55,180 nucleotides of DNA from contig CALXOW010000102.1 of assembly GCA_944390115.1 (NCBI GenBank), forward strand, positions 1 to 55,180, in the 5' to 3' direction. Shown in pieces: positions 1-55,180 of the stretch. Origin of the DNA: an uncultured Anaerobiospirillum sp. (lineage in GTDB: Bacteria; Pseudomonadota; Gammaproteobacteria; Enterobacterales; Succinivibrionaceae). How positions within the stretch are numbered: position 1 is the stretch's first letter; every line of letters starts with the position of its first letter. The position numbers and the translations under genes were made by a program. The notes under the pieces were generated by a model. That model was given only the letters and a program-made list of their open reading frames with translations. It did not search any database and was not told the DNA's origin.

Positions 1-97
1 TTAAAGAACCCACACAGATTGTCATTCTTATCGATTTTCAAAGAACCCCAAAGCGCTGGGCTTTGGTTTTTGTCAGCACCTCAGTGCGTGACAGCGG
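1..97 (-). other. 5' leader of a ribosomal RNA operon (boxB/boxA-like)
   Basis: Read on the minus strand, positions 23-9 give GACAATCTGTGTGGG. This is the same as the stretch that follows boxA in the E. coli rrn leader as I recall it. A boxA-like GTTCTTTGAAAA lies at about 36-48, and a second GGTTCTTTAA lies at 1-10. A hairpin (CCAAAGC/GCTTTGG, 46-66) sits just upstream like boxB. The 16S gene itself would lie beyond the left edge. Its place directly after murI matches the E. coli murI-rrnB order. Confidence 0.75.
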
Positions 98-103
98 AAA
101 CGT

Positions 104-131
104 ATTTTAGAGATTTTTGCGTCAGGGTCAA
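104..131 (-). promoter_or_regulatory. rRNA operon promoter, proximal (P2-like)
   Basis: Minus-strand -35 TTGACC (126-131), 16-nt spacer, -10 TAAAAT (104-109). An A/T-rich stretch at about 134-158, just upstream of the -35 box, could act as an UP element. Transcription would start near 97 and run into the leader with boxA. Confidence 0.7.
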
Positions 132-195
132 CACCCAATTTCAACTTTTTTTCTAAAAACGCAACAAAACCAGCGCAAAACCTGATTTTTACGCC

Positions 196-224
196 ATTTT
201 AATCAAGCAACATTTTATCGTCAA
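196..224 (-). promoter_or_regulatory. rRNA operon promoter, distal (P1-like)
   Basis: On the minus strand a -35 TTGACG (219-224) is followed by a 17-nt spacer and a -10 TAAAAT (196-201). It lies 92 bp upstream of a second promoter, and both point toward an rRNA leader at the window edge. The tandem arrangement is like P1/P2 of enterobacterial rrn operons. The assignment rests on the leader downstream. Confidence 0.65.
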
Positions 225-399
225 CCAATTTCCCAGATTAGCATTCAGGCCCATTTAGCCCTCAAATCACCCCTCCAGCCCCCAAAAACGCAGCTCTCCA
301 TCCCCGACCAGCCCTGCTGACAGACGTGAAAAAAGTAAGAGAAAAACTTGCAAGCACCTACCCAAGCTACCAACAAGCTGAAAGCAAGCTAACAACTAG

Positions 400-1542
400 C
401 TAAACCAGCGCCAACGACTGCACCTGCTGGAATCCAAAATAGGAGAAGGTGGCAGCAAACTGCGCGCGCTGAGCCTCAGGCACGCTCCCGGTGTACCACG
501 CGACCCAGGCCCCAGGAGTTACCGCATTAAGGAGCGGATCCTGTGCCCCATTAGGAGCGCCACGATACCCCAGCTCGACCTCCAAGCTTTCTTGCTTTTG
601 CGCCAGCACGTAGGCCACGCGCCGTCCAATCGCAGCGCCCGAGTCCACCAAGGTGATATCAGGCCCTAAGAGCGCGGCGATATCAGCCCGCAACAGAGGA
701 AAGTGGGTGCACCCTAACACCACCACATCAGGTTGCTCGCAATGAGGTAAATCCATGATCGGAGCCAAAATCGCTTTGAGCTCCGGCAGCTTGCTTGCTG
801 GTAACTGCAAACGCGGCGTCTCAATGTCCTCACCCTGCGCGGCCATACGCTGGGTCGCAGTACGCTGCTCGGCGGTACCATGTGCCGCTGTGACTTCATC
901 GAGCAAACATTGCTCGGCCAGCCAAACCAGCTCGACCGTGCCCATGCGCATGACCTCACAATCAGCGGCAAAGTTAGCAATCAAACGCTGGGTATAAGCA
1001 CGCTGCACCGTACCAGGGGTAGCCAGCAAGGCAATTTTGCGCTTGCGGCTCAATTGACCGGCGGTCTTGATCGCTGGCACTACCCCCACAATCGGAATAC
1101 GGCTAAAGTGCGGTCTAATTTGATCGAGTACCACAGTACTGGCGGTATTGCAGGCAATGACGATGAGGTCCGGCGCCAGCACAGCGCTCACCCGACTAAG
1201 CAAAGTCTCAACGCGCGCCACCAAATAGCTTTCACTCTTTTGGCCATAAGGAAAGCCCTCGTGATCAAACAGATAGTAGTAGGCAGCCCTAGGATTGAGC
1301 TTGCGCACCTCGCTTAAGACCGACAGTCCGCCCATCCCCGAGTCAAAGAACAAGATTTTGGGCACCTTCAAAGTCTTGAGACCATGCAAGCTCTTGTACG
1401 CCTTTACGATATCAACACCCCTTGAGGTATCAGGCTCCATTACAGTATCGAAAATCTTTGCGGTATCAGGGACCTTAGTGCTATCGGAAACCTTTGCAGT
1501 ATCAGGAACCTTCGCGGTGTCAGGAACCTTATTGTGTGCCAT
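400..1542 (-). CDS. murI: Glutamate racemase MurI with repeat-containing N-terminal extension
   Basis: Converts L- to D-glutamate for peptidoglycan in the cytoplasm. The conserved FDSGMGG, both catalytic cysteines (IACNTAS and VLGCTHFPLL) and the Asp/Glu racemase fold are present. The protein is 380 aa, against 260-290 usual for the family. The core begins near residue 60 (VPKILFFDSG). The first ~42 residues are six hexapeptides related to KVPDTA, and a second low-complexity insert (about residues 218-238) breaks the middle. The start at 1542 is supported by GGAG six bases upstream. A GTG at the core start lacks a comparable site, so the repeats are probably translated. Divergent from trmA; an rRNA operon follows. 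Confidence 0.93.
   Translation of the reverse strand: MAHNKVPDTAKVPDTAKVSDSTKVPDTAKIFDTVMEPDTSRGVDIVKAYKSLHGLKTLKVPKILFFDSGMGGLSVLSEVRKLNPRAAYYYLFDHEGFPYGQKSESYLVARVETLLSRVSAVLAPDLIVIACNTASTVVLDQIRPHFSRIPIVGVVPAIKTAGQLSRKRKIALLATPGTVQRAYTQRLIANFAADCEVMRMGTVELVWLAEQCLLDEVTAAHGTAEQRTATQRMAAQGEDIETPRLQLPASKLPELKAILAPIMDLPHCEQPDVVVLGCTHFPLLRADIAALLGPDITLVDSGAAIGRRVAYVLAQKQESLEVELGYRGAPNGAQDPLLNAVTPGAWVAWYTGSVPEAQRAQFAATFSYFGFQQVQSLALV
1423..1530 (-). repeat. 18-bp in-frame tandem repeats within murI
   Basis: Six degenerate 18-bp units encode KVPDTA-like hexapeptides (KVPDTA, KVPDTA, KVSDST, KVPDTA, KIFDTV, MEPDTS). A change in copy number would keep the frame, so length would vary without loss of the gene. 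Confidence 0.85.
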
Positions 1543-1623
1543 GTGCTCTCCTTACTGGCCATTTTTTGGTACCATGCGCCAGCGCCTTTGTTTCGGCTTC
1601 TTACCCCTTTGGAGTGTTTTAGC

Positions 1624-2847
1624 ATGCTTCCAACTTTACTTACTACCACTGACAAGGACAACTACAATGCTTACCTCAATGAGAAGATTGAGCATGTGGT
1701 CACTCTGATTAGCAGCACCCTCAACACTCCCGAGTCGGCCCAAGGCTATCAAGACTTTATGGCACAAACCCCGGCCGTCTATGCCTCCTTACCTGAGCAC
1801 TATCGTATGCGGGCTGAGTTTGCGGTATTTCACCACAATCATGACAGCTTTGACTTTGGTATGTATGAGCCCGGCAGCAAGCCACGCAAGATCATCTTGC
1901 TCCAAGAGTTCCCAGGCTGCACCAAGGCCATCAACTGTGCGATGGCCTGGCTCAGAAGCTATTTGCCAAGCTATCCAGTGCTGAAAACCAAGCTTTTTGG
2001 AGCGGACTTTCTGAGCAATACCAAGGGCGATGTGGTCATTAGCCTCAACTACCACAAGAAGCTCGACGAAGAATGGGTAAGTGCCGCCCAAGCCCTACTC
2101 AATGACCATCTCAAAGATGCCGTGCCAGAGGTGGCTACAGGCCAGTGCCGCTACAGCATCGTTGCTCATGCCAAGAAGCAAAAGCTGGTGGTAGGAGACG
2201 ACTTTGTCATTGAGACTATCCCCACCACTTTGCCTGATGGCACCACAAGCCAGGTCAAGCTAAAGCAAGTTGAAGGCACCTTCTCACAGCCAAACGCCAC
2301 GGCCTGCAGCGCCATGCTTTCCTTTGCTTTAAGCTGCGTCAACCACGTAGGCGCAACCCCAGCCGAGCGGCGCGACTTAATCGAGCTCTACTGCGGCTCA
2401 GGCACCTTTACGGTAGCGCTGGCCCCTTACTTTGAAAAGGTCTTTGCCACCGAAGTAGCCCGCGTCCCGACTGAGACCGCTTTCTACAATATGGAGCTCA
2501 ACGACATTCACAACATCAAGCTGGCACGCTTAAGCGCCTTGGAGGTAACTCAGGCCCTCAACAAGGAGCGCACCTTCAAGCGCCTTGAGCTCAATCAGAT
2601 CAATCTTGATGACTACCACTTTGGCACCTTGCTCATCGATCCGCCACGAGCAGGCCTACAAGATGAAGCGGCCCTTGCATTCACCGCTCGTTTTGACCGC
2701 GTGATCTACATTTCATGCGGTCCACAGTCGCTGGCCAATGATCTCAAGTACCTAACCCGTAGCCACAAGATCACCAAGGTCGCCTTCTTCGATCAGTTCC
2801 CATACACCCAGCACTTAGAAAGCGGCATCTTACTGGAGCGCCGCTAA
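1624..2847 (+). CDS. trmA: tRNA (uracil-5-)-methyltransferase TrmA
   Basis: SAM-dependent methylation of U54 in the T-loop of tRNAs. The 407-aa product has the SAM-binding motif ELYCGSGTF, the DPPRAG motif and the catalytic Cys in YISCGP near the C-terminus. E. coli TrmA is 366 aa. The reading frame is open back to 1534, but the ATG at 1624 has GGAG about 10 bases upstream and gives the family-like N-terminus. Divergent from murI; 82 bp separate the two starts. A hairpin terminator follows at 3014-3048. Confidence 0.93.
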   Translation: MLPTLLTTTDKDNYNAYLNEKIEHVVTLISSTLNTPESAQGYQDFMAQTPAVYASLPEHYRMRAEFAVFHHNHDSFDFGMYEPGSKPRKIILLQEFPGCTKAINCAMAWLRSYLPSYPVLKTKLFGADFLSNTKGDVVISLNYHKKLDEEWVSAAQALLNDHLKDAVPEVATGQCRYSIVAHAKKQKLVVGDDFVIETIPTTLPDGTTSQVKLKQVEGTFSQPNATACSAMLSFALSCVNHVGATPAERRDLIELYCGSGTFTVALAPYFEKVFATEVARVPTETAFYNMELNDIHNIKLARLSALEVTQALNKERTFKRLELNQINLDDYHFGTLLIDPPRAGLQDEAALAFTARFDRVIYISCGPQSLANDLKYLTRSHKITKVAFFDQFPYTQHLESGILLERR

Positions 2848-3013
2848 CCGCCCCACACACGGGCTCACGCGCGAGCCCGCGCCTACCGCTTGGTATCAAG
2901 CGCACTCCCCACCACCCCCAAGCCAGGATCCGTCTCAGGCCTGGCTCTCAACTCAAATCGGCGCCAGGCTCACAAGCCTGGCCCGGCCCCAAACCAAGTG
3001 CTGCGGGCAATAA

Positions 3014-3048
3014 AAAAGGCCAAAGCTGCAGCTTTGACCTTTTTGATC
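3014..3048. terminator. Bidirectional terminator between trmA and the malic enzyme gene
   Basis: AAAGGCCAAAGC and GCTTTGACCTTT form a stem with one mismatch, with A-runs before and T-runs after, between two convergent genes. Confidence 0.8.
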
Positions 3049-3113
3049 TTTTTTCTTTTAGTGGAAAAAGCGGTCCGCCTGATGGCAGGACCTGGGCTCA
3101 CCAGCAATTATGC

Positions 3114-4412
3114 TTAGAGCATGTAATTCTCTGGCATTGGAATCTGAGCTACGCCCGAATCAACAGCAGCCTGTGCGACAGCACGGGATACCTTCTTTAA
3201 GAGGCGTGGATCCATTGGCTTTGGAATGACGTAATCTGGACCAAACTCTAAGTGATCAACCTGAGCTGCCTTTACGACATCCTCAGGTACTGGCTCCTTA
3301 GCTAAGTCGCGAATAGCACGCATTGCAGCCAGCTTCATCTCGAGGTTGATAGCGGTAGCACGAACGTCTAAGGTGCCACGGAATAAGAATGGGAAGCACA
3401 GAACGTTGTTGATCTGGTTTGGATAATCCGAACGGCCAGTACCAACAATGATATCTGGACGGACGCGCTTTACCAGAGCTGGGTCAACTTCAGGATCTGG
3501 GTTCGAGCAAGCAAAGACTACAGCCTTAGGAGCTAAGCTCTTAACTTCCTCTTCGGTGACTAAGCCTGGGCCCGAAACGCCTAAGAGAATGTCAGCACCA
3601 GCGCAGGCCTCAGCTAAGGTCTTAGGGCCATTGTCGTTGATGTAACGTGGCTTCTCACCATTGTTGTACTGTGGACGATCCGAGCGGATAACGCCATGGC
3701 GATCAACCATGTAGAAGTTATCCTTCTTAGCGCCAGCAGCAATTAACAGATCCGAGCAAGCGATACCAGCGGCACCAGCACCGACGCAAACAACCTTGCA
3801 GTCCTCAAGCTTCTTGCCCTGGAGCTCAACGGCATTCATGATACCGGCGCAGGTTACGATTGCAGTACCGTGCTGATCGTCGTGGAATACTGGGACCTTG
3901 CAGCGCTTGATCAGCTCACGCTCGATCTCAAAGCACTCAGGAGCCTTGATATCCTCTAAGTTAATGCCACCGAAGGTATCAGCAATGCACTCAACCGTGG
4001 TGATGAACTCCTCAACGGTCTTGTGCTTAACTTCGATGTCAATCGCATTGATGTTAGCAAAGCGGTTAAATAAGAGGGCCTTGCCTTCCATTACCGGCTT
4101 GGATGCTAATGGGCCTAAGTTACCTAAGCCTAAGATCGCGGTGCCATTGGAGATAATAGCAACCGAGTTGCCCTTGCCAGTGTACTTGAATGCATCAGCT
4201 GGGTTGTTAGCGATCTCACGGACCGGCTCAGCAACACCTGGGCTATAAGCTAAAGTTAAATCATAAGCAGTCTCGGCAGGCTTGGTGATAACAACCTTAA
4301 TCTTGCCAGGAGTTGGCTCCTCGTGATATTTCAGAGCGGCATCATGTAGAGCTTGATGATCCAAGGTGTCCCCCTTATTGATACAACCAGTCAATCTAGC
4401 TTGAGCAACCAT
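3114..4412 (-). CDS. Malic enzyme, short form (oxaloacetate-decarboxylating)
   Basis: Oxidative decarboxylation of malate to pyruvate with NAD(P)H formation. The 432 aa cover the malic N-domain (LAYSPGVAEP, KGNSVAIISNGTAILGLGN) and the NAD-binding domain (VGAGAAGIA, FACSNPDPEVDP). It lacks the phosphotransacetylase-like C-terminal half of the ~760-aa MaeB, so it is the stand-alone form. Cofactor choice cannot be read from the sequence. The start at 4412 has an AGG about 9 bases upstream and only ~25 residues precede the conserved HEEPTPGKI. Convergent with trmA. Confidence 0.92.
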   Translation of the reverse strand: MVAQARLTGCINKGDTLDHQALHDAALKYHEEPTPGKIKVVITKPAETAYDLTLAYSPGVAEPVREIANNPADAFKYTGKGNSVAIISNGTAILGLGNLGPLASKPVMEGKALLFNRFANINAIDIEVKHKTVEEFITTVECIADTFGGINLEDIKAPECFEIERELIKRCKVPVFHDDQHGTAIVTCAGIMNAVELQGKKLEDCKVVCVGAGAAGIACSDLLIAAGAKKDNFYMVDRHGVIRSDRPQYNNGEKPRYINDNGPKTLAEACAGADILLGVSGPGLVTEEEVKSLAPKAVVFACSNPDPEVDPALVKRVRPDIIVGTGRSDYPNQINNVLCFPFLFRGTLDVRATAINLEMKLAAMRAIRDLAKEPVPEDVVKAAQVDHLEFGPDYVIPKPMDPRLLKKVSRAVAQAAVDSGVAQIPMPENYML

Positions 4413-4947
4413 AGGCTGATACCTATCACGCTAAAAGCCCTAAATGGGCCGAGCCTATGGTGCTATGAATGCAGGGCGGCGCTCAAGCGTTGACATGAGA
4501 CGCTACCACCGCTTTGTCGCACCTCAGTTTAAAGCATTGCCCTCAGGTCGGAACAGTAAATTTTGCGGCTCACGTCGTAATTTTGAAAAATTGTTTAGGG
4601 CACGGGACACTATGCCCTTTTTGCGCGCCCCCAAAGGCCCGCTTTTGCCTTTAAATAGTGCGCGGCACCCAACGCTCAGCGCCATGTGCCATTTTCCGCA
4701 AACGCTTGCGATTGTCCCAAAATTCACCGCACCTAGGACCACCATTGCACGCCCCTCAGCCCCAGCACAGTTGCTGCCACTCCCAGTAGTCCACCCCAAT
4801 CGGAGCCATTCCTAAGAGATCTCCTCCTCAAGACCACTCTACTAGGATTCCGCTTAACCACAGCACTCGATCATAAGCGCAAGCACAACTTGGTCGCGCA
4901 CGCCCCTAACAAGCAGCCCAGGCGCACGCCGCGTGCGGCCCAAAATT
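4413..4947. other. Gene-free interval upstream of the malic enzyme gene
   Basis: Open frames on both strands (4444-4815 plus, 4524-4799 minus) have no recognisable motif or good start signal, so I do not call them. The stretch must hold the malic enzyme promoter, but I cannot point to convincing -35/-10 boxes. Confidence 0.4.
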
Positions 4948-4984
4948 AAAAAGCGCTGAGATCTTGCGATCCCAGCGCTTTTTG
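4948..4984 (-). terminator. Terminator downstream of rpmE
   Basis: AAAAAGCGCTG pairs with CAGCGCTTTTT around a GATC..GATC inner stem. It is symmetric and so could work in both directions; on the minus strand it follows rpmE. Two shorter hairpins (CTGAAGC/GCTTCAG near 5011-5034 and GCCACT/AGTGGC near 5041-5064) lie between it and the rpmE stop. Confidence 0.75.
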
Positions 4985-5086
4985 CCAATTATTTGCGATG
5001 TAAGGCCGTTACCTGAAGCTGACATCACGCTTCAGACTGCGCCACTTTAAGCGGCCACAGTGGCTCTAAATTCGTAGCACACGCAA

Positions 5087-5305
5087 TTAGTGCTTTTGAG
5101 CACCCAGCATACCGAAGCGCTTCTTGAAGGCTTCTACACGGCCACCGGTGTCAACGATCTTCTGCTTGCCGGTATAGAATGGGTGGCATAAGGAGCAGAC
5201 TTCGATGTCGATGTCGTGACCAGCGGTCGAGCGGATGGTGAACTTGTTGCCGCAAGAGCAACGTACATTAACTTCTTCGTATTGTGGGTGGATATTCTTT
5301 TTCAT
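5087..5305 (-). CDS. rpmE: 50S ribosomal protein L31, zinc-binding form
   Basis: Large-subunit ribosomal protein at the subunit bridge. The 72-aa product starts MKKNIHPQY and has the four-cysteine pattern CSC...CSLC of the zinc-containing (C+) type. The frame is open 11 codons further upstream, but the Met at 5305 is the family start. A TACAAT box (5373-5378, minus) could be its -10. Divergent from priA, as in E. coli. Confidence 0.95.
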
Positions 5306-5557
5306 ACTGGACCTCAGTGCATGTCGCCATTCAGCCACAGAGATTTAGCAGATGCGCCGAACACCACATGCCATTGTAAAAAAAGCGCTTAATGGTAAAT
5401 GATTTAGCTCACAAAAACAACAACTTTTTGCGCAAAAATCACAGCTACGCGTCGCACCCGGCATTAAGCGCTCATTTTACTCAGCGGTCATTTTGCTCAC
5501 AGCCCCGCTGGGCTGTGCTAGCATGAGCTCACATTTTAGTCACAATAAGGGGGTCTT

Positions 5558-8290
5558 ATGACTGAGCGTCACAACGAGCAAGAACACCAGGCCCCAACTG
5601 TAACTGAAGCAAGTAAGGTCGGGGTTGAAGCACAAGAGGGCCAGTCCATCACTGGCTTTACCGGACTGACCTTAGACAAAGACTCAATCAATCACCGCCA
5701 CAACCTGCCCTCTCATACCCGCCTGATCAAGCTCAATGGTCCGGTTCCTGAGGGCATCTTCTATCATCCTAATGATGATAAGGCCCCATCAGCCCAGCGC
5801 CCGCGCAAGAAAGTACCTAAAGAGCAAGGCTCGCTCTACTTCGCGCCGGAGTTTGACGAGGATATTCCCTTCGGGTCGGTGACCTCTGAACCAATCCCCC
5901 AGCCTCCCAAGAAAGTAAAGAAAGCTCAGCCTCAAAAGCCCGAGCTGCCTCAGAGCGCTCCTTTGTGCCCTGCTAACTACCAGCGCCCGCACCACGAGGA
6001 CGCGGCAATCGATGCGCTCAATGAGGAAGCCTTTAATCAGCATTGCACCATTGTCCAAGTGGGGGTGAATCGCGCCCTTTATCGCAACTATGACTACAAG
6101 GTCGTGGGCTACTATGGCCCCGAAATTATCGGCTGCCGTATTGAGGTCAGCTTTGGACGCAGTAACAGCCAGAAAGATGTTGGCATTGTCGTAGGCTTAG
6201 GCGCGGGCAGTGCCTTTGCCTTTGCTCGGATCAAACCAGGCTTTTTGCTTGAGACCAAGCCCCTGATCTCACCTGACGTCTACGCTACCTTAGACTTTGC
6301 GGCCCGCTACTACCATTACCCCTTAGGCCAAAGCCTCCCGCTGGCCCTGCCTAAGCTCTTACGCGACGGCGCTGCGGCTCACTACAAAGAAATTCCCGGC
6401 ATTAAAAGCAAGGTTGAGCCTGATAAGCTCGAAGAGAGCCTCAAAAAGCTGCGCTCACCCGGCCAGCGTGACCTCTTAACATTGCTCCAACAAGGACCGA
6501 TGCGCAGCCGTGCCCTGCGTGAGCAAGGCTTTACCGCCCAACAAGAAGCCGCCTTAATTCGCCGCAATCTGGCAGCGCGCTATGACTTTGCCCAAGAACG
6601 CGAGATCCTCGACCTTAAAGCGCTCGCCCATAATGGTGAGCTCTTAGCTCATGAGCCATTGACGCTCAATGACGAACAACAAGCAGTGCTTGATGTCTTG
6701 GCGAGCAAACAAAGCTATTGCGTCTTCTTATTAAATGGCGTCACCGGCTCAGGTAAGACCGAGGTCTATCTGCAAGCCATTGAGGCGACCTTACGCCGGG
6801 GTAAAAAGGCCTTGGTGCTGGTCCCTGAAATTGCCCTGACTCCGCAGACCTTTAGGCGCTTCTATCAGCGCTTTAAGGTACCGATCGCGACCATGCACTC
6901 TAACTTGAGCAATCGTGAACGCATGGATGCCTTCTTGGATATGCACTATGGCCGGGCGGCAATCTTGATCGGCACCCGCTCCGCGCTCTTCACCTCGATT
7001 CCTGACTTAGGCCTGATTGTTATCGATGAAGAGCATGACTCGTCATTTAAGCAGGCTGACGGACTGCGCTACCACGCCCGCACCTTAGCGCTCCAGCGCG
7101 CTCAGCTCTGCAATTGCCCGGTCATCCTAGGTTCGGCGACCCCGTCCTTAGAGTCGATCTATCAGTGCATGTTAGGCAACTTTAAGCGCCTTGATTTAAG
7201 ACATCGGGCCCAAAGTGCCCGTTTGCCGGACATCACCTTAATCGACTTGCGCCAAGAGCAATTGAGTGACAGCGTGATCGCAGGCTTAGGTACCGTCCTC
7301 GAGAATGCCATTGGCTTAGCCACCGCTATGCACAATCAGGCCATCTTATTCTTAAATCGTCGCGGCTTCTCGCACTCTATGGTATGCCATGAGTGTGGGC
7401 ACATCATTGCCTGCGCCAGCTGCGATAACCAAATGACCGTGCACCGCGCCTTAGGCCAATTGCGTTGCCATATCTGCGATGCCACCATGCCGATCCCCAA
7501 CCGTTGCCCTTATTGCCAAACTGAAGACAGTCTGGTGGAAATCGGCGTGGGTACCGAGCAAGTGGAAAGCTATCTGCAAAGCCGCTTTATGGATGTAGGC
7601 ATCGAGCGCATCGACCGCGATAACATCACCTGCAAGAAGGATTTAGATCAAGCCTTAGAGCGCGTCACTACCCACAAGAGCGAAATCTTAGTGGGCACCC
7701 AAATGTTAGCTAAGGGCCACGACTTTCCTGACGTCACCTTAGTGGGCATCTTAGACGTGGACTCAGGCCTGTTCTGCGATGACTTTAGAGGCTGGGAATA
7801 CACCGCCCAGCTGATTACCCAGGTGGCAGGTCGTGCTGGACGCTCCGGCAAAAAGGGTTGTGTTTACATTCAAACCCGCTTTCCCGAGCACCCCCTGCTC
7901 ATCAACTTAGTGGCGCCGAACTTCGACTATGTGAAATTAGCCGAGCAGTTACTGGAACTGCGCTTTGAGACCAAGATGCCGCCTTACACCTATCAGGCTC
8001 ACATCATGGCCAATTCCCGCAACCGCGAGCACGCCTTTAACTGCTTGCGCCAGATTTTCAGTGCGCTCGACCATCGCCCTGACCTCTTACACAATATCTC
8101 GATCTCGCCGATTCTGCCGGACCGCATCGAAAAGCGCTTCAACCGCTTCCACTTCCATGTCAGCCTGACTGCCGCCGACCCGCAAAGCCGTGCCATCTTG
8201 CTCAACTTTATTGTGCAGCGCTATCAAGAGCTACCGGGCCCGGCGGACCTGCGCTTTGCGATCGACGTCGACCCGATCAACAATCCGTAA
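5558..8290 (+). CDS. priA: Primosomal protein N' (replication restart helicase PriA), extended N-terminus
   Basis: 3'-5' DNA helicase that reloads the replisome at stalled forks. The 910 aa show Walker A (GVTGSGKTEVYLQ, about residue 395), DEEH (Walker B), the paired zinc-binding cysteines (CHECG..CASC, CHIC..CPYC) and a helicase C-domain (GTQMLAKGHDFPDV). E. coli PriA is 732 aa. The extra ~160 residues are a polar, Pro/Lys-rich N-terminus before the DNA-binding domain that begins near VQVGVNRALYRNYDY. The start at 5558 has a strong AAGGGGG six bases upstream, so the extension seems real. Confidence 0.95.
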   Translation: MTERHNEQEHQAPTVTEASKVGVEAQEGQSITGFTGLTLDKDSINHRHNLPSHTRLIKLNGPVPEGIFYHPNDDKAPSAQRPRKKVPKEQGSLYFAPEFDEDIPFGSVTSEPIPQPPKKVKKAQPQKPELPQSAPLCPANYQRPHHEDAAIDALNEEAFNQHCTIVQVGVNRALYRNYDYKVVGYYGPEIIGCRIEVSFGRSNSQKDVGIVVGLGAGSAFAFARIKPGFLLETKPLISPDVYATLDFAARYYHYPLGQSLPLALPKLLRDGAAAHYKEIPGIKSKVEPDKLEESLKKLRSPGQRDLLTLLQQGPMRSRALREQGFTAQQEAALIRRNLAARYDFAQEREILDLKALAHNGELLAHEPLTLNDEQQAVLDVLASKQSYCVFLLNGVTGSGKTEVYLQAIEATLRRGKKALVLVPEIALTPQTFRRFYQRFKVPIATMHSNLSNRERMDAFLDMHYGRAAILIGTRSALFTSIPDLGLIVIDEEHDSSFKQADGLRYHARTLALQRAQLCNCPVILGSATPSLESIYQCMLGNFKRLDLRHRAQSARLPDITLIDLRQEQLSDSVIAGLGTVLENAIGLATAMHNQAILFLNRRGFSHSMVCHECGHIIACASCDNQMTVHRALGQLRCHICDATMPIPNRCPYCQTEDSLVEIGVGTEQVESYLQSRFMDVGIERIDRDNITCKKDLDQALERVTTHKSEILVGTQMLAKGHDFPDVTLVGILDVDSGLFCDDFRGWEYTAQLITQVAGRAGRSGKKGCVYIQTRFPEHPLLINLVAPNFDYVKLAEQLLELRFETKMPPYTYQAHIMANSRNREHAFNCLRQIFSALDHRPDLLHNISISPILPDRIEKRFNRFHFHVSLTAADPQSRAILLNFIVQRYQELPGPADLRFAIDVDPINNP

Positions 8291-8295
8291 GCAGA

Positions 8296-10302
8296 TTATT
8301 TGCGCTCATCAAACTGAGACTTAAGGCCCAAGCTTGCCTCCCACAAGAAGACATACTTGAGGAAGGTGTAGATAAAGGCACTTTGGGCCGCGATGTAACC
8401 GGCCCGCCCATCTAAGAAGCCGAGCTTGATGAAGTAGAGCTTAATGAAGCTGAACACTGGACTGAAGATAATCTTAGCCAGTGATGGCTTCTTACCGCGC
8501 TTGATATAGCTTTGGGCCGACATCTTGGCATAACGAATCGTGCGCTCGAAGTGGTCATTCACATCACGATAGGAGTAGTGAATGATGTAGCCCGGCAGGC
8601 GCGCCACCGCATCATCACAGGCCAGAGATTCATGCACAATCTCGCCCACCCACTTAGGATGTGCCGCCCGGCGCACCAGACGCAAGCGGTAATTCGGCTG
8701 CCAAGCATGCTTGAGCAGCTTGCCCAAGTAGAAGGTCAGGCGGTTCATTTCATAAGCCTGCGCATTCCCTGAGGCAATGGCCTTAACAATGGCTGCCTTA
8801 AGCTCATCGTTGACCACCTCATCGGCGTCTAGGAACAAAATCCAATCTTGGGTGCACTTTGGGATCAGCGAGTTCTTTTGCTCGACGTAGCCCTTAAATT
8901 CTTCCGTGAAGACCTTAGCGCCATAAGACTGAGCCACCGCCACGGTGTTATCGGTCGAGCACGAGTTAATCAGGATAATCTCCGAGGCGATATCTTGAAT
9001 CTGCTCCAAGGTCTTAGGCAGGCGGTCTTGCTCATTGTGCGCGATGATCGCCACGGTCAAACTCGGCTTGCCCGCCGTTGCCAGCACCGGCGCCGCTACT
9101 TCAGAAACAGGTGCAGGAGCCTCAGTCGGAGCCTCAGGAACCGAGGCCGCAGGCGCTTCAATAGGTGCCGAGGCCACAGGCGCCACTGACGGCGTCTTGG
9201 AGGATAACGATTCAGTAGTCATAGCTTTTCCTTGAGCAAACCAAGCAAGAGTCTGAGTCACAATCTGCGCCTCGAGCGCATCAGGTAAATCCACAATTTC
9301 CTTAGTGACCGGATCTAAGGCCTCCAATGGCAAGGTCACGGGCACCTCACGCTCATCGCCATACAGGGCCCAGCGGGTGTGGCTATTGGATTTGCGGCTT
9401 GAGTAAAAGCAAATAGTCGGCTTGCCCAAATTACCCGCAATCTGGGTAATACCGGTGCTTGGGCCAATAAAGCTGGTGCAGCGCTCCACCAACGCGGTGG
9501 CAACCATTAAGTTGCCCTGATTTAAATAGACATGAACGCGCGTCCGCGCTGTCAGGCCCGCCAGCACTTGCTCGACCTTGGCCGCCTGAGCAGGCACTGC
9601 CATCAGTACCACCTCAAGGGACTCATTGCCTGCCAACAGCTTATTAATGACCGCGCCATACTGGGCACAATTAAGGTTCGCGCCACTGCCGCCAGTGAAA
9701 GGATTGATGAGGACAAAAGGCTTGATCTCATACCCGTGCTGCAAGCCCGAAGCTTGTAAGAACGCAGTCACCGGCACAGTGTCTTCAGGCTCGTAGATCA
9801 GGCGCTGAAGCTTAACGCCGACCTGAGCAAAACGCTCAGGGTTTAAATGCTCAATAAGCTCAAGGTTATAGGCCGCCTCGCTTTTGATGCATTGCGAGCG
9901 CTGCTGACGCAGGCCGTAGTTATAGTGCACAAAGGACCAAGGCTTGGAGCGCGGGCCCACGCGCACCTTAGCTCCCGAGGCTACCGCGAGCTTAGAGATA
10001 GTGTTATTGGAGACCAAGGCCACAAAGGCATCAAGCTTTAAAGCCTGAAGCCGGGTGGCCAACCAAGCAAAGTCCAAAGCGCCCGACTCTGAAACAAAAT
10101 CATCGACGCACACCCACTCATCGATCACGGGTACGTGCTGAGCCAAGATGCGATTGTGCTTGCTGACCAAGGCGACGATCTTAGCCTGTGGGAACATAGC
10201 CTTGCAGGTCGCATAGGACGGAATGGAAACGACAAAGTCACCGATCTTATCGGTACGAGCAATCAGAATGGCCGCAGGCGCCGTCAGGGGCAGTAAGCTC
10301 AT
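8296..10302 (-). CDS. Fused heptosyltransferase-family (GT9) and family-2 glycosyltransferase
   Basis: Probable LPS-core glycosyltransferase at the inner face of the cytoplasmic membrane. Residues 1-345 are GT9-like (ILIARTDKIGDFVVSIPS at the start; the FIGPSTGITQIAGNLGKPT donor-site region). Residues ~355-410 are an Ala/Pro/Glu-rich linker. Residues ~415-668 are a GT-A domain (VAIIAHNEQDRL, LFLDADEVV with DxD) of the WaaE/KdtX type. These activities are normally separate proteins. AGGAGG eight bases upstream fixes the start at 10302. The stop is 6 bp from the convergent priA stop. The sugars transferred cannot be told from sequence. Confidence 0.85.
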   Translation of the reverse strand: MSLLPLTAPAAILIARTDKIGDFVVSIPSYATCKAMFPQAKIVALVSKHNRILAQHVPVIDEWVCVDDFVSESGALDFAWLATRLQALKLDAFVALVSNNTISKLAVASGAKVRVGPRSKPWSFVHYNYGLRQQRSQCIKSEAAYNLELIEHLNPERFAQVGVKLQRLIYEPEDTVPVTAFLQASGLQHGYEIKPFVLINPFTGGSGANLNCAQYGAVINKLLAGNESLEVVLMAVPAQAAKVEQVLAGLTARTRVHVYLNQGNLMVATALVERCTSFIGPSTGITQIAGNLGKPTICFYSSRKSNSHTRWALYGDEREVPVTLPLEALDPVTKEIVDLPDALEAQIVTQTLAWFAQGKAMTTESLSSKTPSVAPVASAPIEAPAASVPEAPTEAPAPVSEVAAPVLATAGKPSLTVAIIAHNEQDRLPKTLEQIQDIASEIILINSCSTDNTVAVAQSYGAKVFTEEFKGYVEQKNSLIPKCTQDWILFLDADEVVNDELKAAIVKAIASGNAQAYEMNRLTFYLGKLLKHAWQPNYRLRLVRRAAHPKWVGEIVHESLACDDAVARLPGYIIHYSYRDVNDHFERTIRYAKMSAQSYIKRGKKPSLAKIIFSPVFSFIKLYFIKLGFLDGRAGYIAAQSAFIYTFLKYVFLWEASLGLKSQFDERK

Positions 10303-10381
10303 GTCATAATCCTCCTATGCCACAGCACAAGCTCCGCTCCATTATACCGGCCCGCGCCCACCATAAATCACCAGCTCGCGC

Positions 10382-10918
10382 CTACCAGCTATCGCCCTCT
10401 GAGCCTAAGACATCGTCCCCTGACGACCAATCCTCACTCGGCTCCGACCAGTCATCATCTCCTGACCCCCAATCATCTGCGGACACATCATAAGAGGAGT
10501 AATCAGCCCCACCCTCAGCAGACGCCGCATAGGAGTCAGCCGCCAGCGCGTCAGGGTCATAAGATTCAGCATCAGCACGCGCCCCCTCATAGCCCGCATC
10601 GCGCGCTTGCAGTGCCCGCGCATCAGGATCGAGCTGGCCATCAATCAGCTGCTCGGCGCTGCACTCATCCAAGGGCCCGTACATTTCCCAATCGCGGTTG
10701 TACATGCTCCCCACGGCCATGCCCACCAGCGCGCTGGTCACCAGAGCGTCGCTCTCAGAGCCTGAGCTCCGTGCAGAACCATAGCCGTTCATTCCAAATT
10801 GCGGCGCAGTCCCCACGCCCGGAGCGCGCCGGGACGTAGCGGGCGTGGCCTTTGATGACACTGGGGTCTTGCAGACGGCACGCAGCTGACGCCAGCACCG
10901 CTTAATCAAGGTAAACAT
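10382..10918 (-). CDS. Acidic, Ser/Trp-rich hypothetical protein
   Basis: A 178-aa protein I do not recognise. It has a basic N-terminus (MFTLIKRCWRQLR), a short Gly/Ala segment (ALVTSALVGMAVGSMY, about 60-75) that could be a weak membrane or amphipathic stretch, and a C-terminal third full of Asp/Ser with repeated Trp (DDW/EDW). GGAG lies six bases before the ATG at 10918; a GTG one codon earlier is possible. It lies between the GT fusion and argS on the opposite strand to argS. A product exposed at the membrane is only a guess. Confidence 0.55.
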   Translation of the reverse strand: MFTLIKRCWRQLRAVCKTPVSSKATPATSRRAPGVGTAPQFGMNGYGSARSSGSESDALVTSALVGMAVGSMYNRDWEMYGPLDECSAEQLIDGQLDPDARALQARDAGYEGARADAESYDPDALAADSYAASAEGGADYSSYDVSADDWGSGDDDWSEPSEDWSSGDDVLGSEGDSW

Positions 10919-11104
10919 CACACTCTCCCAGAAGAAAACAACAACTTACCTCTATGCTACGCCGTAAAGACCTCCGACCTCGCAAAATAGACGCTCAAAA
11001 CATCTAAGCTGCCCTCTAAGCAAACTGGACTTACCCCAAGGCTAAACTTTCAGAAAACGGCATGAGAATCGGCGCGCGTCAGCGCCGGGGGCTTATAGGG
11101 CCTA

Positions 11105-11113
11105 TGTTATAAT
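11105..11113 (+). promoter_or_regulatory. Extended -10 promoter of argS
   Basis: TGTTATAAT is a perfect extended -10 (TGnTATAAT). No good -35 is seen 17 nt upstream, which suits the extended type. Transcription from here gives a ~135-nt leader to argS. Confidence 0.65.
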
Positions 11114-11254
11114 GAGCCATTTAGGGCTTTGGCGCGGCGCCATTTTGACCTTATGCCCAGCCCCCCGAAAAGAGGTTGGGCCCGGCGCCCAGAGCGGTTG
11201 AGCTCGACGCCCCAGAGCGTACCTAGTTTTATTTTGGGTTATGACACTAAAGTT
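11114..11254 (+). other. argS 5' leader with stem-loop and minimal overlapping ORF
   Basis: GCCCAGCC and GGTTGGGC (about 11156-11182) can form an 8-bp stem. A five-codon ORF (ATG at 11241) stops at TGA 11256-11258, overlapping the argS ATG as ATGA. Its function, if any, is unknown. Confidence 0.3.
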
Positions 11255-12991
11255 ATGAAAGATCACATTGCCTCGTTAGTACTTCAAAGTCTCGCTCAAC
11301 TCGGTACTGAGTTAGCGCTGCCGAGCGATATCGCAGCAAAGATCCGCATTGACCGCACTAAAGACAAGGCACATGGTGATTTTGCAACTAATGTCGCCCT
11401 GCTCTTAGCTAAGCCTTTAGGGCAAAATCCCCGTGAGCTCGCTCAGAAGATTGTGGCCGCGCTGCCACAAGATAGCGCTATTGCTAAGACCGAGATTGCA
11501 GGCCCTGGCTTTATCAACTTCTTTGTCAATGCCGGTCACACCGCCGCCCAGCTCGAGGCGATGCTCAAAGACCCACGCTTAGGGGTAGCCAAAGTTGCTA
11601 CGCCACAAAACGTGGTCGTGGACTACTCGGCTCCTAATGTCGCCAAGGAAATGGCGGTACACCACATCCGCTCGACCGTAATCGGCGATGCCGTGGTCCG
11701 TGTCTTAGAGTTCTTAGGCCACAACGTAACCCGCGCCAACCACGTGGGTGACTGGGGTACCCAATTTGGTATGCTCATCGCCTACTTAGAAAAGTGTGAG
11801 AACGAGTCGGGCTCAGGTCTTGATTTAAGCGACTTTGAGGCCTTCTATCGTGAGGCCAAACGCTGCTACGACGAAGACGAGCAATTTGCCCAAAAGGCCC
11901 GCTCCTACGTGGTCCGCCTGCAAGGTGGCGACGCCTACTGCCATGACATGTGGCAAAAGCTGGTCACCATGACGATGGAGCAAAACCAGCGTATCTACGA
12001 TCGCCTCAACGTCACCTTAAGCCCTAAGGATGTTATGGGCGAGAGCCTCTACAACGACATGCTGCCGCAAATCGTAGCCGACCTCAAAGCCAAGGGGATT
12101 GCGCAAGAGGACCAAGGCGCGATGGTGGTCTATCTTGATGAGTTCAAGAATAAGGACGGCGACAAGTTAGGCATCATTATTCAAAAGAGTGATGGCGGCT
12201 ACCTCTACACCACCACCGATATCGCCTGCATCAAGTACCGCGTCGAGCACTTCCACGCTAACCGCGTGATGTACTTTGTCGACTCGCGCCAGCACCAGCA
12301 CTTAGAGGCGGCCTGGCAGATCGCCCGCATCGCAGGCTATGTCCCTGCCGACGTCAGCATCGAGCATGCGGCCTTTGGCATGATGTTAGGTAAGGATGGC
12401 AAGCCATTTAAGACCCGCACTGGCGGCACGGTCAAGCTCAAGGACTTATTGGACGAAGCCGAAAAGCGCGTCGACGCTATGCTCACCGAGCGCGGCACGC
12501 AATACGACGAGGCCGAGCGCCAACAGATTGTGCACGATATCGCCATCGGCGCGGTCAAGTACGCTGACCTCTCCAAGAATCGTTTAACCGACTACATCTT
12601 TGACTGGGATCAGATGTTAGCCTTTGACGGCAACACCGCCCCATATCTGCAATACGCCTACAGCCGCATCAAGTCGATGTTCCGCAAGACACAGCTTAAG
12701 CCAGGCGCCATCGTCATCGCCAGCGAGCACGAGGAGGCCTTAGCTACCAAGCTCTTAGCCTTTAATGAGGCGGTCACCAACGTCGCCAATAAGGCGATGC
12801 CGCACCTCTTGTGCACCTACTTATATGAGCTGGCGGGCACCTTTATGCGCTTCTACGAGCACTGCCCAGTGCTCAAGGAAGGGGTCGACGAGAGCACCGC
12901 ACGCTCGCGCTTAGCCTTATGCGCCCTGACCGCCCAGGTCTTAAGCCAAGGCTTAGACCTCTTGGGCATCAACGTCATGGAAAAGATGTAG
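11255..12991 (+). CDS. argS: Arginyl-tRNA synthetase
   Basis: Charges tRNA-Arg. The 578 aa are close to E. coli ArgS (577). Seen are the class I signature region [17 protein letters not shown] (HIGH-like HHIR), [11 protein letters not shown], a degenerate KMSKS loop ([12 protein letters not shown]) and the C-terminal anticodon-binding domain ending [10 protein letters not shown]. The frame is open to 11129, but the ATG at 11255 gives the family N-terminus. It precedes the ftsN-like gene. Confidence 0.95.
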
Positions 12992-13072
12992 CAAGAACGA
13001 CCAGTACGACCAGAACGCTCAGAACGCTCGCCGCAAGGCCCGCACCAGACAACAAACAAAAAGGATTGGGAC

Positions 13073-13714
13073 ATGAATCCGCTGCAAAACTTAAAGGATC
13101 TTCCGCCGCAAAAGAAAAGGGTGCTGGCCATTGGCGGCGTCGCATTTGTGGTCTTACTCTTTGTCAGCTTCTTACTTTCCTTAAGTGAAGATGAACAGCC
13201 GACCGCGCAGCAACCGACTCAGCCGACCGTAACTGAGCCGCAAGACCCACGTCAGCCTAATAATCAGCGCTACGACTTTGAGCAAGGTGCCCACGAGCAA
13301 GGTGCTCTTGAGGACTTGCTCAAGACTCCGGAGCAGCCTCAAGTAGCGCCCAGCGCCCCCTTTGCGGGGATGCCCGGCACTGGCACTGAGAACGGGAACT
13401 CCGAGAGCGCCAACGCCCAGGACTTAGACCAAGTCTTTGTCGACCCGGCCCCAGCTCCTGGCCCCGCCCCAATCCCGGAAAGTGCGCCTGCGCAAACCAT
13501 CTTGATTTGCGATACCTTTAGCGACGCGGGCAGCGCCGAGTCCAAGAAGGCGATCTTAGCCTTCCAGGGCATGGCCTCGAGTGTGGTGCAAAACGATGAT
13601 GGCAGCTACAGCTTAAAGCTCGGTCCTTATGAGAGCGCTGAGCGTGGCCGCAGTGTCTTTAATGACTTAAGCTCCAAGGGCTTGCTCGAGCGCTGCGCCC
13701 TCATCACCCAGTAG
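13073..13714 (+). CDS. ftsN: SPOR-domain protein, FtsN-like
   Basis: Probable cell-division protein that binds denuded peptidoglycan at the septum. 213 aa: a short cytoplasmic N-terminus, one membrane segment (about residues 18-37, VLAIGGVAFVVLLFVSFLL), a Pro/Gln/Ala-rich periplasmic linker and a C-terminal SPOR domain (about 140-213; YSLKLGPYESAERG). Lying just before hslVU as in E. coli supports FtsN over DedD. It is shorter than E. coli FtsN (319 aa). Starts about 80 bp after argS. Confidence 0.75.
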   Translation: MNPLQNLKDLPPQKKRVLAIGGVAFVVLLFVSFLLSLSEDEQPTAQQPTQPTVTEPQDPRQPNNQRYDFEQGAHEQGALEDLLKTPEQPQVAPSAPFAGMPGTGTENGNSESANAQDLDQVFVDPAPAPGPAPIPESAPAQTILICDTFSDAGSAESKKAILAFQGMASSVVQNDDGSYSLKLGPYESAERGRSVFNDLSSKGLLERCALITQ

Positions 13715-13764
13715 CCCCAAGAAAACAACAACCAAAAAGACCAAGAGCGCGCCCAGCGCCACCG

Positions 13765-13870
13765 TGCCTGGGGCCCTAGGGGCCAAGCCTGGGAACCTAG
13801 GGACATGGGATCAAGCCTGGGACCTTAGGGCCCCTGGCCTAGGGGCTAGACCTGGTCTTAGGGCCTAATC
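13765..13870 (+). repeat. Degenerate CCTGGG/CCTAGGG repeats upstream of hslV
   Basis: Four to five loosely repeated units of about 22-28 bp built on GCCTGGG and CCTAGGG fill most of the ftsN-hslV gap. Confidence 0.5.
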
Positions 13871-13923
13871 TAGCGCTCATTTTTCTTTACTAAACTAAGG
13901 GGAGCGGCACAACGCTTCCGCAA

Positions 13924-13940
13924 CCGCCCCAAGGGGCGGG
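13924..13940 (+). promoter_or_regulatory. Short GC hairpin in the hslVU leader
   Basis: CCGCCCC and GGGGCGG form a tight stem about 20 bp before the hslV start codon. A leader stem-loop affecting hslVU mRNA stability has been described in E. coli; equivalence here is an inference. Confidence 0.4.
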
Positions 13941-13960
13941 CTCACAGGATTTCTCAAGCT

Positions 13961-14563
13961 ATGACAACTATTGTTTCTGTTCGCCGCAACGGCACTGTCG
14001 CGGTAGGAGGTGACGGTCAAGTCACCATGGGTCAGAGCTCGATCTTAAAGGACAATGCCCGCAAGGTACGCCGCCTGTTTAAGGGCCGCGTAATCGCAGG
14101 CTTTGCCGGCTCGACCGCCGATGCCTTTACCTTACTTGACCTCTTTGAGAAGAAGCTCGAGGCGCACCAAGGCATTTTAGAGCGCGCCTGCGTCGCCTTA
14201 GTTAAGGACTGGCGCACCGATAAGATGCTGCGCAAATTAGAGGCGATCATGATCGTGGCCGACAAGGAGCACTCCTTTTTAATCTCGGGCACGGGCGATG
14301 TGGTTAAGATGGACGACGATATCCTCGCCACGGGCTCAGGCGGCAATTACGCCTTATCGGCGGCGCGTGCCTTAGTGCGCAATACCGACTTATCGGCCGA
14401 AGAGATCGTCAAGAAGTCCTTAGAGATTGCAGGTGAGATCTGCGTCTTCACCAACCAAAATCACATCATCGAGACGATCGACGCCAACGCGCCTGAACCA
14501 GACGAAAAGAAGGCTCTGTCTAAGAGCGACACTCAGCAAGGTGCTGCCTGGAGCGCCGACTAA
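13961..14563 (+). CDS. hslV: ATP-dependent protease peptidase subunit HslV
   Basis: Proteolytic core of the HslUV (ClpQY) heat-shock protease. The N-terminal [10 protein letters not shown] follows Met, giving the catalytic Thr after processing; GDGQVTMG and GSGGNYA are typical. 200 aa against ~176 in E. coli: the last ~25 residues are a polar tail not seen in the family. In an operon with hslU (37-bp gap). Confidence 0.96.
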
Positions 14564-14600
14564 ATCCACTAAGACCTGTACCAAATAGGATGGTCATTTC

Positions 14601-15929
14601 ATGTCAGAATTAACTCCGCGCGAGATTGTCAGTGAACTGGATCGGCACATCATTGGCCAGACCGAGGCCAAGCGTGCTGTGGCGATCGCTATGCGTAATC
14701 GCTGGCGCCGTATGCAATTAGATCCGAAGATCCGCCAAGAGATCTTCCCTAAGAACATCCTCATGATCGGCCCGACCGGTGTCGGTAAGACCGAGATTGC
14801 CCGCCGTTTAGCCACCTTGGCTAAGGCCCCATTTATCAAGGTCGAGGCCACCAAGTACACTGAAGTGGGCTATGTGGGCAAGGAAGTCGACTCCATTATC
14901 CGTGAGTTGATGGAAGTGGCGGTCAAGCTGGTCAAGGACGATGCCTTTAAGCGCAATAAGCAACGCGCCGAAGAGGCCGCCGAAGAGCGCATCTTAGATG
15001 CGCTGTTACCAGCGCCATCGGCCAGCCCTGACGAAAAGCAGAGCAATCACACGCGCCAAATCTTCCGCAAGAAGCTGCGCGAGGGCGAGCTTGATGACCG
15101 CGAAATCGACATTCGCGTCACCGAGAAGTCGCAAGGCTTTAACATCATTGGCGGCGGCCCCTCGATGGAGGACGTCAGCAATCAAATCCAATCGCTCTTT
15201 GACACCATCTCGCAAGGCCGTCAGGTCACCCGCAAGATGAAGATCAAGGACGCCTTAAAGGACTTGACCCAAGAGGAAGCTGAGAAGCTCACCCAAATCG
15301 ACGATATCCGCACCGAAGCGATCAAGCTGTGCGAGAACCAAGGCATTGTCTTCATCGACGAGATCGATAAGATTTGCGGCGGCGACAGCGGCACTTCCTC
15401 GCGCGGCGAGGTTTCGCGTCAAGGCGTGCAGCGCGACCTGCTGCCATTAATTGAGGGCTGCCAGATCAACACCAAGTATGGCATGGTCAAGACCGACCAC
15501 ATCCTCTTTATTGCCTCGGGCGCCTTCCAGATGAGCAAGCCATCAGACTTAATCCCAGAGCTGCAAGGTCGTTTGCCGATTCGCGTTGAGCTCACTGCCT
15601 TAAGTGCTGAGGACTTTGAGCGCATCTTAAAGGAGCCGCACGCCTCCTTAACCAAGCAGTACGAGTACTTGCTGGGCACCGAAGGGGTCAAGATCTCCTT
15701 TACCGACGATGCGATCAAGCGCATTGCCCAAGACGCCTACACGGTCAACGAGAAGACCGAGAATATCGGCGCACGTCGTCTGCACACCTTAATGGAGAAG
15801 TTGCTCGATCAACTGTCCTTTGAGGCCCCAGACTGCGCCGGGAGCGTAATTGAGATTGATGCCGACTACGTCGATAAGCATTTAAGCGATATCGTTCAAG
15901 ACGAAGATCTCTCGCGCTACATCCTGTAG
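14601..15929 (+). CDS. hslU: ATP-dependent protease ATPase subunit HslU
   Basis: AAA+ unfoldase that feeds substrates to HslV. 442 aa (E. coli 443). Walker A GPTGVGKT (57-64), Walker B IVFIDEID (about 248), the I-domain and the C-terminal YIL tail that docks into HslV are present. Start 14601 follows AGGATGGTC. A GC hairpin lies 30 bp downstream, then zapB. Confidence 0.97.
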
Positions 15930-15960
15930 CGGCACGGGCCAAGAGCCCAACTAAAAAAAA

Positions 15961-15981
15961 AAGGGGCTTCAGCGGCCCCTT
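15961..15981. other. GC hairpin between hslU and zapB
   Basis: AAGGGGC/GCCCCTT with an A-run before it. It resembles a terminator only for minus-strand transcription; on the plus strand it may be an mRNA processing or stability hairpin. Confidence 0.4.
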
Positions 15982-16001
15982 GACCAACAGAAGGCAGCAT
16001 T

Positions 16002-16259
16002 ATGGCCAATCGTGATCAACTCAGTCTGCGTGAGCTCGAGTTATTACAAGAGCTCAATGAAATTGCCGCTAAGACCGATGCTTTAAATCAAAGCATTGAG
16101 GAGAAGCTGCAATCTCTTGACAAGAAGGATATGGAAATCGAGGCCTTAAAGCGGGAGCTGGCGGCGTACAAGGAAGAAAACGAGCAGCTCAAAGAGCTGA
16201 TTTCGACCTGGCGCCAGCGCATGGATAACATCCTCAAGCAATTAGGCCAGCTCAACTAA
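16002..16259 (+). CDS. zapB: Cell division protein ZapB-like coiled coil
   Basis: 85-aa protein that is coiled coil almost throughout. ZapB promotes Z-ring assembly and links the ring to the chromosome via ZapA/MatP. The C-terminal ENEQLKELISTWRQRM resembles the E. coli ENNHLKEQQNGWQERL region, and size and position near hslVU fit (E. coli has menA and rraA between). GAAGG lies about 9 bases before the start. A terminator follows directly. Confidence 0.75.
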   Translation: MANRDQLSLRELELLQELNEIAAKTDALNQSIEEKLQSLDKKDMEIEALKRELAAYKEENEQLKELISTWRQRMDNILKQLGQLN

Positions 16260-16268
16260 AGCCTCACC

Positions 16269-16295
16269 AAAAGCGGTGCCCAGCACCGCTTTTTT
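16269..16295 (+). terminator. Rho-independent terminator of zapB
   Basis: AAGCGGTGC and GCACCGCTT form a perfect 9-bp stem followed by a T-run. Confidence 0.9.
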
Positions 16296-16324
16296 CATGC
16301 CCGCGCCCGCCCCAGCGCAAGCTT

Positions 16325-16570
16325 GAGGCACGGTAGCTCGCTTATCTCCAGGATTACGCGCAAGTTTAGCAAGGCCCACCCACCCGCCCCAATGGGGCGC
16401 GGCATCAAGCACCGCTCAATCCGAGCTGCCGCGCCGCCAGGTTCCCTACCGTGTCGGCTTTAAGCGCCGCAGCTCAAGTAAATCGGGCAAGTCAGGGCGA
16501 AAGTCCCAGCCTCAAGCCAATTGCGGCTAAAACCCCGCGCCCGCCCTAGGTCTTGACAGGGCAAAGGGCA
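16325..16570. repeat. Long intergenic direct repeat, copy 1
   Basis: About 245 bp that recurs at 16675-16919 with few changes (period 350 bp). It has no credible ORF and contains the palindromic element GGGGCGCGGC...GCCGCGCC (16394-16437). Confidence 0.9.
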
Positions 16571-16674
16571 GGGCACGCGCTCAAGCGTGGCTGGCCTCGA
16601 GCACAGGTAATGGGGCGCGCTCCGTCAACCTCATGCGCGGGGTGGCTTTGAGCTCATAGGCTCGGCAATAGCCT

Positions 16675-16919
16675 GAGGCGCGGTGGCTCGCTTATCTCTA
16701 GGATTACGCGCAAGTTTAGCAAGGCCCGCCCACCCGCCCCACAGGGCGCGGCATCAGGCACCGCTCAATCCGAGCCGCCGCGCCGCTAGGTTCCCTATCG
16801 TGTCGGCTTTAAGCACTGGAGCTCAAGTAAATCGGGCAGGTCAGGGCGAAAGTCCCAGCCTCAAGCCTATTGCGGCTAAAACCCCGCGCCCGCCCTAGGT
16901 CTTGACAGGGCAAAGGGCA
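16675..16919. repeat. Long intergenic direct repeat, copy 2
   Basis: Second copy of the 16325-16570 sequence, about 90% identical by eye, also with the palindrome (about 16744-16786). The frame 16683-16898 across it lacks protein-like features. Confidence 0.9.
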
Positions 16920-16974
16920 AATGCTGCGCGCCAGCACGCGGGCTCAAGCGCGGCTTAACCAGCCGACACGTAGG

Positions 16975-18207
16975 CTAAGCTTGCAGCGCGGCGCCAACTA
17001 AACTCTCTTCGTTGCTGGCGTTAATGGTGATGGACTGAGCCACATCCTGCATCGGTGGGCGCCCAAAGAACTTCTTATAGTCGCGCGAGAAGTGCTGTTC
17101 ACTGATATAGCCCACTTCATAGCCTGCCGCTGATGCTGACATACTCTCGGAAATCATCAGGCGCTTGGCCTCTAATAAGCGCAGGCGCTTTAAGTACTGC
17201 AAAGGCGAGAGCGAAGTGGCTTCCTTGAAATGGCGGTAGAAGGTCGGCACGGCCATATAGACCATTTGGGCCAAGTTCTCGACCTCGATATCACTGCGGC
17301 GGTAATTATCCTTGAGATAGTGGATGACCTTAGCAATCTTGTAGTCTTGCGCCCCTGAGGTGAAGATCTTGCGCAGACTCAAACCGTGCTGTGAGCTTAG
17401 GATGTAGTAATAGAGCTCACGCACCATGAGGTTGTACGGGTACTCGTTGGTGGTGCCGCGCTCAACTAACTCCATCACGCGCCGAATGGTCTTAAGCTCA
17501 TCTAAGGTCGCATGATCCGAGAGCACGCTAAACTCACACTCCATCAGATTTTGCTGCTCCAATGGCTGCAGCTGGAGCATCACCTCTTGCATCGTCATCG
17601 GCTCAATCAAAAACGAGATCGCAAGCAGCGGCTGCTCCTTGGAGGCGCGCATAACACGATATTGCGCTGGCATATCAAGGCCCGCGATAAAGACGTCACC
17701 GGCGTGATACTCGATAATATGGTCATCGACTTCCGCGCGTTTTTGGCCTTGGAGCAAAAACGAGAGCATCGGATGATAGACGCACGGACAGGAGCATGGA
17801 GCTTCCGCGCTGCTACGATGCAGGCGAATCTGAGGGGTGATCTCATACAAGCCATCCTCAGGATGGACCTTAGCGACCATAGCGCTAAGTTCGCTGAGCA
17901 AAGCGCTTTTCTCACCAACTAAATCACTCATAGCAACTCCATTGTTGAGCCAATCTTCATCACAAGTGTAACAGCCTTGGTGCTGACAAAAACAGCACGC
18001 TGGATCACAATCAAGTATAAGTGGCTCGTTTCCGTTCGCGTCAACTGCTGCGAAAAAGCGTTCCATCGCAGCGGCATCATGTTCCCACTGATGCTCTGTC
18101 ATGAGGCAATTAGGCTGAGGCGGCAGCTTATTTTCACGCTGAGGCGGTAGCTTAGGCTGATAAGAACAACCTAACAGCTCTTCAATTGCACGCTTCAGCT
18201 TCTGCAT
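16975..18207 (-). CDS. AraC-family transcriptional regulator with Cys-rich N-terminal extension
   Basis: DNA-binding regulator. An AraC_N-type cupin domain spans about residues 100-280, and two helix-turn-helix motifs lie in the C-terminal 100 residues (VENLAQMVYMAVPTFYRHFK; GYEVGYISEQHFSRDYKKFF). Typical members are ~300 aa. The first ~92 residues are extra and hold a cluster of six Cys (CDPACCFCQHQGCYTC, 67-82) that could bind metal or sense redox state. Two starts have strong ribosome sites: 18207 (AGGGGGG) and 17931 (GGAGTTGCT before the Met of MSDLVGEKS), so two isoforms are possible. Divergent from the flavodoxin-like genes, which it may control (inference). Confidence 0.88.
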   Translation of the reverse strand: MQKLKRAIEELLGCSYQPKLPPQRENKLPPQPNCLMTEHQWEHDAAAMERFFAAVDANGNEPLILDCDPACCFCQHQGCYTCDEDWLNNGVAMSDLVGEKSALLSELSAMVAKVHPEDGLYEITPQIRLHRSSAEAPCSCPCVYHPMLSFLLQGQKRAEVDDHIIEYHAGDVFIAGLDMPAQYRVMRASKEQPLLAISFLIEPMTMQEVMLQLQPLEQQNLMECEFSVLSDHATLDELKTIRRVMELVERGTTNEYPYNLMVRELYYYILSSQHGLSLRKIFTSGAQDYKIAKVIHYLKDNYRRSDIEVENLAQMVYMAVPTFYRHFKEATSLSPLQYLKRLRLLEAKRLMISESMSASAAGYEVGYISEQHFSRDYKKFFGRPPMQDVAQSITINASNEESLVGAALQA

Positions 18208-18411
18208 AGCTGCCCCCCTAACAATGCCTCTTACCCCATAATTACCCTGCTAACATAGCAAAAGAAATTGCGCTTTGGGCCTGATGCCACGATCAGGCAA
18301 GTAAATGAGAAAAATGGACAAAGGTCCCTGCCCCCACCCCGCTCAGAGCGGCTCTTACCATGCTCCGCGCGCTGTCATGCTTGCGCCCGGTGCGCCCTAA
18401 AGTGCGCACTA

Positions 18412-18440
18412 TTGCGGGGGCGTCCTAAAATCCCTATGAT
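18412..18440 (+). promoter_or_regulatory. Sigma70 promoter of the first flavodoxin-like gene
   Basis: TTGCGG (18412-18417), 17-nt spacer, TATGAT (18435-18440), about 50 bp before the start codon at 18493 and divergent from the AraC gene. Confidence 0.65.
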
Positions 18441-18492
18441 GGAAGATTGTGTGTGAGATGATGCGCACGTTTTGTCAACAAAGGTGCAATGT

Positions 18493-19851
18493 ATGGCTGT
18501 TCCAACCCCTGTTACGACTGCATTAGCCTTAGTCCTAGGCTGTTTTGGCCTAATCGGGGGCAATGTCACCTTAGCAAACACCAGTCTCGACTTAAGCAAG
18601 GTCGAACTGCATCAACCAAGCACCCAGGACGCGCCTGCGACTCCAAGTTCTAACCAAGGAGCCCCAAGCGCTGAAACAAGCGCAGCTCCTCAGGCCGTAG
18701 CCCCGGCGAGCTCAAGCACTCCCGCAAGCACCACCACCAGCCCCTCAGCTCAAGTTCAGCCTGGGGCCCAGGACAGTGCGCCTTTGGCCAGCACCACGAG
18801 CAGCGCCGCAAACAGCAGCGCAAGCAGCGCCGCAAGTAGCAGCGCAAGCAGCGCCGCGAGCAGCAGCGCCAATTCAGGCTCGCTCGTGCGTGAGCGCCCA
18901 CGCTATCGCGATCCTTTTGGCAATCGCATCACGGCCCCGCTCTCCACCGTACGTAATCAAAAAGAAGAGGTCTCCGGCTCGAGCTATGGAGTAAGTCAGC
19001 ACGGGCAGGATCAAGCGCAGATTAACTTCCCTAAAACTGATTTAGCGCACAGCAAGGTCGCTGTGATCTATTTTAGTGTGAGCGAAAATTTGGCGAGCAA
19101 TGACGTTGATGAACTAACCGGCGCCTCGATTATCTACAACCACAACCACGAGCGGCGCGGCATCACCGAGTACGTAGCCGAGCTGATCGCCCAAGCCACT
19201 CACGCTCAAACCTACCTCATCTCCCGTTTAAGCCCTTACTCCCATGAGCATGATGAGTTGATCTACCAAGCATCGTTAGAGCTCGACGAGCGCACTCACC
19301 CCGAAATCGTGATGCTGCCGCCGTTAGATCTCAAGGCCTACGATGTGATCTTCATCGGCTATCCTATTTGGTGGTATGAGCTGCCGATGCCGCTCTACAC
19401 CTTCTTTGAGCAGTACGATCTCTCAGGCAAAATCGTAATTCCGTTCTGCACCCACGGCGGCAGCCGCGCCTACAAGACCTTTGCCCTCATTGCCCAGCAA
19501 GAGCCTAATGCCTACGTCTTGTACAACGACGGCCTCATCATCGACCGCTTAGTCGTGCCGACCCATGCCACCAGCACGATTTCCTTATGGCTACAAGCGC
19601 TCAATGAGCGTTTAAGCCACAAGCTCGGCACTCCGGTCGGCTTTGACCTCGACCGCCACAGCCCAATTCTAGAACACAACGCCGCTGCTCACGGCAGTAG
19701 CGCCGCTCAAAGCAGCAATGCAGCTCTAGGTATTAGCGCAACTCAGAGCAGTAGCGCAGCTCAAGGCAGCACTGTACCTCAAGGCAGTAGCGCCGCTCAA
19801 AGCAGCACCCCTGAGGCCACGAACGCAGCCCCAACGAGCAGCTCTTCATAA
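18493..19851 (+). CDS. Exported flavodoxin-like protein 1
   Basis: 452 aa. A hydrophobic N-terminus (ALALVLGCFGLIGGNVTLA) looks like a signal peptide or signal anchor. Residues ~45-130 are Ser/Ala/Thr-rich low complexity, a flavodoxin fold follows (KVAVIYFSVSEN; VIFIGYPIWWYELP; KIVIPFCTHGG), and the C-terminus is again a Ser/Ala/Gln repeat. Known members of this fold bind FMN; cofactor and electron partner are unknown here. AAAGG lies about 9 bases before 18493; an in-frame TTG at 18472 is less likely. An exported flavodoxin is unusual because most are cytoplasmic. Paralogue of the next gene. Confidence 0.75.
   Translation: MAVPTPVTTALALVLGCFGLIGGNVTLANTSLDLSKVELHQPSTQDAPATPSSNQGAPSAETSAAPQAVAPASSSTPASTTTSPSAQVQPGAQDSAPLASTTSSAANSSASSAASSSASSAASSSANSGSLVRERPRYRDPFGNRITAPLSTVRNQKEEVSGSSYGVSQHGQDQAQINFPKTDLAHSKVAVIYFSVSENLASNDVDELTGASIIYNHNHERRGITEYVAELIAQATHAQTYLISRLSPYSHEHDELIYQASLELDERTHPEIVMLPPLDLKAYDVIFIGYPIWWYELPMPLYTFFEQYDLSGKIVIPFCTHGGSRAYKTFALIAQQEPNAYVLYNDGLIIDRLVVPTHATSTISLWLQALNERLSHKLGTPVGFDLDRHSPILEHNAAAHGSSAAQSSNAALGISATQSSSAAQGSTVPQGSSAAQSSTPEATNAAPTSSSS
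18793..18872 (+). repeat. Ser/Ala-coding microsatellite-like repeat
   Basis: Repeats of AGCAGCGCC/AGCGCAAGC (roughly 24-bp units) encode the ASSAASSSAS tract in the first flavodoxin-like protein. Confidence 0.7.
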
Positions 19852-19993
19852 ATCCAAGCCCTTGCCCTGAGCGCACCACTAAGGCGCCATAACAGCGCAA
19901 GAGCGCGCACGAAGCGCAATAAAACGCCCGCCTAGCGCTAAAAGTGCTAAGCTTTCTATCTAGAATTGGCCCGTCTTTAGTCTTGGTCTTGTT

Positions 19994-21430
19994 ATGCCGT
20001 TGCGCCGTCTTCTTGTTATAGGCTGTCTTATAGGAGCCATCTTTGCCCTCACCAGTCCCTTTTGGTACTTCTCCAGCGACCAAGAGCGGGCCGTGCAAGA
20101 TGAACAAGCCAGCTTGAACCCAGAGGCGCCAAGTAATGACGACCACACCGGCCGCACCGGCACCATTATGCTCGACCCGGACGGCGCCCTAAGCGTCGGC
20201 GCTGCCCCCGACCAGACCAAGCAAGAGCGCACCATAGAGCACAATAATCTGGCCCACGAGCTGTGCGCCGACAATTCACCCGTGCAATGCGCCACCATTA
20301 GCGCCCACGCCCAGTCAAGCACCACCGGCACCATCGAGATCACGTCCGCGCCCTCAGCTCAGCCCCAATCCGGCCTGAGCGCCCCCAACACAGCAACAGA
20401 AAACCAGCCTAGTGCCCCCAAGGACACGCCGGTAATGAGCGCCGACGGAACGGCCCAAATCGCGGCCCTCTCTGATCATCACGCCTTAAGCGAAGAGGTT
20501 ATGGAGACACCAGACTTGAGGCCACAAGATGCCATCAATAAGGAGCTCGACGCCCAGACTGCGGCCTTAGAGCAAGAGATTGCGGCCTTGGTCGCAAAGC
20601 AAAGTGCAGCGGACAAAAAGGCCTACCAAGAGGCCCTCAGCGCGCGCAAAGAGCAAGTGGATGCGGCCATTGCTACCATTGCGCAAAATTCCAAGCAGTA
20701 CTATCCACCCCTGATGAGTCGGCGCGCCCTGGTGGTCTTTTTTAGTGTGCCCTACGACCGCCAGGTGAAAAATGACGCCGCCACGCAGGCGGCCTTAAGC
20801 CAGCTCTTACAGCAAGGCGCGGTCGGCTTGCCGCCTTTACGCAGCCTCTACTCTGATAACAGCCAAGAGCAAGCCAGCGCCAAGGCCCCTGATGCCTTAA
20901 CCGGCGCTACCACCATTTACCTTCTCAATGACGCAGGAGATCGAGAGCCGCACCAAGCCCTGCGCTTTATTGCCACGACTTTAAGCGAAGAAAGCGGCGC
21001 CGGTCTCTACGAGATCAGCCCAGTTACGACTTATCCTACGGACTTAATTGAGCTCTATGAGCAGGCTTTAAACGAACAGCTGACGCGCCACTATCCGGAG
21101 CTGACCGACGACACGCCGATTAGGCTCGATGAGTTCGACACGATTTATCTGTGCTATCCCAATTGGTGGCACGACCTGCCCAGCGCCGTCTACAGCTTTT
21201 TTAACAAGTTTGACCTGAGCAACAAGCTGGTGATTCCCATTTGCCTCAGCGCAGGGGACGGCCCGGCCTTAACGGCAAGCACTTTTAGCTACTTAGCGCC
21301 CAATGCGACGCTCTCGCCGTGGCGGCTCAACCTCAGCCACGAAGATTGTGCTGACCCAGAGAAGTTAAGCCAAAAGCTGCGCAGCTTCCTCCTTAAGATC
21401 AGCCAAAGCATCAACCAACAGGCCCAGTAA
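19994..21430 (+). CDS. Membrane-anchored flavodoxin-like protein 2
   Basis: 478 aa. N-terminal signal anchor (LLVIGCLIGAIFALTSPFWYF after MPLRR), a low-complexity region (about 30-170), a short coiled-coil-like Ala/Gln/Lys stretch (about 180-230), then a flavodoxin-like domain (ALVVFFSVPYD; TIYLCYPNWWHDLPSAVYSFF; KLVIPICLSAGDG). The FMN phosphate loop is degenerate (SVPYDRQ instead of SxxxN), so it may bind poorly or differ in function. It follows the first paralogue by 142 bp in the same direction. No strong ribosome site is visible. Confidence 0.7.
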   Translation: MPLRRLLVIGCLIGAIFALTSPFWYFSSDQERAVQDEQASLNPEAPSNDDHTGRTGTIMLDPDGALSVGAAPDQTKQERTIEHNNLAHELCADNSPVQCATISAHAQSSTTGTIEITSAPSAQPQSGLSAPNTATENQPSAPKDTPVMSADGTAQIAALSDHHALSEEVMETPDLRPQDAINKELDAQTAALEQEIAALVAKQSAADKKAYQEALSARKEQVDAAIATIAQNSKQYYPPLMSRRALVVFFSVPYDRQVKNDAATQAALSQLLQQGAVGLPPLRSLYSDNSQEQASAKAPDALTGATTIYLLNDAGDREPHQALRFIATTLSEESGAGLYEISPVTTYPTDLIELYEQALNEQLTRHYPELTDDTPIRLDEFDTIYLCYPNWWHDLPSAVYSFFNKFDLSNKLVIPICLSAGDGPALTASTFSYLAPNATLSPWRLNLSHEDCADPEKLSQKLRSFLLKISQSINQQAQ

Positions 21431-21926
21431 CAAGGCTAAGGCGCACACACCGTAGCTCAAGGCGCACACACCGTAGCTCAAGGCGCACACAGCGAGCGCA
21501 CCTCAGGAGGCAGGCGCGGGCGCCTAAAAAAAACAAATTAGTCCCGTAGCACTAGGATTTGATCGACCTCATTGAGCACAAGGCCCAAGAGCTTATGGGA
21601 TTGCGCGGGGCACAGCGCCGCTGGCGCTCTCAGGCTCAGCTTGTGCCGCTGGCGCTCTCAGGCTCAGCTTGTGCCGCCACCAGCTCCATAGAGGTCAGCA
21701 GCGTGACCTCCCAGAGCTCATGGAGGGTAGGGGGCGGCAGCAACATGAGGTTCAAGCGCTAGGCCGCGATTGGCGGCTCAAAAGCAGCGCCGCAATCCCG
21801 GCAATTTTGCGCTATGGCGCCACATAGGCGCAGCGCTCCGGCAAGGACAAATCCATAGTCCCCATCTCTCCCAGCGCGCTCCAGGCCCGCTGACCGCCCC
21901 AAGGGCCCCCGCGCTCAGGCCCGTGG
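21431..21926. other. Repeat-bearing intergenic region
   Basis: Holds three 21-bp tandem units (21438-21492, AAGGCGCACACACCGTAGCTC) and a 28-bp unit present twice (21617-21672, GCCGCTGGCGCTCTCAGGCT...). No gene is seen. A small hairpin AGGCGC/GCGCCT near 21508-21525 is followed by A's and is not a clear terminator in either direction. Confidence 0.6.
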
Positions 21927-24077
21927 CTACTTGCTGACCGGCTCCTGAGCCGCTGGCGTCTCAGCTGGAGCAGCCTCAGCTGCCGGCACACTGTCAGCAG
22001 CGGACTCAGCGCCCGGAGCTGTAGCTTCTGGGGCTGCAGCGGTAGCTTCCGGCGCGGCTACCGTCTCAGCAGTAGCTTCAGCGGTGCTAGCCTCAGCTGG
22101 GGCCGTCACGTCCTCAGCTGGAGTCTCAGCAGCGGCGGCTGGCGCAGCGGCAGCCGCCTTGACCTTCTTGACGCGTGGCAGCACGCCGCTCTCGACGGTC
22201 TGCGGACGCAATGCGGTAAAGCACAGGGCGCCGACGAGAGAGCCGACGACAAAGGCGCCGACGTAGTGCAGTGGGTTGATCGCAATTGGCATCAAGAAGA
22301 CACCACCGTGCGGTGCAGCCACACCACAGCGGAACAGCATCGAAAAGCCACCGGCGGTCGCCGAACCTACGATACAGGCCACACGCATGCGCGGTACCAC
22401 TAAGTACGGGATTACGCCCTCAGTGATAAAGAGGACGCCCTTAAACATGGCCTGCCAGCCTAAGTCGCGTTCTTTTTGCGAGAAGCGGTGCGGTGCAATG
22501 AGCTTGGAGGCAAGACCGGCGGCCATTGGCGGCACCATACCGCCTAACATAACGGCGGCCATGACCATGGAACCTGGGCCATTCTCCGGCAGGCAGTCGG
22601 CTAATAAGAGCACGCCCGTGGCATAAGAGATCTTATTGAACGGTCCACCCATATCCGCTGACATCATGCCCGCGAGCACCATACCCACAATGACCAAGGT
22701 CAGGGTGTTGGCATTATTGATAAAGCCGGTGATGAGATTGTCGAGCAAGGCCGCCGGGAGATTGGTGACAAATTGCGCGATCAAGGTCGTGAGCACGGCT
22801 CCAGCGAGCGGGTAGACCAAGAGCGCGAACATCGCGTCATGACCTTTTAGGTATTTTTGCGCCACGCGCGCCACCACAAAGGACACACCACCGCCGACAA
22901 AGCCGTTAAGCAGCGCACCAATCACGCCTGCGCTGGCCATATCGGCCATAACACCACCGGTAAAACCGGCCACCAGCGCCATACGTCCGGCCATTGAGAA
23001 GGCGATAAAGGCACTTAAAACCGGGAAGAGTAAGGTACCGATACTGTAGCCAATGGTGTCTAAGAACAGGCCTAGGCTTGAGGTCTGGACAAACTCAAGA
23101 CGCGCGACCGCCGACAAAACACCAGCGGTAGCCGCCAGCGGCAGGATATAGGTTAAACCGCTCATCAAGTGGCGGTAGAGCTTCATCGGCAGATTGGACG
23201 ACTCAGCCGCCATCGAGCCGATCTTGTAAACCGGGCAATTAGGGTCTAAGGCCTTTTTGATGAGCTCTTCTGGGCGGTGCACGCCATCGACCACGCCGGT
23301 GCGCACCATACGCTTGCCCACGAAGCGGTCGATATCGATGGCGCGGTCAGCGGCCACAATGACGGCCTTAGCCGAGGCAATATCCTCAGGTAAGAGGCTA
23401 TTGCGATTGCCGGCGGCACCATCGGCCTCGACCTTAATCGAGATGCCCATTTCCTTAGCCTTATGCTCTAAGGCTTCGGCGGCCATATAGGTGTGCGACA
23501 GACCTGCTGGGCAGGCGGTAACCGCTACGATGTCATAGCCTTTTTTCTGGGCGGGTTGATCGGCGGACTCTTGCTGAGCCTGCTGCTCTTCAGCGGCTTC
23601 TTGGGCTTCCTTTTCGTCTTCGGCCGCTTCGGCGCGGTCGATCGCCTCTAAGTACTCATCAACCGTCTTGGCCGCAAGCAAGGACTTGCGGAAATCTTCG
23701 TTGATAAGCAAGGTCGACAGGCGCGCCAACACGTCAAGGTGGGAGTCTGAGGCCTGCAGCGGCGAGGCGATCATAAAGAGCAGATGCACCGGCTCGCCGT
23801 CGATCGAGTCAAAGTCCACGCCGTTAGGCACGACCATTGAGGCAAGACCTGGGCGCAGCACCGCATCGCTCTTGGCGTGCGGAATAGCGATACCCTCACC
23901 TAGGCCGGTTGAGCTTTTGCGCTCACGCTCAAAGACTGCTTCGCGATAACTATCGACGTCGCTGATGCAGCCTGATTTGGCCATGAAATCGGCCAGTGTC
24001 GTAATGGCCGCCTCCTTGCTCACGGGAGCAGCATTAAGACAAACCGACTGCTTATCTAATAAATCGCGAATCCGCAT
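21927..24077 (-). CDS. Fructose-type PTS system EIIABC
   Basis: Transports and phosphorylates a sugar, most likely fructose, at the inner membrane. 716 aa. EIIA (1-~150; phospho-His67 in IPHAKS), an Ala/Glu/Gln linker, EIIB (~180-280; phospho-Cys189 in TACPAGLSHTYMA), the polytopic EIIC (~300-630; SADMGGPFNKISYA) and an 85-residue Ala/Pro/Glu tail. The IIB motif is typical of the Fru family. No FPr/HPr or 1-phosphofructokinase gene lies beside it. Confidence 0.9.
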   Translation of the reverse strand: MRIRDLLDKQSVCLNAAPVSKEAAITTLADFMAKSGCISDVDSYREAVFERERKSSTGLGEGIAIPHAKSDAVLRPGLASMVVPNGVDFDSIDGEPVHLLFMIASPLQASDSHLDVLARLSTLLINEDFRKSLLAAKTVDEYLEAIDRAEAAEDEKEAQEAAEEQQAQQESADQPAQKKGYDIVAVTACPAGLSHTYMAAEALEHKAKEMGISIKVEADGAAGNRNSLLPEDIASAKAVIVAADRAIDIDRFVGKRMVRTGVVDGVHRPEELIKKALDPNCPVYKIGSMAAESSNLPMKLYRHLMSGLTYILPLAATAGVLSAVARLEFVQTSSLGLFLDTIGYSIGTLLFPVLSAFIAFSMAGRMALVAGFTGGVMADMASAGVIGALLNGFVGGGVSFVVARVAQKYLKGHDAMFALLVYPLAGAVLTTLIAQFVTNLPAALLDNLITGFINNANTLTLVIVGMVLAGMMSADMGGPFNKISYATGVLLLADCLPENGPGSMVMAAVMLGGMVPPMAAGLASKLIAPHRFSQKERDLGWQAMFKGVLFITEGVIPYLVVPRMRVACIVGSATAGGFSMLFRCGVAAPHGGVFLMPIAINPLHYVGAFVVGSLVGALCFTALRPQTVESGVLPRVKKVKAAAAAPAAAAETPAEDVTAPAEASTAEATAETVAAPEATAAAPEATAPGAESAADSVPAAEAAPAETPAAQEPVSK

Positions 24078-24240
24078 AGCACAACCTATGAACCGTGGAC
24101 CAAAATCAGACCTAACACCTGACCCCTTGCAGCCTTTAGGCCGTAAAAGTTACGGGTCGGCGTCATTTTATCATTGCTGACGCGCTCACATTGCTGCACA
24201 GGTGCAAAAGCCCCTCCCCACCGCTCAAACCAAGCCCACC

Positions 24241-24294
24241 AAAAAAAAAGACACGGCCACCTTGGTTCCAACTACCCCAAGACGGCCGTGCCTC
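24241..24294 (-). terminator. Terminator of the cation efflux gene
   Basis: CACGGCC..CTTGG pairs with CCAAG..GGCCGTG around a short loop; on the minus strand it is followed by a T9 run (24241-24249). Confidence 0.85.
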
Positions 24295-24345
24295 AAAAAA
24301 CAGCTCAAGCCCAGTCGTTACTAGGCCTGAGCGCTAGCCTGAGCG

Positions 24346-25494
24346 CTAAGAAGCCGCATCGTTGTGGCCCAGGACCACATCTTCTTTATGCTGCAAATTA
24401 ACCGCGCAGGCATTGCCCGCTGCCACCGCCGCAGCGGCCTGTTGAGCGTGCTCCTTTTTCTGGTAGAACTGCGGGCTAACCGCACAGTATTGGGCATCGA
24501 CGAAGGTGATGTCCTCATAGGTGCTGGCAGTATCCGGCTCCATATGCAAGGTGATATCGGCATCATGGAAGTACTTACGGATCTCCGCCTCGACATGGGT
24601 GGCGATATCGTGGGCTTGGTGCAGCGGCATGTTTTCATCGAGCACAATATGGCATTGAATGTAATGCTGCGGGCCCGCCTGACGGGTACGTAAGTCGTGG
24701 AACGACTTTAAGCCGGGCACGGATAAGATCGCGCGGATGATCTTGCTATTATCAACCGGGCTCATCGAGCGATCCAATAAGGTGCTGATCGCGATATGGC
24801 CGATATGAAAGGCACTCTTCATAATATAGAGGCCTAAGAAAATGGTGATAAGACCGTCGGCCCAGTCATAGCCCATCTTCGATAAGACCAAGGACAAGAT
24901 AACGCTGGCGTTAAGGCCAACATCGGACAGATAGTGGAAGCGGTCAGCAGCCACCGCCTCACTGCCGGTTAACTTGCAGACCTTGCCCTGCAAGACAGTT
25001 AAGCCAATGGTCAGGACAATCGAGGCAATGGAGACGTAGATCGCGATGTCGATATAGGCAATCGGCACCGGTTTGACCAGACGATCATAGCCATTGATGA
25101 TCAGCACCAAGGCCGAACCGCAGATAAAGGCCGCCTGCGATAAGGAGGCTAAGGCCTCGGCCTTATAGTGGCCAAAGCGGTGATCTTTATCGGCCGGGGT
25201 CAGGGCAAAGCGCAGCGCCAATAAGTTGATAAAGGAGGCGCCCAAGTCGATCACCGAGTCAGTGAGCGAGGCCAAGATCGTGGTCGAGCCCGAAAAGAGC
25301 CAGACCACCAACTTCATCACAATCAAAAGCAGCGCCGTGCCCACCGAGGCAAAGCCTGCGATCATAACCAAGGTGCGATAGCGCGCCGCAATCATCGGCT
25401 TGGCTTCATTATCATGCGCCGCTGCATGGGCGGCGGCGGCCGCTTCATGGGTCACGGCCGCTCCTTGAGCATTCTCATGCATCGTATCCATCAT
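24346..25494 (-). CDS. fieF: Cation diffusion facilitator (FieF/YiiP-like)
   Basis: Proton-coupled efflux of divalent metal (Zn/Fe/Cd-type). 382 aa. Six membrane helices are expected; the metal-site motifs DSVID (TM2) and HYLSD (TM5) are present, along with DHRFGHYKAEALASL. A His/Ala-rich N-terminus (about 35 residues) and a C-terminal extension of ~50 residues beyond the cytoplasmic domain are unusual. FieF is closest by motif; metal specificity is not proven. Divergent from plsB. Confidence 0.85.
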   Translation of the reverse strand: MMDTMHENAQGAAVTHEAAAAAHAAAHDNEAKPMIAARYRTLVMIAGFASVGTALLLIVMKLVVWLFSGSTTILASLTDSVIDLGASFINLLALRFALTPADKDHRFGHYKAEALASLSQAAFICGSALVLIINGYDRLVKPVPIAYIDIAIYVSIASIVLTIGLTVLQGKVCKLTGSEAVAADRFHYLSDVGLNASVILSLVLSKMGYDWADGLITIFLGLYIMKSAFHIGHIAISTLLDRSMSPVDNSKIIRAILSVPGLKSFHDLRTRQAGPQHYIQCHIVLDENMPLHQAHDIATHVEAEIRKYFHDADITLHMEPDTASTYEDITFVDAQYCAVSPQFYQKKEHAQQAAAAVAAGNACAVNLQHKEDVVLGHNDAAS

Positions 25495-25681
25495 TCACCA
25501 CACCAATCAAGTCAAAAATCAACGCCTAAGCTTAGCACCATTGCCGCACCAAGCACGCAAACTGCCACTTTTGCGCAAAAAAGGATACAGCTCACAGACT
25601 GGGCGCCACAACTCAACAGCTGATTTGCAAAAATGTGACCCAATCCCTAAGACGCCAAAAAAGGGAAAAGTAAGGGCGCGA

Positions 25682-25712
25682 TTGACGGCACAAGGTAGTA
25701 AAGTGGTATTTA
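25682..25712 (+). promoter_or_regulatory. Possible plsB promoter
   Basis: TTGACG (25682-25687) and TATTTA (25707-25712) with a long 19-nt spacer, about 60 bp before the plsB start. Weak. Confidence 0.35.
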
Positions 25713-25774
25713 TGGCCACTGTCACCTGGAAGTTGCCAGGACGGAGGGGCCGCCGTGATCATAAGGAGCTTGCT

Positions 25775-28444
25775 ATGGTCAACTATTTCTTACGCAAACT
25801 ATTTTACTGGCCAATTCGCATCACAGCCACTTGTGAGCCTATTCCCTTTGAGCCCCTCAAGCACATCAAGATCGATCCTAATAAGCAGATCGTCTACATC
25901 ATGGTGTCCTCGTCGGTGGGCAATATGCTCACGGTGGAGCGTTTGACCAACCAATTAGGCTGGCCGAGCCCATTTGAGAAGATTACCATCGGTGACAAGC
26001 TCCTGCCCCGCACCGCCTACCTGCGCAGCCCTTCGTTCTTTAGCTCCAACGCCCATGTGCGCGATATCAGTGAAATCATCTTCGACTGGTTTAGCGCCTG
26101 CCATGAGAGCAAGCAAGACCTGCAAATCATTCCGATCAGCGTCTTGTGGTCGCGCGATCCGTCGATTGAGGGTAAGGCCATTCGCGGCGTGGACCTCTCC
26201 ACTCCAGGCTGGCGCAAGTTTTTGACCTTGACCTTTGCCGGACGCGACAACTGCACCATTATCTCCGATCCGTGCTCAGCGATGTATTTAGAGCAGCGCC
26301 TCAACGAGATCGAGAACGTCGAGCAACGTCGCATCACTTTAAATCGCCTGATTTCGCTGCACTTCATGCGCAAGGCGCGCTCGATTGTGGGCCGTCCGTT
26401 CCCGAACCGCCCGAAGCTCCTGTTGGAGCTGGTGCAACGCCATGGCACCCAAACGGCGATTGCCGAAGAGATGCAAAAAAGTGGCGCGACCAAGGAAGAG
26501 CTCGAGAAGAAAGCTTATGACATCTTCAATGTCATGGTGGCCGATACGCGCTATCCGCTGCTGCGCTTCTTCAACAGCATTATTTCCTTAGTATGGAAGC
26601 GCATCTACCACGGCCAGAGCATTGTCGGCGCCAATCAGGTGCGTGAGCTGGTGCAAAGCGGTCATGAGATCATCTATATCCCATGCCACCGCTCGCATAT
26701 GGACTATGTGCTGCTCTTATTTGCCATCTTCCACGAAGGTCTGCCGATTCCGCAGGTGGCCTCGGGCGACAACCTCAATTTCTTCCCGGTAGGCCAAATC
26801 ATTCGCCGCTGCGGCTCCTACTTCATTCGCCGCAAGATGAAGGGCGATACCTTCTACACCGCCTTATTCCGTGAGTATCTCTCGGTGCTCTTTGAGCGCG
26901 GCTATGCCACCGAGTTCTTTATCGAGGGTGGTCGTTCACGTACCGGCCGTACCCTGCCGCCACGTACCGGCATGGTCTCGATGACGGTGCAGGCTCAATT
27001 GCGCGGTATTGAGCGCCCGATCGCCTTTATCCCAACCTACTTAGGCTACGAGCACGTGATGGAGGTAGGCTCCTACATGCACGAGCTGGAGGGTGCGGCC
27101 AAGAAGAAGGAGAGCATCAAGGGCTTATTGGGTATCTTCAAGCGTCTGCGCTACTACGGCCGTGGCTATGTCACCTTTGGCCGCCCGCTGATCGTGCCAA
27201 GATTTTTAAATGAGCATGTCCCAGATTGGCACAAGGACTTGGATCCAAGCGGCAACGCACGCCCCGCCTGGCTTTACGACACGGTCAATTTGATGAGCCA
27301 TGAGATCATCATCAACCTCAATGACTCAGCCACGATCAACGGCATCAATCTGTGTGCCCTCGCCTTGATTGGCGATGCCGACCACACCATGAGCATCAGC
27401 ATGTTAAAGCGCTGCCTCAAGCTCTACCTCTTCATCGTCAGCTGCGATCCGGAGCGCCAAAAGCTGATGCCAAGTCTCGACATCGACACCTTGATTTCGC
27501 AGGCCTTAGAGCTCAACAAATTCAAGGTCTACGATGTGGGCGAGGACATGAAGTTCGTGCGCCCAAGTCACGGCCAGACCTTACAGCTGACCTACTTCCA
27601 AAACAATATCCTGCACTTATTTGCGCTGCCCGCCCTGATTGCGACTATCTTGATTCGCAACGGCCACATCAGTCGAGCCGACGTCAACGCGCACACGCGC
27701 TCGCTCTTCTACTTCTTAAAGCACGAGCTCTTTGCGCCGGTGCAAGAGAGCAAGCTCGACGATCTGATCACAAGCTATATCAACGTCTTTGTCCAAGGTG
27801 GCTATATCTTAGAACTCGACCACGGCATGTTGACCTTATCAGGCGACGGCTACGAGGAGATGTTGATCCTCTCAAGCTCGATTCGCCTCAACCTGGTGCG
27901 CTACCTAGTAGCAGTCACGGTGTTAAAGCAGCTCAACGCGGGCGACCTCAACAAGCAAGAGTTTATCGACGCTTGCGTTGAGCTGTGTCACCTGGTGCCA
28001 AGCGAGGTCACCAACAACTCCCCAGAGTTTGCTGACCCGATCATGTTCAACATCATGTGTGACACCTTCATTCGCCACCACTACTTCAGCTATCTCGAGG
28101 ACGGCACGATTAGTCCAAATCCGCCGAAGATTGAGAAACTCGCGGTCGCCGCAACCCCACTCTTGGCCGCCAAGCTGGTACGCCACTTAAAGCAAGAGAT
28201 CACCTCGATCAAGCTCAAGACCAAGGCCAAGCCCGAGGAGCCGAAGGCCGAGCCCTCAGCTGAGGCTCCAGCTGAAACTAAAGCCGAAGAGCCAAAGACC
28301 AAGGCCGAGGAGTCGAAGGGCGAGATCAAAGCCGTAGCTGATGCCCCAGCAGAGAGCAAGGCTGATGAGGCTAAGACTGAGGCCCTAACCGAGACCAAGG
28401 CTGAAGAGCCTAAGGCCGCCGAGTCCGCTGAACCCAAGGCTTAA
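25775..28444 (+). CDS. plsB: Glycerol-3-phosphate 1-O-acyltransferase PlsB
   Basis: First acylation of glycerol-3-phosphate in phospholipid synthesis at the inner membrane. 889 aa against 807 in E. coli. The HX4D motif (H305-D310, HRSHMD), GDNLNFFPVG, FFIEGGRSRTGR and IPTYLGYE are all present. The last ~80 residues are an AEEPK/AESK-type charged low-complexity tail. The start is set by AAGGAG seven bases before 25775; the frame upstream to 25541 is open but not plsB-like. Confidence 0.95.
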   Translation: MVNYFLRKLFYWPIRITATCEPIPFEPLKHIKIDPNKQIVYIMVSSSVGNMLTVERLTNQLGWPSPFEKITIGDKLLPRTAYLRSPSFFSSNAHVRDISEIIFDWFSACHESKQDLQIIPISVLWSRDPSIEGKAIRGVDLSTPGWRKFLTLTFAGRDNCTIISDPCSAMYLEQRLNEIENVEQRRITLNRLISLHFMRKARSIVGRPFPNRPKLLLELVQRHGTQTAIAEEMQKSGATKEELEKKAYDIFNVMVADTRYPLLRFFNSIISLVWKRIYHGQSIVGANQVRELVQSGHEIIYIPCHRSHMDYVLLLFAIFHEGLPIPQVASGDNLNFFPVGQIIRRCGSYFIRRKMKGDTFYTALFREYLSVLFERGYATEFFIEGGRSRTGRTLPPRTGMVSMTVQAQLRGIERPIAFIPTYLGYEHVMEVGSYMHELEGAAKKKESIKGLLGIFKRLRYYGRGYVTFGRPLIVPRFLNEHVPDWHKDLDPSGNARPAWLYDTVNLMSHEIIINLNDSATINGINLCALALIGDADHTMSISMLKRCLKLYLFIVSCDPERQKLMPSLDIDTLISQALELNKFKVYDVGEDMKFVRPSHGQTLQLTYFQNNILHLFALPALIATILIRNGHISRADVNAHTRSLFYFLKHELFAPVQESKLDDLITSYINVFVQGGYILELDHGMLTLSGDGYEEMLILSSSIRLNLVRYLVAVTVLKQLNAGDLNKQEFIDACVELCHLVPSEVTNNSPEFADPIMFNIMCDTFIRHHYFSYLEDGTISPNPPKIEKLAVAATPLLAAKLVRHLKQEITSIKLKTKAKPEEPKAEPSAEAPAETKAEEPKTKAEESKGEIKAVADAPAESKADEAKTEALTETKAEEPKAAESAEPKA

Positions 28445-28625
28445 GCGCCAATAGGCGGCGTCAGCGCCGCCTTAAGCGGGCCCACCTGCGCAAGCTAGAA
28501 CGATTTTTGCAAGCAAGCTCAGTGGGCACGTTTGTGACGCGTTGCGCCCGACGCCCATGACCATAATTTATGGGGCATATTCCAAGTTTTGGGATATGAC
28601 CGAACATCACAAAGTGAAGACTGCT

Positions 28626-29111
28626 ATGCACCACAAGAATTTGACCGCCGCTGCATTAGTGCTTGTCAGTGCGCTGAGTGTCAGCACCGCTCCAGCATTT
28701 GCCGCACCTGATTCCTCTAAGGCTGCTGCCCTCAATGTGGCGAGCACCACTAACCCCAACGAAGTCCTAGTGCAAGCCACCGCCCCTGAGATTGGCTACT
28801 ACGACATGACGCCTGATTTCACTACCAATCTGGCGAGCATGGGCCGGGGTCGTCTGCACTACGTGCGCATTCACGTGAACATCATGGTCAAGGACAATGC
28901 CGACCTGCCATTAGTCACCGAGCAAGACCCGCTGATTCGTGACGCGATCTTATCGATCATCGGCACCAAGGAGTACAACGCCATTGCCACAGCCGCCGGT
29001 CGTGAAGCCTTGCGCGCAGAGTGCCGCGCCCGTGTCGCCGAGATCTTAGCCGAGAAGAAGGGCGGCCCAGTCCTGCAAGACCTGCTCTTCACCAACTACG
29101 TCTATCAATAG
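28626..29111 (+). CDS. Exported FliL-like protein
   Basis: 161 aa: a signal peptide (LTAAALVLVSALSVSTAPAFA), then a domain like the periplasmic part of FliL (LHYVRIHVNIMVKDNA; DPLIRDAILSIIGTKEYNAI; LQDLLFTNYVYQ). FliL normally works at the flagellar stator, but no flagellar gene is nearby and the membrane anchor is replaced by a cleavable signal. Similar stand-alone FliL-like proteins occur in other gammaproteobacteria. An upstream in-frame ATG at 28596 is an alternative start. Confidence 0.65.
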   Translation: MHHKNLTAAALVLVSALSVSTAPAFAAPDSSKAAALNVASTTNPNEVLVQATAPEIGYYDMTPDFTTNLASMGRGRLHYVRIHVNIMVKDNADLPLVTEQDPLIRDAILSIIGTKEYNAIATAAGREALRAECRARVAEILAEKKGGPVLQDLLFTNYVYQ

Positions 29112-29147
29112 GCCGATGCGGCTAAAGGCCTGAGCTCAAGCCCAAAG

Positions 29148-29176
29148 AAGCGGTGGCCCTCCGGCACCGCTTTTTT
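29148..29176 (+). terminator. Terminator of the FliL-like gene
   Basis: AAGCGGTG and CACCGCTT stem followed by six T's, 37 bp after the stop. Confidence 0.85.
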
Positions 29177-29265
29177 GTTGCCGCAATCCGTGACTGCTTG
29201 ACGCCCCGTGCCTCCAGCCACTTCGGCTTAAGCTTCAATTGCGTGTGGCCCACCCGCCCGCCCAT

Positions 29266-29312
29266 GGGGCGCGCCCTCAGGTGCAGCTCAATACGCTCTG
29301 GCGCGCTGCCCG
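29266..29312. repeat. Dispersed palindromic element, variant copy
   Basis: GGGGCGCGCC...GGCGCGCTGCC with the CTCAGGTGC.GCTCAATACGC core resembles the element at 16394, 16744, 46825 and 46972. It is preceded by the same CCCACCCGCCC flank. Confidence 0.55.
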
Positions 29313-29868
29313 GCTCTGATCCGTTGCCACCGGTGTCTCACCCCAAGCCCGGTGAGGCTTGGGCGCCCCGCACCTAACCGGTCTCTAAGGAACCTGGGCC
29401 GGTGCGAACTCAGGCTCAAGCCAATTTTGTCCTTGCCCCGCGCGGCAAAGATTGCTCACATTGCCCGTGCGGCAACCTAGGCTCCCTCCTTGATTGGCCC
29501 TCTTTGCTGCCACTTTGGTGGCTATGCGCATAAATGGCGCAAAATCAGGCTTTTGCACCAACTTTAGGCAAGTTGAGCTAGACCCCCTCAGATTGGCGCT
29601 AATTAGCTACAACCAAGCGCCCTGTGAGCCCCCATGCCCAGCGTCCTTTAGTTCTTAAATTTGTGACACATCCTCAAGTTTTGACATTAAAAACCGCATA
29701 AACATGGCATCTATCGCATCTATGAGATCTGAATTATTGAATCCACATCACGCTTTAGGTAGGGTGAGCGGTATGAATCATGCGACTTATGCAGCCGCAG
29801 ATGCCTGCATCAGCTGAGGCCTAAGACTCAGCTGGGAGGTGAGGCCATGTGGAGAGGAGAGATGACCC
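29313..29868 (+). other. Long upstream region of the first SDSxNS-family gene
   Basis: No gene beyond a short leader ORF (29847-29903). A perfect -35 TTGACA stands at 29681-29686 but the matching -10 is poor. A perfect hairpin CAGCTGAG/CTCAGCTG (29811-29834) lies just before the ribosome site GGGAGGTGAGG. Confidence 0.45.
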
Positions 29869-29903
29869 ATGATCTTAAACTCAGACTCCGTCAACAGTCC
29901 TAG
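29847..29903 (+). CDS. Possible 18-codon leader peptide overlapping the next gene
   Basis: ATG at 29847 sits after a very strong GGGAGGTGAGG site and reads MWRGEMTHDLKLRLRQQS before TAG. It overlaps the start of the next gene in another frame, so it could couple or attenuate its translation. No homology is recognised. Confidence 0.3.
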   Translation: MWRGEMTHDLKLRLRQQS

Positions 29904-30981
29904 CATGGGACGACTTGCGGCCCTGGATCAGAACGCCCGTAATCAGGCCAATCAAAACAACCTGACCCAAGATTCAGTCGCAACCGACCTTAACAGCACC
30001 CAAATTGCCGCTCAGGTTGATAAGAGCGCCCAAGAACAAGCGCAGCAACAAGCCCAACAACAATCCCAGCAGCAAACTCAGGCAACAGCGAGCGCGCAGG
30101 CGCCCGTCTCCGTCGCTACCGCCTCGAAGTTTTTAACCTACGCCAACCAGTGGTTTGCCACCCATGCCAAGGCCCTAAACGCCACCTCCAGCTACACTCA
30201 AACCAGCAACCTCAGCGCCCAGCAGACTAGCGCTGACGAGAGTGGGGCCAGCCTCAAGGTCACCCCTGACGAGCAAAAGAGTGCCACTACTTCGGTGCTC
30301 AAGAGCTTAATCTACGGTGTGCCCTTAAGCGGTGATGCCAAGCGCTTAATCAGTGATGCCTCGAGCTTTATTGGCCTCAACGGCTTATCGGCGGATATGC
30401 AGAAGCTGGCCCAAGAGAGCAGCAACTACGTTTTTGATACGCCGCTGGGCAAGATGACCCAACGCGACTTAAAGAGCCTCTCCCAGCGCATTTTTACCTT
30501 TGTCCACAACCCATCAGCGGCCTCCAGAAACCTGGTCCTAGCCGCGCTCCAAGACATCCAAGGGCGCCAGCACGAGATGCAGGCCCAAGCCATTGGCCAA
30601 GGCCCCTTTGCCAAGATCATGACCGAGATTCGTGAGAACGCAGGCAAGCCAAAGTCGCAGCAAGAAGGACAAGAGCACGAGGTCAAGTTCCAAACCCAAG
30701 CGGACAAGGCCGAGCAAACCGCCAGCGCCGCCAAGATGACGGCCGAAGAGTACAGCCAGGAGCAAGTGAGCGCCGCCTATGACAAGAAGGATGACGAGAC
30801 CGAGAGCAAGCTCGACTTAGAGACGCAGATCAAGCGCCTGCAAAACCCAGATCACGAAGAGGATCAACAATTCCTCTCCAACTTCAACGCCAGCCACGAG
30901 CTGCTACGCGATAACGAGCCGACAGCCAACCAAACCGCCGCTCCAACCTCCGAGCAGGCCGCCCCTGCAGCAGCGCCCTAG
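29869..30981 (+). CDS. SDSxNS/LIYGVPLS-family protein 1 (unknown function)
   Basis: 370-aa protein that I do not recognise; paralogue of the product at 32640. Shared blocks are an N-terminal SDSxNS (SDSVNS), LIYGVPLSGDAKRLI (about 147-161), YVFDTPLGKMTQRDL (about 188-202), DIQGRQHEM (about 226-234) and FLSNFNASHELLRD near the C-terminus. Residues ~50-80 are Gln-rich (QAQQQSQQQ), and the C-terminus is Ala/Pro-rich. No signal peptide or membrane segment; probably soluble and largely helical. It stands directly before the antitoxin/Fic pair. The ATG at 29869 overlaps a short leader ORF. Confidence 0.7.
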   Translation: MILNSDSVNSPSMGRLAALDQNARNQANQNNLTQDSVATDLNSTQIAAQVDKSAQEQAQQQAQQQSQQQTQATASAQAPVSVATASKFLTYANQWFATHAKALNATSSYTQTSNLSAQQTSADESGASLKVTPDEQKSATTSVLKSLIYGVPLSGDAKRLISDASSFIGLNGLSADMQKLAQESSNYVFDTPLGKMTQRDLKSLSQRIFTFVHNPSAASRNLVLAALQDIQGRQHEMQAQAIGQGPFAKIMTEIRENAGKPKSQQEGQEHEVKFQTQADKAEQTASAAKMTAEEYSQEQVSAAYDKKDDETESKLDLETQIKRLQNPDHEEDQQFLSNFNASHELLRDNEPTANQTAAPTSEQAAPAAAP

Positions 30982-31030
30982 GCTGAAGCCTAACGCGCCC
31001 CACCGCTCTAACCAATCCGCACCTAACCTA

Positions 31031-31053
31031 GGCCGAGCCCCCAAGGCTCGGCC
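31031..31053 (+). terminator. Hairpin after SDSxNS gene 1
   Basis: Perfect 9-bp stem GGCCGAGCC/GGCTCGGCC, followed by a weak T-containing stretch. A terminator is plausible. Confidence 0.55.
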
Positions 31054-31067
31054 TTGGTAGTTGGTGC

Positions 31068-31096
31068 TTGCCGTACAATCCACTATCACCTAAGAT
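31068..31096 (+). promoter_or_regulatory. Promoter of the antitoxin-Fic operon
   Basis: TTGCCG (31068-31073), 17-nt spacer, TAAGAT (31091-31096), about 38 bp before the antitoxin start. No obvious operator palindrome overlaps it. Confidence 0.65.
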
Positions 31097-31134
31097 TGCA
31101 CTACGATTGATTTAGCAACTAAAAGGATAATCTC

Positions 31135-31401
31135 ATGTACCGCATAGGCTCCCCACGCGATATCCGTATCCGCGAAATGGCTGGATTCAAGGCCTTTATC
31201 GAGGTCGACCTGGCCGACGAAGCATCACGTAAGCCGTACCGTGAGCTGTATGACAAATACATCGAAGGCGAAATCGATGATGACGGGTTTGATGATGGCC
31301 TTAAACGCATAGCAGAACACTACCGCACTAAAAAGGCATTAGTTTCTGAAGAAACAGAAATGCAGTTAACAGCTGATGAAATGAACAAGCTTTTTGCCTA
31401 A
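31135..31401 (+). CDS. VbhA-like antitoxin (putative)
   Basis: 88 aa. The segment LYDKYIEGEIDDDGFDDGLKRI matches the C-terminal part of VbhA-type Fic antitoxins (a YxxGEI pattern). The usual inhibitory motif [S/T]xxxE[G/N] is only partly present: KAFIEV (19-24) keeps the Glu but not the flanking residues. Such antitoxins plug the Fic ATP pocket with this Glu. AAAGGA lies 8 bases before the ATG. It ends 11 bp before the Fic gene, as in known modules. The last third and the junction are more A/T-rich than neighbouring genes, suggesting transfer. Confidence 0.6.
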   Translation: MYRIGSPRDIRIREMAGFKAFIEVDLADEASRKPYRELYDKYIEGEIDDDGFDDGLKRIAEHYRTKKALVSEETEMQLTADEMNKLFA

Positions 31402-31412
31402 ATAGTTGAGAT

Positions 31413-32378
31413 ATGTTTTTTCAAAACATAAACGAAGATTTAGTAATTGCAGCTAACACCAGAAACATAAGAAAGCTACGCAAAGAGACCATCCCTGCAA
31501 CCATAAACCGTGAGACCGTGCTGGAGCTTAACCGCCGCATCTTTGCCGGAATTGAAGTGGCAGGCTACACCCCAGGTACCTTTCGTCCGGCCTCGGATCC
31601 TGGCGCGTTCAATATCTCATCGCGCAATCTACCCTCTCAAAGCAACCGCCAGATCTTCTCGATGCGCTCGCTGGTAGACGAGGCGGCGTTAGCGCGCTTT
31701 GATCAAGCGCTCACTGAGCTTACCCCCAATAGGCTCAAGCCGCTTAGTACTTCTGAGTTTATCGCTAAAATCAGCGCTATCTATGCCCGTTTGGACTACA
31801 CCCATCCTTTTTGGGACGGCAACAGCCGCACCTTCCGCACCTTAATGGAAATGGCCGCCCACGAGGCTGGTTTTGACCTCAATTGGGACCAAATAGCAGC
31901 CAGCCAAGCATTACGCGATGCGCTCTACTGCGCGCGCAGTATTGAGGCCAACCGCTTAGCCCTAAAAGACCCAGCCCAAGCCCACGTCCGAGAGAGTGTG
32001 GAAAATATGCTGGAAGCGCTGAGCGACCAGCGCAGCTTAAGTGAGCTCCTGACCCAAGAGGAGATCGTGACTCCGATCCGCGCACTCGCCCTAATCAAAG
32101 CCATTCAGGAGAGCTTTAACGCTGCAAGCCACGAGCCTATGCGCTTCAAACAGCACTTGAGCCAAGAATGCCGGAAACTTAGCCTCCAATATCCAGAAAT
32201 CACAGAGGCACTCACGCAGCTGACCTGCTTTATGGAAGCCAAGATCACCAACGATCCACGTGGTTATCACACCTTGCTACACCAAGTCCTACCGGCCTTT
32301 TACCAAGTAATAGCCAGTGGTCAAACCATCATCACTCCAGAGCTGTTGAGTCAGTCCGTACCAACCTCAAACCAATGA
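31413..32378 (+). CDS. Fic-domain protein (putative AMP-transferase toxin)
   Basis: 321 aa. The Fic motif reads HPFWDGNSRTFR (131-142), so the catalytic His and both Arg are present, with Ser in place of the usual Gly/Lys of GNGR. The upstream flap/target region (TPGTFRPASDPGAFNISSRNL) fits the family. Fic enzymes usually transfer AMP to a Ser/Thr/Tyr of a target; the Ser variant could alter nucleotide handling. Residues ~215-321 form a helical C-terminal domain I cannot name. Co-transcribed with the antitoxin; no strong ribosome site, so translation may be coupled. Confidence 0.85.
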   Translation: MFFQNINEDLVIAANTRNIRKLRKETIPATINRETVLELNRRIFAGIEVAGYTPGTFRPASDPGAFNISSRNLPSQSNRQIFSMRSLVDEAALARFDQALTELTPNRLKPLSTSEFIAKISAIYARLDYTHPFWDGNSRTFRTLMEMAAHEAGFDLNWDQIAASQALRDALYCARSIEANRLALKDPAQAHVRESVENMLEALSDQRSLSELLTQEEIVTPIRALALIKAIQESFNAASHEPMRFKQHLSQECRKLSLQYPEITEALTQLTCFMEAKITNDPRGYHTLLHQVLPAFYQVIASGQTIITPELLSQSVPTSNQ

Positions 32379-32450
32379 CCTTTAAGCCAAGCTGCGCGCT
32401 AATACGCCTTTAACGGCACCAAACCAGCGCCTGCCGTGCCCCAGCTCCGC

Positions 32451-32481
32451 CTTAAGCGGCAGCTTTTGCCAGCTGCTTAAG
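32451..32481. other. Hairpin downstream of the Fic gene
   Basis: CTTAAGC.GCAGC pairs with GCTGC.TTAAG around TTTTGCCA. It lacks a T-run, so terminator activity is uncertain. Confidence 0.4.
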
Positions 32482-32639
32482 CCTAGGCGCTCGCGCCTCC
32501 ACCACGCACAAATTTGTACCGCGCCGCATGTACAGCCGCACTCGGCGCAAATTATTGCGCACGGCCACACCTTGGCACAATCGTGGCACTAAGCAAGGCA
32601 TGGGTGCGGCCTTGCCGCAGCAAGTTTGAGGGCTACTCT

Positions 32640-33572
32640 ATGATTTTTATCTCTGATTCGGCCAACAGCCAGAGCCTAGGCTGGCTCCAAGACTTAGACC
32701 GGGACGCGCGCCGCAGTGGCGGTGATTCGCAGTTTAAGAAAACCTTGGCCGCTGAAGCCTTGCCCACCACCCAGATTAGCCTCGAGGTCGGTAATAGTTC
32801 CGAGCAACAAAGCACGCGCAATGCCTTAATGGCCCAGCAGAGCGACACAGTGCGCGGCGCGGCTAACACCTTGGCGCGCCTCCAGCAATTCCTAGCCGCC
32901 CAAGAACCAGCCACTACAGCTAATCCAACTGATCCAGCCAAGGATGGAACCTTAGGCTCAGTCAATGCTGAGTTTGAGTACCAAAACGAGGAAGGCGATT
33001 GGGTCAAAGTACCTGTTGAGCTTAAGACTGGTGGCATTGAGCCTTTTGAAGGTTTTGTCACTCCTGAAGACCAAACCAAAGCCCTGCTCTCGGTGCTCAA
33101 CAGCCTAATCTACGGCGTCCCCCTCAGTGATGAGGCAAAAGAGCTCATTAAGGGCGAAGACAGCTTTATGTGGCTGTTAGGAATTGAGCAAGATGAGCTC
33201 AATTACGCCAAGGAAAATCCCGACTATGTGCTCGATACGCCGCTGGGCAAAATGACCTACAGCGACTTAGAGGAGCTCAGCAAGCGCGTCTATAATTACG
33301 TGGACAACCCAACCTTTACCACGCGCCTCGCGGCCCTAGCGACGCTCCAAGACATCGACGAGCGCCAAGACGAGCTTACTGCTCAATTTGACCAGCAAGC
33401 CCCATTCTCTGAGATTAAGGCTCAGATGCAGCAGGCTGCGGAGCAGCGCAAAGAAGTAGCCCAAGAGCAAGACATCAAGGATCAAATCAAGGAGCTCCAC
33501 GATAAGGAGCATGAGGCCGACCAGAACTTCCTCACCAACCTCAAGTTCAGCTACGACCTGCTACGCAGCTAA
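32640..33572 (+). CDS. SDSxNS/LIYGVPLS-family protein 2 (unknown function)
   Basis: 310 aa, paralogue of the product at 29869. It has SDSANS at the N-terminus, LIYGVPLSDEAKELI, YVLDTPLGKMTYSDLEELS, DIDERQDELTAQ and FLTNLKFSYDLLRS at the very end. It lacks the Gln-rich tract and the Ala/Pro tail of the first copy and is more acidic. No signal peptide. GAGGG stands 10 bases before the ATG at 32640; the frame upstream to 32514 is open but not conserved with the paralogue. It is followed by a strong terminator. Function unknown. Confidence 0.7.
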   Translation: MIFISDSANSQSLGWLQDLDRDARRSGGDSQFKKTLAAEALPTTQISLEVGNSSEQQSTRNALMAQQSDTVRGAANTLARLQQFLAAQEPATTANPTDPAKDGTLGSVNAEFEYQNEEGDWVKVPVELKTGGIEPFEGFVTPEDQTKALLSVLNSLIYGVPLSDEAKELIKGEDSFMWLLGIEQDELNYAKENPDYVLDTPLGKMTYSDLEELSKRVYNYVDNPTFTTRLAALATLQDIDERQDELTAQFDQQAPFSEIKAQMQQAAEQRKEVAQEQDIKDQIKELHDKEHEADQNFLTNLKFSYDLLRS

Positions 33573-33611
33573 ATCCCGCGCTGCTGCGGCACCAACAGTG
33601 CTGGATCCACC

Positions 33612-33647
33612 AAAAAGAAGCGGAACCCGTGGGTTCCGCTTCTTTTT
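33612..33647. terminator. Bidirectional terminator
   Basis: AAAAAGAAGCGGAACCC and its full complement form a 17-bp stem between convergent genes (SDSxNS gene 2 and glpG). Confidence 0.92.
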
Positions 33648-33674
33648 GGTGGGTTGGTCGACTGAGCCCAGCAC

Positions 33675-34580
33675 TTAGCGCAATGGGCGCTTGAAGTCGA
33701 CCAAGGCTAAGGCCATACCCACTAATAAGCCGCCTAAGTGGCAGATATTGGCGATGCCACTAAAGAGGAAGCCAATGCCGATGAAGATGGCACTGACTAA
33801 GAGCAAGCCTGGCGGGAGCCTCAGGTCACTGGGCAAGTCATGCCGTCTTGAGAGCACGCCCATATAACCGATCACGCCATAGACCACGCCACTTAAGCCG
33901 CCGAAGATAGCGTTACCGCCGAGACCCGATTGCAGGAAGATAAACTGCAAGATGTTCGAGACCAAGGCGATGGTCAGGATGATGTAGCCTATCTTCCAGG
34001 CGCCAAAGTGACGCTCAATCGGGCGGGCAAAGGCCTCAAACATCACCAAGTTAAACAGGATGTGGATGATGCCAAAGTGCAGGAAGATAGGCGTGAGCAC
34101 GCGCCACACCTGAAAATCAGCCGTCACCTGATCCCAGTGGTACCACGAGAGCGCCCCTAAAAGCGCATTTTCGAGGCTAGGCACGAGGCTTAGCACGAAG
34201 ATCAGTAGGCATATGACCTCAATGATGGAGGTCAGGCTCGCAAGACTCCAGGTATAGGTCCCCATGGAAAAAGATAGGAAGCTGGCGTTACTGCTGACCG
34301 TGCGCTCGCGCTTAGGGGTCTTACCTTGGGACCAGGCCGCTTGATTGTAGGCCTTGGCAAAAGGATTATTGCCAAAGCGCAACAGCTCGAGCTTAGCCTT
34401 GGAGACATCGGCCTCATTGGCGACGTAGATCGAGTAGTTGGCGCCAAAGCCGGGCTTGGCCGTAGCCTTAATCCCAATCGAGTTGAGATAGTCGGCAAAC
34501 TTGAGCGCCGCGCCGCGATCGCGCATCACGCCAATCTCAAAGGGGAAGTTGTAGTCGTCTATTTCTTTGAATTGAGCCAT
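33675..34580 (-). CDS. glpG: Rhomboid intramembrane serine protease GlpG
   Basis: Cleaves membrane-embedded substrates. 301 aa: a cytoplasmic N-terminal domain (~1-95), then six membrane helices with Ser230 (GGLSGVVYG) and His281 (ICHLGGL) as the catalytic dyad and [19 protein letters not shown] in the L1/TM2 region. The start lies inside the hldD end (22-bp overlap), so the two are probably translationally coupled. E. coli GlpG sits instead with glpE/glpR. Confidence 0.92.
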
Positions 34581-35524
34581 TGCATGTACTCGCCTACACC
34601 CTCAGCCACCGTCTTGAACTCAACGTCACAACCGGCAGCACGCAGTTTGGTTAAGTCGGCCTGGGTAAAGCACTGGTAGTGACCCTTTAAGTGCTCTGGG
34701 AATGGGATAAACTCGACCTCACCGTGGCCATGGTAGGCAATTACGGCCTTAGCTACGTTTAAGAACGGCTCAGCGCGGCCGGTACCGCAGTTGTAGATGC
34801 CTGATGGGCCCTGATGCTCAAAGAACCAGAGGTTGACCTTGGCCACATCGCCCACATAGACGAAGTCACGGGTCTGACCGCCATCTGGGTAGCCGTCGCA
34901 GCCCTCAAAGAGCTTAGGATTCTCGCCGCGCAGCATTTGGTTGTTGAGGTGGAACGCGACCGAAGCCATGGTGCCCTTATGGCCCTCACGTGGGCCGTAG
35001 ACATTGAAGTAGCGAAAGCCCACTACCTGCGACTTTAAGTGAGGCAGGCAGGCGCGGACGTATTCGTCAAATAAGAACTTGGAGTAGCCGTACACATTGA
35101 GCGGGCCTTCATTGGCGCGATCTTCGACGAACACGGTCTTATCGCCGTAGGTGGCGGCCGAGGAAGCGTACAAGAATGGAATGCGGTGAGCGGTAGCAAA
35201 CTCGAACAGATCAACCGTGTACTGGTAGTTGTTCTTCATGACGTACTTGCCGTCCCACTCGGTGGTCGAGGAGCAAGCCCCCTCATGGAAAATACCATCG
35301 ATGTTGGAGCAGCCGTACTTAGCCTCAAAGGCGACTTCATCGGTAAAGAGCGCGTGGAAGTCCTCTTTATCCATATAGTCGGCGATATCGAGATCGACCA
35401 AGTTGACGAACTTATGGCCATCCTTCAAATTGTCGACCACCAAGATGTCACGACGGCCATGCTCATTTAACAACTTAACGATATTACTGCCGATCATGCC
35501 GGCGCCACCAGTAACGATGATCAT
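34559..35524 (-). CDS. hldD: ADP-L-glycero-D-manno-heptose 6-epimerase
   Basis: Last step in making ADP-L,D-heptose for the LPS inner core. 321 aa. NAD(P)-binding [10 protein letters not shown], the YGYSK catalytic pair (Tyr145/Lys149), [16 protein letters not shown] and the SSAATYG Ser are present. AGGAG upstream sets the start at 35524. Overlaps glpG downstream; divergent from waaF. Confidence 0.96.
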
Positions 35525-35629
35525 CCTTCACTCCTAAAGACCAATGCCTTGTTAGTCCACAAACCCAGCCCCAGCTGAGACTCACCTGCCATTGTGCGCA
35601 TGCTAGCGTCATAAGGCAAGCCCAAAAGG

Positions 35630-35820
35630 GCCGACTTGATCGTGGCACCTAACTTTAATCGTGCCACTCCGCTTCCTTGCCCGTGCTACCGCGATAACTT
35701 GCTGGTGCTGCCCCGATAACTTACTTGTGCCGCCCCGGCTCCCTTGCTGATGCGGCACTACTAACTTGATCGTGGGGCCACCGCGCACTTGATGGTGCGG
35801 CACATACGCCAATTGCTGAT
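35630..35820. repeat. Degenerate 22-24-bp tandem array between hldD and waaF
   Basis: Eight or nine units of about 22-24 bp with the pattern TGCyrCCCCGATAACTTGcT (variable) fill the gap between the divergent genes. Units differ at many positions. The minus-strand ORF 35609-35962 across it is an artefact. Confidence 0.65.
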
Positions 35821-35855
35821 AAACTAAGAGAAGTTGGATTGGATAAGGGCTTGTC

Positions 35856-36920
35856 ATGGCACAGCGCATTTTGATTATCTCCCCGGCCTGGCTCGGCGAC
35901 ATCATCATGTCCCAAAGTCTGCTCAAAACCTTAAAGCAGCGTGACCCCAGCTGCGAGATCACGATGTATGCGCCACGCTATGCGCATGTCATCATTGCGC
36001 GCATGCCTGAGGTCGACCACATCCTAGAAAATCCCTTTGCCCATGGCGCCCTGCAATTAGGAGCGCGCCGCGCTGAGGGTAAGAAGCTTCAGGCCCTGAA
36101 CTTTGACTGCGCCTACATCCTGCCCAATTCCTTAAAATCGGCCCTGGTGCCCTTCTTTGCCGGGATTAAGGAGCGTATTGGCTTAAAAGGCGAGAGCCGC
36201 TACTTCCTCATTAATCGCATGCGCTGCGATAAAAAGCTCTTTCCCCGCATGGTCGAGCGCTATGTCGCTCTTGCCTACGTGAATGACCCTCAGGTCAAAT
36301 CAGCCCAGGACTTACCGCAATTTGCCTATCCCAAGCTCACCTTAGAGGCTCCAAGCCCTGAGCTGCTCGCGCGCTTAGGCCTGCCCCAAGATAGGCCTCT
36401 CATCGCCTTAGGCTGTGGTGCCAATTACGGCCCAGCTAAGCTCTGGCCAGTTGAGTACTTTGCTCAGGCCAGTGCCCACTTTATCCGTAAAGGTTATGGC
36501 ATCTTGGCCTTGGGCTCGCCAAAAGATCAGGCCACAGTCAATGCAATCAAGAGTGCCTTGACCCAAGAAGAGCAAAGCCCTGGTGAGCTCCTGCCTTACT
36601 TCTATGACATTGCCGGGCAAACCAATCTCACCGAGGCTTTAGATTTGGTGGGCAGCTGCAGCGGCGCCATCTGCAATGACTCGGGCCTGATGCACACCGT
36701 GGCCGCCGCCCAGGTGCCGCAAGTGTGCCTCTTTGGCTCAACTAGCACCAATTACACACCGCCGCTCTCAGATAAAGCCATTTGCCTGGAGTCAACGCAG
36801 CCGTGCCATCCGTGCTTTGAGCGCACTTGTAAGATGGGCACCTATCAGTGCTTAAAGGAGCTTAGCCCAGAGCGCGCTATTGCCGCGCTGGAAAGTCTCA
36901 TGCCGGAGGCGGGCTTATGA
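35856..36920 (+). CDS. waaF: ADP-heptose--LPS heptosyltransferase II
   Basis: GT9 enzyme adding the second heptose to the LPS inner core. 354 aa. N-terminal ILIISPAWLGDIIMSQSL, the donor-site stretch CNDSGLMHTVAAAQVPQVCLFGSTS and the C-terminal Cys-rich CHPCFERTCKMGTYQC typical of WaaF. AAGGG lies eight bases before the ATG. ATGA overlap with waaA. Confidence 0.93.
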   Translation: MAQRILIISPAWLGDIIMSQSLLKTLKQRDPSCEITMYAPRYAHVIIARMPEVDHILENPFAHGALQLGARRAEGKKLQALNFDCAYILPNSLKSALVPFFAGIKERIGLKGESRYFLINRMRCDKKLFPRMVERYVALAYVNDPQVKSAQDLPQFAYPKLTLEAPSPELLARLGLPQDRPLIALGCGANYGPAKLWPVEYFAQASAHFIRKGYGILALGSPKDQATVNAIKSALTQEEQSPGELLPYFYDIAGQTNLTEALDLVGSCSGAICNDSGLMHTVAAAQVPQVCLFGSTSTNYTPPLSDKAICLESTQPCHPCFERTCKMGTYQCLKELSPERAIAALESLMPEAGL

Positions 36921-38227
36921 AACTACGCTCCCGTTTAATGCTCACTGCCTACAGCGGCGCGACCTTGCTCGTGGCCCCGTTAGGTGCGGCCTTTTTGTGC
37001 TACAAGAAGCGCCATGACCCACCGTACGGCACGCGTGCCTTAGAGCTTTTAGGCTGCTATCACGGTCAGCCACGACCTACTGCGCCTTGCGTTTGGTTTC
37101 ATACCGTGAGCGTGGGCGAGGCTATTGCCGCGCGCCCCCTCATCAAGGAATTTATCGCCCGCCACCCCGAGCTCTATGTCGTGGTCACCACCACGACTAC
37201 GACCGGCGCGCGCGAGGTGCAAAAAATCGAGGGTGCCCACCACGTCTTTGCGCCCCTTGATAGCCCGCTCGCGGTTCGAGCTTTTATTCACCGCTTCAAT
37301 CCGTCCCATCTTTTTATCATGGAGACGGAGCTGTGGCCGGTGCTCTTGCACGAGGCCTACCGTCAAGGCGTGCTCACGGTGGTCTTTAACGCGCGTATGC
37401 CTGAAAAGACCTGCCTTAAGTACCTAGACCATCAGATCTTAAGCCGCGATTTAATTGCTGAGCCCCTGGACTTAGTGCTGTGCCAAACCAAGGATGACGC
37501 CGGGCGCTTCACCCGTATTGGCGTGCATAAAAATAAAGTTAAGGTCACCGGCTCGCTCAAGTACGATTTAAGCCCCAATGAAACGCTGTTCCAGCACGCG
37601 CGTAGCATCTACCGCTTCTGGCAAGCTCAAGCGGCGGCCTTAGGGCAAGAATGCCAAGTCATCGGCGCAATCTCGACCCATGAGGGCGAGGAGGAAATGG
37701 TCTTGGAGACCTACTACTCCTTAAAGCAGCTCTACCCCAACCTCAAGCTCATCTTGGTGCCGCGCCATCAGTCCGGCGTCACTCGCGCCCAAAATTTCCT
37801 AAATGAAATCAAAGGCTCCTATGCTTTAAAGACTGAGTTTGACCGCAATCTCACCGGCTTCAGCCAAGACGTGCTCCTGGGCAACACCATGGGCGAAATC
37901 GAGTTTTACTTAGGCCTGTGCGACCTCATCTTTATGGGCGGCAGCTTAGTGGAGGTAGGTGGCCACAATCCGCTTGAGCCTGCGTACTTTGCCCTGCCGC
38001 TCATCACTGGCCGCTATTACTACAACTTTACCGAGCAATACGAGAACTTGATTGAGCGCGGCGGAGCCTATGTCGCGGTGGATCACCACAGCCTCTACAA
38101 TATCTGCGAGAAGCTCTTACAAGACCCTAAGCTCATGAGCACCACCGGCATGAATGCCTTTGAGGTGCAGCAAGCCGGGCGCGGCGCCATCAGCGCGACC
38201 CTGAACGCCCTCGAGGCCTTGCTCTAG
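36917..38227 (+). CDS. waaA: Kdo transferase WaaA (KdtA)
   Basis: Attaches Kdo to lipid A precursor at the inner membrane. 436 aa: an N-terminal membrane-associated segment, the catalytic base Glu68 in HTVSVGEAIAA, METELWP and GGSLVEVGGHNPLEPA. The start overlaps the waaF stop by ATGA. A single Kdo is likely, given the nearby KdkA (inference from Haemophilus). Confidence 0.95.
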   Translation: MKLRSRLMLTAYSGATLLVAPLGAAFLCYKKRHDPPYGTRALELLGCYHGQPRPTAPCVWFHTVSVGEAIAARPLIKEFIARHPELYVVVTTTTTTGAREVQKIEGAHHVFAPLDSPLAVRAFIHRFNPSHLFIMETELWPVLLHEAYRQGVLTVVFNARMPEKTCLKYLDHQILSRDLIAEPLDLVLCQTKDDAGRFTRIGVHKNKVKVTGSLKYDLSPNETLFQHARSIYRFWQAQAAALGQECQVIGAISTHEGEEEMVLETYYSLKQLYPNLKLILVPRHQSGVTRAQNFLNEIKGSYALKTEFDRNLTGFSQDVLLGNTMGEIEFYLGLCDLIFMGGSLVEVGGHNPLEPAYFALPLITGRYYYNFTEQYENLIERGGAYVAVDHHSLYNICEKLLQDPKLMSTTGMNAFEVQQAGRGAISATLNALEALL

Positions 38228-38279
38228 GGCCGACCAAGTTCCGCCCACGGCCCACGGGCGGGCGGCAGGGCGGTCGGCC
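38228..38279. other. Nested inverted repeat after waaA
   Basis: Outer stem GGCCGACC/GGTCGGCC (38228-38235, 38272-38279) with an inner CCGCCC/GGGCGG stem, very GC-rich. It lies directly after the waaA stop and before the terminator. Confidence 0.6.
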
Positions 38280-38304
38280 GAACGTCCTCGGGCGGCGCGC
38301 ACAC

Positions 38305-38336
38305 GAAAAAAGCCAAGCTTACGCTTGGCTTTTTCG
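38305..38336. terminator. Bidirectional terminator after waaA
   Basis: AAAAAGCCAAGC, loop TTAC, GCTTGGCTTTTT; it serves waaA (plus) and the convergent quinone reductase-like gene (minus). Confidence 0.92.
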
Positions 38337-38358
38337 TAATGCGCCGCGGGTGCGGACA

Positions 38359-38901
38359 CTAGGCGTCTTGCTTAATCGTACGCAGGAACTCGACATAGCC
38401 CTTGGCGCTTTCGACCACGGTGCTCATATCAAGCTCGCCCTTGACTGGCTTGGCGTTGTAGAAGGTGTAAAGACCGGCGTACTCCGCGCCACAGCGCTTG
38501 AAAGCGCAAATATAGGAGTTTAAGAACTGCTCGACGCTAAAGCCAATGCCTTCAGCTGTGTAGTTTTCTTCCGCGCCGCCACAGGTCACAGCAAAGGCGA
38601 CCTTACGGCCCTCTAAGTGCTTGCCCCCGGCATAGGCCCAGCCTGGGCTTAACACGATATCAACCCACGACTTGAGCATTGGTGGGGTGTTAAACCAGAA
38701 CATTGGGAACTGGAACACGATAGAACCATTGTTATCAATAATCGAGTGCTCCAAGGCTGGATCGATTGAGCTTCGAGGGTACGAGCTCTGGAGATTGTGC
38801 ACCAAGAACTCATCTGGGTACTTACGCACTTCATCCAACCAGCGACGGTTGACCACTGATTGATCATAAAAAGGATGATCGACGATAACTAATGTTTTCA
38901 T
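38359..38901 (-). CDS. NAD(P)H-quinone reductase-like flavoprotein (Flavodoxin_2 fold)
   Basis: 180 aa. The MKTLVIVDHPFYDQSVVNRRW start, FQFPMFWFNTPPMLKSWVDIVL and GWAYAGGKHLEGRK fit the KefF/MdaB family of FMN/FAD quinone reductases. No kefC potassium channel gene is beside it, so a KefF role is unsupported. GCAGG eight bases upstream of 38901 decides the start (an 8-codon extension is open upstream). Confidence 0.85.
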   Translation of the reverse strand: MKTLVIVDHPFYDQSVVNRRWLDEVRKYPDEFLVHNLQSSYPRSSIDPALEHSIIDNNGSIVFQFPMFWFNTPPMLKSWVDIVLSPGWAYAGGKHLEGRKVAFAVTCGGAEENYTAEGIGFSVEQFLNSYICAFKRCGAEYAGLYTFYNAKPVKGELDMSTVVESAKGYVEFLRTIKQDA

Positions 38902-39068
38902 ATAACCTGCGGCGCTCACGCGCATGATTAAGTCCCAGGCAGCGCCAGCTGCCCTGATTTAAGGGCGATCTGCTCTTAAATCCCAAGATTCCCACACTAC
39001 GCCATTCTAGCGTTTTTTCTAGATGGGCGCAAAACACTACAAGCAATTTTGGCGCCTTAGCCGTGCAC

Positions 39069-39120
39069 GCCTTGCACCAAAATAAGCAGAGCGGGGAGCT
39101 TATTGCGCAACGTGCAAGGC
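39069..39120. other. Nested inverted repeat between kdkA and the quinone reductase gene
   Basis: Outer stem GCCTTGCAC/GTGCAAGGC (9 bp perfect), inner stem AATAAGC/GCTTATT (7 bp perfect). TTGCACCAAAA recurs just after it. It could end kdkA transcription or bind a protein. Confidence 0.6.
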
Positions 39121-39137
39121 TTGCACCAAAACCAAGC

Positions 39138-40091
39138 CTATTTCTTATGCCACGGCCCCTGGGCACGCAGCGCACTGAGCTTAGCTTGCACAGCACTTAT
39201 GAGGGTGCGCACTTGCTGCCACTTGTCTTGGGGCAAATGCTTCACACTCGCTGCCACTTGGGCGCGCACCAAGGTCATAATGGCCGGGACATTGAGCCGA
39301 GCCTCTTCGTACTCCTTGAGCTCTTGCTCCTTGGTAAAGGAGCGCTCGAGGCGCGATAGCATTTGCGTCACTAAACCTTGGCTTAACTTACCCCGGCTGC
39401 ACTTATCAAAGTCGATGAGATAACAAGCAGAGCTATCTTCCGTGAACAGAATATTGCGGATATTGAGATCGCTGTGATAAACCCCGGCCTTAAAAAAGCG
39501 CGCTAAGGTGTGCGCCACCAAAATAATTTCCTCGGGGGTGAGAGCGCGCTGCTCCAAGATCTCCGCCAAGTTTTGCGTATGAGGCAGCTGCTCCATCACC
39601 AAGGCATTGGTGACAAAGCAATGGTTAAAGCCCTCTCGTGCCAAAAGCGGCCGGGGCACCGGAAAGCCCTCAGCGTAGAGCTGAGAGGTCAGCTCAAACT
39701 CCGCACGGGCACGCTGCGCCGTCTTACTCCAGCGCCAAAAGCCCTCTTTGAGCACCTTGCCAATGAGGCCGCCTCGGCGATAAAAGCGCAGGCACAAAGG
39801 GAAGGTGGTTTGCAGCGGCTGCTCGGACTTGGCCGCCTCTAAGGCAAAGTCGCGCACTGGGCCATAAAGGGCACCGATGTCCTTAGGACCTAGGGTAAAG
39901 AGCATGGTCTGGCCCCGGCCGCCACAAAAGCGCACGTCGAGGGCATGCTCTTGTAAGTACGCAGGATCACAGTAGTGCTGGAGCGTCTCATAGAGGGTGC
40001 TGTCATTAAAGCCACTCTTAGGGTCGACCAAGAAGTTAACCTCGCCCACATCAAGGCGCATAAAGCTCAATTGACGATAGTTGTCAGTCAT
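39138..40091 (-). CDS. kdkA: 3-deoxy-D-manno-octulosonic acid kinase
   Basis: Phosphorylates Kdo at position 4 in the LPS inner core. 317 aa, kinase-like fold: GFWRWSKTAQRARAEFEL (Glu/Lys region), the catalytic loop HSDLNIRNILF and LIDFDKC (metal-binding Asp). The family is best known from Haemophilus, where it lies next to opsX; an opsX-like gene is close by here. GGGGGAGG before the ATG; 11 bp after the upstream membrane protein gene, so one operon. Confidence 0.9.
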   Translation of the reverse strand: MTDNYRQLSFMRLDVGEVNFLVDPKSGFNDSTLYETLQHYCDPAYLQEHALDVRFCGGRGQTMLFTLGPKDIGALYGPVRDFALEAAKSEQPLQTTFPLCLRFYRRGGLIGKVLKEGFWRWSKTAQRARAEFELTSQLYAEGFPVPRPLLAREGFNHCFVTNALVMEQLPHTQNLAEILEQRALTPEEIILVAHTLARFFKAGVYHSDLNIRNILFTEDSSACYLIDFDKCSRGKLSQGLVTQMLSRLERSFTKEQELKEYEEARLNVPAIMTLVRAQVAASVKHLPQDKWQQVRTLISAVQAKLSALRAQGPWHKK

Positions 40092-40102
40092 CTTGCCTCC
40101 CC

Positions 40103-41830
40103 CTAATTAATAATCAACTCACCGGTGACACCCGAGCCGGTGTCCACCACGCTCCCCTCAGGCGCTTCATTCTGCTGAGCCTCAGACTCAAGCTTGAGCT
40201 CCCCTGAGCTCTCCATGAGCGGCGTGCTCGACACCAGCGGCGTATCTGTTGGCTGCGGTGCAGCCGCTGACAATGGTGCAGCCGCTGGCAATGGTGCAGC
40301 CGCTGGCAATGACGCTGAACCCGCAGCCGACGTGGTCGTCACCTCAGCTCCGCTCTCTACTGCTGCGGCCGCAGCGGCAGCGCGCTCCGCGCGCTGCGCT
40401 CTAATTTGCGCTAACTGGTTGGGCTCAGGAATCTGACCTTGGAGCACGCGCGCCACCAAGCCCTCGCTGATGCTGACACTACCGGCCATATTAAGGCGCA
40501 CGTCATCGGGCAAGGCCGCGCCATAGGCAAAGCAATCTTGCTCAGGGAAGGCCATGAGGCAGGTGCGATAGACCTGCTGATGAAAGCCCTCCGTGCCATT
40601 AAAGCGCTGCGAGGACAGCGCCATCACTGGTAGCGACAGTACCATAAAGACGAGACTTACCACCAAGAACGGCTTATAGCCCGGAGCGCGTACCGAGAAA
40701 TACGCTAGCAGCGGCAATAAGGCAAAAGGCAGCAAGACCACCACATCCTCCGTGGTGATCACGCGGGGCATGGCCGCCGCCAGGAGCAGAGCTGAAAGCA
40801 GCGCACACAAGGTAATGGCGCGCACCAAATGCAAGCGCCCTGAGGCCGCACCCCCGCTAAAGCGAGATAAGACAAAGAATGCGCACGAAGCGGTCACCAG
40901 CAAGGACGCTAGACCCACCAGCCAATAAAGGCCGATAAAGCCATAGCCTAAGATAGTAGCAATCAGGCCCTCTTGTCCTGAGAACACCGGTAAGAGCACC
41001 TCAGGGCTGCCCCATAAGGAGCCCAGCCGCAGCACATCTAACAGGCCTAATAAGAGCGGGTAAACATGGACGATGCCATAGCCCCAGTAACCCTCCAGCT
41101 GCTCGGCATTGGTAATATTAGTTAAGCTCGGATTGGAGGCTACTTGCGCCAAGTACGGAGCTAAGGACAGTCCCGCCAAAATCAGACCTAAGATCAGGCC
41201 CACTAGGCTTAAGCTGATATCGCGGCGCAGCCATAAGAGCAGCACCATAAGCCACAAGACGGGCCAAGAGCTGTGCACTTGCAAGCACCAAGTCAGGCCC
41301 AAGAATAAGCATAAGGTACTGACCAGGCGGTGCAGGCCCGAAATCTTAAGGTCGCGGTCACGGCGCAAGACCACTAGGCTCGAGAGCACTAAGGCTGAAC
41401 CTAAGGATAAAAAGCCTGCGGGGTTAAAACCGGTGGTTCCCAAGGCCCACGGGCCTAAGGTCAAGAACAGGGCCCCTAACATCACCGCACGTGGCGCAAA
41501 GAGCTGAGTGAGCGCACGCAGCATCAAAATGAGGGCCAGTACATCAAGCAGCACCTGCAAGTAGAGCGGGGCGTACGAGCTTGAGACTAACTTGAAAGGA
41601 AAGCCCACAAGCCACGAACTTAAGACGCCGGGGTTATTGCCCCACAGGCCGCCCTCGACGCCAAAGGGCAAATATTGCCCAGTAAAGGCGGCGTGCAGGC
41701 CATGGAGCAGGAACTGCACCTGGGTAAAGTCAAAGTGCTCGTTGCGTCCCAAGACTAGAGTTAAGGCAGCACTTAGGAGCAGCAAGGCTAAGAGGCATAA
41801 GTAATTACCCCAGCTTAAATGCTCTCTCAT
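40103..41830 (-). CDS. Polytopic membrane protein, GT-C-like (unknown specificity)
   Basis: 575 aa with about ten or more membrane segments in the first 420 residues and an early acidic motif (HFDFTQVQF after TM1), a layout like GT-C glycosyltransferases such as the ArnT/PMT type. That class call is an inference from topology. The last ~100 residues are Ala/Pro/Ser low complexity with a PLPAAAPL repeat. The ATG directly follows the sulfatase stop (TAGATG with GAGG upstream), so translation is coupled. It may add a sugar to LPS from a lipid-linked donor. Confidence 0.6.
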   Translation of the reverse strand: MREHLSWGNYLCLLALLLLSAALTLVLGRNEHFDFTQVQFLLHGLHAAFTGQYLPFGVEGGLWGNNPGVLSSWLVGFPFKLVSSSYAPLYLQVLLDVLALILMLRALTQLFAPRAVMLGALFLTLGPWALGTTGFNPAGFLSLGSALVLSSLVVLRRDRDLKISGLHRLVSTLCLFLGLTWCLQVHSSWPVLWLMVLLLWLRRDISLSLVGLILGLILAGLSLAPYLAQVASNPSLTNITNAEQLEGYWGYGIVHVYPLLLGLLDVLRLGSLWGSPEVLLPVFSGQEGLIATILGYGFIGLYWLVGLASLLVTASCAFFVLSRFSGGAASGRLHLVRAITLCALLSALLLAAAMPRVITTEDVVVLLPFALLPLLAYFSVRAPGYKPFLVVSLVFMVLSLPVMALSSQRFNGTEGFHQQVYRTCLMAFPEQDCFAYGAALPDDVRLNMAGSVSISEGLVARVLQGQIPEPNQLAQIRAQRAERAAAAAAAVESGAEVTTTSAAGSASLPAAAPLPAAAPLSAAAPQPTDTPLVSSTPLMESSGELKLESEAQQNEAPEGSVVDTGSGVTGELIIN

Positions 41831-43714
41831 CTATTGGTCCTCGCTAAAACGCGCCTGCATCACGACGCTCGCTTCACTCGCCTCCGCCACACTGGCATCT
41901 TGCAAGAAAGCGGTCATTTGGCGAATGGCAGCAAAGAGGTTAGAGCTAGGCTCACTAGACTCAAGTGGGCGATAGTTCCAGTCCTTAAAGGACAGGCGGC
42001 CTTGGGCGTCGATCACCACGATACGCTTTTCCTCGAGCAGAGCTTGCTCCAGATACGAGCCTACTAAGAGGAATTTGCGCGGGTGCGGAGCTGGAGCTAA
42101 CAAGTCACGTCCCAAGCTAAAGTCGCGCAGGCGATTTTGTACGCCTAAGACCTGGGTCATCAAGGTAGTAGGCACATCGTAGGACACGGTAACCCGATTA
42201 ACCCGCTCCGGCGCCTTTTGCGGCCACTTGATCACCAGCGGCACCTGCATCTGAACCCGGCTGAAGTTGCTATTATGGCCCCAGTAATTGGCGCCATTGT
42301 CGTTAAACTCCTCGCCGTGATCTGAGGTCAAGATCACGATAGTGTTATCCCCAAGGCCGCTGACCGCCAGGGCCTCGAGCACCTTGGCCACTTGAGTATC
42401 GGCGTAATAGACTGCATTGCGATAGAGGTTAAAGACCGGCACGGGATCGGTCTTCGGGCCCAAGGCGAGCTTATTGAGGCTCTTATTAGCCGGGCTAAAG
42501 GGCTGGGCCACGGCAGAATCTAGGGCATAGGTACGCAGGCCATCTAAGGCCACCCAAGCAAAGAAACGCTTATTGGGATCATGGGAGCTGATGAAATCAG
42601 CAAAGCCAGCAATGACCGCGCTATCACGGGCCTTAACCTCTGAGGTTAAGTCCACGGGATAAAACGAGCTGGCCGGTACCCCCAAGGTGGTATCAAAGCC
42701 CAAGGCCTCATGGTCAAAGGCCATGAAAAAGCGCAGGGCATAGTCCTTGGCCTTAAGCGCGGTGATCAAGACCGGCTCTTGTCCTGCCGCCTGCACATTG
42801 GAGCCATAGGATGGGGTTAAACCATAGAGCAAACTAAAGAAAGTACCACGGGTACTATTGGAGGCGGCAAAGTTACGCTCATAGACATGCGCTCCTAAGC
42901 TCCATGCGGTCACATTAGGCATAGTCGAGGCAGCGAGCATATCGGCGCGCAGCGACGGCACGGTGATGAGCAGAACGTTATAAGGCTCACGCACATGAGC
43001 AAAGTAGGTCAAAGGCTGCTTAGGGTAATTGAGCGGGCGCTGGGCGCTCAAAGCCATTTGCTCACGGGTCACATGCTCGGGGCGCACCTCCATCAGACCA
43101 TGTTCTTGCAAGAAGGTGTTCATGGTCAGCGGGTGATACCACGGCAAGCGGGAGGCGATTTCCACCAGGGGTGTGACCTGCTTGGCGTCTGCGTAGGCAT
43201 GGATGAGATTGGCCATCACCCAGGACAAGAGACATAAACCGGCCAGCAAGCGGCAGCGCACCTTGTGCAGGGCCAAGAACCAGCTGACGAGCAAGACCAC
43301 CGCGCTATATACGATCAAGAATAAAAGACGCCAGCCGATGCTGAGCCACACTTCAAGACTCACCGTCGACAAAGGCTCGCCGCGATGGACAAAGAGCTCA
43401 AACACCGCTGGGGTAAAGTGGAAGTGGTTTAAGGCATAGACTTGGGCATCGATCGCAAGCAAGCCATTGAACAGCACTAGGATAATCAGGGCGTAGGTAA
43501 AGCGCACCTTGGACCAATGCCGCCGACACAGCGGCGCGATCAAAATGAGCGCCACCAGGGCACTTAAGACGAAGAAATGACCCACGGCCGCCGCGTAAAA
43601 AGTGCTGGGCACAAACCAAGGCAGATTGGCCTCAGGCGCACCATAGTTATGCGCTAGATATAAGGCCAAAGGCAACTCGAGGAGGCCTAACCATCCTACC
43701 AAACGCAGCGTCAT
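41831..43714 (-). CDS. YejM/PbgA-like membrane sulfatase-family protein
   Basis: 627 aa: about five N-terminal membrane helices (DUF3413-like, 1-~190) and a periplasmic alkaline-phosphatase/sulfatase-fold domain (LLITVPSLRADMLAASTMPN; NSTRGTFFSLLYGL; LTSDHGEEFNDNG.NYWGH). In E. coli YejM/PbgA/LapC senses LPS and controls LpxC turnover through LapB. Several metal ligands look present, so catalysis, for example phosphoethanolamine transfer, cannot be excluded. AGGGG before the ATG at 43714; a GTG five codons upstream is less likely. Divergent from opsX. Confidence 0.8.
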   Translation of the reverse strand: MTLRLVGWLGLLELPLALYLAHNYGAPEANLPWFVPSTFYAAAVGHFFVLSALVALILIAPLCRRHWSKVRFTYALIILVLFNGLLAIDAQVYALNHFHFTPAVFELFVHRGEPLSTVSLEVWLSIGWRLLFLIVYSAVVLLVSWFLALHKVRCRLLAGLCLLSWVMANLIHAYADAKQVTPLVEIASRLPWYHPLTMNTFLQEHGLMEVRPEHVTREQMALSAQRPLNYPKQPLTYFAHVREPYNVLLITVPSLRADMLAASTMPNVTAWSLGAHVYERNFAASNSTRGTFFSLLYGLTPSYGSNVQAAGQEPVLITALKAKDYALRFFMAFDHEALGFDTTLGVPASSFYPVDLTSEVKARDSAVIAGFADFISSHDPNKRFFAWVALDGLRTYALDSAVAQPFSPANKSLNKLALGPKTDPVPVFNLYRNAVYYADTQVAKVLEALAVSGLGDNTIVILTSDHGEEFNDNGANYWGHNSNFSRVQMQVPLVIKWPQKAPERVNRVTVSYDVPTTLMTQVLGVQNRLRDFSLGRDLLAPAPHPRKFLLVGSYLEQALLEEKRIVVIDAQGRLSFKDWNYRPLESSEPSSNLFAAIRQMTAFLQDASVAEASEASVVMQARFSEDQ

Positions 43715-43807
43715 AACCCCTGCTCCCACGTCTTACTTTGAGGCCTGTACCCTACAGGCACACAAGTTCAGAATTTTAGCACAGGCCACAAGGCGCACTG
43801 CATGGGG

Positions 43808-43813
43808 TACAAT
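43808..43813 (+). promoter_or_regulatory. Possible -10 box of the opsX-like gene
   Basis: TACAAT 34 bp before the start codon in the divergent gap; no good -35 is visible. Confidence 0.35.
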
Positions 43814-43846
43814 CATGCCCAAAAAGGGACGATAAGGAGAGCCCCC

Positions 43847-44896
43847 ATGAGTTCAGAGTATCACCCACGACTATGCGTTCTGCGCCTGACGGCCCTCGGC
43901 GACTGTATCAATGCCTTTGGTCTCTTGGGCGCGCTGGCGCGCACCTATCCGGAGCTTAAGCTCACCTGGGTGATCGATGAGCGCTTCTCCAGCCTCTTTT
44001 GCGATGAGCAAGGCCACGACCTCATCCCGATGCTCAAGGTCAAATTCAAAGAGCGCGGTTTAAAGGCGATCTTGGATCTCAAGAGCGAGCTCAAAGACAG
44101 CCTCACCTATGACGCCCTGCTCAATTTGCAAACCTCGCTTAAGGCCTCGCTCACCAGCACCGTGATCCCGGCAAGAAAAAAATACGGCTACGACGCAGAG
44201 CGCGGCCGCGAAGGCCAACGCTTTTTTATCACCGATCAGGTGCCAAGCCCCGAGAACCCGCACGTGCTGGCAGGCTTTATGGCCTTTGCTGAGGCAGCGG
44301 GCTTCCCGGTGTGCGAGCCTTACTGGGACTTTAAGCTCGACCCTTATCAAATAGATCGCGCGCGCTGCCTGGTATCCCACGAAAAGGTCTGTGCGATCGC
44401 TCCGTGCTCAGCTAAGCCGAGCAAGAACTGGACGGTTGAGGGCTATGTTGAGGTAACACGTCTAGCGCAAAGCCACAATATGCAGGTGGTACTCCTAGGC
44501 AGCCACAGCAAACTCGAGCTTGAGACCTGCCAAGCGATCGCCGAGCAGGTCAAGGGCTGCATCAATCTGTGTGGGCGCACCAACCTAAGAGAATTAGCCG
44601 CGCTCCTGAGCATCAGCAAATTAGTTGTGGCCCCCGATTCAGCCAGCATGCACCTAGCCTCGGCCCTAGGCACTCCGGTGATCGGTCTTTTTGCCATCCA
44701 CGATGATGCGCGCGTGGGACCTTGGAACTTCATGGATCTCAACGTCTCGGTCTATCGCAAGCTTGCTAAGGCTGAGCTCAAGGGCAAGGAGATCCCGTGG
44801 CGCTATCGGGTGCGCACCGAGCACGCCATGGAGCGCATCACCCCCGAGATGGTAGGCAGCACCTTTGAGCAGGCGCTCGAGCGCTATCGCATCTAA
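43847..44896 (+). CDS. opsX: Heptosyltransferase I-like protein (OpsX/WaaC type)
   Basis: GT9 enzyme, probably adding the first heptose to Kdo. 349 aa: VLRLTALGDCINAFGLLGAL (N-terminal Rossmann), APCSAKPSKNW, APDSASMHLASALGTPVIGLFAIHD (donor site). Similarity and proximity to kdkA fit Haemophilus OpsX. GGAG eight bases before the ATG at 43847; the 15 codons upstream are not conserved. Divergent from the sulfatase operon. Confidence 0.8.
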   Translation: MSSEYHPRLCVLRLTALGDCINAFGLLGALARTYPELKLTWVIDERFSSLFCDEQGHDLIPMLKVKFKERGLKAILDLKSELKDSLTYDALLNLQTSLKASLTSTVIPARKKYGYDAERGREGQRFFITDQVPSPENPHVLAGFMAFAEAAGFPVCEPYWDFKLDPYQIDRARCLVSHEKVCAIAPCSAKPSKNWTVEGYVEVTRLAQSHNMQVVLLGSHSKLELETCQAIAEQVKGCINLCGRTNLRELAALLSISKLVVAPDSASMHLASALGTPVIGLFAIHDDARVGPWNFMDLNVSVYRKLAKAELKGKEIPWRYRVRTEHAMERITPEMVGSTFEQALERYRI

Positions 44897-45078
44897 GCGC
44901 GTGCGCCACTAAGCACACAGCACACGGGTGCGCCCAGCTCAGCACCAGCTAAGCGCACCGCGCATTTGTGACCCAAGTAGCCCCCAGGCTCAGGCAATTG
45001 AGGTAAGATGGTCGATGGCCCGCAGCACGCGGTCCCCAGTCCTAAAATTAGCGCCCCAGAGGCAGGGAGTTTTTTCCG

Positions 45079-45588
45079 ATGAACATCGCGGTATTTCCGG
45101 GCACCTTTGACCCAGCCACCTTAGGCCACTTTGATATCATCCAGCGCAGCAGCAAACTCTTTGACCGCCTGATTGTGGGCGTGGCCTTTAGCCCAACCAA
45201 GAAGCCGCTCTTTAGCTTAGAAGAGCGCGTGGAGCTGATGAAGAGCTGCTGCAAGACCTTAAGCAATGTTGAGGTGATCGGCTTTACCGGCCTGATTGCC
45301 GACTTCATCAAGGCCCATGAAGCCAACATCTTAATTCGTGGCATTCGCACCGTCGCCGACTACGACTACGAGATGCAATTAACCGGCATGTACCGCGTCG
45401 CTGTGCCGCAGCTTGAAGTGGTCATGCTGCCAACCAACGGCAACCTGGCATTTATCTCCTCGTCCTTTGTACGCGAGCTCATCGTCCACGGCGGCGACAT
45501 CAGCCACTTTGTGCCGCACAACGTCGCCAAGGCCATCCTGGAAAAGATGAAGGACACCCCACAGGTGCAATTTAGCGAGATCCGCTAA
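45079..45588 (+). CDS. coaD: Phosphopantetheine adenylyltransferase
   Basis: Penultimate step of coenzyme A synthesis. 169 aa. PGTFDPATLGHFDII (T/HxGH nucleotidyltransferase motif), IRGIRTVADYDYE and ISSSFVRE are present. Linked to waa genes and mutM as in E. coli; convergent with mutM. Confidence 0.96.
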   Translation: MNIAVFPGTFDPATLGHFDIIQRSSKLFDRLIVGVAFSPTKKPLFSLEERVELMKSCCKTLSNVEVIGFTGLIADFIKAHEANILIRGIRTVADYDYEMQLTGMYRVAVPQLEVVMLPTNGNLAFISSSFVRELIVHGGDISHFVPHNVAKAILEKMKDTPQVQFSEIR

Positions 45589-45738
45589 CCTAGACCACCA
45601 CGCGGCCGAGCTTCCAGCCCGGCACCATCAAGCCCCAGCAACTAGGCCACGACCCAGTGGCTGGGCGCTCATACCGTCTAAACCGCCAACAGCAGGTTCC
45701 AGCAAGCCGCCCGACTCATAAGGGCCGGGCCCATATCC

Positions 45739-46557
45739 CTATTTTTGGCACTTAGGGCAGAAAAAGGTCGAGCGATTGCCTTGGACAATGCGCTTGATCG
45801 GGGTACCGCACACCGAGCACGGCTCTCCGGCGTGGCCGTAGACCTTAAGATTTTGCACAAAGTAGCCGAGCTTACCGTCCGCGCCTTCAAAGTCGCGGAT
45901 CGTGGTACCGCCACTGGCAATCGAGGAGGTCAAGAGCTCCTTGATGTTGGCAACCAAGGTCGTCACCTCTTCTAAACTGAGTGAGCGGCAGCTGCGCTCA
46001 GGATTAATCCCCGTCAAAAAGAGCGACTCGCAGGCGTAGATATTGCCCACCCCCACGACCACGGCTGAATTCATTAAGGCCTGCTTAATCGAGCTATTGC
46101 GCTTTTGCAGCGCGGCATAGAGCACCTCGCCGGTAAAATCAGGCTTTAAGGGCTCCGGGCCTAAGACCGCTAAGGCCGGATACTGATAAGGGTCGGCATC
46201 AGGCTCGATATAGACCACCAGACCAAAGCGGCGCGCATCGTGGTAGCGCACCGAAGTGCCGCTATCGAGCATCAGCTCAAAGTGATCATGGAGCACGCGC
46301 TCAGTAGCCGAAGGCACAATGCTCAAATGCCCAGTCATGCCCAAGTGGATGATGAGGGAACCATGGGTAGTGAAAACCACGATGTACTTACCTCGGCGCT
46401 CCAGGCGCGTTACCTTGGCGCCCACGAGCTCACGCAGGCGCGGGCTTAAGGGCTGGCGCAGCTTCTTTTCCCCGATAAAGACATCGACGATGGTGTGGTT
46501 CAGCAGCACTTGCTCCACGCCCCGCTTGGTAACTTCAACCTCAGGCAGTTCTGGCAT
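45739..46557 (-). CDS. mutM: Formamidopyrimidine-DNA glycosylase MutM (Fpg)
   Basis: Removes 8-oxoguanine and other oxidised purines. 272 aa starting MPELPEVE: Pro2 is the catalytic nucleophile and Glu3 the acid. The C-terminal zinc finger is CSVC...CPKC. The ATG two codons upstream (46563) would bury Pro2 and is only 3 bases after GGAG, whereas 46557 has ideal spacing, so I chose it. Lies between coaD and rpmG as in E. coli. Confidence 0.96.
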   Translation of the reverse strand: MPELPEVEVTKRGVEQVLLNHTIVDVFIGEKKLRQPLSPRLRELVGAKVTRLERRGKYIVVFTTHGSLIIHLGMTGHLSIVPSATERVLHDHFELMLDSGTSVRYHDARRFGLVVYIEPDADPYQYPALAVLGPEPLKPDFTGEVLYAALQKRNSSIKQALMNSAVVVGVGNIYACESLFLTGINPERSCRSLSLEEVTTLVANIKELLTSSIASGGTTIRDFEGADGKLGYFVQNLKVYGHAGEPCSVCGTPIKRIVQGNRSTFFCPKCQK

Positions 46558-46824
46558 TTGCATCTTCTCCTTGGACTAGGCGACCCGATTAAGATCGGGG
46601 CCAGCGCTCATCATAGCCGCAAAGCGCCCCCACAAAGCGCACCTTAACCCAATTTGAGAAAATTTCTAGCGCCGCCCTGAGGCGCATCCACGTAAGAGCT
46701 GTCCGCACGTGCCCCCCGCGCCCGCAGGCTGGCCACACATCCTGGTAAGCCCATGCCAGGTGCGCCGCCCTTGCCTGCGAGCTTGCGCCTCATTGCGGGA
46801 GCGAGCTCAAGTTGAGAGCAGTGA

Positions 46825-46869
46825 GGGGCGCGGCATCAGGTACTGCGCGATCTGATCGGCCGCGCTGCC
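46825..46869. repeat. Dispersed palindromic element
   Basis: GGGGCGCGGC ATCAGG..CTGATCGG CCGCGC: nested arms (GCGCGGC/GCCGCGC, ATCAG/CTGAT). Close to the copy at 46972 and related to those at 16394 and 16744. Confidence 0.7.
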
Positions 46870-46971
46870 GAGCTGAGGGTACCCGCACCGTATGCGCCGC
46901 ACTTCCCTGCTGGCTTACGCCTCACTACGGTAGATAGCTCAAGTTTAAAACGGCCCACCCACCCGCCCCAA

Positions 46972-47017
46972 GGGGCGCGGCATCAGGTACCCAGCGATCT
47001 GATCAGCCGCGCCGCCC
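46972..47017. repeat. Dispersed palindromic element
   Basis: GGGGCGCGGC ATCAGG...CTGATCA GCCGCGCC, with the same CCCACCCGCCCCAA flank as the copies near 16394 and 16744. Confidence 0.7.
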
Positions 47018-47059
47018 GGTTAGGCATACGCTGCCATCGCTATCTCCAGCAAACCCCGC

Positions 47060-47830
47060 AAAGCTGGGGTGCCCCACACCGCACCGATCTCGAAGAGGAA
47101 GGGGCTGGTGCCCACCTGAGGCTCCAGCCAGAGCCGAGTGGCGCGGGCGCCTTGCACCGCACCGGTCTCGAAGAGAAAGGGGCCGGGGCCACCAGCGGCT
47201 CCAGCCAGAGCCGAGCGGCGAGGGCGCCACGAACCAAACCAGTCTCGAAGGGGAAAGGGCTGGGTCCTACCTGAGGCACAAGCAGGAGCTGAGCGGCGAG
47301 GGCGCCTCGAACCGCACCGGTCTTGAAGGGAAAGGGGCTGGGTCCTACCTGAGGCACAAGCAGGAGCAGAGTGGCGCGGGCGCCTTGCACCGCACCGGTC
47401 TCAAAAGGAAAGGGCTGGGGCCCACCTGAGACTTCAGCAAGAGCCGAGCGGCGTGGGCGCCACGAACCGAATAGGTCTCGAAGGGAAGGAACTGGGGCCC
47501 ACCTGAGACTCCAGCCAGAGCCGAGCGGCTGGGGTTCCACGAACCGCACCGGTCTCGAAGGGAAAGGGGCCGGTGCCCACCTGAGGCTCAAGCCAGAGCT
47601 GAGCGGCGAGGGCGCCACGAACCAAACCAGTCTCAAAGGGAAAGGGGCCGGTGCCCACCTGAGGCTCAAGCCAGAGCTGAGCGGCGAGGGCGCCACGAAC
47701 CAAACCAGTCTCAAAGGGAAAGGGACTGGTGCCCACCTGTGGCTCAAGCCAGAGCCGAGCGGCGAGGGCACTGAGCCGCACCGGTCTCGCAGAGGAAGGA
47801 ACTGGGGCCCACTTGAGGCTCAGTTAGGGC
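47060..47830. repeat. Minisatellite of ten 77-78-bp units
   Basis: Aligned on the CCAGCCAGAG block, copies begin at 47124, 47201, 47279, 47357, 47434, 47511, 47589, 47667 and 47745, with a partial one near 47819. Spacing is 77 or 78 bp. Units 47589-47745 are almost identical; outer units are more divergent. Frames are open on both strands because the unit lacks stops, but the three 77-bp steps shift the frame, which argues against coding. Confidence 0.92.
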
Positions 47831-47916
47831 CGGAGGCAATTACGGGCATCGCTCTGCACTGAGCCTGAATCGGGGCGGGTGCTGTGCTACATAATGGAGC
47901 ATATTGGTGCAGGTAA

Positions 47917-47950
47917 CAAAAAGGGCTGGCCCTGCGGCCAACCCTTTTTG
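47917..47950 (-). terminator. Terminator of rpmBG
   Basis: CAAAAAGGG.TGGCC / GGCCA.CCCTTTTTG stem just downstream of rpmG. Confidence 0.88.
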
Positions 47951-47977
47951 TGCGCTGCGCGCCAAGGAGGAGATCAA

Positions 47978-48148
47978 TTACTTGATCTTGCCTTCCTTAT
48001 ATAAAACGTGCTTACGTACTACTGGATCGTACTTCATGATCTCCATCTTACCTGGAGTGGTACGACGATTCTTAGTAGTAGTGTAGAAGTGACCGGTACC
48101 TGCTGAAGAATTTAAACGAATCTTCTCGCGACCGCCTTTCTTAGCCAT
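47978..48148 (-). CDS. rpmG: 50S ribosomal protein L33
   Basis: Small large-subunit ribosomal protein. 56 aa read directly from the minus strand: [20 protein letters not shown], then [20 protein letters not shown] and [16 protein letters not shown]. It has no CxxC pairs (zinc-free type). AGGGAGG seven bases before the ATG. 11 bp after rpmB. Confidence 0.95.
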
Positions 48149-48159
48149 GATAGCCTCCC

Positions 48160-48396
48160 TTAGATCTTAACGCCGTTAGCGCGCATATCAGCAAGAACGG
48201 CATCGATACCTAACTTGTCAATAATACGCATACCCTTAGTGGTAACACGCAGTCTGACAAAGCGGCTCTCACTCTCCACCCAGAAACGGTGATACTTTAA
48301 GTTTGGGAGGAAGCGGCGCTTGGCAGCATTCTTAGCGTGGGAACGATGGTTGCCCACTGCCGGGCGCTTGCCCGTAACTTGGCAAACTCTGGACAT
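48160..48396 (-). CDS. rpmB: 50S ribosomal protein L28
   Basis: 78 aa: [20 protein letters not shown] and [13 protein letters not shown] are diagnostic. First gene of rpmB-rpmG. Confidence 0.97.
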
Positions 48397-48481
48397 GTCT
48401 AGTCACACTCCAAATATACTATACGGATCACAGCACCTAACAAGAGCTGTAACCATTCAAAGGTACAACAAAACGGGCGCC

Positions 48482-48491
48482 ATTCTAGCAT
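48482..48491 (-). promoter_or_regulatory. Extended -10 promoter of rpmBG
   Basis: Minus strand reads TATGCTAGAAT, a TGnTAGAAT extended -10 about 85 bp before the rpmB start; the -35 is weak. Confidence 0.55.
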
Positions 48492-48492
48492 A

Positions 48493-49094
48493 AAAGTCCC
48501 GTAAGATCGGCCTATATTAGCCTAAATAGGACATAGTAATGGCTACTAGCGGTACCTTAAACTAAATCGAGCTTCCCTGACATTTGGATGCGGTGGCTGT
48601 TGAACTGAGGCACACACGCTATAGAGCGTTGCCACGGCAAAGAACAGACGCTTAATCCATCCTCGCTCCGCTTTGACCTCTCAGTAAGCTAAGCTTCCTG
48701 AGTTAATCGCACGCTTTCCCAAGCTTGCGTGGCATGAAAACCTCGGGTTATCACGATACCAACCTTAGTACAAGGCAGCTTAAGGTCTCACTTTGACTAG
48801 CTGCAAGCCGCTTTTTTCAAGCCTGCTCACAAATCCTAACGCTTTCGCTTGTCGCAGCTCAGCTTAGGTGCTAATCGAGGCGATCCCAAAAATCATAACC
48901 GTGGGATTGTAAACGATCTCAAAGTAAAGGTCAAAGCTTTTTCCCCAACTTCCGCGCAAAATTGCCTGAAAGATGTATGACTTGGCTCATAATCATAGTG
49001 CAGCCTACGGCGCCCCAGATCCCGCTTCGCTATAATGGCCGCACCAAAAATTTAACGGTGTGGCCTCAGGCCCACCTCATTGGGAGCATTATCC
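48493..49094. other. Gene-free region between rpmB and crcB
   Basis: No ORF and no match that I can see to RNase P RNA, tmRNA, 6S RNA or SRP RNA signatures. It lacks the degenerate repeats of other gaps and is less GC-rich. Contains the orphan minus-strand promoter. I looked for a fluoride riboswitch ahead of crcB and did not find its conserved elements. Confidence 0.45.
48906..48934 (-). promoter_or_regulatory. Strong orphan sigma70 promoter
   Basis: Minus strand TTGACC (48929-48934), 17-nt spacer, TACAAT (48906-48911). It points into 48900-48490, which has no ORF. It could drive a small RNA or a 500-nt leader for rpmBG. Confidence 0.6.
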
Positions 49095-49661
49095 ATGGAC
49101 TACTCGTGGCAAGTTCTCGTGACCGTCTTCACCTTCGGGGGCGTCGGCGCGGTCGTGCGTGCGGCTATTTTGCAGATTCTGATGTACCCCTCAGCCTTCT
49201 TGGTACCTCTGGGGGTCTTATTTGTTAATATCATCGCGGCCCTCACCGGAGGCTTTATCATCGCCATGGCCCTGCCGCAGGACATTCATTTAGCGCTCCT
49301 GATTGGTCTGGTGGGCGGCCTAGGCACCCTCTCGGCCTTTACCACCGATCTTATTGCGCTCTATGAAGATCGCAGCTACCACAAGCGTCTGATGATGCTC
49401 TTAATCTATATTGGCGTAACCACGCTCTTTGGCATCTTCTGCGCCCAGGGCGGTATGAGCATCGGCCACATGATCCACGGCAATGTCAGCCAAAGTGTCA
49501 ATAGCCAAGAGCGCCAAGAGCTCGAGCAATACCTCAAGACCCTGAACCTCGACGCCAGCGCTGACTTAAGTGACACAGACTCCCACGACCTTATGGACGC
49601 GAGCACGCTGCTTAACACCGACCCAGCGTCCGAGAGCAATCACAGCACGGAGGCTCACTAA
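49095..49661 (+). CDS. crcB: CrcB/Fluc fluoride channel subunit 1
   Basis: Exports fluoride; works as a dimer in the inner membrane. 188 aa with four membrane helices: FGGVGAVVRAAI, VNIIAALTGGF (conserved Asn) and GGLGTLSAFTTDLIAL. The usual GFCGGxTTFSTF is altered. The last ~60 residues are a hydrophilic Ser/Asp tail. GGGAG upstream of 49095. One base after its stop begins the second crcB. Confidence 0.82.
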   Translation: MDYSWQVLVTVFTFGGVGAVVRAAILQILMYPSAFLVPLGVLFVNIIAALTGGFIIAMALPQDIHLALLIGLVGGLGTLSAFTTDLIALYEDRSYHKRLMMLLIYIGVTTLFGIFCAQGGMSIGHMIHGNVSQSVNSQERQELEQYLKTLNLDASADLSDTDSHDLMDASTLLNTDPASESNHSTEAH

Positions 49662-49662
49662 A

Positions 49663-50439
49663 ATGGATCGCATCTTGTGCTTCATGTTTGTCTTCTTTGG
49701 TGGTGGCACCGGCTGCTTGACCCGCTTATTAGTAGATGGCACTGAGACCTACGCCTTTTCCCCGAGCAATGTGGCCGCCTGTATCTTAATCGGCGTGACC
49801 TACGGCACCGCGCGCTACGGCATTGCCACCAACAAGTTTTGGCTCAGCTTCTTTAATGTGGGCTTCCTAGGCGGCCTATCGACCTTTACTCCACTTGCGA
49901 TCTACTCTCTAAGCTCGCAGCAAGATAACATCTTCCTGGCCATCGCTGTGATGTTAGGTCTGCTTTTAGCCTACACCGCGATGACCATTGCCAGTGCCGC
50001 CATCACCAGCACCGCCGTTAAGCTCTTCACTCACGGCAAGTACCAGCTCAAGATGCAACCACGCGCCAGCATGCGCTACATCTTCACCTATATGCAGGTG
50101 GCCCAAGCTGCCGTGAAGATCAAGTCGATCTACGAGCTGCAAGTGAAGAGCACCTTCCCTGATGGCTCGGTGATTGAGCAGCAGTTAAACGAGTGCCGCC
50201 AAGTCTTAGGCGCGATCGACCTGTTAGAAAAGCAGTACCACCAGTATGCGCAAGAGGCCAAGCTCTTCCCGCCGGACTTCCGCAGCTTTATCGAGGCCGC
50301 CTACGACAGCGGCGTGCTCGACGAGCAAAAGAGCCCGCGCCTGCTCACGGTCGAGAGTTTAAATAAGATCAAGGAGATCGTGGACTACAACCTCAAGTGC
50401 GCCAAGGTCTTAAAGCGCGCCATGGACGAGGCTAAGTAA
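49663..50439 (+). CDS. crcB: CrcB/Fluc fluoride channel subunit 2 with C-terminal domain
   Basis: 258 aa. Residues 1-~125 are CrcB-like (FGGGTGCLTRLLVDG; NVGFLGGLSTFTPLAIYSL). Residues ~130-258 are an added helical cytoplasmic domain of unknown function (LLEKQYHQYAQEAKLFPPDF). Paired crcB genes usually encode heterodimeric channels with opposite topology. The GGAGG ribosome site lies at the end of the first gene. Confidence 0.8.
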   Translation: MDRILCFMFVFFGGGTGCLTRLLVDGTETYAFSPSNVAACILIGVTYGTARYGIATNKFWLSFFNVGFLGGLSTFTPLAIYSLSSQQDNIFLAIAVMLGLLLAYTAMTIASAAITSTAVKLFTHGKYQLKMQPRASMRYIFTYMQVAQAAVKIKSIYELQVKSTFPDGSVIEQQLNECRQVLGAIDLLEKQYHQYAQEAKLFPPDFRSFIEAAYDSGVLDEQKSPRLLTVESLNKIKEIVDYNLKCAKVLKRAMDEAK

Positions 50440-50504
50440 CCAAACCTCAGCGCCCGCCCCAACAGCGCAGCCCCCACGACGCTAAATCGCGCACCTCAGG
50501 CCTC

Positions 50505-50855
50505 ACCGCACTGAGGTGCGCCCCGCCAAGCCATCTCATGGCAGCCCCACTGCCAAGCGCTGGTGCGGCCCTACCACCCAAGCTACGCTAAGACACAGCT
50601 CCACCATGCTGCGCTGAGACGTGGCACCGCTGCACCAGCTGGGCTCAAGCTCGACCCGCTCTAAAGCTTGACTGAGACACCGCCCGCCCCAAACCAAGCT
50701 TAGGCACAGCCATTCCAAATCGCACTTAAGCACTGTCCATCCAAAACAGCCACACTGAGGCATCGCCCGCTCCCAAGCCAAGCGCAAGCGCGGCCTTGCC
50801 CCAATCGCACTTAGGTACTGCTAACCCCATCGCACTAAAGTGCCGCTCCTCCAAC
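50505..50855. repeat. Degenerate ~26-bp tandem array
   Basis: About 12 loosely conserved units (24-30 bp) with the pattern CACnGCCCnnCCCCAAnCnGCACTTAAG. Units diverge freely. ORFs across it (50536-50787, 50796-51167) are chance frames. Confidence 0.6.
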
Positions 50856-51305
50856 TCAGACGGTACAGTCATCCCCCAAGCAGCACTTAAGTTAAGGCCT
50901 TTAACAGGGCCACACGCAGAGGTGGTTTGCACCTCGTTACAGCCCAGGCTCGCGCTAATAAGATGGGGATTAATGCTTGAAAAATGGCATTTAGCCACCA
51001 TGTTATCAAGTGGCAGCTCCCTGCTTGAGGCAAAAGGTAGCATGCAGATCTCAAAGGTGCAGGCCAAAAGCACGCCCGGTGTACTCACACCCAGGGCGTG
51101 TAACGCCTGTGACTTCTCAGATCTCCGAAGAAATGATGCCACTCAAGGCACAAGTGCCTTAAGATAGGTTAAGCGCATGGCTTTGCGCCATGCAAACACA
51201 AGTTAGAGCAAGTACCGATTTCAGGTGCCGAGCCCCAGCAAACATGAGGGCAAGACACCGCCCATTGCTACTTGTCTCAAGCAGGACTCAGTAAGGAGAA
51301 TTTTC
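50856..51305 (+). other. Upstream region of coaBC
   Basis: No gene is seen. The stretch contains short repeats of GTGCC/AGGCAC type near 51135-51165 and ends in the coaBC ribosome site. No confident promoter. Confidence 0.35.
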
Positions 51306-52625
51306 ATGAGCCAATTACTTCTTCAAAATCGCAAGATAGTGCTCGGAATTACAGGTGGAATTGCCGCTTACAAGGCCTGCGAACTATGCCGTAAGCTCGT
51401 CAAGAATGGCGCGGAAGTACGCGTGGTTATGACCGAGGCCGCCACTCGTTTTGTTACCCCCGCCACCTTTGCCGCCTTAAGCCACCATCAGGTCTTGACC
51501 GATGTCTTTGACAGCGCCGAAGGCATTGACCACATCGGCATCACCCGTGACGCTGACCTCTATGTCATTGCCCCAGCTACCGCTAACACCTTAGCCAAGA
51601 TGGTAGCCGGTATGGCCGACAATGCCGTCACCACGAGCGTCTTAGCCTCGGCTTGCCCGGTTGTGGTCGCCCCTGCGATGAACACCCGCATGCTCATCAA
51701 TGAGGCCACCAAGGAAAACTTAAAGACGCTGCAACAGCGTGGCATCTTTATCATTGCTCCAGAAGAAGGCGATCTGGCCTGTGGCGATAGCGGCATGGGC
51801 CGCATGCGCAATGTCGATGACATCTTCTCGTACATCTGCGCCCTGTTAAACGAGCACATTGCGCTGCCGTACGACCCAACCAAGTTCACCGCCCTACCAG
51901 CTCCACAAGAGCCGATAGCACTCACCCAAACCAAGCTCTTACCTAAGTCGCATGGCGCTGGCCTTAAGATCGTGGTTACCGCCGGTCCAACCGAAGAGAG
52001 CATCGATCCAGCCCGCGTGATCACCAATCGCAGCTCGGGCAAGATGGGCTATGCCTTAGCGCAAATGGCCGCCACGATGGGCGCGGACGTCACCTTGATT
52101 TCGGGACCTACTAACCTGGCCACGCCAAACAACGTCAAGCGCATTGATGTCACCACCGCCAGCCAGATGCTCGATGCAGTCAAGTCGCAGATGGGCCAGG
52201 CCAATATCTTTATTGGCTGTGCCGCCGTCGCCGACTATCGCTTGATTGAGCCAATGAACACCAAGCTCAAGAAGGAAGAGCACGGTGAGTTCCTGACCTT
52301 ACAGCTGGTCAAGAACGAGGACATCATCTCCTACGTCGGCCACTTAGACGAAGGTCGTCCGTTCACGGTAGGCTTTGCTGCTGAGACCGAGAACTTCCAG
52401 AAGAATGCCGAGGATAAGATCCAACGCAAGAAGCTCGACCTTATCGTGGTCAACAACGTCGCCGACCGTGACATTGGCTTTAACTCCAATGACAACGCCG
52501 CTTCGGTTTATTCGCCAAAGGGCATCGTCACCGAGTTTGGCAAGATGAGCAAGATCAAGCTTGCTGACCTCTTAATGGAGCTCATCATCAGCCAATACAA
52601 GGAAAACAAGCACAATAAGGACTAA
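51306..52625 (+). CDS. coaBC: Bifunctional CoaBC (phosphopantothenoylcysteine decarboxylase / phosphopantothenate-cysteine ligase)
   Basis: Two steps of CoA synthesis. 439 aa. CoaC domain: ITGGIAAYKACEL, catalytic His region ALSHH, VAPAMNTRM, and Cys in LACGDSGMGRM. CoaB domain from ~225: VVTAGPTEESIDPARVITNRSSGKMG, AAVADYR and a lysine-rich loop (KIQRKKLDLIVVNN). AAGGAG seven to eight bases before 51306; the frame upstream is open but not conserved. Neighbour of dut as in E. coli. Confidence 0.96.
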   Translation: MSQLLLQNRKIVLGITGGIAAYKACELCRKLVKNGAEVRVVMTEAATRFVTPATFAALSHHQVLTDVFDSAEGIDHIGITRDADLYVIAPATANTLAKMVAGMADNAVTTSVLASACPVVVAPAMNTRMLINEATKENLKTLQQRGIFIIAPEEGDLACGDSGMGRMRNVDDIFSYICALLNEHIALPYDPTKFTALPAPQEPIALTQTKLLPKSHGAGLKIVVTAGPTEESIDPARVITNRSSGKMGYALAQMAATMGADVTLISGPTNLATPNNVKRIDVTTASQMLDAVKSQMGQANIFIGCAAVADYRLIEPMNTKLKKEEHGEFLTLQLVKNEDIISYVGHLDEGRPFTVGFAAETENFQKNAEDKIQRKKLDLIVVNNVADRDIGFNSNDNAASVYSPKGIVTEFGKMSKIKLADLLMELIISQYKENKHNKD

Positions 52626-52649
52626 CGCAAAAACAAAAAAAGAGCAGAG

Positions 52650-52778
52650 GGCCAGCTGAGCATCCCTAACCACGGACCGCGCCCAGAGCCCATAGGCTAA
52701 GCCCCAGCGGCGCGCATCACGCTCCAAGCTGAGGACTAAGCCATTGGGTCAGCTGAGCGCTCCTAACCATGGACTGCG
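52650..52778. repeat. Direct repeat after coaBC
   Basis: A ~30-bp block (CAGCTGAGC...CTAACCAyGGACyGCG) occurs at 52650-52680 and again at 52746-52778. Confidence 0.6.
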
Positions 52779-52887
52779 TCCCAAGCTAAGCCCGTACCTC
52801 AAGCAACGGGCTCGGCCGACCAAGCGCGCTCACCGGCTGAGCTCATGGGCGCAGCCAAGTGCCCTCTTTCGCGTGTATCGATCCTAG

Positions 52888-52921
52888 CGCCATCGCCTCT
52901 GCGACGATGGCGTTCTTTTTT
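52888..52921 (+). terminator. Rho-independent terminator upstream of dut
   Basis: CGCCATCG/CGATGGCG stem followed by TTCTTTTTT; it separates coaBC from dut. Confidence 0.85.
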
Positions 52922-52966
52922 GTTAAAAAAGCCCTACCCATGGCGTTAACTTCCCTTTTTTGCCCA

Positions 52967-52972
52967 TATAAT
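52967..52972 (+). promoter_or_regulatory. -10 box of dut
   Basis: Perfect TATAAT about 70 bp before the dut start and just after the terminator; the -35 is poor. Confidence 0.5.
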
Positions 52973-53042
52973 GGCCCTGTGTTCGAAAGTATAAGCGCAG
53001 TGGGCCTCAGGCCCCTATTGAGTCCAGAAGGAGTTTGCCCCT

Positions 53043-54431
53043 ATGCCGGTACCAAAGGCCAAGAAAGTAGCTTCTACTAACAAGGTTCAAGCAGCGAAAA
53101 CTGCGGTACAAAATGAAGCGGCACAGAGCGCTGCTCCAGCCATTTCTGCCGCCAGCATCCTCGAAGAGGTGACCGCCATCACCGCCGCCCAGCGCGCCAA
53201 GCTGGAAGGCACGACCTTACGCCCTAAGAAGGAAGCCACGCCGATCCCTGAGATCGACAGCACTCCGGCTGAGCCGCAGGTAAAGAAGCGGCGCGCTCGC
53301 AAAACGGTCATCGAGCAAGTGGCAGCCCCTGAGGCCAGCACCGCGACCACCCCAGCAGAGCCACCTAAGTACAAGGGCCCGAGCGCACGGCGCAAGCGTG
53401 AGCTTGACCTCTCGCAACACAACACCAACGCCAATCAGAACTTGACCGCAGTGAAGGCCGGTCCGCGCCGCAGCAGCAGCGCCGAGCGCTCCCAGGTCGA
53501 GCTCTCGGCGACCAACTTAGGCTATTTAGATGGCTTTATCTCGCAGCAACCTCTGCCTAAGGGCTATCGCAGTGCCAACACCTTAAGCGCGGGCTACTCG
53601 CTTGATGACCGCAGGCAGGCCACCGCCGCCATGTCGCCGTCGAGCCGCCGCAATGACTACGATAACTGGGATGACCAGTGGGAAGAGCCTGACTTCGACG
53701 CCGAGCCTGACTTTGGCGGACCAATCATGGGCTCACCGCTGGCTGCCCCTGAGCCGATGCTCGCTTATGCCATGCCTGAGCCGGTAATTATTGGATCCTC
53801 AATGATGGGCGCTCCAATCATGGACTCAGCTCCAGCTCCGAAGCGTCGTGCTCCTAAGGCCAAACGCGCCGCCGGCCCAACACGCGCTCCGATTGCTGCG
53901 GCCATGCCGCCAAGCGCCGCCATGCCAGGCGCTGCTACCACCAATGAGCGCTCGTTCTTAGATAATCCACTCAGCCCTGAGATCGAGCTCATGGTCATCG
54001 ACGAGCGTTTCAAGGACGGTGAATTTCCGCTCCCAACGTACGAATCAGACATGGCCGCAGGCATTGACCTGAGAGCCATGGTCGAAGAAGAGGTGGAAAT
54101 CGCCGCAGGTGGCACCTATATGGTTCCGACCGGCATTGCGCTCCATATGGGCAAAAGTGGCATGTGCGCCACGGTGCTCCCGCGCTCGGGCTTGGGCTAC
54201 AACAACGGCATTGTCCTGGGCAATTTAGTGGGCCTGATCGACGCGGACTACCAGGGCGAGCTGATGGTACCGCTGTGGAACCGCTCCAAGAAGAAGTTCA
54301 CGATCACGGTCGGTATGCGCATCGCTCAGCTGGTGTTTCTGCCGATTATTCGCCCACGCTTCAAGCAGGTGGAGCACTTCACCCCAACCAAGCGCGGCAC
54401 CAAAGGCTTTGGTTCCACTGACAGCGACTAA
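53043..54431 (+). CDS. dut: dUTPase with a ~300-residue disordered N-terminal extension
   Basis: Hydrolyses dUTP to dUMP, keeping uracil out of DNA. 462 aa against ~150 usual. The enzyme is the last ~140 residues: FPLPTYESDMAAGIDLRA (motif 1), PRSGLG (2), GNLVGLIDADYQGEL (3), WNRS (4) and KRGTKGFGSTDSD (5), all intact. Residues 1-~305 are Ala/Pro/Lys-rich, with basic patches (KKRRARKT, RRKREL), an acidic DDQWEEPDFDAEPDF block and repeated PIMGSP/PEPM motifs. AAGGAG nine bases before 53043 supports the long start; an internal Met (53991) has only a weak site. Confidence 0.92.
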   Translation: MPVPKAKKVASTNKVQAAKTAVQNEAAQSAAPAISAASILEEVTAITAAQRAKLEGTTLRPKKEATPIPEIDSTPAEPQVKKRRARKTVIEQVAAPEASTATTPAEPPKYKGPSARRKRELDLSQHNTNANQNLTAVKAGPRRSSSAERSQVELSATNLGYLDGFISQQPLPKGYRSANTLSAGYSLDDRRQATAAMSPSSRRNDYDNWDDQWEEPDFDAEPDFGGPIMGSPLAAPEPMLAYAMPEPVIIGSSMMGAPIMDSAPAPKRRAPKAKRAAGPTRAPIAAAMPPSAAMPGAATTNERSFLDNPLSPEIELMVIDERFKDGEFPLPTYESDMAAGIDLRAMVEEEVEIAAGGTYMVPTGIALHMGKSGMCATVLPRSGLGYNNGIVLGNLVGLIDADYQGELMVPLWNRSKKKFTITVGMRIAQLVFLPIIRPRFKQVEHFTPTKRGTKGFGSTDSD

Positions 54432-54456
54432 CTACAGCCTCCCATAAAAACAACAA

Positions 54457-54502
54457 GCGGCCGGTAGGACGAGCCTTAACAAGGCCCCGCCCTACCGGCC
54501 GC
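54457..54502. terminator. Large hairpin after dut
   Basis: GCGGCCGGTAGG..CG.GCC and its complement form a ~20-bp imperfect stem between dut and the convergent WYL gene. There is no long T-run. Confidence 0.7.
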
Positions 54503-54536
54503 ATTGCAATAGCCTTATGCCAGCTAAGCTTAATGA

Positions 54537-55180
54537 CTACAGTTCGCCCTTAATCTGAGCGCAAGCCTGCTTAAAGGCATCTGTTACTTCGACCTGAGCA
54601 GCGGAAGCTTCTGGTTCATCGTTGGTAATGATAGAAACTTTTCCTAATATTCCAATTGCAACCCCAACCACTCCTCTTGCCCCGAATGGGAATCTTGGAT
54701 TCATCAATCCACTAGTTGCACCAAGCTTAATGCTATCACCACTGGTAGAAACTACGGAATCGGTTTGCTTTACTAGCTCGGCCTCTGAACCAAAGCTACG
54801 AACCCACGATAACAACTCAGGCTCGGCGGTCGTAGTAATCTGAAGCTCCAGATCTCCGTTATCTAACGTCCGCATAACTTGGTTCTTGGACCAGACTCGC
54901 TCTTGTACCCACTCAGCGGTCTTACCGGCCTTAAAGTGGATTACATAGGTGCGTGGCTCATGCCATGGCAAGCCATATTGATCAAACTCAATCTGAGGCA
55001 TCTCAAAGCGGTACTGCTTGCCAGTTGAGGTCACCTTCGTGATGCGATGAATGGCAAAGAAGCAGATATCACCTGCACTCTTATCCTTGGAATTAACCTC
55101 AACGGTTCTTTGTGATTAGTGGTGAAATGCCCCAATTGTGATCAACGCTTGATAGTTAGCTTTTATCAATTTTGCTGTCA
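54537..55180 (-). pseudogene. WYL-domain regulator fragment with an in-frame stop, running off the edge
   Basis: The open frame 55115-54537 encodes the end of a WYL domain (CFFAIHRITKV, 55075-55032) and a WCX-like C-terminal domain (YVIHFKAGKTAEWVQERVWS; GDLELQITTTAEPELLSWVR). In the same frame, upstream of a TAA (55116-55118), the sequence continues open to the window edge and reads like the start of a WYL domain (LIKANYQALITIGAF). So the gene seems interrupted by one stop. Otherwise a GTG at 55034 would start a 165-aa product lacking the HTH domain. It is more A/T-rich than its neighbours. Occupies the slmA position of E. coli. Confidence 0.6.

What the first reader, a model, noticed from the sequence alone, without database searches (positions are those of the whole stretch)
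29869..33572. VbhA-like/Fic module enclosed by two paralogues of an unrecognised family
Two genes sharing SDSxNS, LIYGVPLS, DTPLGKMT and a C-terminal LLR motif flank an antitoxin-Fic pair, all on one strand. Fic modules are known, but I know of no such partner. The paralogues could be Fic targets, chaperones, or secreted partners; or the Fic pair may have inserted into a tandem duplication.
Basis: partly seen in the sequence, partly recalled or inferred. Interest (0 to 1): 0.72.

Follow-up and report, generated by a model that had tools for sequence, protein, structure and literature searches.

The report
Fic pair inserted between orphan paralogues
In a bacterium of the genus Anaerobiospirillum, a plasmid-type Fic toxin-antitoxin pair has landed between two related genes of an undescribed, lineage-restricted protein family, so the two are probably neighbours by accident; the family itself may belong to the set of genes switched on with the flagellum.

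Summary
Observation confirmed: P1 (29869-30981) and P2 (32640-33572) are true paralogues (BLASTP E 1e-51) enclosing a small antitoxin-like gene and a Fic gene. The implied partnership is not supported. In relatives G009 and G010, P1 and P2 are adjacent without Fic; five further genomes have only about 60-390 bases between fliL and glpG there. Of nine carriers of the family, only G000 and G003 have Fic beside it. Fic relatives occur without the family, and on plasmids.

P1/P2 form a fast-evolving orphan family in 7 of 11 Anaerobiospirillum genomes and, weakly, two other Succinivibrionaceae, without a credible Pfam, NCBIfam, PDB or Foldseek relative. P2 has a sigma-54-type site, the window's best, same score in all four genomes with that locus; some flagellar genes of the genome carry similar sites. 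P1/P2 lack cysteine and membrane helices. I suggest, at moderate confidence, a flagellar-regulon accessory protein. P2 carries a tract 67% identical between genomes otherwise 99% identical around it.

The parts
29660..29754 (+). Conserved upstream block of P1 (possible activator-binding region)
   Evidence: Aligned in three genomes (G000, G009, G010) with long identical runs. Its role is inference.
29769..29784 (+). Weak sigma-54-like site of P1
   Evidence: GG/GC spacing kept in three genomes, but scores of only 10.5-11.5 of 14.7; 20% of random 100-nt stretches reach 10.5 and 4.6% reach 11.5.
29869..30981 (+). P1, paralogue 1 of the orphan family, 370 aa
   Evidence: ORF; P2 homology E 1e-51; dN/dS 0.15 against G009.
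31135..31401 (+). Small antitoxin-like gene upstream of Fic, 88 aa
   Evidence: ORF. Same gene order as in G024, G037, G045 and on plasmids pIPO2T, pXAC47 and pYK0709-71. hhalign to plasmid VbhA proteins E 9.4e-5; no Pfam VbhA match.
31413..32378 (+). Fic-domain protein, 321 aa
   Evidence: PF02661 E 1.7e-9; Bep/VbhT chains; 29-34% identity to the 20 plasmid Fic proteins listed of 165.
31803..31838 (+). Fic motif with GNSR in place of GNGR
   Evidence: GNSRT is invariant in all 8 aligned proteins, two plasmid ones included; the histidine is lost in G018.
32573..32588 (+). Sigma-54-type -24/-12 site of P2, 51 nt before its ATG
   Evidence: Score 13.2 of 14.7, the only hit of 13 or more in the window; same score in G003, G009 and G010; 0.15% of random 100-nt stretches reach it.
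32640..33572 (+). P2, paralogue 2, 310 aa from the ATG
   Evidence: dN/dS 0.17 against G009.
32900..33260 (+). Divergent allele tract inside P2
   Evidence: 67.3% identity between G000 and G003 over 349 aligned bases, against 99.0% over the 13,067 aligned bases outside P2. P2 dS 0.56 against 0.03 (P1) and 0.08 (Fic).
28596..29111 (+). fliL-family gene; with glpG it marks the site
   Evidence: PF03748 E 1.5e-24; next to glpG without P1/P2 in G004-G008.
33675..34580 (-). glpG-like rhomboid gene, right border of the site
   Evidence: PF01694 and PF12122.

Best explanation
Two unrelated layers. (1) P1 and P2 are tandem paralogues of an orphan family that arose or arrived between fliL and glpG in one Anaerobiospirillum clade. 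They are probably separate transcription units; P2 has its own sigma-54-type promoter site. The most likely role is an accessory, possibly exported, protein made with the flagellum: the N-terminus is predicted disordered and lacks a Sec-type signal by hydropathy; it is followed by a small conserved domain (LIYGVPLS ... DTPLGKMT hairpin) and a long C-terminal helix. (2) A plasmid-type class I Fic toxin with its upstream small inhibitor later inserted between P1's stop codon and P2's promoter site in the G000/G003 lineage. It should work as other Fic pairs do: the Fic protein would transfer AMP to a target and the small protein would hold it inactive. It needs neither P1 nor P2. Shown here: gene order, homology, empty sites, Fic-free relatives, conserved P2 promoter-like site. 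Inferred: activity, inhibition, promoter use, flagellar co-regulation, export. My estimates: insertion without functional partnership 0.9; P2 under sigma-54 control 0.65; flagellar role 0.4.
For: P1-P2 adjacent without Fic in G009 and G010. About 60-390 bases and no P1/P2 match between fliL and glpG in 5 of the 7 genus genomes without P1/P2 there; of the other two, G001's glpG lies at a contig edge and G002 had no glpG match. The four carriers form one group on the GlpG tree, support 88/94, 10 of 11 genomes. P1s and P2s form two separate groups. Fic relatives without the P family in G018, G037, G045; in G037 and G045 beside an ORF that I read as a mobilisation protein. Plasmid Fic relatives: 165 records, typed by PLSDB as 70 conjugative, 65 mobilizable, 30 non-mobilizable; a small gene just upstream in the three opened, a Pfam VbhA match in the two tested. 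P2 site conserved; rpoN in 7 of 7 genus genomes searched; sites of 13.7-14.2 before flgO and flgE-, flgF- and flgJ-like genes. No cysteine in 7 of 7 full-length P1/P2, while none of 32 other window ORFs that I took as genes lacks it. No hydrophobic stretch of membrane-helix strength.
Against: Of six sites scoring 13 or more in the flagellar stretches examined, two do not precede a flagellar gene, and flgG, flgH, flgI, a flgA-like and a cheR-like gene have no good site. Genome-wide, the strict sigma-54 pattern occurs 8 times against 5 for the reversed control. P1's own site is weak, and the G005 and G007 members have none (10.5 and 11.0). All 9 carriers have fliG, but so do 48 of 57 family genomes (chance 0.19). 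The 88-aa gene also lacks cysteine, the G004 P-family member has one, and cysteine loss may simply follow from Q/A-rich composition. A recent functional recruitment of Fic in G000/G003 alone cannot be excluded.
Confidence: 0.55

Rival explanations
1. P1 and P2 are functional partners of the Fic pair: targets, chaperones or co-secreted proteins.
For: All four genes lie on one strand within 3.7 kb in two genomes.
Against: No Fic between P1 and P2 in G009 or G010; six of nine carriers have no match to this Fic and a seventh has it on another contig; P2 keeps its own conserved promoter-like site downstream of Fic; full-length Fic relatives occur without P genes.
Confidence: 0.06
2. P1/P2 are surface or secreted proteins under diversifying pressure (phage, host or competitor), unrelated to flagella.
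For: Divergent allele tract in P2 between otherwise nearly identical stretches; in-frame loss of the P2 middle in G010, keeping the first 51 and last 16 residues; fast-evolving middle region.
Against: No signal peptide or membrane helix by hydropathy; the 370 aligned residues of P1 are unchanged between G000 and G003, which only adds a short C-terminal end; dN/dS stays below 1 in each segment for which it could be computed, at most 0.32; one genome pair only, metagenome assemblies.
Confidence: 0.25
3. P1/P2 are cytoplasmic regulatory or scaffold proteins of some other sigma-54 pathway.
For: Sigma-54-type site; P1 upstream block where an activator could bind; no Sec-type export signal by hydropathy.
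Against: The best sites elsewhere that I could tie to named genes here are flagellar, though mainly flagellar regions were examined for this; fliL neighbours P1.
Confidence: 0.25

Closest known systems
Class I Fic pairs (VbhA-VbhT of Bartonella; plasmid Fic/VbhA pairs)
   Same: Small gene directly upstream of Fic; Fic motif with its His, Asn and both Arg; relatives on plasmids, 70 of 165 records typed conjugative. A Fic-VbhA operon on a natural plasmid is in print (PMC6595937, passages read).
   Different: GNSR instead of GNGR; small protein not recognised by the Pfam VbhA model and without the SxxxE motif at the aligned place; chromosomal site between P1 and P2; the Pfam scan lists no BID domain.
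Flagellar co-expressed determinants (Feds) and FspA of Campylobacter jejuni
   Same: Proposed analogy only: non-structural proteins made with the flagellum, FspA described as small and acidic (PMC9856085, passage read); P1 and P2 are acidic (net -13 and -27).
   Different: No sequence relation was tested or shown; Feds use sigma-28 promoters, P2 has a sigma-54-type site; full-length P1/P2 are 307-395 aa.

Membership tests
Class I Fic (FicTA/VbhT type) | Fic domain with catalytic motif | tested here: met
   PF02661 E 1.7e-9; HPFWDGNSRTFR. Variant: S for the second G of GNGR, shared with the two plasmid relatives aligned.
Class I Fic (FicTA/VbhT type) | Separate small gene directly upstream | tested here: met
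Class I Fic (FicTA/VbhT type) | AMP transfer, and inhibition by the small protein | not testable with these tools
   Needs a bench test.
VbhA antitoxin (PF18495) | Match to the family model | tested here: not met
   No match for the window protein; the two plasmid relatives tested match.
VbhA antitoxin (PF18495) | Inhibitory helix with [S/T]xxxE[G/N] | tested here: inconclusive
   The aligned place reads E..A; an invariant K19xxxE23 in the four rows could be a shifted equivalent. SxxxE and the inhibitory Glu: PMC3667792, passages; the [G/N] ending is recalled.
Sigma-54 regulon | Conserved -24/-12 site before the gene, rpoN present | tested here: inconclusive
   Sequence feature met for P2, weak for P1, not met for the G005 and G007 members. 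Consensus and weights are recalled; use of the site was not tested.
Flagellar export substrate | Export through the flagellar apparatus | not testable with these tools
   Only indirect hints: no Cys, no Sec-type signal.

The most novel reading that the evidence does not exclude
P1/P2 found a new family of sigma-54-controlled proteins exported through the flagellum in Succinivibrionaceae, whose middle segment is swapped between strains by recombination while both ends stay fixed: a modular, diversifying flagellar accessory protein in a genus that also multiplies its flagellin genes.
Probability: 0.15. Interest if true: 0.6.

Novelty: new member of a known kind. Interest (0 to 1): 0.33.

Why it matters
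It removes a tempting partnership that relatives do not bear out: gene enclosure here looks like a recent insertion, with both a Fic-free and a fully empty state found in relatives. It also leaves a testable orphan family: if P2 depends on RpoN and is exported, Anaerobiospirillum has lineage-specific flagellar accessory proteins with exchangeable middle segments.

Tried and rejected
Sigma-28 promoter for P1: 20 flagellin upstream regions of G000 and G009 served as a yardstick; I saw no common sigma-28 pattern in them, and one of them also reached 12 of 16, so the 12-of-16 match before P1 was dropped. Known fold for the P family: AlphaFold2 model of P2, mean pLDDT 63; Foldseek against the PDB gave nothing at E <= 0.001. 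Viral, plasmid or phage origin of the P family: no relative in viral contigs with the family profile, nor in plasmids and phages with P2 alone at E up to 0.1 (P1 was not tried there). Fic in viral contigs: no relative. PDB profile search: best E 0.097, not credible. Pfam for P1: Stb3 at E 0.072, below its cut-off. PADLOC and PHROG hits of P2 are weak and partial (best E 0.0019 and 0.027). Weak order-wide hits: G291 was looked at and rejected as an unrelated membrane-type protein; G184 was not looked at. Family-wide hits above E 0.01 (G011, G034, G056, G027) were dropped. Flanking repeats of the Fic insertion: none convincing. Silent donor for the P2 tract: the own-genome search lists only P1 and P2, in an incomplete assembly.

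A second fold (P2 core alone) had not finished at ten polls. The VIA-align library was not ready.
Full report
What is there. The window lies in a genome assembly G000 (123 contigs, 92.9% complete). A genome scan with the P-family profile returned four loci, all named Anaerobiospirillum, the nearest being CALXXU010000061.1 at 100% identity to P1. Four genes stand on the + strand: P1, a small gene, Fic and P2. dN/dS against G009 is 0.15 and 0.17, with synonymous sites near saturation.

The Fic pair. The Fic protein matches Pfam Fic and Bartonella Bep/VbhT structures. tblastn finds 165 plasmid records, all below 60% identity and the 20 listed at 29-34%; PLSDB types 70 as conjugative, 65 as mobilizable and 30 as non-mobilizable. 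In the three opened (pIPO2T, pXAC47, pYK0709-71) a small gene lies just upstream; the two tested match Pfam VbhA. The window's small protein does not match that model, but its four-row profile aligns with three plasmid proteins (hhalign E 9.4e-5, probability 59%). GNSRT replaces GNGRT in all 8 proteins aligned, two of them from plasmids, so it marks this lineage and is not decay in this genome. Among 98 relatives searched, 14 match the Fic query; besides G000 and G003, full-length matches occur in G024 (59%), G037 and G045 (38%) and G018 (31%), the other eight being partial. In G037 and G045 the pair stands beside a protein that I read, from its sequence alone, as a plasmid mobilisation protein. 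A Fic-VbhA module on a natural plasmid is described in PMC6595937 (passages), and recruitment of Fic toxins to conjugation in PMC5675462 (passages).

Linkage test. In 98 relatives (G000 included) the P2 query matches 5, all in the genus. Profile searches raise the family to 7 of 11 genus genomes (G000, G003, G004, G005, G007, G009, G010) plus two weak outliers, G024 (E 2.2e-4, a short frame that soon meets stops) and G031 (E 0.003, split over two frames). The G007 member was found at E 5.8e-4 by a profile without it, the G005 member at E 3e-13 by a profile that held G007. Fic is beside the family only in G000 and G003; six of the other seven carriers have no Fic match at E <= 0.001 and G024 has it on another contig. 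G009 and G010 have P1 and P2 directly next to each other. Further, fliL and glpG are neighbours with about 60 to 390 bases between them in G004 to G008, 5 of the 7 genus genomes without P1/P2 there; G001's glpG lies at a contig edge and G002 gave no glpG match. The GlpG tree groups the four P1/P2 carriers (88/94; 10 of 11 genomes), and P1s and P2s form two separate groups. The simplest order of events is: empty site; P1/P2 between fliL and glpG; Fic pair between P1 and P2. The insertion lies between P1's stop codon and a CGGCAGCTTTTG block shared with G009 and G010, upstream of P2's promoter-like site. I found no flanking repeats that would tell the mechanism.

What the P family may do. No credible Pfam, NCBIfam or PHROG family or PDB sequence matches. 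The AlphaFold2 model of P2 (8 sequences, mean pLDDT 63) is of low confidence over the first 58 residues and in stretches to 139; residues 142-241 form helices and a short hairpin at DTPLGKMT, followed by a long C-terminal helix. Foldseek finds no solved relative at E <= 0.001. There is no signal peptide or membrane helix by hydropathy.

Promoters. A scheme of my own, with recalled sigma-54 consensus and weights (maximum 14.7), scores 13.2 at 32573-32588, 51 nt before P2, the only hit of 13 or more in the window. G003, G009 and G010 have the same score 51-57 nt before P2, although the surrounding sequence has drifted in G009 and G010. A score of 13.2 is reached in 0.15% of random 100-nt stretches and in 35 of 4000 300-nt stretches. 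The G024 and G004 members score 13.2 and 12.7 at 63 and 66 nt; G005 and G007 have none (10.5, 11.0). P1's site is weak and rests on conservation of spacing in three genomes. In the same genome, sites of 13.7-14.2 stand before flgO (Pfam FlgO) and flgF-, flgE- and flgJ-like genes (the last at 168 nt), with lower scores for flgK (12.7), a cheV-like gene (12.2), flgB and flgD (11.7), and none of note for flgG, flgH, flgI, a flgA-like and a cheR-like gene (gene names other than flgO rest on my reading and on the rod-domain matches). Of six hits of 13 or more in the stretches examined, two precede no flagellar gene; at 11.5 or more the two 19-kb stretches hold 49 against 32.4 in shuffles. The strict pattern occurs 8 times genome-wide against 5 in the reversed control, so sequence alone is not proof. 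rpoN is present in 7 of 7 genomes searched. All 9 carriers have fliG, but so have 48 of 57 (chance 0.19): consistent, not evidence.

Other hints. P1 and P2 have no cysteine in 7 of 7 full-length copies, while none of 32 other window ORFs that I took as genes lacks it; of eleven flagellar proteins, four have none, five have one, and flgI and flgO have two and four. The 88-aa gene also has none and the G004 P-family member has one. That exported flagellar proteins are poor in cysteine is recalled; Q/A-rich composition could give the same. Campylobacter Feds and FspA (PMC9856085, passage) are the analogy I have in mind; no relationship was tested.

A mosaic gene. G000 and G003 are 99.0% identical over 13,067 aligned bases outside P2, but 67.3% over the tract 32900-33260. 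P2 dS is 0.56 against 0.03 for P1 and 0.08 for Fic. In the tract the two are about as far from each other as from G009. In G010, P2 has shrunk in frame to 67 aa, keeping both ends and the promoter-like site. At least G003, G009, G010 and G004 are metagenome assemblies by title, so chimeric assembly is possible; recombination with a divergent allele is my reading.

Verdict. Observation confirmed; partnership not supported; insertion of a known kind of module into an undescribed lineage-restricted gene pair. I make no claim about print for the P family: my six paper searches were not aimed at it.

Noticed in passing
Genus genomes G000-G010 (outside the window): Flagellin N-domain (PF00669) matches per genome run from 4 (G004) and 9 (G003) through 17 (own genome) and 43 (G005) to 101 (G006) and 150 (G007, where only 150 of 162 candidates were scored), a striking multiplication of flagellin genes.
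   Followed up: no
window 32900-33260; L040 P2: Divergent allele tract inside P2 (67% identity) between two genomes that are 99% identical around it.
   Followed up: partly
L042 1680-1883: In G010, P2 is reduced in frame to 67 aa, keeping the conserved N-terminus, the C-terminal LLRS end and the promoter-like site.
   Followed up: partly
L019 370-2415: In G018 the Fic relative has lost the catalytic histidine while keeping DGNSRT, and the gene before it encodes a 358-aa protein with an antitoxin-like N-terminus.
   Followed up: no
L017 and L018: In G037 and G045 closely similar Fic pairs sit beside a protein that looks like a plasmid mobilisation protein.
   Followed up: no
L150, L152: Distant P-family members in G007 and G005 both lie next to a folE-like gene, so this copy seems to have its own conserved place.
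   Followed up: no
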